Below the pieces are notes generated by a model. It worked only from the letters and a program-made list of their open reading frames with translations. It was not told the DNA's origin and made no database searches. From NCBI GenBank assembly GCA_023137615.1, contig JAGLOS010000006.1:1-34558 (forward strand): a stretch of 34,558 nucleotides of DNA, written 5' to 3'. Of this stretch, positions 1 to 34,558 are shown piece after piece. Positions within the stretch are counted from its first letter, which is position 1. Each line of letters starts with the position of its first letter. The translations under genes were made by a program, and so were the position numbers. Source of the stretch: Minisyncoccota bacterium (GTDB lineage Bacteria; Patescibacteriota; Minisyncoccia; Phycocordibacterales; JAGLOS01).

Positions 1-618
1 CTTTTCTATTTACTTCTTGTCGCGCTTTTTATATCTCTAAAATATCTTTTACCTCAAATACGCGATCATCTTTCTTGGATCCACAAACGCCAAAAAGATG
101 CTTATGAACACGAGCTCCGACTTGTATTTGTTATCCTTATCGGGACAGTACTGCTTTTTGAGCTTATCGGTCTCGAAGCGATCATCGCAGGATTCTTTAC
201 CGGTATCACTCTCTCCACATCGATCAAAAGCGAAGCCTTAAAAAATAAACTTCATGCCATAAGTTATGGTTTCTTTATTCCCATCTTTTTTGTCACGATC
301 GGGACAAAAACCGACCTTATGCCTATCTTCAATGACGGCACGATACTTGTCCTTACTATTACCATAATAACCGTTTCCCTTTTTGCAAAATTCATAACAG
401 GATGGGTCGGAGGAAAATTAAGTAATTTTTCTCAAAAGGAAAGCGTTTTTATCGGTGTCGCGACAACGCCACACCTGTCAACAGCCCTTGCGGTTGCATT
501 TACAGGGCATGCCTTTGATCTTGTAGACGACCGCATGTTTGCCTTGATGATAGCACTCACTCTTGTCTCAACCCTTATAGGACCACTTCTTATAAATTAT
601 GCAGCAAAAAAACTATAA
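1..618 (+). CDS. Cation:proton antiporter (CPA2/KefB-type) C-terminal region, 5'-truncated by window start
   Basis: Frame 1 is open from base 1 to TAA at 618 (LFYLLLVALFISLKYLLPQIRDHLSW...GFFTGITLSTS...FFVTIGTKTDL...); multi-TM antiporter-like. The ATG at 319 in the ORF track is internal. Confidence 0.8.
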   Translation, partial: LFYLLLVALFISLKYLLPQIRDHLSWIHKRQKDAYEHELRLVFVILIGTVLLFELIGLEAIIAGFFTGITLSTSIKSEALKNKLHAISYGFFIPIFFVTIGTKTDLMPIFNDGTILVLTITIITVSLFAKFITGWVGGKLSNFSQKESVFIGVATTPHLSTALAVAFTGHAFDLVDDRMFALMIALTLVSTLIGPLLINYAAKKL

Positions 619-641
619 GATCCTTGTCTTATAGTTTTTTT
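606..641. terminator. Bidirectional intrinsic terminator
   Basis: AAAAAACTATAAGA-tccttg-TCTTATAGTTTTTT directly after the antiporter stop, between convergent genes. Confidence 0.8.
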
Positions 642-680
642 GCGATCTTGAGTAAAATTTTGAAGATCAACTCAATACCC

Positions 681-2915
681 CTAAGAAAGTTTATCCCTCA
701 CTTCGGTTTCAACCTTTAAAAGTGTGTCATAGTGTTCATTGGACATACAGATCTTCTCTTGTACTTTTCCCAACATCTTTTCCGCTTCCCATCTTTTTTG
801 TTCGGCAACACGTTGACGTTTTTCTATTTCTTGCCTTGATTCTTCAAACACACGCCTTTCTGAAAGTGCCTCCGCAGCTTCCACCCTCTTTTCTTTTTCT
901 TGTTTTTCTTTGATCAAATCTTTTTCCTCTTCTTCAAGTATTGATCGCAGATAATCTAAACGTCTCTTTTCCTCAAGAAGAACTACTTGTATATCCTCAA
1001 CTTCTTGTTTCTTGGTTTCGATCTCACCAAGATGTATTTTAAACTTCTTTTCTTTTTTTTCTTCGGTAAGTATCTCTATTCGTCTTACGATCTCTTGTAA
1101 TGATGCCTCTGCACGGGAAAGTGCTTCATCCTTTTCTTTGATAGAGAGTTCTGTCTTTTCATACATTTCCCCAACCTCCCATTTTTCTTTCTCTACTGTT
1201 GCACGCTTGTCTTCCTGTGCCCATCTTTTTTGCTCAATATCGTGTCGTTTGTCAGAAGTTTCAGCCCCGGACTCTTTGATCTCGATCTCTTTGATGTTTT
1301 TTGCAATAACAGATTCTTTCTCGGTTAATTTTTCCAGACGCCTTTTTGCTTCCGTTTTTTGATCCTCAAATTCTTTCTTTTCGCCGGAAACCCTCCTTTT
1401 CTTTGTTGAAATACTCTCTTGTTGTGCGTTGAATGTTTTTATTTCTGACTCAATACGTACCACATCGGTTTTGAGAGTATCCAATTGTTCTGCGGAAATA
1501 TGTATAAGCGGTTTAGGCGGCTCAGGTGGCTCAATCTCTTTCTCAATCGCTTTTTTTATAACAATATCCTCCTTTGCCTCTCCTCCCTTTTTCTTCTTCT
1601 TTTTTACCTCTATATCATTAAACTTCGGTATGTTCGACGGACTTTCCTCTTTTTTAACTTCTTCCTTTACTTTTTTTGGTTCTTCATTTTTTATGATCTT
1701 CTCTATCGTCTGCTGCAGATCATTTCTTACCGCTTCTTTTTTAAGATCTATTTTATCGCCAGCGTCGTCTTTTACCTCTTCTTTTTTCTGATCTTTATCA
1801 TCTTTTATATTTTGCACATTGTTTTCTTTCGCACCTTCCCCGCTCTCTCCACCATACATCGCCTTATCAAAGACATCTTGTGTTGCAACGATCTTTTTTG
1901 AATCTCCTTGTATATATACATTTCCTTTCTTTGCGCTCTCTTTTCCGGTGGCAATCTTTAATAACTCCGTCTCTTTCTCTTTTTTTTCAGAGACAGCTAT
2001 ATCAGACAACGTATTTTTTTGCTCTTGTGTTTTTCGCTCCGCTTCTTTTGGTCGGACCGCGGTAATTTTTGGTTTTGGAGGTTTTGGTGGCTTTGGAAAG
2101 ACAAGATCTTTTTCTTTATCTGTCTTTTCTTTTTTCTCTATCTTTTTTAATACAGCAAAGGATTTATCATCACTTTTCTTTTGCGACAAAAGGACAGTGT
2201 CTTGCGTCACATCTTTTTTGTACGGTGGATATGGCGCTTTGGGGATTATCTTTTTTGTTTCCTTTTTTTCATGCAGGTCAGAGACAACGGATCGTTTTTT
2301 TACTTCAATAATATCAGATCGTTTCTCCTCTTCTTTCTTCGGAGCAACCGCCTGAGCATCTGTGGATCGTTTTTTTTCTTCTTTTTGTTTTTTGGGTTTC
2401 CCTTTAAATGATAAGTGCATCTTTTCCGGCGGCTTTGTAAAAACAAGCTCTTTTTTTGGTATATCTTTTTTTTCAACCTTTTTGCCACTCTCCACTTTTT
2501 TTATCGGGACAGGAGGAACAGTTATATTCTCTTTCTTTTGTGGAATAGGGGTCTTTTTTTGATCTTTTTCTTTGTCTGCTTCTTTGCTGTTTTTTATTTC
2601 CTTGCTTAGACGTGCAGCTTCTTCCGCATTCTTTTCTTTCTGCTTCGCTTTATCGACATCGCGGCTAAAACTCCTCATTATTACAGGAATGGTTTTTTCA
2701 CCACTTGCTATCATTCCTGTTTTGGCAAGACCCTTGCCTTGCGATGCCGGAAGGATAATATCAGGGTCATTAAAATTCACCTGCTTCTTTACAGATGTGT
2801 TAAGGAGATCCCCACTGGATTGAGGTTTACTTTTTTGCTCTGTTATGTCATTTGGATCCATTGTGTCTTCTACATGATCATTAAGTATATTCATTGTATC
2901 ATGAGCAAATAGCAT
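681..2915 (-). CDS. Large Lys/Glu-rich protein: disordered N-terminal half, predicted coiled-coil C-terminal half; function unknown
   Basis: 744-aa ORF; K/E-rich low complexity with PPKPPKP/PPEPPKP islands, then long heptad-like charged helices. Start could be an internal Met (e.g. MNILND or MDPNDI). Confidence 0.75.
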   Translation of the reverse strand: MLFAHDTMNILNDHVEDTMDPNDITEQKSKPQSSGDLLNTSVKKQVNFNDPDIILPASQGKGLAKTGMIASGEKTIPVIMRSFSRDVDKAKQKEKNAEEAARLSKEIKNSKEADKEKDQKKTPIPQKKENITVPPVPIKKVESGKKVEKKDIPKKELVFTKPPEKMHLSFKGKPKKQKEEKKRSTDAQAVAPKKEEEKRSDIIEVKKRSVVSDLHEKKETKKIIPKAPYPPYKKDVTQDTVLLSQKKSDDKSFAVLKKIEKKEKTDKEKDLVFPKPPKPPKPKITAVRPKEAERKTQEQKNTLSDIAVSEKKEKETELLKIATGKESAKKGNVYIQGDSKKIVATQDVFDKAMYGGESGEGAKENNVQNIKDDKDQKKEEVKDDAGDKIDLKKEAVRNDLQQTIEKIIKNEEPKKVKEEVKKEESPSNIPKFNDIEVKKKKKKGGEAKEDIVIKKAIEKEIEPPEPPKPLIHISAEQLDTLKTDVVRIESEIKTFNAQQESISTKKRRVSGEKKEFEDQKTEAKRRLEKLTEKESVIAKNIKEIEIKESGAETSDKRHDIEQKRWAQEDKRATVEKEKWEVGEMYEKTELSIKEKDEALSRAEASLQEIVRRIEILTEEKKEKKFKIHLGEIETKKQEVEDIQVVLLEEKRRLDYLRSILEEEEKDLIKEKQEKEKRVEAAEALSERRVFEESRQEIEKRQRVAEQKRWEAEKMLGKVQEKICMSNEHYDTLLKVETEVRDKLS

Positions 2916-2969
2916 GTGCCATGTGAGTAATTATTAAAAAACTGGTATACTATAAAACATAGAAAAAAC

Positions 2970-3371
2970 ATGAAACGTCTTATCGTGACATATAGCGTTC
3001 ATCCTGATAAACGCCAAGATTTTATAGAAGCATCAGAGAAATTTGTCTCTCAAATAGAAGAGCTGGAATCCGGCATGCTTGAATGTACCACATGCCAAGG
3101 TTGTGATGAAAATTCATTTGTGCATTATCTTTCTTTCAAAGACGATGGTGCCCGGAAAGCCCATGAAAAAGCCCACCATACACAAATTTTCATGACCCTT
3201 ATCAAGAATTTTTGCATGGGAGAAATTACACACATTCCACTTGCGGACAAAGGAGTACCAACAGGCATTACACCAAGTTCACCCGATGAAGAATACCGAC
3301 AGCAACGAGAAGTAGATCTGCATAAAAATCAAGAGGATATTGATAGAATAAAAGGATCGGAAAGTTTATAA
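2970..3371 (+). CDS. Antibiotic biosynthesis monooxygenase (ABM/YgiN-like) domain protein
   Basis: MKRLIVTYSVHPDKRQDFIEASEKF...HYLSFKDDGARKAHEKAHHTQIF pattern typical of ABM ferredoxin-like domains. Confidence 0.65.
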   Translation: MKRLIVTYSVHPDKRQDFIEASEKFVSQIEELESGMLECTTCQGCDENSFVHYLSFKDDGARKAHEKAHHTQIFMTLIKNFCMGEITHIPLADKGVPTGITPSSPDEEYRQQREVDLHKNQEDIDRIKGSESL

Positions 3372-3433
3372 ACTGCAATCAATAGCTAATATCGCAAAAT
3401 ACTCATTATAAATTATTAATTAAAATTATTATT

Positions 3434-4222
3434 ATGAATGAAATATATCACAAAAAACCCTTTTTTGTTGGAACAGCGATGATCGTAGCTCTTTTTTCTT
3501 TTTCGTATGCAATAATTTCTTTTGTACACTCATACGATGCACAGATCCAACCCTCTTCTTTCCGAAGCTTCAATGTCTCCGCAGAAGGAAGCGTAGTTGC
3601 AGTACCTGACGTCGCGCAATTTAGTTTTACTGTTATATCAGAGGGAGGAACAGACCTCTCTTTACTGCAAGCAGACAATGCAAAAAAAATAGAAGCTGTT
3701 ACGGACTTTGTTAAAAAAGAAGGTGTCGACGATAAAGACATTAAGACAACTGCGTACTCTGTCTCTCCACGTTACACCATTTGTTATCCATACAAAGAGC
3801 CGAGCGGAGTATGTCCACCAAGAGAGATCGTCGGATATACAGTACGTCAATCAACCCAAGTTAAGATTCGCGATTTTGACACGATCGGAGATATCTTGGG
3901 TGGAGTCGTAACAAAAGGAGCAAACTCTGTATCGCAACTATCTTTCAACATAGACGATGAAACAATATTACAAGCGGAAGCTCGTGAAGAAGCAATAAAA
4001 AAAGCGGACCAAAAAGCAAAAGAGATCGCAAAGGCCGGAGGTTTTCGTGTTGGGAAAGTTCTCGGTATTAGTGAAGGATATGTTTCTCCATATCGTACAA
4101 AATACGATTACACGTATGGAATGTCCGCAGAATTTGCCGAGAGTGATAGTTTTGCACCCACAATAGAAGCCGGTTCCCAAGAGGTTTCCGTTACTGTTAC
4201 CCTTGTGTACGAAATAAAATGA
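3434..4222 (+). CDS. SIMPL (DUF541) domain protein, membrane/secreted
   Basis: N-terminal TM, then VSAEGSVVAVPDVAQFSFTV...NAKKIEAVTDFVKKEGVDDKDIKTTAYSVSPRY, characteristic of SIMPL/DUF541. Confidence 0.85.
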   Translation: MNEIYHKKPFFVGTAMIVALFSFSYAIISFVHSYDAQIQPSSFRSFNVSAEGSVVAVPDVAQFSFTVISEGGTDLSLLQADNAKKIEAVTDFVKKEGVDDKDIKTTAYSVSPRYTICYPYKEPSGVCPPREIVGYTVRQSTQVKIRDFDTIGDILGGVVTKGANSVSQLSFNIDDETILQAEAREEAIKKADQKAKEIAKAGGFRVGKVLGISEGYVSPYRTKYDYTYGMSAEFAESDSFAPTIEAGSQEVSVTVTLVYEIK

Positions 4223-4238
4223 TCTTTTATCATTTTTT

Positions 4239-4281
4239 AAATTCAAAACAGCGCCATTTTATATGGCGCTGTTTTGAATTT
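4239..4281. terminator. Strong bidirectional stem-loop terminator
   Basis: Perfect 19-bp stem AAATTCAAAACAGCGCCAT-tttat-ATGGCGCTGTTTTGAATTT. Confidence 0.85.
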
Positions 4282-4391
4282 ACTTTACAAAAATTGAACT
4301 TACCTATCATATCTGTAATAATTGTATGATGTCCACGCAACAAATACACAAACTTAAGTTTCTTCAACTTTATAACTTTTGACTTGTTACA

Positions 4392-5636
4392 TCATTCCCA
4401 TCGAAGCGCTTCAATAGGGCTCTTTTGGGATGCTTTTCGTGCCGGATAAAGCCCAAAAACAAGTCCTACTGCGGAAGAGACTACAACTCCCAGCAATGCA
4501 GCTGAAAACGGGAACGAGAAGCTCCAGGAGTCATTCAACGCATATGACAAACCAAACGAAGATACCACTGCCAAAAAGACCCCTACTGTAATACCAACCA
4601 CCCCTCCGGCAAATGTCAGCATGATCGACTCGAGAAGAAACTGAAATAAAATATCTTTATTTGTCGCACCTATTGCTTTGCGTAGTCCGATCTCTTTTGT
4701 TCGCTCAGTCACAGACACAAGCATAATATTCATAACGCCAATACCACCGACCACAAGAGAGATGGCAACAACAGATGACAAAAATAAAGTAAGTACACTC
4801 AAAATGATACCGATCTGATCAACCACCCCTTGTTGTGTCTCAACAAAAAAATCATCATCTTCGGGGTCATCAATATTATGTCTCTCACGTATTGTTGCTT
4901 CAATATCAAAAACCGCACGATCAATATTTTCGGAATCATTTACACGCATCATAACCTCATGATAATAATCAATACCCAAAAGATATGTCTGCGCAGTCGA
5001 GTATGGCATCAGAACGAGGTCGTCGATATTAAAGAACATAACTTGTCCGTATTGAGGGAACACGCCAACCACTCTAAAATTATGATCCCTGATCTTTATA
5101 TTTCTACCAAGTGCTCTTTCTCCTTCAAATAATTCTTCTTCTACTTTCGAACCGATGACCACAACACGCGCTTTTTGGTTGATCTCATCTTCACCAAACA
5201 AGACACCTTGTTCCGGATAGACATTAAACATGTCAGCCATAAATTCCGCCGACCACCCAAACATTGTCGGCGTATGCACCTCACGTCCATATGACACGTT
5301 TCCGGTTACCACAACCGCAGGAGCTGCGGAGATCAGATCCGGCACATTTCCTTTTTTAAACAAGGCCTCAACATCCTTTTCTTTTATTGAATCGGCAAAA
5401 AGTGTCCCTGAAATATCAGAAAATCCGGTTGGTTGTTTCCCGGGACGCAATACCACCATGTCCGCTCCCATACCTTCGACTTGAGTCAGAATAAGCTGTT
5501 CAGCGCCTTTTCCGATCGAAACTATCAATATGATAGACGCGATACCGATAACGATCCCAAGGATCGTAAGAAATGATCGCGCTTTGTTTGTCCGTATTCC
5601 ATCGTATGCTGTTCTGACACCGTATTTAATATTCAT
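4392..5636 (-). CDS. MacB-like ABC transporter permease (FtsX superfamily)
   Basis: MNIKYGVRTAYDGIRTNKARSFLTILGIVIGIASIILIVSIGKGAEQLI...GGIGVMNIMLVSVTERTKEIGLRKAIGATNKDIL... Confidence 0.9.
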   Translation of the reverse strand: MNIKYGVRTAYDGIRTNKARSFLTILGIVIGIASIILIVSIGKGAEQLILTQVEGMGADMVVLRPGKQPTGFSDISGTLFADSIKEKDVEALFKKGNVPDLISAAPAVVVTGNVSYGREVHTPTMFGWSAEFMADMFNVYPEQGVLFGEDEINQKARVVVIGSKVEEELFEGERALGRNIKIRDHNFRVVGVFPQYGQVMFFNIDDLVLMPYSTAQTYLLGIDYYHEVMMRVNDSENIDRAVFDIEATIRERHNIDDPEDDDFFVETQQGVVDQIGIILSVLTLFLSSVVAISLVVGGIGVMNIMLVSVTERTKEIGLRKAIGATNKDILFQFLLESIMLTFAGGVVGITVGVFLAVVSSFGLSYALNDSWSFSFPFSAALLGVVVSSAVGLVFGLYPARKASQKSPIEALRWE

Positions 5637-5665
5637 GACGATTTATATTTAGGCATATCCTTGTC

Positions 5666-6385
5666 TTATTTTTTGAATTCTTTATGTGCATAACGTTGTT
5701 TTTCAACCTTTTTGTCACTCTCCACTTTTCCATCTTTTACATAAATAACTCTTTTGGCATGTTCTGCGGTGTATGTCTCGTGAGTAATAAGTATTACTGT
5801 CCTCTTTTCTTTTTTATTAAGATCTTGAATGATCTCCATAACATCTCTCCCTGTTTTTGAGTCGAGATTGCCGGTCGGCTCGTCTGCAAAAATGATATCG
5901 GGATCGTTCACCAATGCTCTGGCAATTGCCACGCGTTGCTTTTCGCCACCGGAGAGTTGCGCTGGAGTATGATCAATACGATGGGTCAAACCCATCGCCT
6001 CAATCCTGCTTCTTGCAAGGGTATCCCACATATCTTCTTTTATACCGGAATATAAAAGAGGTAATTTCACATTTTCCAACACACTTGCCCGTGCCAACAA
6101 ATTAAACTGCTGAAACACGAAACCCATCTTTTTATTTCTTACATGTGCAAGTTCATCTTGTGTAAAATCATCTATTGTCTTTCCATCAAGACGATATTCT
6201 CCTTTTGTGTGTCGATCTAAAAAGCCCAATACATGGAGCAATGTAGATTTACCGGAACCACTCGGTCCCATGATCGCGACAAATTCCCCTTCTTCGATGG
6301 AAAATGTCGCATCAACAAGAGCGTAGGTTGGATTGTCTTCCGTCCCATATATTTTTGCAACATGTTTTGCCTCAATGAGTACCAT
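5666..6385 (-). CDS. MacB/LolD-type ABC transporter ATP-binding protein
   Basis: Walker [10 protein letters not shown], signature [15 protein letters not shown], Walker [14 protein letters not shown]. Start set to [14 protein letters not shown] (6385) because the longer ORF to 6457 overlaps the upstream adaptor gene. Confidence 0.9.
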
Positions 6386-6389
6386 ATCA

Positions 6390-8069
6390 TTATTTACGAA
6401 CAAAGGTAATGACCTCTTCTCCTTCAGAAAGACCCTCAAGGATCTCTGTTCGACCATCGGAGCTCCTCAGCCCTGTCACCACAGGAACCATAATAACTTT
6501 TCCATTTTCAAACATTCGTACATATTTCTGTGAGTCTTCTGTTATGATCGCGCGTGTCGGTACTGCGACAACATCTTTTCTCTCGTCAGTCAAAATAGAA
6601 GAATCTGCTGTCATACCGGATTTGATACGCTCATCTTCTCCGTCAGAGAACACGACCGTCACCCTATAGGTCGAGACACCTTCAATAACCGTTTCAGCCG
6701 GATCGATCGAAGCTACCGTTGCTACAAAAATATCCTCGTTAGTGTAAGCATCCAATGTGATCTCGACAACGTCCCCTATAGAGACTTTTGAAATATCTAC
6801 TTCAGGAATAAATATTTCAACTTCGTACGAATTCTTAGAAATAACCGAAGCGACAATACTGCCCGCTTGGACAAAAACCCCGTTGCGAGCATCCTGCTTT
6901 GTCACTACGCCATCTATTGGAGCTCTCAATATCATTGTATATATTTGTGCCTGAATAAGATCCTGTTGTGCATACGCTGCCACGATACGAGCATTTTGTG
7001 TTGTAAGCGCCTCTTGAGTACTACCGGCTTCTTTTAGAATAAGTTCTGATTGTACTTGTCTTAATGTATTTTCAGAGGTAATGATCCCGGTTTCTGCCGC
7101 CATGATAGCACTCGTGTTCACTGCTTTTTGAACTTCAACCGCCTGCAGATTTGCAGACAAGCTTGTTATTGCTGCAGAGACAGCGGTTTTCTGTGCCACT
7201 ATATCAGCTTTCTCTGTCGTGCTGAATGTTGAAAGGATAGGTATCGCCTCAAGCACATCATACACCGATCCCAAAGCGATCTGTACGTCTGAGAGAGTAC
7301 TATCAAGATCTGCTTGCACAGCAAGATCAGACTCCACAGAAAACCCTTGAACCTCGCTATACACACCACCCGAAAGTTCGCTTACCGATTCAGCGACCCA
7401 TCCGGCAGTACCTGATACATTAAAAAGATCTTTTATTGCTTTCTCTTTTTCTGCTGCAAAATCCTGTGCGCTCACGCCCGGAAGTGTAAAACGTGTATAT
7501 TGAACATCTGAGATAGCAACAAGAGCGTTCTTACCACTACTGACGGCACCTTGAGCAGATGTCAACGCACTGTTATGTGCTGATACGATATCTGTTTGTG
7601 CCTTCTCGATAACATTCTCCAATGAGATATTTGCATTTTCAAGCGACCTCTCCGCGTTTTCAACCGCAGTTTGCGCAAGTGCCAACTCTTCAGAACGACT
7701 TCCTCTTTTTAATTCAGCAAGAGTACTCTCCTCTTGGATAATAGAGGCCTTTGCTTGTGTAAGTTGAGCTTGAAGCTCTGACGTATCAAGCGAAGCGATC
7801 CATTCCCCGGCTGATATTTCATCCCCAACAGATGCATAAACCCTTGCGACCATTCCGCCTCTTTGAAATGATAGATCCCTGTCCTCAGAGGGGCGTACTT
7901 TTCCGGTAACCTCCACCTCCTGGACAACGTCCGTCTTTTCTATCACCATTGTCTCATACATATCAGCCAAATCTTGTTCCGATCCAAAACTTATTATTAC
8001 AATAACAATAAGAATCATGGCGGCAGAATAGATAAAAATGTGTTTTTTAATTTTTTGTATTATTTTCAT
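6390..8069 (-). CDS. HlyD/MacA-family efflux periplasmic adaptor protein
   Basis: N-terminal TM; biotinyl-lipoyl-like VRPSEDRDLSFQRGGMVARVYASVGDEISAGEWIASLDTSELQAQLTQA; long helical hairpin; ILRAPIDGVVTKQDARNGVFVQAG; 4 bp upstream of the ATPase gene. Confidence 0.85.
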   Translation of the reverse strand: MKIIQKIKKHIFIYSAAMILIVIVIISFGSEQDLADMYETMVIEKTDVVQEVEVTGKVRPSEDRDLSFQRGGMVARVYASVGDEISAGEWIASLDTSELQAQLTQAKASIIQEESTLAELKRGSRSEELALAQTAVENAERSLENANISLENVIEKAQTDIVSAHNSALTSAQGAVSSGKNALVAISDVQYTRFTLPGVSAQDFAAEKEKAIKDLFNVSGTAGWVAESVSELSGGVYSEVQGFSVESDLAVQADLDSTLSDVQIALGSVYDVLEAIPILSTFSTTEKADIVAQKTAVSAAITSLSANLQAVEVQKAVNTSAIMAAETGIITSENTLRQVQSELILKEAGSTQEALTTQNARIVAAYAQQDLIQAQIYTMILRAPIDGVVTKQDARNGVFVQAGSIVASVISKNSYEVEIFIPEVDISKVSIGDVVEITLDAYTNEDIFVATVASIDPAETVIEGVSTYRVTVVFSDGEDERIKSGMTADSSILTDERKDVVAVPTRAIITEDSQKYVRMFENGKVIMVPVVTGLRSSDGRTEILEGLSEGEEVITFVRK

Positions 8070-8130
8070 ATCTATTTTATTATATACTTTTTTACCGTTT
8101 TAGTATGTATACGTATTAGTATGATAAACA

Positions 8131-8721
8131 TTACTGCCTCAATAAACCAACTCTTTTAAAGATCTCTTCCAATACCTGATTTTTACCTTTCTTGGTCTTT
8201 GCCGAATACATAAAGATATTAACTCCACCTGCTTTTGCGTGTATCTTTTTTAACTGTTTTGTGATCTCTTGTTGTTTTAATTTATCCACTTTATTTGCAA
8301 TAATGTTCACTTCATGCCCATGAGAATGAAGTATTCGAAGCATTTCTTCATCGAGATCAGTAATACCAACCTGCATGTCTATTACAAGCATCACTGATTC
8401 CGGTTTTACCGTTGAATATTGTATATACCACAAAATACGTTTTGCAATTCTATCGCGATCTTTTTTAGACATCTTTGCGTATCCATAACCGGGAAAATCA
8501 ACAAAATAAAACTTGTCGTTAATACGATAAAAATTTGCTTCGCGTGTCTTTCCGGGTGTCGAACTTGACCGCACGAGACTCTTCCTGCCCAAAAGTGAAT
8601 TGATAACACTTGATTTACCCACATTTGATCGCCCCAAAAAAGCAATTTGCGGATATCCATCAGAGATCATATAATCATCTCCTGTTACCCCCTTAACAAA
8701 CTCAGCACTTGCGATATTCAT
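8131..8721 (-). CDS. engB: Ribosome biogenesis GTP-binding protein EngB/YsxC
   Basis: FLGRSNVGKSSVINSLLGRK, SSTPGKTREANFYRI, FVDFPGYGYAK, ANKVDKL motifs. Confidence 0.93.
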   Translation of the reverse strand: MNIASAEFVKGVTGDDYMISDGYPQIAFLGRSNVGKSSVINSLLGRKSLVRSSSTPGKTREANFYRINDKFYFVDFPGYGYAKMSKKDRDRIAKRILWYIQYSTVKPESVMLVIDMQVGITDLDEEMLRILHSHGHEVNIIANKVDKLKQQEITKQLKKIHAKAGGVNIFMYSAKTKKGKNQVLEEIFKRVGLLRQ

Positions 8722-8882
8722 AAAGTGTATTGATTATATATTATATTTACTATACTAATATATATAAGTATACAACAAATATATCCTTACTTCCTATGAA
8801 TAAAAATTCTGATTGAAAAATATGGTAATATATGGTACAAAAAAGAGATTGTAATAAATAAACTTAATCAATATCTATAATT

Positions 8883-9713
8883 ATGGAAGAAAAAAAACAA
8901 AATCTAGGAGTGCCTGTCGCCATTGTCATCGCAGGTATTGCTATTGCCGGAGCAATTATCTATTCAAATAACACAACAGCTGCGAGCAAACTCTCAACAG
9001 ATCATCCGATCGCTGAAAGTTTGGGTCTTGATATAAAAAAGTTCAGTGAATGTGTCGAAAATAAAACATTTGCTGACGAAATAAGCAAACAACACGATCT
9101 TGGCGTGTCACTTGGACTTCAAGGGACACCGCACAGTATCGTCATACTCAAAGACGGAACCGGTTATCGAATAAACGGCGCTTATCCATACAATACGGTA
9201 GCTCTTACGATCGAAGCCGCGCTATCCGGTGTAAGCACAGAAAAAATACAACACTTCTTGGATATGTTCCAAGAACAAGGTATTACCGAAGAAGACATAA
9301 ACTCATACGTCCAAAAGAAGATCATACCAACGATCGAAGCGTATCAAAACGGAGAAGAAGTTGCAAAAACGGAAATCGACAGTGCCTCTATCGTTGAAAG
9401 AAAAGATGAAATACTATCGACAGGACACCTTTTGGGAAACGAAAATGCCGCAGTTACCGTTGTTGAATTCTCAGATATGGAATGTCCGTATTGTCCACGA
9501 TTTCACAGCACAATGGATCAAGTGTATAAAGAATATGAAGAAACAGGAGAGGTTGCATGGAGGTATTCATCTTTCTTCCCATTCGACAGTAATCCTCAAG
9601 CACATCCAAACGCACGAGCACAGGCAGAAGCAGTTGAATGCGCGGCATCTGTCGGTGGTGAAGACATGTTTTGGGCATATATAGAAAAACAGTTTACAGC
9701 AAACGGTCTTTAA
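8883..9713 (+). CDS. DsbA-family thioredoxin-fold protein, membrane anchored, with apparent circular permutation
   Basis: N-terminal TM; LGLDIKKFSECVENKTFADEISKQHDLGVSLGLQGTPHSIVILKDG (C-terminal DsbA half with cis-Pro) precedes NENAAVTVVEFSDMECPYCPRFHSTMDQVY...ECAASVGGEDMFWAYIEKQFTANGL-stop (N-terminal DsbA half). Confidence 0.85.
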   Translation: MEEKKQNLGVPVAIVIAGIAIAGAIIYSNNTTAASKLSTDHPIAESLGLDIKKFSECVENKTFADEISKQHDLGVSLGLQGTPHSIVILKDGTGYRINGAYPYNTVALTIEAALSGVSTEKIQHFLDMFQEQGITEEDINSYVQKKIIPTIEAYQNGEEVAKTEIDSASIVERKDEILSTGHLLGNENAAVTVVEFSDMECPYCPRFHSTMDQVYKEYEETGEVAWRYSSFFPFDSNPQAHPNARAQAEAVECAASVGGEDMFWAYIEKQFTANGL

Positions 9714-9801
9714 GATCAAAAATCTCCTCCAGAAGAGAATTGTTAAAAATCTGATCGATCAAATCATGCATTTCGTCATGTTTTGATATAGTCGTTATAG
9801 A

Positions 9802-9833
9802 AAACATCTACGTAGATATCTACGTAGATGTTT
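9802..9833. repeat. 32-bp perfect palindrome (two tandem copies of the palindrome ATCTACGTAGAT)
   Basis: AAACATCTACGTAGAT|ATCTACGTAGATGTTT between convergent genes. Confidence 0.9.
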
Positions 9834-9854
9834 AAGACCAAAATTTACTACTTG

Positions 9855-10151
9855 TCATATACCAAGAATCGCCCGAAGCTCGTCAGACGGTTTCCATGGG
9901 GGCTCAAAGGTTAGTTCAACACGAACCTTTTGCTCTTTTGCATCTTCAAGCAATGCGCCGACTGAATCTTCAACCTTTTTAATAAGCTGATCCGCAAACG
10001 GACAAAATGGTGTAGTGAGTGTCATTGTGACCTCTACTCCACCACCATCGATCTTGATATCGTAGATCAATCCGAGTGTCCACAGGTCAAGACCGACTTC
10101 CGGGTCTTTTACTTCTTTTATTTTTTCAATGACTTTTTCTTTTGTGATCAT
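9855..10151 (-). CDS. MIP18/DUF59 family (SufT-like) Fe-S assembly protein
   Basis: MITKEKVIEKIKEVKDPEVGLDLWTLGLIYDIKI...TLTTPFCPFADQLIKKVEDSV; start moved to 10151 because the longer ORF overlaps sufC. Confidence 0.85.
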   Translation of the reverse strand: MITKEKVIEKIKEVKDPEVGLDLWTLGLIYDIKIDGGGVEVTMTLTTPFCPFADQLIKKVEDSVGALLEDAKEQKVRVELTFEPPWKPSDELRAILGI

Positions 10152-10167
10152 AAAAATGGAGTAAGTT

Positions 10168-10902
10168 TTAATCGACAAACGACCCAAAGCCATGTTCTGT
10201 AATTTCCGCGACAAGTTCTTTGCCACCCGACCGTATCAAAACGCCATCTTTCATAACATGAACAAAGTCAGGTGTAATATGATCCAAGATCGTATTATAA
10301 TGAGTGATAAGCAAAAAAGCGGTACCCTGTTTTTGTAAAATAGACAATGCTTTAAATACTTTTCGAAGTGAATCAATGTCAACACCTGAATCTATCTCGT
10401 CGAGAAAAGCAAATTTTGGTTCAAGGACAGCAAGTTGCAATACTTCTGAAAGCTTCTTTTCTCCACCCGAAAGTCCCACGTTTACATGTCTGTTTAGAAA
10501 ATCGGGATCAATATCCAACTCTTCCGCTTTTTTCTTTAAAAGCTCGTAGAAATCAACAACCGATATGTCGGGGTCATTCAACGAACGATACGACTTATGT
10601 AAAAAAGATACCAGTGTAACACCCGGTATTTCAGGTAAATATTGCATTGATAAAAATAATCCTTTTTGAGCTTTTTTCTCTGTCGCCATATCTGTAATAT
10701 TTTTCCCATCCAGTATTATTTCCCCGTTTGTTATCGTATATTTTGGATGACCCATAATAGCGTTTACAAATGTGCTCTTGCCGGAACCATTAGGACCCAT
10801 AACAACGTGAATCGATCCACTCTCAATTTCCATTGAGATATCATTCACCACATTTTTTGATTCGGTTTGTATTGAAATGTTCTTTATTTCTAATTTAGAC
10901 AT
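10168..10902 (-). CDS. sufC: Fe-S cluster assembly ATPase SufC
   Basis: MGPNGSGKSTFVNAIMGHPKY, GLSGGEKKLSEVLQLAVLEPKFAFLDEIDSGVDIDSL. Confidence 0.95.
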   Translation of the reverse strand: MSKLEIKNISIQTESKNVVNDISMEIESGSIHVVMGPNGSGKSTFVNAIMGHPKYTITNGEIILDGKNITDMATEKKAQKGLFLSMQYLPEIPGVTLVSFLHKSYRSLNDPDISVVDFYELLKKKAEELDIDPDFLNRHVNVGLSGGEKKLSEVLQLAVLEPKFAFLDEIDSGVDIDSLRKVFKALSILQKQGTAFLLITHYNTILDHITPDFVHVMKDGVLIRSGGKELVAEITEHGFGSFVD

Positions 10903-10913
10903 CGTTTTTGCAT

Positions 10914-11300
10914 TTAGTGGTCTAATAATTTTTCATAATTTTTAATTGCAGTACAAAGTGTTCCATAAGCAAGTAAAGCACATTTAGTACGCCCCGGGCT
11001 TATGGTAATACCCAGCATGGTATAAATATCTCCCGGTGTTAACAATTTTATATTTTCAACACTCATTCCTTTCACTTTGTCAGTAAGCATCGATGCGGCC
11101 GCTTGTGATATTGCACACCCGTCTCCTTCAAAAGACACATCTTCAACAACACCATTTCCAATATTGAGATACAGAACCAGACTGTCTCCGCAACTAACAT
11201 TCTTTCCATCCTGCTTTATTGAACAAGGTGAGAAAATTCCTTTATTGTGAGGGTGCTTGTAGTGGTCCAATATATTCTGTTTATATATCTCTTCATCCAT
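10914..11300 (-). CDS. sufU: Fe-S scaffold SufU/IscU-like
   Basis: ILDHYKHPHNKGIF...SCGDSLVLYL...FEGDGCAISQAAASMLTDKVKG...RTKCALLAYGTL: conserved Cys positions of the scaffold. Confidence 0.9.
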   Translation of the reverse strand: MDEEIYKQNILDHYKHPHNKGIFSPCSIKQDGKNVSCGDSLVLYLNIGNGVVEDVSFEGDGCAISQAAASMLTDKVKGMSVENIKLLTPGDIYTMLGITISPGRTKCALLAYGTLCTAIKNYEKLLDH

Positions 11301-11344
11301 AATTCTTTCAATAATACATGTATATGATCGTTTTTCAAATATTA

Positions 11345-11375
11345 AAGGTCCGGATATTCCGGACCTTGTGTTTTT
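11345..11375. terminator. Intrinsic terminator-like hairpin
   Basis: AAGGTCCGGA-TA-TTCCGGACCTT followed by a T-rich stretch on +; located between the small ORF stop and sufU. Confidence 0.65.
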
Positions 11376-11384
11376 ATAAAAATT

Positions 11385-11594
11385 TTATTTTTTAGCAAAA
11401 TTTTTCAGCTTTGCTATTTTTTCCTCTTTTCTTTTTTCTCTCATTTCATTCTTTTCTTCTTTTTCTTTCTTCTTTTTATTTTTAGAGAAAGGAATCTTTT
11501 CTCTTTTTCGGCTTCTTCCTTGGTATCTTCTTCGAGAAATTCGAGAAGTTTTAATCTTTTGATTTAAAATAAAAGAACATTCTATTTCTACCAT
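11385..11594 (-). CDS. Small Lys/Arg-rich hypothetical protein (69 aa from internal Met)
   Basis: MVEIECSFILNQKIKTSRISRRRYQGRSRKREKIPFSKNKKKKEKEEKNEMREKRKEEKIAKLKNFAKK; start 11594 preferred because the longer ORF start (11645) lies upstream of a hairpin. Confidence 0.4.
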   Translation of the reverse strand: MVEIECSFILNQKIKTSRISRRRYQGRSRKREKIPFSKNKKKKEKEEKNEMREKRKEEKIAKLKNFAKK

Positions 11595-11606
11595 ATATAT
11601 AAAAAT

Positions 11607-11641
11607 AACGGGTCGTGAGCCCGTTTTAAATAATAAAACGG
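11607..11641 (-). promoter_or_regulatory. Overlapping antiterminator/terminator-like hairpins
   Basis: On minus: CCGTTTTA-ttatt-TAAAACGG overlaps AACGGG-ctcacga-CCCGTT followed by ATTTTTAT. Confidence 0.5.
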
Positions 11642-11683
11642 ACACTCCACGTCATATGTATTCATATGTAGTGACCAAAGAAA

Positions 11684-11711
11684 ACTATACTCTTTTTGAA
11701 AGATATGTCAA
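11684..11711 (-). promoter_or_regulatory. Sigma70-type promoter
   Basis: Minus strand TTGACA-16 nt-TATAGT. Confidence 0.55.
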
Positions 11712-11766
11712 TACCACACTGAATATTTAGCGTCCCAAACCCCCTTTCAGCTCATTTTTGTAACAT

Positions 11767-12984
11767 TTATTTAAAGGTCTTGACCGCCTTTTGCAATGAC
11801 AAGATCAAACGATCCACATCATTTTTTGTATTATAAAAATACAAACTCATTCGTGCCGTCGCAGATAAACCCAATTCCTCAATAAGCGGCATCGCGCAAT
11901 GATGTCCTGCCCGTATTGCGACATTATTTTGTCCGGCTATTTGAGCAATATCATGGGGATGTATCCCGTCGATCGTAAATGAAACAATTCCGGTATTCTT
12001 TCGGACATCTGCCTCTACATACACAGTAAGTCCTTCTATTTTTTTCAACTCTTGCATTGCGTATTCTACAAGATCAGCAACGATACTATGTATTGCTTTC
12101 GTACCTCCGATATCCTCAAGATATGTAACGGCGGCGGCAAGTCCGATCACACCCGCTATATTTGACGTACCTGCCTCAAATCGAGAAATATCATCTGCCC
12201 ATGTCGCCCTATCTTTTTCCACAACATCTATCATGCTACCACCGAAGAATCCGGGATAAAGAGAATTTAATCGTTCTTTTTTCCCATATAAAACTCCAAT
12301 ACCTGTTGGACCACATATCTTATGTCCGGAGAAATAAAGAAAATCAACACCCAAATGGTGCACATCGACCGGAATATGCCCAACCGCAGCCGTCGCATCC
12401 GAAATAACGATCGCTCCAACTTTATGTCCCAATGCCACTATTTTCGAAATATCATGAATTGTTCCCAAAACATTGCTCGCAAGCATTACAGAAACGATCT
12501 TGGTCCTCTCTGTGATCAACTCTGCCGCCTTGTTATAGTCCAGTTCAAAATTATTTGCCAATGGAATATATTTCATCACAAGTTTTTTTCTTCGTGCAAA
12601 TTCCTGCAAAGGAACAATTGACGCATGATGTTCCGTAATACTTATCACGATCTCATCTCCCTCTTGCAGATCAAATGTATTCTCAAGAGCATAGACAAGC
12701 ATATTTGAAGAAGCTGTCGCACCTGCCGTAAAAATGACCTCGTCTGTACCCGCATGTATAAATTCCGCGACCCTCTCCCGTGCTTTTTCGTATTCTTGTG
12801 TTGCTTTTTCCGCTACAGGATATAACCCACGATGGATACTGGCGCGGTAGTTTGTATAATAATCTGAAATAGCATCGATCACACTCTGTGGCGTTTGAGA
12901 AGTTGCCGCCGTATCAAGATACGCAAATGTATTATCTTTCAGTACCGGAAAATCTTTTTTGATATGTTCAAACGTATTATGCAT
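11767..12984 (-). CDS. sufS: Cysteine desulfurase SufS
   Basis: YLDTAATSQTP, TEHHASIVPLQEFARR, DATAAVGHIPVDV, FLYFSGHKICGPTGIGVLYGK (PLP Lys), RAGHHCAMP. Confidence 0.95.
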   Translation of the reverse strand: MHNTFEHIKKDFPVLKDNTFAYLDTAATSQTPQSVIDAISDYYTNYRASIHRGLYPVAEKATQEYEKARERVAEFIHAGTDEVIFTAGATASSNMLVYALENTFDLQEGDEIVISITEHHASIVPLQEFARRKKLVMKYIPLANNFELDYNKAAELITERTKIVSVMLASNVLGTIHDISKIVALGHKVGAIVISDATAAVGHIPVDVHHLGVDFLYFSGHKICGPTGIGVLYGKKERLNSLYPGFFGGSMIDVVEKDRATWADDISRFEAGTSNIAGVIGLAAAVTYLEDIGGTKAIHSIVADLVEYAMQELKKIEGLTVYVEADVRKNTGIVSFTIDGIHPHDIAQIAGQNNVAIRAGHHCAMPLIEELGLSATARMSLYFYNTKNDVDRLILSLQKAVKTFK

Positions 12985-12985
12985 G

Positions 12986-14176
12986 TTATCTAAAATTTAT
13001 TGTGCTCACCTTCTTATATATAATATCCCGAAGAAATTCTTTTTCTTTTTTTTCAATTATACTCTCTAACCCGGAGCACAACATTCCCTCAACGATCATC
13101 TTGCCGGACTTGAGTTTGTCAAGACCACGCAGTTGAGGATAATACAGATCGCTATCTTTGAGAAAACTTACAGAAACACTATGCGAACAAGAGACACTCT
13201 TTTGGGAAATGTCCAAAGAAGGGATCACGTCAACCTCTGCCTCTTTTGACAACACAAGAAATCGAGCATTTTGTTCTCCTGTGATATTTTCTATGCCTTT
13301 TTTCTTCATAAAGATGTTACTTCTATATATCGTCTTGCCCTTATCGGATGCGACACCGACAGCTTGTATCAATGAATTCGTCCTCGATGAAAAATGATGC
13401 GTTGTATTATAGATATCGACAATACTTTTACCTGCGGAAATAGATATATTCTGTGTTTGTGATGACGCGTCTTCCCCTTCCAAAAAATGCTCTGCGATCG
13501 TTTTTACTATACCACCGGACAATGATTGAATACCTGTATATGAAAGTTCACCATCTTTTTGGACAAAGCTCATCAAATTTGAATGCAGAACTCCACTACC
13601 CGAGCACACTTGCGTGTATTGGATCTTTGCTTTTTCTTTTACGATCACAATAACGGTTCTTCCCGCAATTTGTGTCGAGAGATCAATATCATCCAACACC
13701 GAAAGAGTTGCCCCTTCTTCAACCACAATACACAACAAATCTCTGGCGCTGTTTTTAAAAATAGTTTTCAAAGAAACACTCCCCACCACGCCAGAGGGAC
13801 ACACCACCACCTCTCCTTCGCTAAACAAAGCCATATTAAGCACTGAATATACATCCGCCGTTTGTCGTGCTCCTAAAACTTTTTGCAACGCATTGGAAAC
13901 CTCTTTTGAAAGCTCCGGATCATTTACCGCATCTTCCCATGGAAGTACGCGAATCTCTTTTTCTTTTTGAACTTCATATATGATCGAGTCTTTATTGTCA
14001 TCGTGTCTTTTAATAGAAAAAACCTTTCCATCATATCCTATCGCCAAACCATATGACAATCTACTTTTGTTCTGATCAATATTTTGGAAAAATTCTTTCC
14101 GTATATCAAAAAAATTCTTGGATTCACCAAGTTTTTGAGAAATATCTTGTGCTTCTTTTTTCAGATCTTCATTCAT
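12986..14176 (-). CDS. sufD: SufD-like Fe-S assembly protein (SufBD family, divergent)
   Basis: 396 aa, adjacent to sufS; IYNTTHHFSSRTNSLIQAVGVASDKGKTIYRSNIFMKKKGIENITGEQNARFLVLSKEAEVDVIPSLDI resembles the SufD C-terminal core. Confidence 0.85.
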   Translation of the reverse strand: MNEDLKKEAQDISQKLGESKNFFDIRKEFFQNIDQNKSRLSYGLAIGYDGKVFSIKRHDDNKDSIIYEVQKEKEIRVLPWEDAVNDPELSKEVSNALQKVLGARQTADVYSVLNMALFSEGEVVVCPSGVVGSVSLKTIFKNSARDLLCIVVEEGATLSVLDDIDLSTQIAGRTVIVIVKEKAKIQYTQVCSGSGVLHSNLMSFVQKDGELSYTGIQSLSGGIVKTIAEHFLEGEDASSQTQNISISAGKSIVDIYNTTHHFSSRTNSLIQAVGVASDKGKTIYRSNIFMKKKGIENITGEQNARFLVLSKEAEVDVIPSLDISQKSVSCSHSVSVSFLKDSDLYYPQLRGLDKLKSGKMIVEGMLCSGLESIIEKKEKEFLRDIIYKKVSTINFR

Positions 14177-14314
14177 AAATATTGACAGTATTGATATATA
14201 CTAGTCTAATTATGGCTTAAATGCAAGAAATGCTGTATGTAAATAATGTGTTGATGTTTCTATCCTCTCAAGATTAAGTTATACTAAAGATATTATTATT
14301 TTAATGCTACTTTT

Positions 14315-14458
14315 ATGAGTTTTGAAGGAGTACCAGAACAAAAAGAAAATAATTTTGCGAGTTTCGAAAAAGCAATCAAAATGGAAACTCCCGACGGTCA
14401 GGAAAAGATCCTTACTTATATTGCTTCTCAAACAGCATTGGAATCTGCTAGAAACTAA
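14315..14458 (+). CDS. Small hypothetical protein, 47 aa
   Basis: ATG at 14315: MSFEGVPEQKENNFASFEKAIKMETPDGQEKILTYIASQTALESARN, stop TAA 14456-14458; not in supplied ORF track (too short). Confidence 0.5.
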   Translation: MSFEGVPEQKENNFASFEKAIKMETPDGQEKILTYIASQTALESARN

Positions 14459-14470
14459 TCTCTAACTTTT

Positions 14471-14752
14471 ATGGCTGAAGACATACGAAAGATCAAACTT
14501 ATAATAGAGCAGTACACATTGTTGACCAAAAGAGAAGAGATTGACCTGATAACAACACTTCATAATACACGACCGGAATATGCCCATGTATTAGCAAATC
14601 TTTTTGAACAAGATCCGCGTTGGGCTGAACAATTCTACCAAAACTACCAAGCAAAGAAACGCGCCGCGATCAACCGCAACGTTGAAGAATGGAACGCTAT
14701 TATAGAAAATGAACTACGTGATATAAGCGAGTATTTTGTAGATCAAGAATAA
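14471..14752 (+). CDS. Hypothetical protein, 93 aa, helical
   Basis: MAEDIRKIKLIIEQYTLLTKREEIDLITTLHNTRPEYAHVLANLFEQDPRWAEQFYQNYQAKKRAAINRN...; 12 nt after the 47-aa ORF. Confidence 0.65.
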   Translation: MAEDIRKIKLIIEQYTLLTKREEIDLITTLHNTRPEYAHVLANLFEQDPRWAEQFYQNYQAKKRAAINRNVEEWNAIIENELRDISEYFVDQE

Positions 14753-14756
14753 CCTC

Positions 14757-16121
14757 CTATCCGATACTATCTTTCATCTCAAGTTCAATGAGTTTGTTAA
14801 GTTCCAATGCGTATTCAAGAGGAAGTGCTTTTATAACAGGTTCGACAAACCCGTTCACCACAAGTCGTTTTGCTTCCTCTTCCGAAAAACCTCTGCTTTT
14901 GATATAAAACACCTCTTGTTCTCCTATCTTCCCCACACGTGCCTCATGTGCGATATCAGTTCTACTGTTTTCGTTTTTGATAGACGGATACGTATTTGAC
15001 CCTGATCCATCGTCCAAGATCAGAGCGTCACAATCAACCGATACTTGCACATTATCCGCGCTAGGCAATACACGTACAGACCCTCGATAATTCGATATAC
15101 CGCCACCTTTCGATATTGATTTCGAATGAATGATCGAACTGGTATCCGGTGCAACATGGATGACTTTTGACCCAGTGTCCTGTGTCTGACCAACCCCCGC
15201 CACAACCACGCCCAAGCTCTCACTACGAGCTCTTTTCCCAAGAAGGACCGATGCGGGATAGAGCATGGTCGTATGAGAACCCACATTCCCATTAAGCCAT
15301 TCAATAGATCCATCTTCATAAACTAACGCTTTTTTTGTATTTAAATTATAGGTGTTCTTTGACCAATTCTCAATACTCGAATATTTTACTCTCGCCCCCT
15401 TAAGCACATGGATCTCAACCCCTCCGGCATGAAGCGACGATGTATTATATCTAGGAGCCGAACACCCCTCGATATACTCAACATCAGAGAATTCGTCGGC
15501 AATAATAAGAGTATGCTCGAACTGACCGCTCTGCGCTTGATTCATCCTAAAATATGCCTGTAGAGGAGGACCGGCTTTTACTCCTTTTGGAACATAGATA
15601 AATGTTCCTCCGCTCCACATCGCACCATGCAAACCTGCAAACTTATGGTCGCTTACCGAGATGCATGTGGTCATAAAATATTTCTTCACCAAATCAGGAT
15701 ATTTTTGAACCGCTGTGTCCATATTTTCAAATATGACACCCTTGTCTGCAAGATCTTGTTTTATTTTATGATACACAACACCGGAATCGTATTGCGCACC
15801 AACACCGCCAAGATACTCTCGTTCTGCTTTTGGAATACCGAGTTTATCAAATGTTTCAGTTATCTCACTCGGCAATTTTTCCCAATTATCAACCTCTCCA
15901 ATTTCCGGCTCTACATAGTATGTGAGATTTTCAAGATCAAGCCCGGAAAGACCGGGACCCCACGATGGCATTGGAGTTTTTTCCCAATACCGAAATGCTT
16001 TGATCCTTTTTTTTAACATCCAGTCCGGCTCATTCTTTGATATTGAAATATGCTTAACAAGCGCAAGAGATATACCACGCTCTTTGTGTGCCGTATTTTG
16101 CTTTATTTTCCGTGAGATCAT
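14757..16121 (-). CDS. sufB: Fe-S cluster assembly protein SufB
   Basis: WMLKKRIKAFRYWEKTPMPSWGPGLSGLDLENLTYYVEP...SDHKFAGLHGAMWSGGTFIYVPKGV...EGCSAPRYNTSSLHAGGVEI...ARVGKIGEQEVFYIKSRGFSEEEAKRLVVNGFVEPV. Confidence 0.96.
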   Translation of the reverse strand: MISRKIKQNTAHKERGISLALVKHISISKNEPDWMLKKRIKAFRYWEKTPMPSWGPGLSGLDLENLTYYVEPEIGEVDNWEKLPSEITETFDKLGIPKAEREYLGGVGAQYDSGVVYHKIKQDLADKGVIFENMDTAVQKYPDLVKKYFMTTCISVSDHKFAGLHGAMWSGGTFIYVPKGVKAGPPLQAYFRMNQAQSGQFEHTLIIADEFSDVEYIEGCSAPRYNTSSLHAGGVEIHVLKGARVKYSSIENWSKNTYNLNTKKALVYEDGSIEWLNGNVGSHTTMLYPASVLLGKRARSESLGVVVAGVGQTQDTGSKVIHVAPDTSSIIHSKSISKGGGISNYRGSVRVLPSADNVQVSVDCDALILDDGSGSNTYPSIKNENSRTDIAHEARVGKIGEQEVFYIKSRGFSEEEAKRLVVNGFVEPVIKALPLEYALELNKLIELEMKDSIG

Positions 16122-16155
16122 GACTTAGCTTAAGTTGTAAGATCACTAGCTTTTA

Positions 16156-16196
16156 GTAAGATCGAGGAATGTGTAGAGTCCCTTTCTCGATCTTAC
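16156..16196. terminator. Stem-loop downstream of rpoD
   Basis: GTAAGATCGAG ... CTCGATCTTAC (11-bp perfect stem, 19-nt loop). Confidence 0.6.
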
Positions 16197-16225
16197 AAGC
16201 TAAAACCTATAAGCTCCCAGCTCAA

Positions 16226-17584
16226 TTAGTAATTTTTTAGTCGAGTCACCTTCTCGTGCTGACGAATCTTCTCAAGCGCTTTTGCTTCAATTTGACGAAT
16301 ACGCTCACGTGTCACCCCAAATTCTTTCCCAACTTCTTCAAGTGTATGCATTATGCCATCGAGAAGCCCGTGGCGCATTTCGAGTATCTTTCTCTCTTTC
16401 GGAGAAAGATCGCCTAAAATATCCTTTACTTGATCCGTCAAGATCCTTCGTGCGGATTCCTGATCCGGAGAAAGGATCTTTTCGTCTGCGATAAACTCTC
16501 CGAGCGTCGACTTTTCATCATCATCGCCAATCGGTTTTTCGAGAGAAACAGTATCTTGATCGATCTTATGGATCACATGGATCTTTTCCACCTCAAGCCC
16601 CATTTCTATCGCGACTTCTTCAGCAAGCGGTTCCCGACCAAGATCTTGAGACAATCTTCTGACTACTTGCTTATATTTGTGGATCGTCTCAACCATATGC
16701 ACCGGAATACGAATCGTTCGCGACTGGTCAGCAAGAGCTCTTGTGATCGCTTGTCGGATCCACCATGTTGCATACGTTGAAAATTTGTATCCTTTTGTCC
16801 AATCAAACTTGTCGACCGCTTTGAACAGTCCAAGATTTCCCTCTTGAATAAGATCAAGTAACGTCAGATCAGGACTGCGCCCCACATACTTCTTTGCGAT
16901 CGAAACCACAAGACGTAAATTTGCTCGCGCAAGAAGATTTCGCGCCTCGTCTTCTCCTGCTTCAATACGTTGAGCAAGTTCTTTTTCTTCTTCAGCTTTT
17001 AAAAGAGGGTACTGACCGATCTCTTTTAGATACATCTGCACAGAATCGTATGAGGAATCAGGGTTTAGTAGATTTTTCTTTCCCAAAAACTCTTCATCTT
17101 TTTCAACATCCAAAAACCCTCCTCCTTCAAGGACATCTATTTTTAACTCAAAAAGTCTTTCATATAATTCTTCCAAAAAAATTATATCGTCCTCAATGGT
17201 AGGAAATTTCTTTAATATTTCATTGTATGTAACAAAACCACGCTCATGCCCTTTCTTTATAAAATCTTCCGCACTTTTCTTCCATTTTTCCTTTTTCTTT
17301 TTAGTGTATACGGGACGTCGAGTTTTTTTCACCATCTTTTTTGCCGCTTTTCGTTTTGGAGAAGTTTTCTTTGCGGTTTTTTTCGCCGGTGCTTTTTTCT
17401 TGATTTTTTTTACTGCTTTTTTTGTTAATACTGCCTTCTTTTTCACCGTTTTTTTTGCGATCTTTTTTGCAACTTTCCGTCTTGAAGAAGTTTTCTTTAC
17501 ACTCTTTTTTGCCGGAGTCTTTTTTACTGCTTTTTTTACAAGGGCTTTTTTCTTGGGCTTTTTTGCTACTTTTTTTGTTGACAT
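16226..17584 (-). CDS. rpoD: RNA polymerase primary sigma factor with Lys/Ala-rich N-terminal extension
   Basis: Regions 2-4 intact: [101 protein letters not shown]-terminal (KKA/PAKK)n. Confidence 0.95.
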
Positions 17585-17622
17585 ACTACTATGGTATCTT
17601 TTTGACTAATAATACTGACTGA

Positions 17623-19338
17623 TTACTTTTTGTTATTATCTAATAGATCTATTTGTTTTTGTTTATCTTGTATCTTTTTTAATAACTCTTTCTCTTGTTC
17701 TTCCGACATGCCTGCTTGGGACAATCCTTTTTTCAATTCCACAGCTTCTTCTTTCAGAGTTTCTCTTTGTAAATTAGTAATCATATCCTCAACAATTTTT
17801 TGAGCAGTTGTTTCTTGGTTGCAATATATCTCCGCTTCAAAGATAAGTCTTCCTTTTTCTTCTTTTGGCACATCTTCTTCGATCTTCGTTTTATCTCCAC
17901 CTGCCTCAACGTATCTTTTTTTGACCGCTTCAATATCTATCTCTTTCTTCTCTAAACCTTCCTGCCACAAAATAATACCTAGCATCTTTTCTTCAATTTT
18001 TTTCTTACGAGAAAAAATATCTTTCCACTCAACTTCTTTTTGTTGAAATTCTTTTTGTTGTATTCTTGCCGGAACTTTTTCCAGATCATCCCAGACAGAC
18101 TGCTCAGCAACCTGTATCTTATCGGCAATTTTAGAGACATAACGCCCTTGTTCCATTGATCTGTTCAAACATTTGACAAAGGGTAATATTATTTCTCTAA
18201 CTCCTTTTAATTTTGTTCGATCATCTTTATTTTCTCGTATCACATGATCAAGATAAAAATCAATAATAGGTTCTGCGTCTGCAATCAACTTTATCCATTT
18301 ATTGGAATTTTCCAGAATAATATCCGCAGGGTCTTTTCCTTTTGACATATTAACGATCTTCACCTCAAACCCTTCAGCCAGAGCCAGCCCTATACCTCTT
18401 TCCGCTGCATTTACTCCCGCATCGTCCGCATCAAAAGCAAAAATAAGATTATCTGCGGTACGATGGATCAGATTAAGATGTCGCTCGCTTAAAGCTGTTC
18501 CGGACACAGCAACTACATTTTCCACACCGACTTGATGCGACATAACAAGATCCATTTGCCCCTCTACAAAAACACAGATATTGCCTTTGCGGATAGCTTG
18601 TTTTGCTTTGTCAAAACCATACAGTATTTCTGATTTGTTATAGATCTCCGTTTCCGGACTGTTTACATATTTGGCTGTTTTGTCTTCCGGTTTTTCTGAG
18701 ATATGAAAAACTCTTCCGGAAAACGCAACGATCTTACCTGAGCTGTTCGCAATGGGGAACATTATGCGTCCGCGAAATCTATCATAATACCCTTTGTCAC
18801 CCTTTACAACAAGTCCTGCTTTTTCCATAACTTGTGTCGAGAATCCCTTTGCAAGCAAGTGGTCGTACAAAGTATTCCACTCCTCAAGAGCATACCCGAC
18901 CCGAAATTGCTTGGCGGTCTTACCCGTCATCCCGCGTTTTTTCAAATAAGCAATTACTTTTTCTTGTTTCGGCAACTGCGCCTCATAAAACCGCGTAGCT
19001 ACTTCAAGCGCCGTTAATATTGCATCCCTCTCATTGCGTACAGCCGCACTTTCTTTTTTCAACTCGACACCGGCACGATCAGCAAGAACCTTAAGCGCTC
19101 CGACGAAGTCTACACCCTCCATCTCTTGGATAAACGTAAACATATCACCACCTTTACCGGAAGAAAAACAGTAATATAATCCTTGGTCTGGCGACACAAA
19201 GAATGATGGAGTGCGCTCATTTGTAAACGGTGATCTTGCCTTATAGTTCTTTCCGGCTTTTTGGAGTTTAATATACGACTCGACCACGTCTACAATATTA
19301 ATTCGCGTTTTTATTTGTTCTACAGCGTCTCGTGACAT
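17623..19338 (-). CDS. dnaG: DNA primase DnaG
   Basis: IKTRINIVDVVESYIKLQKAGKNYKARSPFTNERTPSFFVSPDQGLYYCFSSGKGGDMFTFIQEMEG; TOPRIM VFVEGQMDLVMSHQVGVENVVAVSGTAL, AFDADDAG. Confidence 0.93.
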   Translation of the reverse strand: MSRDAVEQIKTRINIVDVVESYIKLQKAGKNYKARSPFTNERTPSFFVSPDQGLYYCFSSGKGGDMFTFIQEMEGVDFVGALKVLADRAGVELKKESAAVRNERDAILTALEVATRFYEAQLPKQEKVIAYLKKRGMTGKTAKQFRVGYALEEWNTLYDHLLAKGFSTQVMEKAGLVVKGDKGYYDRFRGRIMFPIANSSGKIVAFSGRVFHISEKPEDKTAKYVNSPETEIYNKSEILYGFDKAKQAIRKGNICVFVEGQMDLVMSHQVGVENVVAVSGTALSERHLNLIHRTADNLIFAFDADDAGVNAAERGIGLALAEGFEVKIVNMSKGKDPADIILENSNKWIKLIADAEPIIDFYLDHVIRENKDDRTKLKGVREIILPFVKCLNRSMEQGRYVSKIADKIQVAEQSVWDDLEKVPARIQQKEFQQKEVEWKDIFSRKKKIEEKMLGIILWQEGLEKKEIDIEAVKKRYVEAGGDKTKIEEDVPKEEKGRLIFEAEIYCNQETTAQKIVEDMITNLQRETLKEEAVELKKGLSQAGMSEEQEKELLKKIQDKQKQIDLLDNNKK

Positions 19339-19405
19339 ATCGTTAGTTTTTTTTGTCTTTACCTCAGTCTCATAGTCTCATCATCTGCCAAGGCCACAGA
19401 CGATA

Positions 19406-22400
19406 CTAATCTTTCTTGGAATATTCCTCAGTCTCTTTGTCTTTATTGTCGCCAAAACCTGTTCCGGCCGGAATGAGGCGGCCGATAATAACATTTTCTT
19501 TAAGTCCTCGTAGAGAATCAACACGTCCTTCAACAGACGCATTGATAAGAATACGCGTTGTGTGTTGAAATGATGCCGCTGAAAGCCAACTGCTTGTGGT
19601 CAATGACACTTCTGATATTCCAAGGACAAGCGGTTCTTCCTTTGCCTGAATTCCGTTCTCATTTTCAACTCGTTCGTTCTCTATTGCAAACAATGATTTC
19701 TCAACAATGTTATTTGCGGTAAACTTGGTGTCTCCGGCTTCTTTGATCCGTACACGAGAGAACATCTGTCGTATAATGACCTCAATATGTTTTGGAGAAA
19801 TAGAGGCGCCTTGAAGTTCATATATCTTCAATACTTCACTTGTTATATATTCTTCCGCAACTTCTCTTCCTCCATACTTGAACAATTCAGCAATATTTGC
19901 AGAACCATCAGTAAGTAATTGCCCCTTTTTGACCTTGTCGCCGGGTTTTACAAGCGGCATACGTTTGATAGATGCTGAATATTCAATCTCTTTGCTTTTC
20001 TTTGTTTTGCTTGGTTCAACGTCAGGAATCACGACAATCTTCTTCTCTTTGTCTGTTGTTTCAACATCGCTTACTTCTCCATCTGTTTTACTTATAACAG
20101 CCGGACTCTTCGGAATTCTTCTCTCAAAGATCTCCTCAACACGCGGAAGTCCCATAGTGATATCCCCTCCTACGGCGGCGACACCTCCCTGGTGAAATGT
20201 ACGCATGGTAAGTTGTGTTCCCGGCTCACCAATTGCCTGCGCTGCTACAATTCCGACGGCTTCTCCTTTTTTTACAAGTTCATTTCGACCAAGGTCCGTA
20301 CCATAACACTTTTGGCAAATACCATACTGCGTTTTGCAAGTAAGTGGTGTACGAACCATCACCTCCTCGACACCCTCTTCATCGATCATTGCGGCATCTT
20401 TTTTGGTAAGTAGGTGTCCCTTTTTGAACAACACCTTTCCTTTCGGATCAACAACCTCTTTCGAAATAATTCGTCCGCGAATACGTTTTGGGAACGGAAT
20501 TTCCATGCCAATTCCCTTTTTTACTCGTACTATTTTACGTCCCTGTGTATCACCACAATTTTCCTCCGTAATAATCCCATTTTGTGCAACATCAACTAAA
20601 CGCCGCGTGAGATATCCGGCTTTTGCCGTATTAAGTGCCGTATCAACCAAACCTTTTCGAGAACCATGTGTGGTCACAAAGTATTCAAGAGGTGAGAGCC
20701 CCTCAACATTCGACGGAGTGATCGGAAAATCAATGGTCCGTCCCGCTGTGTTGATGATGAGTCCTTTCATCCCCCCCATTTGCACGATAGCATTGATCGA
20801 ACCTCGAGCCCCCGACGAGAGCATGTCTTTCACGGAACTATTCTCTATCAATGTATTCGGCATGATCTCCTCGATCTTTTTTCTCGTTCCCTGCCATATT
20901 TCAATAGTCTTTCGATATCGCTCTTCTTCAGACAACAGACCATCTTGATATTGTTCTGCTACTACATCGGCAGCGTCTCGCGATCCTTGGATAATATCCT
21001 TTTTTTCTTCCGGGACGTTCACATCATCAATACCCCATGTGATACCCGATCTCATTACATACTTATATCCAAAGTCTTTTATCTTATCGAGTATCTTCGG
21101 GGCTTCTTCAAGACCATATTGACTGATAAGATCCTCGATGATCTTTGAAAGTTCCTTGTTTATAACTTCATTGTTCACGTATGGGAAATCTTTTGGTAAC
21201 ACACTGTTGAAAAGTAATCGTCCCACTGTGGTCTCGAACACTTCTCCATTGAATTGACTATACTTCGGACTATCTGTTGGAAGAACCTTGATCTTTGCAC
21301 GAAACCCAACAACACCAAAATCGTATGAAGTAATGGCGCTGTTTGGCGTAGGAAAAGATTTACCTTCACCTTTCTCGCCTTTAACCATCTTTGTCATCCA
21401 ATATACACCCAAGACAATATCGAGTTTTGGATTTGCAATAACCTCTCCAGATCCCGGACCAAGCAAATTCTTGTTTGAAGCAAGAAGCTCGCGAGCTTCT
21501 TGCCGCGCTTTTTCTGAAAGGGGTACATGTACCGCCATTTGATCACCATCAAAGTCAGCGTTGAAAGCGGTACAAACAAGCGGATGTACTTGAATAGCGT
21601 CTCCTTCAATAAGCACCGGCTGAAACGCCTGAATACCGAGACGATGAAGTGTTGGAGCGCGGTTAAGCATCACATACTTATCTTTTGTTACCTCTTCAAG
21701 AATAGCCCATACTTCCGGCATCTTTTCATCAATAAGTTTTCCGGCACCACGAATGTTAAAGGCCAGTTCCTTCTCAAGAATTTTAGAAATAACAAACGGT
21801 CGGAACAGCTCCAATGCCATATGTTTAGGTAAACCACATTGATTAATGTGTAAATTCGGACCAACAACGATCACTGAACGACCTGAATAGTCAACACGTT
21901 TTCCAAGAAGATTCTGTCGGAAAAGACCTTGTTTTCCTTTCAATACATCGGAAAGTGATTTTAGCTGTCTCTTCTGCGCTTGACTCATTGCAACAGACTG
22001 TCCGTGACGGATCGAATTGTCTATCAACGCATCAACAGATTCCTGCAAAATACGTTTTTCATTTCTCAAAATAACATCCGGTGCACCGATATCCTTTAGC
22101 TTTTTTAGTCGATTGTTTCGATTTATAACACGCCGATACAGATCGTTTACATCACTGGTTGCATGACGCCCTCCCTCCAATGCTACCATCGGACGAAGTG
22201 CCGGTGGTGTTACCGGAATTACAGTCATAAACATCCATTCCGGACGAATATTCGATTTCAGCATTGCTCGTGAAAGAGTAAGCCGTTTAAGCAATTTGGG
22301 TCGTTCCGCAGCACCGGATTTTTCAAGTTTTTCTTCTAAATTTTGTACCAGCTCCTTGAGATCAATGTTCTTGAATATCTCATAGATAGCTTCCGCGCCA

Positions 22401-23044
22401 ATCCCCGCTTCAAAGATCGTCCCGTATTTTACCGAATATTTATGATAAGTTATCTCATCGATCACTCGTCCTTTTTCGATACCTTGAACCTCTCGTTTGG
22501 TCTCCATAAGCATCTCTTTGAGCTTCTCTCGAGATTTGTCATCCTGAAGTGTCTTGAGTTTGGTTTTATACTCCGTTTCAATATCCCGAAGAACCTGATC
22601 ACGTTCCTTTTCAACAACATCAGTAATAATATATCCGGCAAAGTAGATAACTTTCTCCAGATCAGATATCGGCAATCCGAGAAGAAGTCCAATTCGTGAC
22701 GGTACACCGCGCAAGAACCAAATATGCGCGACGGGGGACGCAAGCTCCACATGCCCCATCCTCTCTCGTCGAACGACTGATCGTGTTACTTCAACACCAC
22801 ACTTTTCACACGTGATACCTTTGTAACGGATCTTTTTGTATTTTCCGCAATAACATTCATAGTCTTTTTCCGGACCAAAGATCCGTTCATCAAAAAGACC
22901 TCCTCGTTCGCTTCTTTGCGTTCGATAATTGATCGTCTCCGGTTTGGTAACCTCACCATACGACCATTCCTTGATCCTTTCGGGTGATGCGAGTTTTATC
23001 ATTACCGCATCAAAATCTTTTGTGTTTTCTTTTGATGTGTTCAT
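19406..23044 (-). CDS. rpoC: DNA-directed RNA polymerase subunit beta'
   Basis: [25 protein letters not shown] zinc site; [16 protein letters not shown] catalytic motif; start set at [10 protein letters not shown]. Confidence 0.97.
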
Positions 23045-23045
23045 A

Positions 23046-26000
23046 TTATTTCTTGTTACTATCACCCACTTTTAATAACTGAACATCAAGTGCCAAGCCG
23101 CGCATATTGCTCAACAAAACGTTGAACGCAGCGGGAATATTCGGCGGTCTGATAGGTTCATTTTTGATGATCGCGTCAAATGTCGCTGATCGGCCGAGGA
23201 TATCATCTGATTTTACCGTAAGCATTTCACGGAGGATATGAGCGGCTCCATATCCTTCAAGCGCCCACACTTCCATTTCTCCAAATCTCTGTCCTCCTCC
23301 TTGTGCCTTTCCTCCAAGGGGCTGCTGTGTGATCAAAGAGTACGGACCAATACTACGCATATGAACTTTATCTTCAACCATGTGATGCAATTTCAAAACA
23401 TACATATATCCAACGGCTATGTCCTGTTCGAACGGCTCACCTGTTCGTCCATCGTAGAGTTTTACCTTTCCTGTTTCTGAAATTCCAGCCTCCACCAACT
23501 CTTTCTTGATCTCCTCCTTTTTAGCACCAAGGAATGTTGGCACGATCGCTTGATAATTAAGTGCGTTCGCAGCCATACCAAGATGTAATTCAAGAATTTG
23601 TCCGAGATTCATTCGAGAAGGCACACCAAGCGGAGTCAAGATAACATCGATCGGTGTCCCATCCTCCATATACGGCATTTCTTCTTCCGGTAAAATGATC
23701 GAGATAACACCTTTGTTACCGTGTCGCCCAGCAAGCTTATCTCCGATTGAAATATTTCGAAGTTGCGCCACTTCAATATGGATCCGTTTAATAATACCTG
23801 AATCAAGCGCATCTCCGTTCTCCCGTGAAAATACTTTTACTCCAACAATACGTCCGCGTTTTCCATGTTCCATTCGAAGCGAAGTATCTTTCACATCACG
23901 CGCTTTCTCTCCAAAGATAGAACGGAGAAGCCGCTCTTCAGGTGTGAGCTCCGCCTCTCCTTTTGGTGTGATCTTACCAACCAAAATATCTCCCGGCTCG
24001 ACCACCGCACCAATTCGCACAACTCCTTCTTCATCCAGATCTTTGAGTTTCACTTCACCTACATTTGGAATATCGTGGGTAGTGATCTCCGGACCAAGCT
24101 TGGTATCACGAACATTCACTACAAATTCATCGGTGTGAATTGTAGTAAACACGCTATTTTTCACTAATTTCTCCGAGATGATGATGGCATCTTCATAATT
24201 TTGACCGTTCCACGTCATAAATGCGACAAACACATTTTGACCAAGAGCGATCTGCCCATGGTCTGTCGATGAAGTATCTGCCATAACACCTCCACGCTTC
24301 ATCTTGTCTCCAATGTTTACGATCGGTCGTTGGTGAAATGATGTAAATCCATTTGTTCGAACAAAATTGACCAGTTTGTGTGTCTTCTCTTTGCCGTTCT
24401 TGTATTTCATCACTATTTTCTTTGCGTCAACTCCAACAACTTCTCCATCATCATCCGCAAGGATAAGACGTCCGGTGTCTTTTGCCGCAATTTCTTCCAT
24501 ACCGGTCGCAACAAGCGGTGCCTCGGGCACAATACACGGTGTTGCTTGTTTCTGCATATTTGATCCCATAAGTGCTCGGTTTGCATCGTTATGCTCCAAG
24601 AACGGTACCATTGACGTTGCAATAGAAAATGGTTGATTCGCGGCAACATCGATAAATTCAACTTCACTCTTATCCATAAGACTAATTTTCGTCTTGTATC
24701 GCGTAATCACACGATCTTCAAGTATTTTTCCTGTCTTTGTGTCAAAATTAGTCCCTCCATGGGTTATTTTATATTTTTCTTCTTCAAGTGCGTCTAAATA
24801 TACGATCTCATCTAGGATCTTTCCATTCTTTACTTTTGCGTAAGGTGTCTCGATCATGCCAAAGTCATTCACTCGGGCAAAAACAGACAAACGCAAGATA
24901 AGACCAATGTTCGGACCTTCAGGTGTATGAATAGGACAAAGACGTCCATAATGAGAAGTGTGCACATCACGAACTTCCAATCCGGCACGCTCACGCGTAA
25001 GACCTCCCGGACCAAGTGCTGAAAGCGTTCTCAAATGCTCTATCTCCGACAAAACATTTTCCTGCTTCATAAACTGCGATAGTTGGTTTGTTGTAAAAAA
25101 TTCTTTAATTCGCGCCTGAAGAGGTCGTGGCGAAATAAACTGAATAGGGTTAGTCGTTGAAGTGTCGATCGTAGACATTCTGTCCTGAATGTTTCTTTTC
25201 ATTTGAGACATACCGACACGCATTTTTTGCATCATCATCTCTCCGACAAACCGCACCCTTCTTGAACCAAGATGGTCAATATCGTCCGGCTGTGCATCAA
25301 GAGTATTATTCAAGATCGCAATATGAGACACAATGTGAACGATGTCATCAATAGAAAGGGTCTTGCGTTGAATATCTTTCCCTTTGAGATCCTCTCCAAA
25401 ACGCTTATTAAACTTGAATCGTCCCACATCAGAAAGGTCATACCTTTCATCGCTAAAGATCGTCCGGATAAATTCCTTTGCATTTTCAGGTGTTGCAAGA
25501 TCACCGTCTCGAAGACGTCTGTGGATCTCAATATATGAATCATTCGCATTTTTTGCCGTATCTTTTTCCAAAGACGCTTTAATGTATGGTAGAGCAAGAG
25601 AGTTCTTAAATTCTTTAAGCATATCTGCCTCCTTTTCCATACCAAACGCTCGAAGAAGTGATGTGATCGGGAATTTTCGCTTTCGATCAATACGTACGTA
25701 CATCGCGCCATCTGCTTCTGTCTCGATCTCAACCCACACGCCACGTGCAGGAATGATCTTTCCACCAAAATATCTTTTTCCTTTGGTTTCCTTGGCAGTA
25801 AAGAAAATACCAAATGATCGCGCAAGTTGCGGAACGACCACACGCTCAACTCCGTTTATAATAAACGTACCGTGCTCGGTCATAAGCGGAAAATCCGCCA
25901 TAAATATTTCCTGTTCTTTGGTCGAGTCAAAGGTCTTGTTCTCAAGTTCAACCGTTACTCGAAGCGGAGCTTCGTATGTCATACGATTTAATTTCGCATG

Positions 26001-26216
26001 ATACTCATCAAACTTTGGCTTTGAAAGTTCAAAGTTTGTAAACTTTAATTTGAACTTCTTGCCGGAATAATCCTCTATCGGTGAGAATTCCTTAAATATT
26101 TGTTTTAATCCCTCTTCTACAAGCAACTTATACGAAAGTATTTGATTTTCCACCAAATTTGGTGTTTCGATAAGTGGTTTCTTATAGCGTAAGAAATATT
26201 TCTTTTCTTTGTTCAT
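23046..26216 (-). CDS. rpoB: DNA-directed RNA polymerase subunit beta
   Basis: [81 protein letters not shown]; start set at MNKEKKYF. Confidence 0.97.
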   Translation of the reverse strand: [1056 protein letters not shown]

Positions 26217-26238
26217 ATGTAACAAACTAAAATAGGAA

Positions 26239-26273
26239 AAGGCAACAAAAATTGCCTTACATTAATAAAAGGC
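26239..26273 (-). promoter_or_regulatory. Attenuator-like alternative hairpins immediately upstream of rpoB
   Basis: Minus: GCCTT-ttattaatgt-AAGGC overlaps AAGGCAA-tttttg-TTGCCTT followed by TTCCTATTTT. Confidence 0.45.
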
Positions 26274-26561
26274 TGATAAAAAATTATATTTATTTTTTAG
26301 TGGTGAATATGATGTATCAAGGTACCTGTTGATACTTAACCAGAACTTGCGATTTTAGTGAATTTCTTTGTTGTCTTCGTCGTTCCAACACTCGTCGTAT
26401 CGACACACGACTCCTGTTTTCACCCCTTGACTCCTCGAACTCCATCCGAGGTTACAAGTTCTGCCTTGCTAAAAAATGTTAGAAAACCCGTCAATCTTCT
26501 AACTTCTATTAAAATATCTATTCAACCACCACTCAATCGAGATATTTACTTTGTGAACACA

Positions 26562-26589
26562 AGTATACACAAATCCAGAGACATGTCAA
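26562..26589 (-). promoter_or_regulatory. Consensus-like sigma70 promoter for rpoBC
   Basis: Minus strand TTGACA-16 nt-TATACT. Confidence 0.65.
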
Positions 26590-26661
26590 TATGCCCTAAT
26601 TTTTTGGGTTCTTCAATCTTTTAATATTAAAAGTCGCTGCATATAGTCTTTGCTTCGACTT

Positions 26662-26697
26662 GGAACCTGCCTAGATATGAGATTCTGGGCAGGTTCC
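26662..26697. other. GC-rich stem-loop, unassigned
   Basis: GGAACCTGCC...GGCAGGTTCC, perfect 10-bp stem, 16-nt loop. Confidence 0.7.
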
Positions 26698-26821
26698 CGC
26701 TCATTATATCATAAATTTTGAGTATGCAAGATAGGTTATGCACAGGACTTCACATAATAGATCACACCACATATATCTATTTTGTGTGGGGTCTGACCCC
26801 CGATATTTTACTTTCTGCTTG

Positions 26822-27484
26822 TTACTTTTTACTCCCCCTTTTCCACTCCTCGATATTTTTATGATGTCCAGAGAGCAACACTTTCGGGACTCGATACTTC
26901 TTCCCTCCACATTCATACACCTCAGGTCGTGTATACATCTCATGTGACGACACTCGACTTTCTTCGATCGAGCTCATGTTACCGAGAACATCCGGTACAC
27001 GACGTGCGATCACATCCAACATTACCATCGCCGGAAGTTCTCCTCCGGTAAGAACATAGTTACCGATCGAAATATCTTCCGCTTTAAATATTTTTTTTAC
27101 CCGCGCATCAATTCCTTCATAACGACCACAAATAATAATAATATCGGTATATTTATTTTTTATTATTTTATCAGCATAGGTATTAGAGAACTCTTTACCT
27201 CCCGGGCTTGTCATAATTATTTTTATTTTACCTTTTATTTTTCTGCGTGCGATCTTTTGCTGTACCTTTTTCACCGCAAGCACTATCGGATCTACTGCCA
27301 TAATCATACCAGGGCCTCCTCCATACGGGATATCATCAACCTTCTTGTGTTTGTTTTTCGTATAGTCACGTGGATTATAAACAGACACTGCAATTTTCTT
27401 TTTTATAATTCCACGACCAATAACACCAGTGGAAAGATACGGCTGAACAACTTCTGGAAAAATTGTAATAATATGAAAATTCAT
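26822..27484 (-). CDS. trmD: tRNA (guanine-N1)-methyltransferase TrmD
   Basis: MNFHIITIFPEVVQPYLSTGVIGRGI..., DDIPYGGGPGMIM, IIICGRYEGIDARV, EDISIGNYVLTGGELPAMVMLDVIARRVPDVLG. Confidence 0.96.
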   Translation of the reverse strand: MNFHIITIFPEVVQPYLSTGVIGRGIIKKKIAVSVYNPRDYTKNKHKKVDDIPYGGGPGMIMAVDPIVLAVKKVQQKIARRKIKGKIKIIMTSPGGKEFSNTYADKIIKNKYTDIIIICGRYEGIDARVKKIFKAEDISIGNYVLTGGELPAMVMLDVIARRVPDVLGNMSSIEESRVSSHEMYTRPEVYECGGKKYRVPKVLLSGHHKNIEEWKRGSKK

Positions 27485-27495
27485 AACAAATAGTA

Positions 27496-27613
27496 TATAG
27501 TAAATAGTATCTAGTATCTAGTTAATTTTTTCTGAAAGGAAAAATTACAAAAAGAAAAACGCGCGTTGCGCGTTTTTCTCCTAGATACTAATTACTAGTT
27601 ACTAGTTACTATA
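27496..27613. repeat. Inverted-repeat-flanked intergenic element carrying a palindromic terminator
   Basis: Left arm TATAGTAAATAGTATCTAGTATCTAG (27496-27521), right arm CTAGATACTAATTACTAGTTACTAGTTACTATA (27581-27613), imperfect reverse complements. Confidence 0.6.
27554..27578. terminator. Bidirectional intrinsic terminator
   Basis: GAAAAACGCGC-gtt-GCGCGTTTTTC. Confidence 0.85.
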
Positions 27614-27965
27614 ATTTCAAGTCCTCCATCGCCTGATCAACTTCATCAGAAGCGCTTGTTGCGCTTGCTTCTGGAGCTAATGTTTCTTCTGTTGCTTTTG
27701 GCGCTCGTGTACTTCCTTCAGGTTCGTTTATCTTCAGGTTGATACGTGCGTTATTTCGCAATCCAACAACACGGAGAAGTGTTCGAATAGCTTTTGCAGT
27801 ATTACCTGATCGTCCAATGATCTTGCCCATATCATCCGGATGAACATCGAGTGTGAGCAATACGCCCATCTCATCGACGATCCGCACGATCTTTACATCA
27901 TCGGGATTATCAACTAATGATTTAACGACTGTTTCTAGAAATTCTTCGTCTCTTTCTTTTGCCAT
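27609..27965 (-). CDS. khpA: KH-domain RNA-binding protein KhpA
   Basis: FLETVVKSLVDNPDDVKIV...VHPDDMGKIIGRSGNTAKAIRTLLRVVG (GxxG KH loop), located between rpsP and trmD. Confidence 0.9.
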   Translation of the reverse strand: MAKERDEEFLETVVKSLVDNPDDVKIVRIVDEMGVLLTLDVHPDDMGKIIGRSGNTAKAIRTLLRVVGLRNNARINLKINEPEGSTRAPKATEETLAPEASATSASDEVDQAMEDLKL

Positions 27966-28029
27966 TTTAGTTTTTCTTTCAACTAGACTAATAATGTGAT
28001 GCTCTTAAAAATGAGCATAACTGGTGTAA

Positions 28030-28057
28030 ATTATATTTTACCCACATCGTTTGTCAA
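28030..28057 (-). promoter_or_regulatory. Consensus sigma70 promoter
   Basis: Minus strand TTGACA-16 nt-TATAAT, upstream of khpA. Confidence 0.7.
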
Positions 28058-28077
28058 CAATGAGATGTCCACAAATT

Positions 28078-28578
28078 TTATTTATTCTCTTTCTGTTCTA
28101 CTTTTTTTGAAGCTTCTTTCTCTTCAATGGGAGTTTCTTCTTTTTTCTCTTCAACCTTTTTTTCTACTTTTGCCTCAACGGGTTTTTCTTCTGACGTTTC
28201 TGAAGTTTTTTCTTCTTCATCTTCTTCAGCGGGCTTTTCTGCCGCAACATCCGGTGTTTTTTCTGTTTTTTGAGCCACATCTTCCTCCCCGCTCTCTTTT
28301 ACGATCGGGCTTTTCTTTGGAAGTACGTTCACTTTGTCTCCTTTGATGATCTTGTTTGAGACAAAAAGATTATTTACGGTATCACTTGTTTGTGCCCCCA
28401 CAGATATCCAGTATTCAACTCGATCTTTTTTAACATTAAAAACATCTTGTTTTGGATCATACGAACCAAGTAACTCAACAACATCACCCGCCTTTGGCCC
28501 TCGTGTTGATTCGGTAACCACAATACGAAAAGATGCGTCATTTTTTCTTCCGACTCGTTGTAATCTGATTTTTAACAT
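28078..28578 (-). CDS. rpsP: 30S ribosomal protein bS16 with charged C-terminal extension
   Basis: MLKIRLQRVGRKNDASFRIVVTESTRGPKAGDVVELLGSYDP...YWISVGAQTSDTVNNLF then about 80-aa E/K-rich tail; start MLKIRL at 28578. Confidence 0.95.
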   Translation of the reverse strand: MLKIRLQRVGRKNDASFRIVVTESTRGPKAGDVVELLGSYDPKQDVFNVKKDRVEYWISVGAQTSDTVNNLFVSNKIIKGDKVNVLPKKSPIVKESGEEDVAQKTEKTPDVAAEKPAEEDEEEKTSETSEEKPVEAKVEKKVEEKKEETPIEEKEASKKVEQKENK

Positions 28579-28712
28579 GACGAGTATTTTAACAGAAGAT
28601 TCTGTTAAGGTCAAGCAAGAAAATTAGTTTTTAGTTGGTAGTTAGTAGTTAATAATTTTTTGAAAAAACGTTTTCTAGACACTAACGATCAATAATATGC
28701 TATCCTTATATT

Positions 28713-28970
28713 ATGAAAGATGCTGGGATCACTATCCTGCAAGAGACACCCTCTTACACATTTGTAATAAGCCCCACTGTTTTGTGGGTAATTTTATCGG
28801 TCTTTTTTATCCTTTTTTTAACAATAAGCGTCATTATCATTTATCATTGGACCACTTATAGCTACGCCCCGAAAACAGTCGGTCGTGTAGTAAAGATCTA
28901 TGGTTTTGGTGCCGCACTATTGATCCTCTCTATAGTAACAAGCGCTATTTTATATACCACCTCAACATGA
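28713..28970 (+). CDS. Small membrane protein, hypothetical
   Basis: 85 aa with two hydrophobic segments; stop overlaps the start of the following PH-domain gene. Confidence 0.6.
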   Translation: MKDAGITILQETPSYTFVISPTVLWVILSVFFILFLTISVIIIYHWTTYSYAPKTVGRVVKIYGFGAALLILSIVTSAILYTTST

Positions 28971-29530
28971 TACGCCTTGAAAAAGATGAAAAAATACTCT
29001 TTATTATACGCAAACATTGGTTCGTATTCTTTGTCGATATTATCTCTGTCGCATTACTTCTTCTCATTCCCGTTACAATGATAGCCAGCTTGCACTACCT
29101 AAAACAGTTTATAGATATTTCAGGAAACGATGTTGCCCTTGTGGCAACCGCGTCCTCTGTCGTGCTTCTTTTTATTTGGACTTCGATCTTTATTATATGG
29201 ACGGATTATTATTTGGATATTCTTATACTTACTAACAAACACATTATTGACGTAGAACAAAAAGGGCTCTTCTCTCGAGAACTCTCAATGTTTCGTCTTG
29301 ATAAAATACAAGATATCACATCAGAGGTTAATGGACTTATACCAACCCTCTTAAAATTCGGTACGATTCACATTCAAACAGCCGGGGATGACAGAGAATT
29401 TTTGGTTCGGGGAATGCCAAAACCGTTTGAAGTACGTCACCGAATCTCAAAACAACAAAGCATTGCCTTAAAAGAATCTCGTGTTGTTGACATCTCTGAT
29501 GACTCACTCAAAAAAATAGCGAGATCATAA
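28967..29530 (+). CDS. Bacterial PH (bPH2/DUF304)-like membrane protein
   Basis: Two TM segments then DYYLDILILTNKHIIDVEQKGLFSRELSMFRLDKIQDITSEVNGLIPTLLKFGTIHIQTAG. Confidence 0.8.
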   Translation: MIRLEKDEKILFIIRKHWFVFFVDIISVALLLLIPVTMIASLHYLKQFIDISGNDVALVATASSVVLLFIWTSIFIIWTDYYLDILILTNKHIIDVEQKGLFSRELSMFRLDKIQDITSEVNGLIPTLLKFGTIHIQTAGDDREFLVRGMPKPFEVRHRISKQQSIALKESRVVDISDDSLKKIARS

Positions 29531-29551
29531 TTAGGTTTTAGGTTTTAGGTT
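29531..29551 (+). repeat. (TTAGGTT)x3 heptamer repeat
   Basis: ttaggtt ttaggtt ttaggtt directly after TAA stop. Confidence 0.85.
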
Positions 29552-29578
29552 AAGAAAATGCGCTATGCGCATTTTCTT
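29552..29578. terminator. Bidirectional intrinsic terminator
   Basis: AAGAAAATGCGC-tat-GCGCATTTTCTT. Confidence 0.85.
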
Positions 29579-29617
29579 CTACAAACTACCGGCTAAAAGA
29601 TAAAAGATAAATACATC

Positions 29618-30136
29618 CTAATCAACTGTTTCATCTTCAACACCCACATCAACATCACTATCTGCAACTTCTTCATCGTCTAGATCACTACTGCTTTCAT
29701 TTTCCATCGCTTCACTACTTGTTCCTTTGGGCTCTATCGTATAGAATGGGAGTTTTTCCCCGTTGAGCGTCATTTGGACTGTTGCGGCAATATCCGCTTT
29801 GAATGTCACATAAAATTCTTCAGAAATGGTCACTTGTGCGCACTCTTGAGCATCGCTCTTTGTGGTAAATACAATAGTAACCTGTTCCGGAAATGATTCC
29901 GCGATCATTACCTCATGTTTTAAACCATGACATGGAGTTGGAAGACTTATTTCTCCGATATAACTGTGTTTTCCAACGCTGAAAGTATGCGCAACGGCAA
30001 TCTCTTTAACAACCGCCGGTTCATTGTTGTCAATAACACTTACATCATGCAAAGATGATTCCTCTCCGCTAACAAAAAAGTAAAGGAAACCAAGAAGAAC
30101 AATACCGATGATCAAACTAATTCCTTTGTTGTTCAT
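29618..30136 (-). CDS. Membrane-anchored hypothetical protein with acidic C-terminus
   Basis: Single N-terminal TM, C-terminal SSSDLDDEEVADSDVDVGVEDETVD. Confidence 0.65.
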   Translation of the reverse strand: MNNKGISLIIGIVLLGFLYFFVSGEESSLHDVSVIDNNEPAVVKEIAVAHTFSVGKHSYIGEISLPTPCHGLKHEVMIAESFPEQVTIVFTTKSDAQECAQVTISEEFYVTFKADIAATVQMTLNGEKLPFYTIEPKGTSSEAMENESSSDLDDEEVADSDVDVGVEDETVD

Positions 30137-30179
30137 ATTGCTTAATTTTAAATTAAATTACTAAATCAATAACGTAAGA

Positions 30180-30980
30180 TCATTTAACTTCCAAACTCTC
30201 AAGTATTGTATAAAATACTTGGTCAAACATGCCCGCATCTTTCATATCAGGATACATGTTCTCAACTTCCAGACTCGCTGCAAAAATATTCAAAGAAGAA
30301 ACTTCCGCATACACATTCTTTTGTCCGACCCATGTATTTTCTCGGAAAAACACAGAACCAAGAAAGGTGTTATCACCGATCTTTACATATTGAGTCGTAC
30401 GGTCTGTCGGCGGTACGATACCTCCCTCAAGAAGCTCCGATACACGCATCCAATCAAAGATCGTGGTGTTAAAATCACGAACATACTCACCGATCGTTAT
30501 TTTAGCAAACGCATTTTCGTCTTCCGGTTCACCGGACTCGGTTGTTGTAATGACCAAAAGAGACTCGAGTCTTCCAGCTTTCTCTTGGACATACCACCCG
30601 TCTGTAGGATATGACACTGCAAGCCCTGTCTTCTCAAAAGAAAATTCCTTCCAGTTTTCTTTAGGCAGAAGTAGCGAAATATCAACGATCGGTATATCGT
30701 CAATGATCCCAAATTCGTCACTCTTGACCATATTACCCAAAAGATCTTTTTTGATCATTGCGCTTTCGCTTGCCTCACGTTTGGCATAATACTCGTTTAT
30801 CAGAGATTGAGTTTTTGTTGCAGGAGAATCCTCCTCTGTGATCTCTTTTCCCTCATTATGTGATACACTCTCTTTCTCAGAGAGTTCATCTGTCTTAGAC
30901 ACGACAAAATATCCGCAGACCAATAACGTGGCAAGTCCGAGTATAAATAAAATAACAATGCGATTTTTATTGTAATTCAT
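30180..30980 (-). CDS. Membrane-anchored hypothetical protein
   Basis: Single N-terminal TM (IVILFILGLATLLVCGYFVV); extracytoplasmic domain FSFEKTGLAVSYPTDGWYVQEKAG... Confidence 0.7.
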   Translation of the reverse strand: MNYNKNRIVILFILGLATLLVCGYFVVSKTDELSEKESVSHNEGKEITEEDSPATKTQSLINEYYAKREASESAMIKKDLLGNMVKSDEFGIIDDIPIVDISLLLPKENWKEFSFEKTGLAVSYPTDGWYVQEKAGRLESLLVITTTESGEPEDENAFAKITIGEYVRDFNTTIFDWMRVSELLEGGIVPPTDRTTQYVKIGDNTFLGSVFFRENTWVGQKNVYAEVSSLNIFAASLEVENMYPDMKDAGMFDQVFYTILESLEVK

Positions 30981-31043
30981 AGAATTTCCATTATACTCTA
31001 AAAATACCTATAACCAAAATAGAAAGAAATTTCAAGCAAAATT

Positions 31044-33104
31044 ATGAAAAAAACAAAACGATTAAAAAAACGCACCCAGAAGTCTTTTTTGGGTAACGAG
31101 CAAGAGAAGAAAAAAGAAAAAGAGGACGGAAGTCGTGCTTTATACAAAAAAAGAGAAGGGGTGGAACAACACACACACAGTATTGAAGGAATATTGCGTC
31201 TCTCTGCAAGTGGTTATGGACGAATCATACTTGACGACAAGACCGACATAAAAATTGAGAAAGGTTTTCTCAATACCGGATTGAATAATGATATAGTACA
31301 AGCAACGGTTGGATCTTTTTGGCACGGAAAACAGAAAATGGCGCATGTCGAAAAAATAATAAAACGAGCAAAGACCGATCATGTGGGAACATTAAAAGAA
31401 AAAGGTGGCTATTATTATCTCAAACCACAAGACCCACGTGTCTATATGGACATTATTATTCCAAAAGAGGATTCACACAAAGAAGCGCTTGGGAAAAAAG
31501 TTCTTGTTACAATAGAAAATTGGAGTGATCCGAAAGAACCTCCAGAAGGAAAAATATTGCGAGTTATCGGCAAACCAAACACGCACGAGACGGAAATGCT
31601 TTCAATTCTACTCGATAAAGGTATTGAGATCGATTTCGATACAAAGGTTGAGAACGAGGCAAAACAACTTAAAAAAAATGGATCAACTCTATTGGAAAAA
31701 GCTCTTAAAGAACGAACTGATTATAGAGATGTCTCAACATTTACCATAGACCCCGATGATGCCAAAGATTTTGATGATGCAATATCATATCAAACCCTCC
31801 CGAACGGTGATCTTGAAATAGGAGTACATATAGCAGATGTAAGTCATTATGTACAACCAGGAACCGCTTTGGACAAAGAGGCGGTAAAACGTGGCACTTC
31901 CACATATCTGGTCGACAGAACCGTACCGATGCTTCCGGAAATACTATCGAATGACCTGTGCAGCCTGAATCCAAAAGAAGACAAACTTGTGTTTTCAACA
32001 CTTTTTACATTTAGCAAAGAATCAATAAAAAAAGGAGTTCCTTTTCTACTTAAAAAACACTCCGTAGAAAAATTAGTCATCAATTCCAACAAACGCTTCA
32101 CATATGAAGAAGCTCAAAAAGCGATTGACACCGGTGAGGGTGAATATGCGACAGAACTAAGGGCTCTCAATATTCTTTCAAAAAAGATCGCAAAACAAAA
32201 CAAAGAAAAGGGAGCGCTCTCTTTCTCGCAAGGAGAAGTAAAATTTGTTCTCGACAAAAACAAACGCCCCGTGGATGTTTATATCAAAAAGACCGGTGAG
32301 ACCAATGAAATGATCGAAAGTTTTATGCTTCTTGCGAATAAGACTGTCACGGAATTCATTCAAAAGAAGGTGCCGAAAGAGGATCGTCTGTTTATATACA
32401 GAATACACGACAAGCCGGACAAAGACCGCGTTCTCGAACTCGTTCAGCTTTTACGAAGTCTCGGATACACACTACATATAAAAGATAATACTTTTTCATC
32501 TAAAGAGCTCAATCAGATCCTACGCTCAACAGAAGGCACTTCGGAAGCGAATATTGTACAAATGGCAACAATACGCTCTATGGCAAAAGCGATATATTCT
32601 ATTCAGAATATCGGACATTTCGGACTTGCGTTTGAAAATTACACACATTTTACTTCACCGATACGCAGATATCCGGATATCATCGTGCACAGACTTCTAA
32701 AAACATATCTGGAAGGAAAAAAAGTTCCCCAAACCAAATGGAGCACCTATCAAAGGTTGGCACAGGAACTTTCCAACAAAGAAAAAGATACCATGGACGC
32801 AGAGAGAAGCTCAATAAAATACAAGCAAGTGGAATATCTATCTGAAAGAAAAGATGAAAAATTCAGTGGGACTATCACATCTATCACTGAATGGGGAATC
32901 TACGTTGAAGAAGAAAAAACCAGAACCGAAGGGCTGATCAGAATACGAAATCTGGGGAATGACTTTTTCAGATATGATAAGATCAAAATGGCACTCATAG
33001 GATCAAAAACAAAAAAAAGTTTCCGATTGGGAGATACGATCAAGATCAAAATAAAAAAGATCGACATCAACAACAAAACTCTCGAGTACGAATTAGCGGG
33101 CTAG
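31044..33104 (+). CDS. rnr: Ribonuclease R (RNase II/VacB family)
   Basis: FTIDPDDAKDFDDAISYQTLPNGDLEIGVHIADVSHYVQPGTALDKEA..RGTSTYLVDRTVPMLPEILSNDLCSLNP; HFGLAFENYTHFTSPIRRYPDIIVHRLL; C-terminal S1 domain. Confidence 0.96.
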   Translation: MKKTKRLKKRTQKSFLGNEQEKKKEKEDGSRALYKKREGVEQHTHSIEGILRLSASGYGRIILDDKTDIKIEKGFLNTGLNNDIVQATVGSFWHGKQKMAHVEKIIKRAKTDHVGTLKEKGGYYYLKPQDPRVYMDIIIPKEDSHKEALGKKVLVTIENWSDPKEPPEGKILRVIGKPNTHETEMLSILLDKGIEIDFDTKVENEAKQLKKNGSTLLEKALKERTDYRDVSTFTIDPDDAKDFDDAISYQTLPNGDLEIGVHIADVSHYVQPGTALDKEAVKRGTSTYLVDRTVPMLPEILSNDLCSLNPKEDKLVFSTLFTFSKESIKKGVPFLLKKHSVEKLVINSNKRFTYEEAQKAIDTGEGEYATELRALNILSKKIAKQNKEKGALSFSQGEVKFVLDKNKRPVDVYIKKTGETNEMIESFMLLANKTVTEFIQKKVPKEDRLFIYRIHDKPDKDRVLELVQLLRSLGYTLHIKDNTFSSKELNQILRSTEGTSEANIVQMATIRSMAKAIYSIQNIGHFGLAFENYTHFTSPIRRYPDIIVHRLLKTYLEGKKVPQTKWSTYQRLAQELSNKEKDTMDAERSSIKYKQVEYLSERKDEKFSGTITSITEWGIYVEEEKTRTEGLIRIRNLGNDFFRYDKIKMALIGSKTKKSFRLGDTIKIKIKKIDINNKTLEYELAG

Positions 33105-33114
33105 GTTACAGCTC

Positions 33115-33160
33115 ATAGGTTTTAGGTTTCAGGGAAAACGAGCGTACGCGCGTTTTTTCC
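33115..33160 (+). terminator. Heptamer repeat (TAGGTTT)x2 plus imperfect palindromic terminator
   Basis: ataggttttaggtttcagGGAAAACGaGCGTACGCgCGTTTTTTCC after the rnr stop. Confidence 0.65.
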
Positions 33161-33204
33161 ATGATTTTGAGTTGATGGTTTCTGTCGTTGAGGATAACTC
33201 TACT

Positions 33205-33232
33205 TTGCACAACACCCTACTCGTATTACAAT
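33205..33232 (+). promoter_or_regulatory. Sigma70-type promoter
   Basis: TTGCAC-16 nt-TACAAT. Confidence 0.4.
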
Positions 33233-33248
33233 ATGAACAGGTTACCAA

Positions 33249-33285
33249 CTTAGCGTTGTCCCCACTTTTTGGGGATAACACTAAG
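33249..33285 (+). promoter_or_regulatory. Long stem-loop in leader of the HTH gene
   Basis: CTTAGcGTTGTCCCC-acttttt-GGGGATAACaCTAAG (15-bp stem with one mismatch and one G-U). Confidence 0.55.
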
Positions 33286-33339
33286 AAGAAAGCAAAAAGT
33301 CCTCGTTCTTTATAACTAATCATCTTTTGTCCAAAAACT

Positions 33340-33660
33340 ATGCACAAAAGTACAAAAATAACTCCGGTAATACGCAAAGAGGTCTTCGCACGATGGAAAA
33401 AAGAAAAGATATCCCAACGGCAACTTGCCAAAGAATATCATGTCGATAAACGTGTAATCGGACGGATCATTGAGAGAGGCAAAAAGGGAGATTTTGATGT
33501 TCATCAAAGCATCAACAAACGCTTCTTAAAAAAAGCTCGTCCAAACACAAAACCATCGAAGAAAAAACTCCCCTCCCGATCTTTATCAAAAAGACCAACC
33601 AGAAAGAAACGAGTTTTAAAAAAAATATCTCCAAAGAAAAAAACCGGAAAGAAAAAGTAG
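33340..33660 (+). CDS. Small HTH-domain protein with Lys/Arg-rich C-terminal tail
   Basis: VFARWKKEKISQRQLAKEYHVDKRVIGRIIERG (helix-turn-helix pattern) followed by KKARPNTKPSKKKLPSRSLSKRPTRKKRVLKKISPKKKTGKKK. Confidence 0.7.
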   Translation: MHKSTKITPVIRKEVFARWKKEKISQRQLAKEYHVDKRVIGRIIERGKKGDFDVHQSINKRFLKKARPNTKPSKKKLPSRSLSKRPTRKKRVLKKISPKKKTGKKK

Positions 33661-33772
33661 TTTTATCAATCGCTTACTTTTTAAGCAAAAATATTATTAA
33701 TAGTTCAATACGTTTACTATAACAACGAGCAACGTTTTTACATTTTTAAGAACACAAAAGAAAATTTCAGTG

Positions 33773-34075
33773 ATGCTTCTCTCAACCACTATAATATAGG
33801 CTGCGAGATTTCCATTACTACTCAATATGGCAAGTGCCGCATCTGTTGTAAACTTCAGTGACACTTTGTCTGACTCAGACAAAGGGATTATTTCAAATCA
33901 CACCATTAGATATACAATGTCTGATACAAGATCACTTTCTGCCGGTGGTAATTTTACCATTACCTTTGAAAGTGGCTTCGTGATGCCAGATACTCTTAAT
34001 ACAAATGATATTGATTCTGGTCAGCGGCACACAAAAAACTCTTGAACATCCTTTATAGACTTTCAACTTGCCGAA
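33773..34075 (+). pseudogene. Decayed fragment of a CPR-type secreted surface protein
   Basis: MLLSTTII*AARFPLLLNMASAASVVNFSDTLSDSDKGIISNHTIRYTMSDTRSLSAGGNFTITFESGFVMPDTLNTNDID: in-frame TAG (33797-33799) in the signal peptide, then the conserved-looking LVSGTQKTL appears only in another frame. Confidence 0.5.
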
Positions 34076-34078
34076 GGT

Positions 34079-34558
34079 TTACTTCGCCATCGTTTCAGCT
34101 TCTTCAAATTTGATAGAAAGTAATTTCGAAATAGCATCAGAGTCCATGGTTACACCATAAAGTATTCCGGCACGGCTCATAGTTTCGCGGTTGTGCGTAA
34201 TGACAATAAGCTGAGAAAACTTGGAGAGACTTTCCAACATATCACCATATTTGCGTGAGTTTGCCTCGTCCAACGCCGCATCGGTCTCATCAAGTATCAT
34301 AAAAGGAGGCGGGTTCACTTGAGAAACAGCAAACAAAAGGGCAATCGAGGTAAGCGCACGTTCCCCGCCGGAGAGCATTTGCAGTCCACGTATCTTCTTT
34401 CGTGGCAACGACACCGAAATATCAATACCAAGCTCTTCGGGCTCGGACACCTCTTGATCAGACAGTATATCTTCACTATTGATTTTTCTTTTTTTAATAT
34501 CAGAGACAACAAAAAGCTCAGCCGATCCACCATCAAACATCAATGAGAAAAACTTCCG
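34079..34558 (-). CDS. smc: Chromosome segregation protein SMC, C-terminal ATPase half (truncated by window end)
   Basis: RKFFSLMFDGGSAELF...LQMLSGGERALTSIALLFAVSQVNPPPFMILDETDAALDEANSRKYGDMLESLSKFSQLIVITHNRETM; open to base 34558. Confidence 0.93.
   Translation of the reverse strand, partial: RKFFSLMFDGGSAELFVVSDIKKRKINSEDILSDQEVSEPEELGIDISVSLPRKKIRGLQMLSGGERALTSIALLFAVSQVNPPPFMILDETDAALDEANSRKYGDMLESLSKFSQLIVITHNRETMSRAGILYGVTMDSDAISKLLSIKFEEAETMAK

Follow-up and report, generated by a model that had tools for sequence, protein, structure and literature searches.

In canonical DsbA, the half of the chain that carries the CxxC active site comes first and the half that carries the cis-proline comes second. 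An initial annotation of a 34,558-nt contig of a Minisyncoccota bacterium (hereafter the window, meaning this whole stretch of DNA) proposed that the open reading frame at positions 8883–9713 encodes a DsbA-family protein with these two halves in the opposite order. This raises the question of whether the frame represents a circular permutation of the fold or an accident of assembly or decay, and how widely and how often such a permutation has arisen.

Order of the two halves

The frame was recovered at exactly these coordinates (8883..9713, + strand) and specifies a protein of 276 amino acids composed of an anchor, a B half, a linker and an A half, where A designates the CxxC half of DsbA and B its cis-Pro half. 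The membrane anchor (aa 8–30, LGVPVAIVIAGIAIAGAIIYSNN; 8904..8972, +) was delimited by blastp of aa 1–35 against canonical N-termini. Its motif is that of the canonical CPR DsbA anchor, and it is collinear with the anchor of the canonical genes of loci L058 and L025. The B half (aa 38–115; 8994..9227, +) is the C-terminal part of canonical DsbA, with helices, cis-Pro83, strands and the last helix, and was defined by Pfam DSBA positions 126–188, by positions 96–180 of the canonical model and by tblastx to L058. It contains the helical-domain cysteine Cys57 (9051..9053, +), present in 22/22 permuted and 116/123 canonical rows, and the cis-Pro83 of the GTP motif (9129..9131, +), which is invariant in both sets (22/22 and 123/123). 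The linker (aa 116–180; 9228..9422, +) leads from the old C-terminus to the old N-terminus and had no relatives detectable with phmmer or Pfam. The A half (aa 181–276; 9423..9710, +), which is N-terminal in canonical DsbA, was delimited by Pfam Thioredoxin_4 positions 4–87 and by tblastx to L058. Residue alignment placed in it the CPYC active site (Cys201 and Cys204; 9483..9494, +) and the helical-domain cysteine Cys253 (9639..9641, +), the expected partner of Cys57; residues 57, 201, 204 and 253 are the four cysteines of the protein. The A half ends with FTANGL, at the point where the canonical chain continues into the B half. The initial annotation had located this stop (NGL), CPYC at aa 201–204 and the cis-Pro at aa 83 correctly.

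Pfam DSBA matched with its positions 126–188, the end of the family, at aa 41–108 (E = 4e-12; 46.8 bits, cut-off 25.6), and Thioredoxin_4 matched with its positions 4–87 of 165, the start of the family, at aa 180–271 (E = 6e-17; 62.9 bits, cut-off 23.2). Since the end of DSBA precedes the start of Thioredoxin_4 in the chain, the order of the halves is reversed. Indeed, solved DsbAs (BdbD 3eu3, 4pwp, 4n30) aligned to the window protein as two pieces in reversed order. When the profile of the relatives was rotated to B+A, a single-domain match to the window protein resulted (221.8 bits), whereas canonical relatives matched it as two domains in reverse order. The protein shares with the DsbA family a thioredoxin domain with a helical insertion, a CxxC that opens the active-site helix and a GTP cis-Pro loop; its CxxC half does not precede its cis-Pro half, and it is therefore a variant of the family. 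Both segments are homologous to one and the same relative, are swapped and jointly cover the fold. Judged from these alignments, the frame encodes a circularly permuted DsbA, which upholds the reversal first proposed. Its product is, in all likelihood, a membrane-anchored, extracytoplasmic DsbA-family thiol-disulfide oxidoreductase that was circularly permuted at the gene level, as both the sequence and the predicted fold suggest.

Predicted fold and an engineered counterpart

An AF2 model was built from separate, unpaired alignments of the A and B fragments. The mean pLDDT was 79.5 and the pTM 0.71, compared with a pTM of 0.75 for the canonical L058 protein used as a control. Most of both halves reached 83–97 and low values were found in the anchor (below 50, likewise in the control) and in the linker, for which helices were predicted at 119–131 and 136–155 (about 60–73). 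The active-site helix (204–219) has CPYC (201–204) at its start. In the canonical protein, the secondary-structure elements form two blocks, E E H E H H followed by H H H E E H; the permuted model shows the second of these ahead of the linker helices and the first after them. Two halves that fail to assemble, the outcome that the initial annotation had held against its own proposal, were not seen in this model.

We searched the PDB with both models using Foldseek, a sequential aligner. The canonical model yielded 184 matches at E <= 0.001, the best of which were Wolbachia alpha-DsbA1 (3f4r/3f4t), Pseudomonas DsbA2 (4n30) and Bacillus subtilis BdbD (3eu3), over about 190 columns; the permuted model yielded no match in the PDB at this threshold. 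These three closest solved folds of the control are unpermuted and individually cover only about half of the permuted model, and the ordinary DsbAs that top the list for the permuted model align over about 90–120 columns. Ranked second for the permuted model was 1un2 (243 columns, TMt 0.54, rmsd 6.7), the engineered E. coli cpDsbA_Q100T99; no other solved structure matched the permuted model over its whole length. A sequence search for PDB chains across the new junction gave no match.

Engineered permutants of DsbA have been described: random permutation is attributed to Hennecke, Sebbel and Glockshuber (1999) in a passage of PMC3281007, and such permutants also appear in PMC2395249. The engineered 1un2 resembles the natural permuted proteins in its fold family, in having the second half first and in being cut inside the natural cut loop. 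In contrast, it is soluble and was made in the laboratory, whereas the natural form is anchored, has evolved, and replaces or accompanies canonical dsbA in many lineages.

The natural cut falls in the loop of the helical domain that connects the FWxY and IAxxLGLD helices. The E. coli T99/Q100 cut maps to about positions 96–97 of the canonical profile, inside the loop (90–107) that holds most natural cuts; the cut of L039 lies one helix later. This mapping used what we take to be the E. coli DsbA sequence, which was checked by the positions of C30–C33 and T99–Q100. A proline of the cut loop is present in 102/123 canonical rows and in 0/22 permuted rows. Nature has thus cut the protein in a loop that the engineers of E. 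coli DsbA found tolerant, which ties the tolerance to permutation seen in the laboratory to evolution. With the engineered precedent added to the model, the integrity of the permuted fold is well supported, and the two halves are predicted to make one DsbA fold jointly, in agreement with the earlier expectation.

Alternatively, the B half of one chain might complete the A half of another in a domain-swapped dimer. The linker of the window protein is long (65 aa) and predicted to be helical, and some related DsbA-like proteins, such as ScsC and DsbC, are oligomers. However, linkers are short in most of the other permuted proteins (bridge spans of about 85–125 aa), the AF2 monomer folds on its own at the pTM given above, and the engineered permutant with a similar cut was deposited in the PDB under a title that includes "Preserved Global Fold". 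We therefore consider such a dimer very unlikely.

Distribution across Patescibacteria

With the protein as query, a relative was found in 372/397 genomes of the order, and the best ones matched the A half only. All 29 relatives retrieved, 27 of which were aligned in full, were organized as anchor-A-B. A locus search with the permuted protein as query returned no related loci. We then used a profile spanning the junction, made of the end of B and the start of A. The first such profile identified six further full-length matches in 384 genomes of the class, all of them anchor-B-linker-A in one ORF. An improved profile was calibrated on known proteins (permuted at 114 bits or more, canonical at 86 bits or less) and detected a permuted, stop-free DsbA in 15/397 genomes of the order (12/179 genera) and in 12/380 genomes sampled over the phylum (11/314 genera).

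This brings the total to 22 permuted proteins from 21 genomes. All are single stop-free ORFs with the order anchor-B-linker-A, and each was confirmed as a single permuted domain by the rotated profile. An oddity unique to this MAG was therefore rejected, as the junction-spanning searches found the same form in other genomes. The initial annotation, which knew of no permuted DsbA in CPR, underestimated the finding: the form is widespread and, as discussed below, likely recurrent. The literature searched, which lay mostly outside subscription journals, yielded no account of a naturally permuted DsbA, in CPR or elsewhere.

Some plasmid matches seemed collinear with the permuted query, and these were IncA/C DsbAs that proved canonical when checked. 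These IncA/C DsbA-family proteins (L198 744–1607, L199 768–1628) are near the Patescibacterial type, and their A half is preceded by a long helical stalk. Among phages, one partial match to the permuted query was found.

Permuted and canonical genes at the same locus

The permuted gene is flanked by a divergent engB/ysxC GTPase gene (8131..8721, −), a synteny marker that adjoins canonical dsbA in relatives, and by convergent Fe-S assembly genes (9855..14176, −) that form the conserved downstream flank of dsbA in relatives. The latter encode, in this order, FeS_assembly_P, a SufC-like ABC ATPase, a NifU_N/IscU-like protein, a SufS-like class-V aminotransferase and a SufB/D core protein. A locus from Candidatus Yonathbacteria (L058, MHUS01000002.1) presents the identical gene order engB/dsbA/FeS_assembly_P/sufC/iscU/sufS with a canonical dsbA. 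Using tblastx, we matched engB (8721–8149 in the window to 2346–1774 in L058), the anchor (8892–8969 to 2540–2617), B (9009–9224 to 2996–3211), A (9431–9694 to 2695–2946) and FeS_assembly_P (10148–9855 to 3568–3287), followed by sufC, iscU and sufS. The flanks are collinear on both sides and the sole swap is that of A and B. The same arrangement was found in L025, also with a canonical dsbA, as far as that locus reaches (engB to sufC), and L005, L022, L013 and L017 have parts of the engB-dsbA-suf locus in common with the window. After rotation, the window protein is 52% identical to the nearest canonical row. The permuted gene thus occupies the locus at which relatives keep canonical dsbA.

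A mis-joining of a canonical gene during assembly or binning deserves consideration, since the window comes from a 45-contig draft genome and the other member of the genus that was compared (G001) lacks the gene: no dsbA relative was found in G001, where engB is present with different neighbours, and its dsbA may have been lost, moved or fallen into an assembly gap. However, the reading frame runs intact across both junctions and the 65-aa linker, both flanks are collinear with canonical loci, and 20 other genomes carry the same architecture as single stop-free ORFs. The assembly error that the initial annotation had named as a danger is refuted as a general explanation and is hardly credible for the window itself.

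Between the convergent dsbA and FeS_assembly_P genes, at 9802–9833, lies a perfect 16-nt inverted repeat without a spacer (AAACATCTACGTAGAT/ATCTACGTAGATGTTT), which is perhaps a two-way terminator.

Both forms were also found to share other loci. The dsbA gene that adjoins engB is permuted in G266 and canonical in L013, L012 and L027, of the same coded family. At a glycosyltransferase-2 (GT2) locus, it is permuted in six genomes (G247, G186, G145, G315, G088 and G274) and canonical in L102, L120 and L087, and at a third locus it is permuted in G028 and G011 and canonical in many others. The closest canonical/permuted pair, L120 and G315, shares the GT2 locus and is 68% identical after rotation; here blastn itself shows the anchor, A and B in swapped order. 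In this pair, the old anchor-A linker was divided: its front part remained attached to the anchor, and its rear part moved with A. The swapped units therefore are the linker end plus A on one side, and B on the other. Canonical Patescibacterial DsbAs (L058, L025, L120) resemble the permuted proteins in their orthologous locus, anchor motif, CPFC/CPYC, cis-Pro and helical cysteine pair; they differ in the order anchor-A-B and in the proline of the A-B loop, which is never found in the permuted form. With both forms at the same loci, down to the 68% pair, the process is open to study near the event.

The GT2 locus (L181 1485–2168, L182, L184, L187, L192) also encodes, next to the permuted or canonical dsbA, a conserved protein of about 225 aa. 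It contains a single membrane segment and, at its C-terminus, a thioredoxin-like CxxC region (e.g., TDCTDC), and no Pfam match was found for it.

Number of origins

Most circular permutations known from nature are single, old events that separate distant proteins. We built a tree from the permuted proteins, rotated back, and 84 canonical proteins, with the cut loop excluded. Permuted and canonical forms interleave on this tree: the permuted label needs 16 changes, of which at least six are forced by branches with SH-aLRT >=95. Forcing all permuted rows into one clade gave a delta lnL of 136 and an AU p of 0.005 on the joined alignment. When the halves were tested singly, one origin was not rejected (p = 0.165 each, on few columns). 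The single halves are too short to decide, and the number of origins was therefore judged from the joined alignment and from synteny.

A single ancient permutation that spread as a vertical and transferred lineage would make the canonical neighbours at the same loci replacements or reversions. This would agree with a cut loop that is nearly identical in all cases, with permuted rows that cluster more than shuffled labels, with the single-half trees, which do not reject one clade, and with two clades composed of permuted forms only (L034/L124/L131 and L037/L041/L136). It is, however, unlikely: the joined alignment rejects a single clade, and several permuted proteins are nearest to the canonical proteins of their own lineage, in some cases at the same locus (L038–L120, 68%; L134–L013; L129–L010, 61%). 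Gene conversion between paralogues could mimic some of the switches, and we regard a single origin with reversions or gene conversion as less likely than recurrence. These comparisons suggest that the permutation is likely recurrent in Patescibacteria.

Putative route to the permutation

The pattern fits the tandem duplication followed by trimming that the initial annotation proposed. The part of the gene that codes for the domain, without the anchor, may have been duplicated in tandem, and the subsequent loss of the first A half and the last B half would leave a frame of the form anchor-B-A. The product would refold to the normal DsbA fold, with the CPYC of A beside the cis-Pro of B, and a Cys57–Cys253 disulfide would staple the halves together covalently. 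Its chemistry would be the same as that of ordinary DsbA. The anchor should, however, enter at the helical cap and not at the first strand, so that the active site would be turned relative to the membrane; any advantage of the permutation may lie in this re-tethering.

Among the homologues by which the initial annotation had proposed to check its reading, those with the same order and those without permutation were both found, and tandem or partly trimmed intermediates were not found among the ORFs of the fetched loci, a limited sample. Because no such intermediate was found, the duplication route is a putative one. A 465-aa frame in L004 that seemed to be a tandem fusion proved to be a canonical gene whose frame merely stays open far upstream. 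Downstream of the stop codon of the window gene, we found no convincing repeat of a decayed second B half, and a 24-nt direct repeat (71%; 8968–8991 and 9681–9704) is too weak to interpret.

PMC3091736 mentions permutations within the Trx-like fold. Permutation by duplication is known from saposin/swaposin and from DNA methyltransferases, and according to a review of the general models (PMC3320104) intermediates are well documented for the methyltransferases. The likely route is the same in these cases and here, namely a tandem repeat followed by a new start and a new stop. The permuted DsbAs differ in that the anchor stays in front and the swap is internal to the gene, in that they lie at orthologous loci in many lineages, and in that no intermediate was found.

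The permutation also matters for annotation: tools that depend on the order of the halves split or misname permuted DsbAs, and the sequential structure search above yielded no match at E <= 0.001.

Conserved cysteines and candidate partners

The residues expected for function are largely conserved in the permuted proteins. The first active-site cysteine is present in 22/22 and the second in 21/22, and the helical cysteine pair, with one cysteine per half (Cys57 in B, Cys253 in A), and the cis-Pro are present in all 22. Pseudomonas DsbA2 likewise has a cysteine at both positions matching Cys57 and Cys253 in the alignment. A C97A/C146A mutant of alpha-DsbA1 is reportedly found in the PDB, which fits a second disulfide.

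Two active sites depart from the usual sequence. The permuted DsbA of L131 (G115:C41, about 67.2–67.7 kb) has CPFS in place of CxxC and is a natural monothiol variant, and that of L135 (G121:C14, about 54.7–55.3 kb) has CGFC and not CPFC or CPYC.

The end branches of the permuted proteins are longer than those of the canonical proteins (median 0.65 vs 0.42, p = 0.008), which could reflect relaxed constraint. Together with the CPFS of L131, this might be taken to indicate that the permuted gene is a decaying, non-functional relic of a dsbA duplication that remains open by chance. We find this extremely unlikely, as the window protein and 21/22 permuted proteins retain all four cysteines and the cis-Pro, the permuted form is retained in many lineages, and in 14/21 genomes it is the sole Thioredoxin_4 match. 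Because it is the sole match in these genomes, the permuted protein probably carries the DsbA role where it stands alone. The disulfide pathways of Patescibacteria are poorly known, and many of these genomes apparently depend on no DsbA other than the permuted one.

VKOR (PF07884) was not found in the genome of the window (G000). A match above the cut-off was found in 2/14 genomes with the permuted form only, in 4/7 mixed genomes and in 22/44 genomes without the permuted form; the first and last of these proportions differ with p = 0.028 when kinship is ignored. We lean towards the view that the same circular permutant of DsbA has arisen again and again, independently, at the native dsbA locus of Patescibacteria, with at least six switches. 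The permutation would then be a recurrent and selectable form of membrane re-tethering, perhaps tied to a VKOR-independent redox route.

In G954 (C1, 11123–12792; L141, L145, L196), a permuted DsbA, a canonical DsbA and a VKOR adjoin one another on one strand, a trio that suggests divided roles in one pathway. Finally, the gene directly downstream of the permuted DsbA in G278 (L189, 2761–3312) encodes a conserved membrane protein (about 184 aa) that contains a CAAC motif. It has no Pfam match, genes for its relatives immediately follow many canonical dsbA genes, and it is a possible redox partner.
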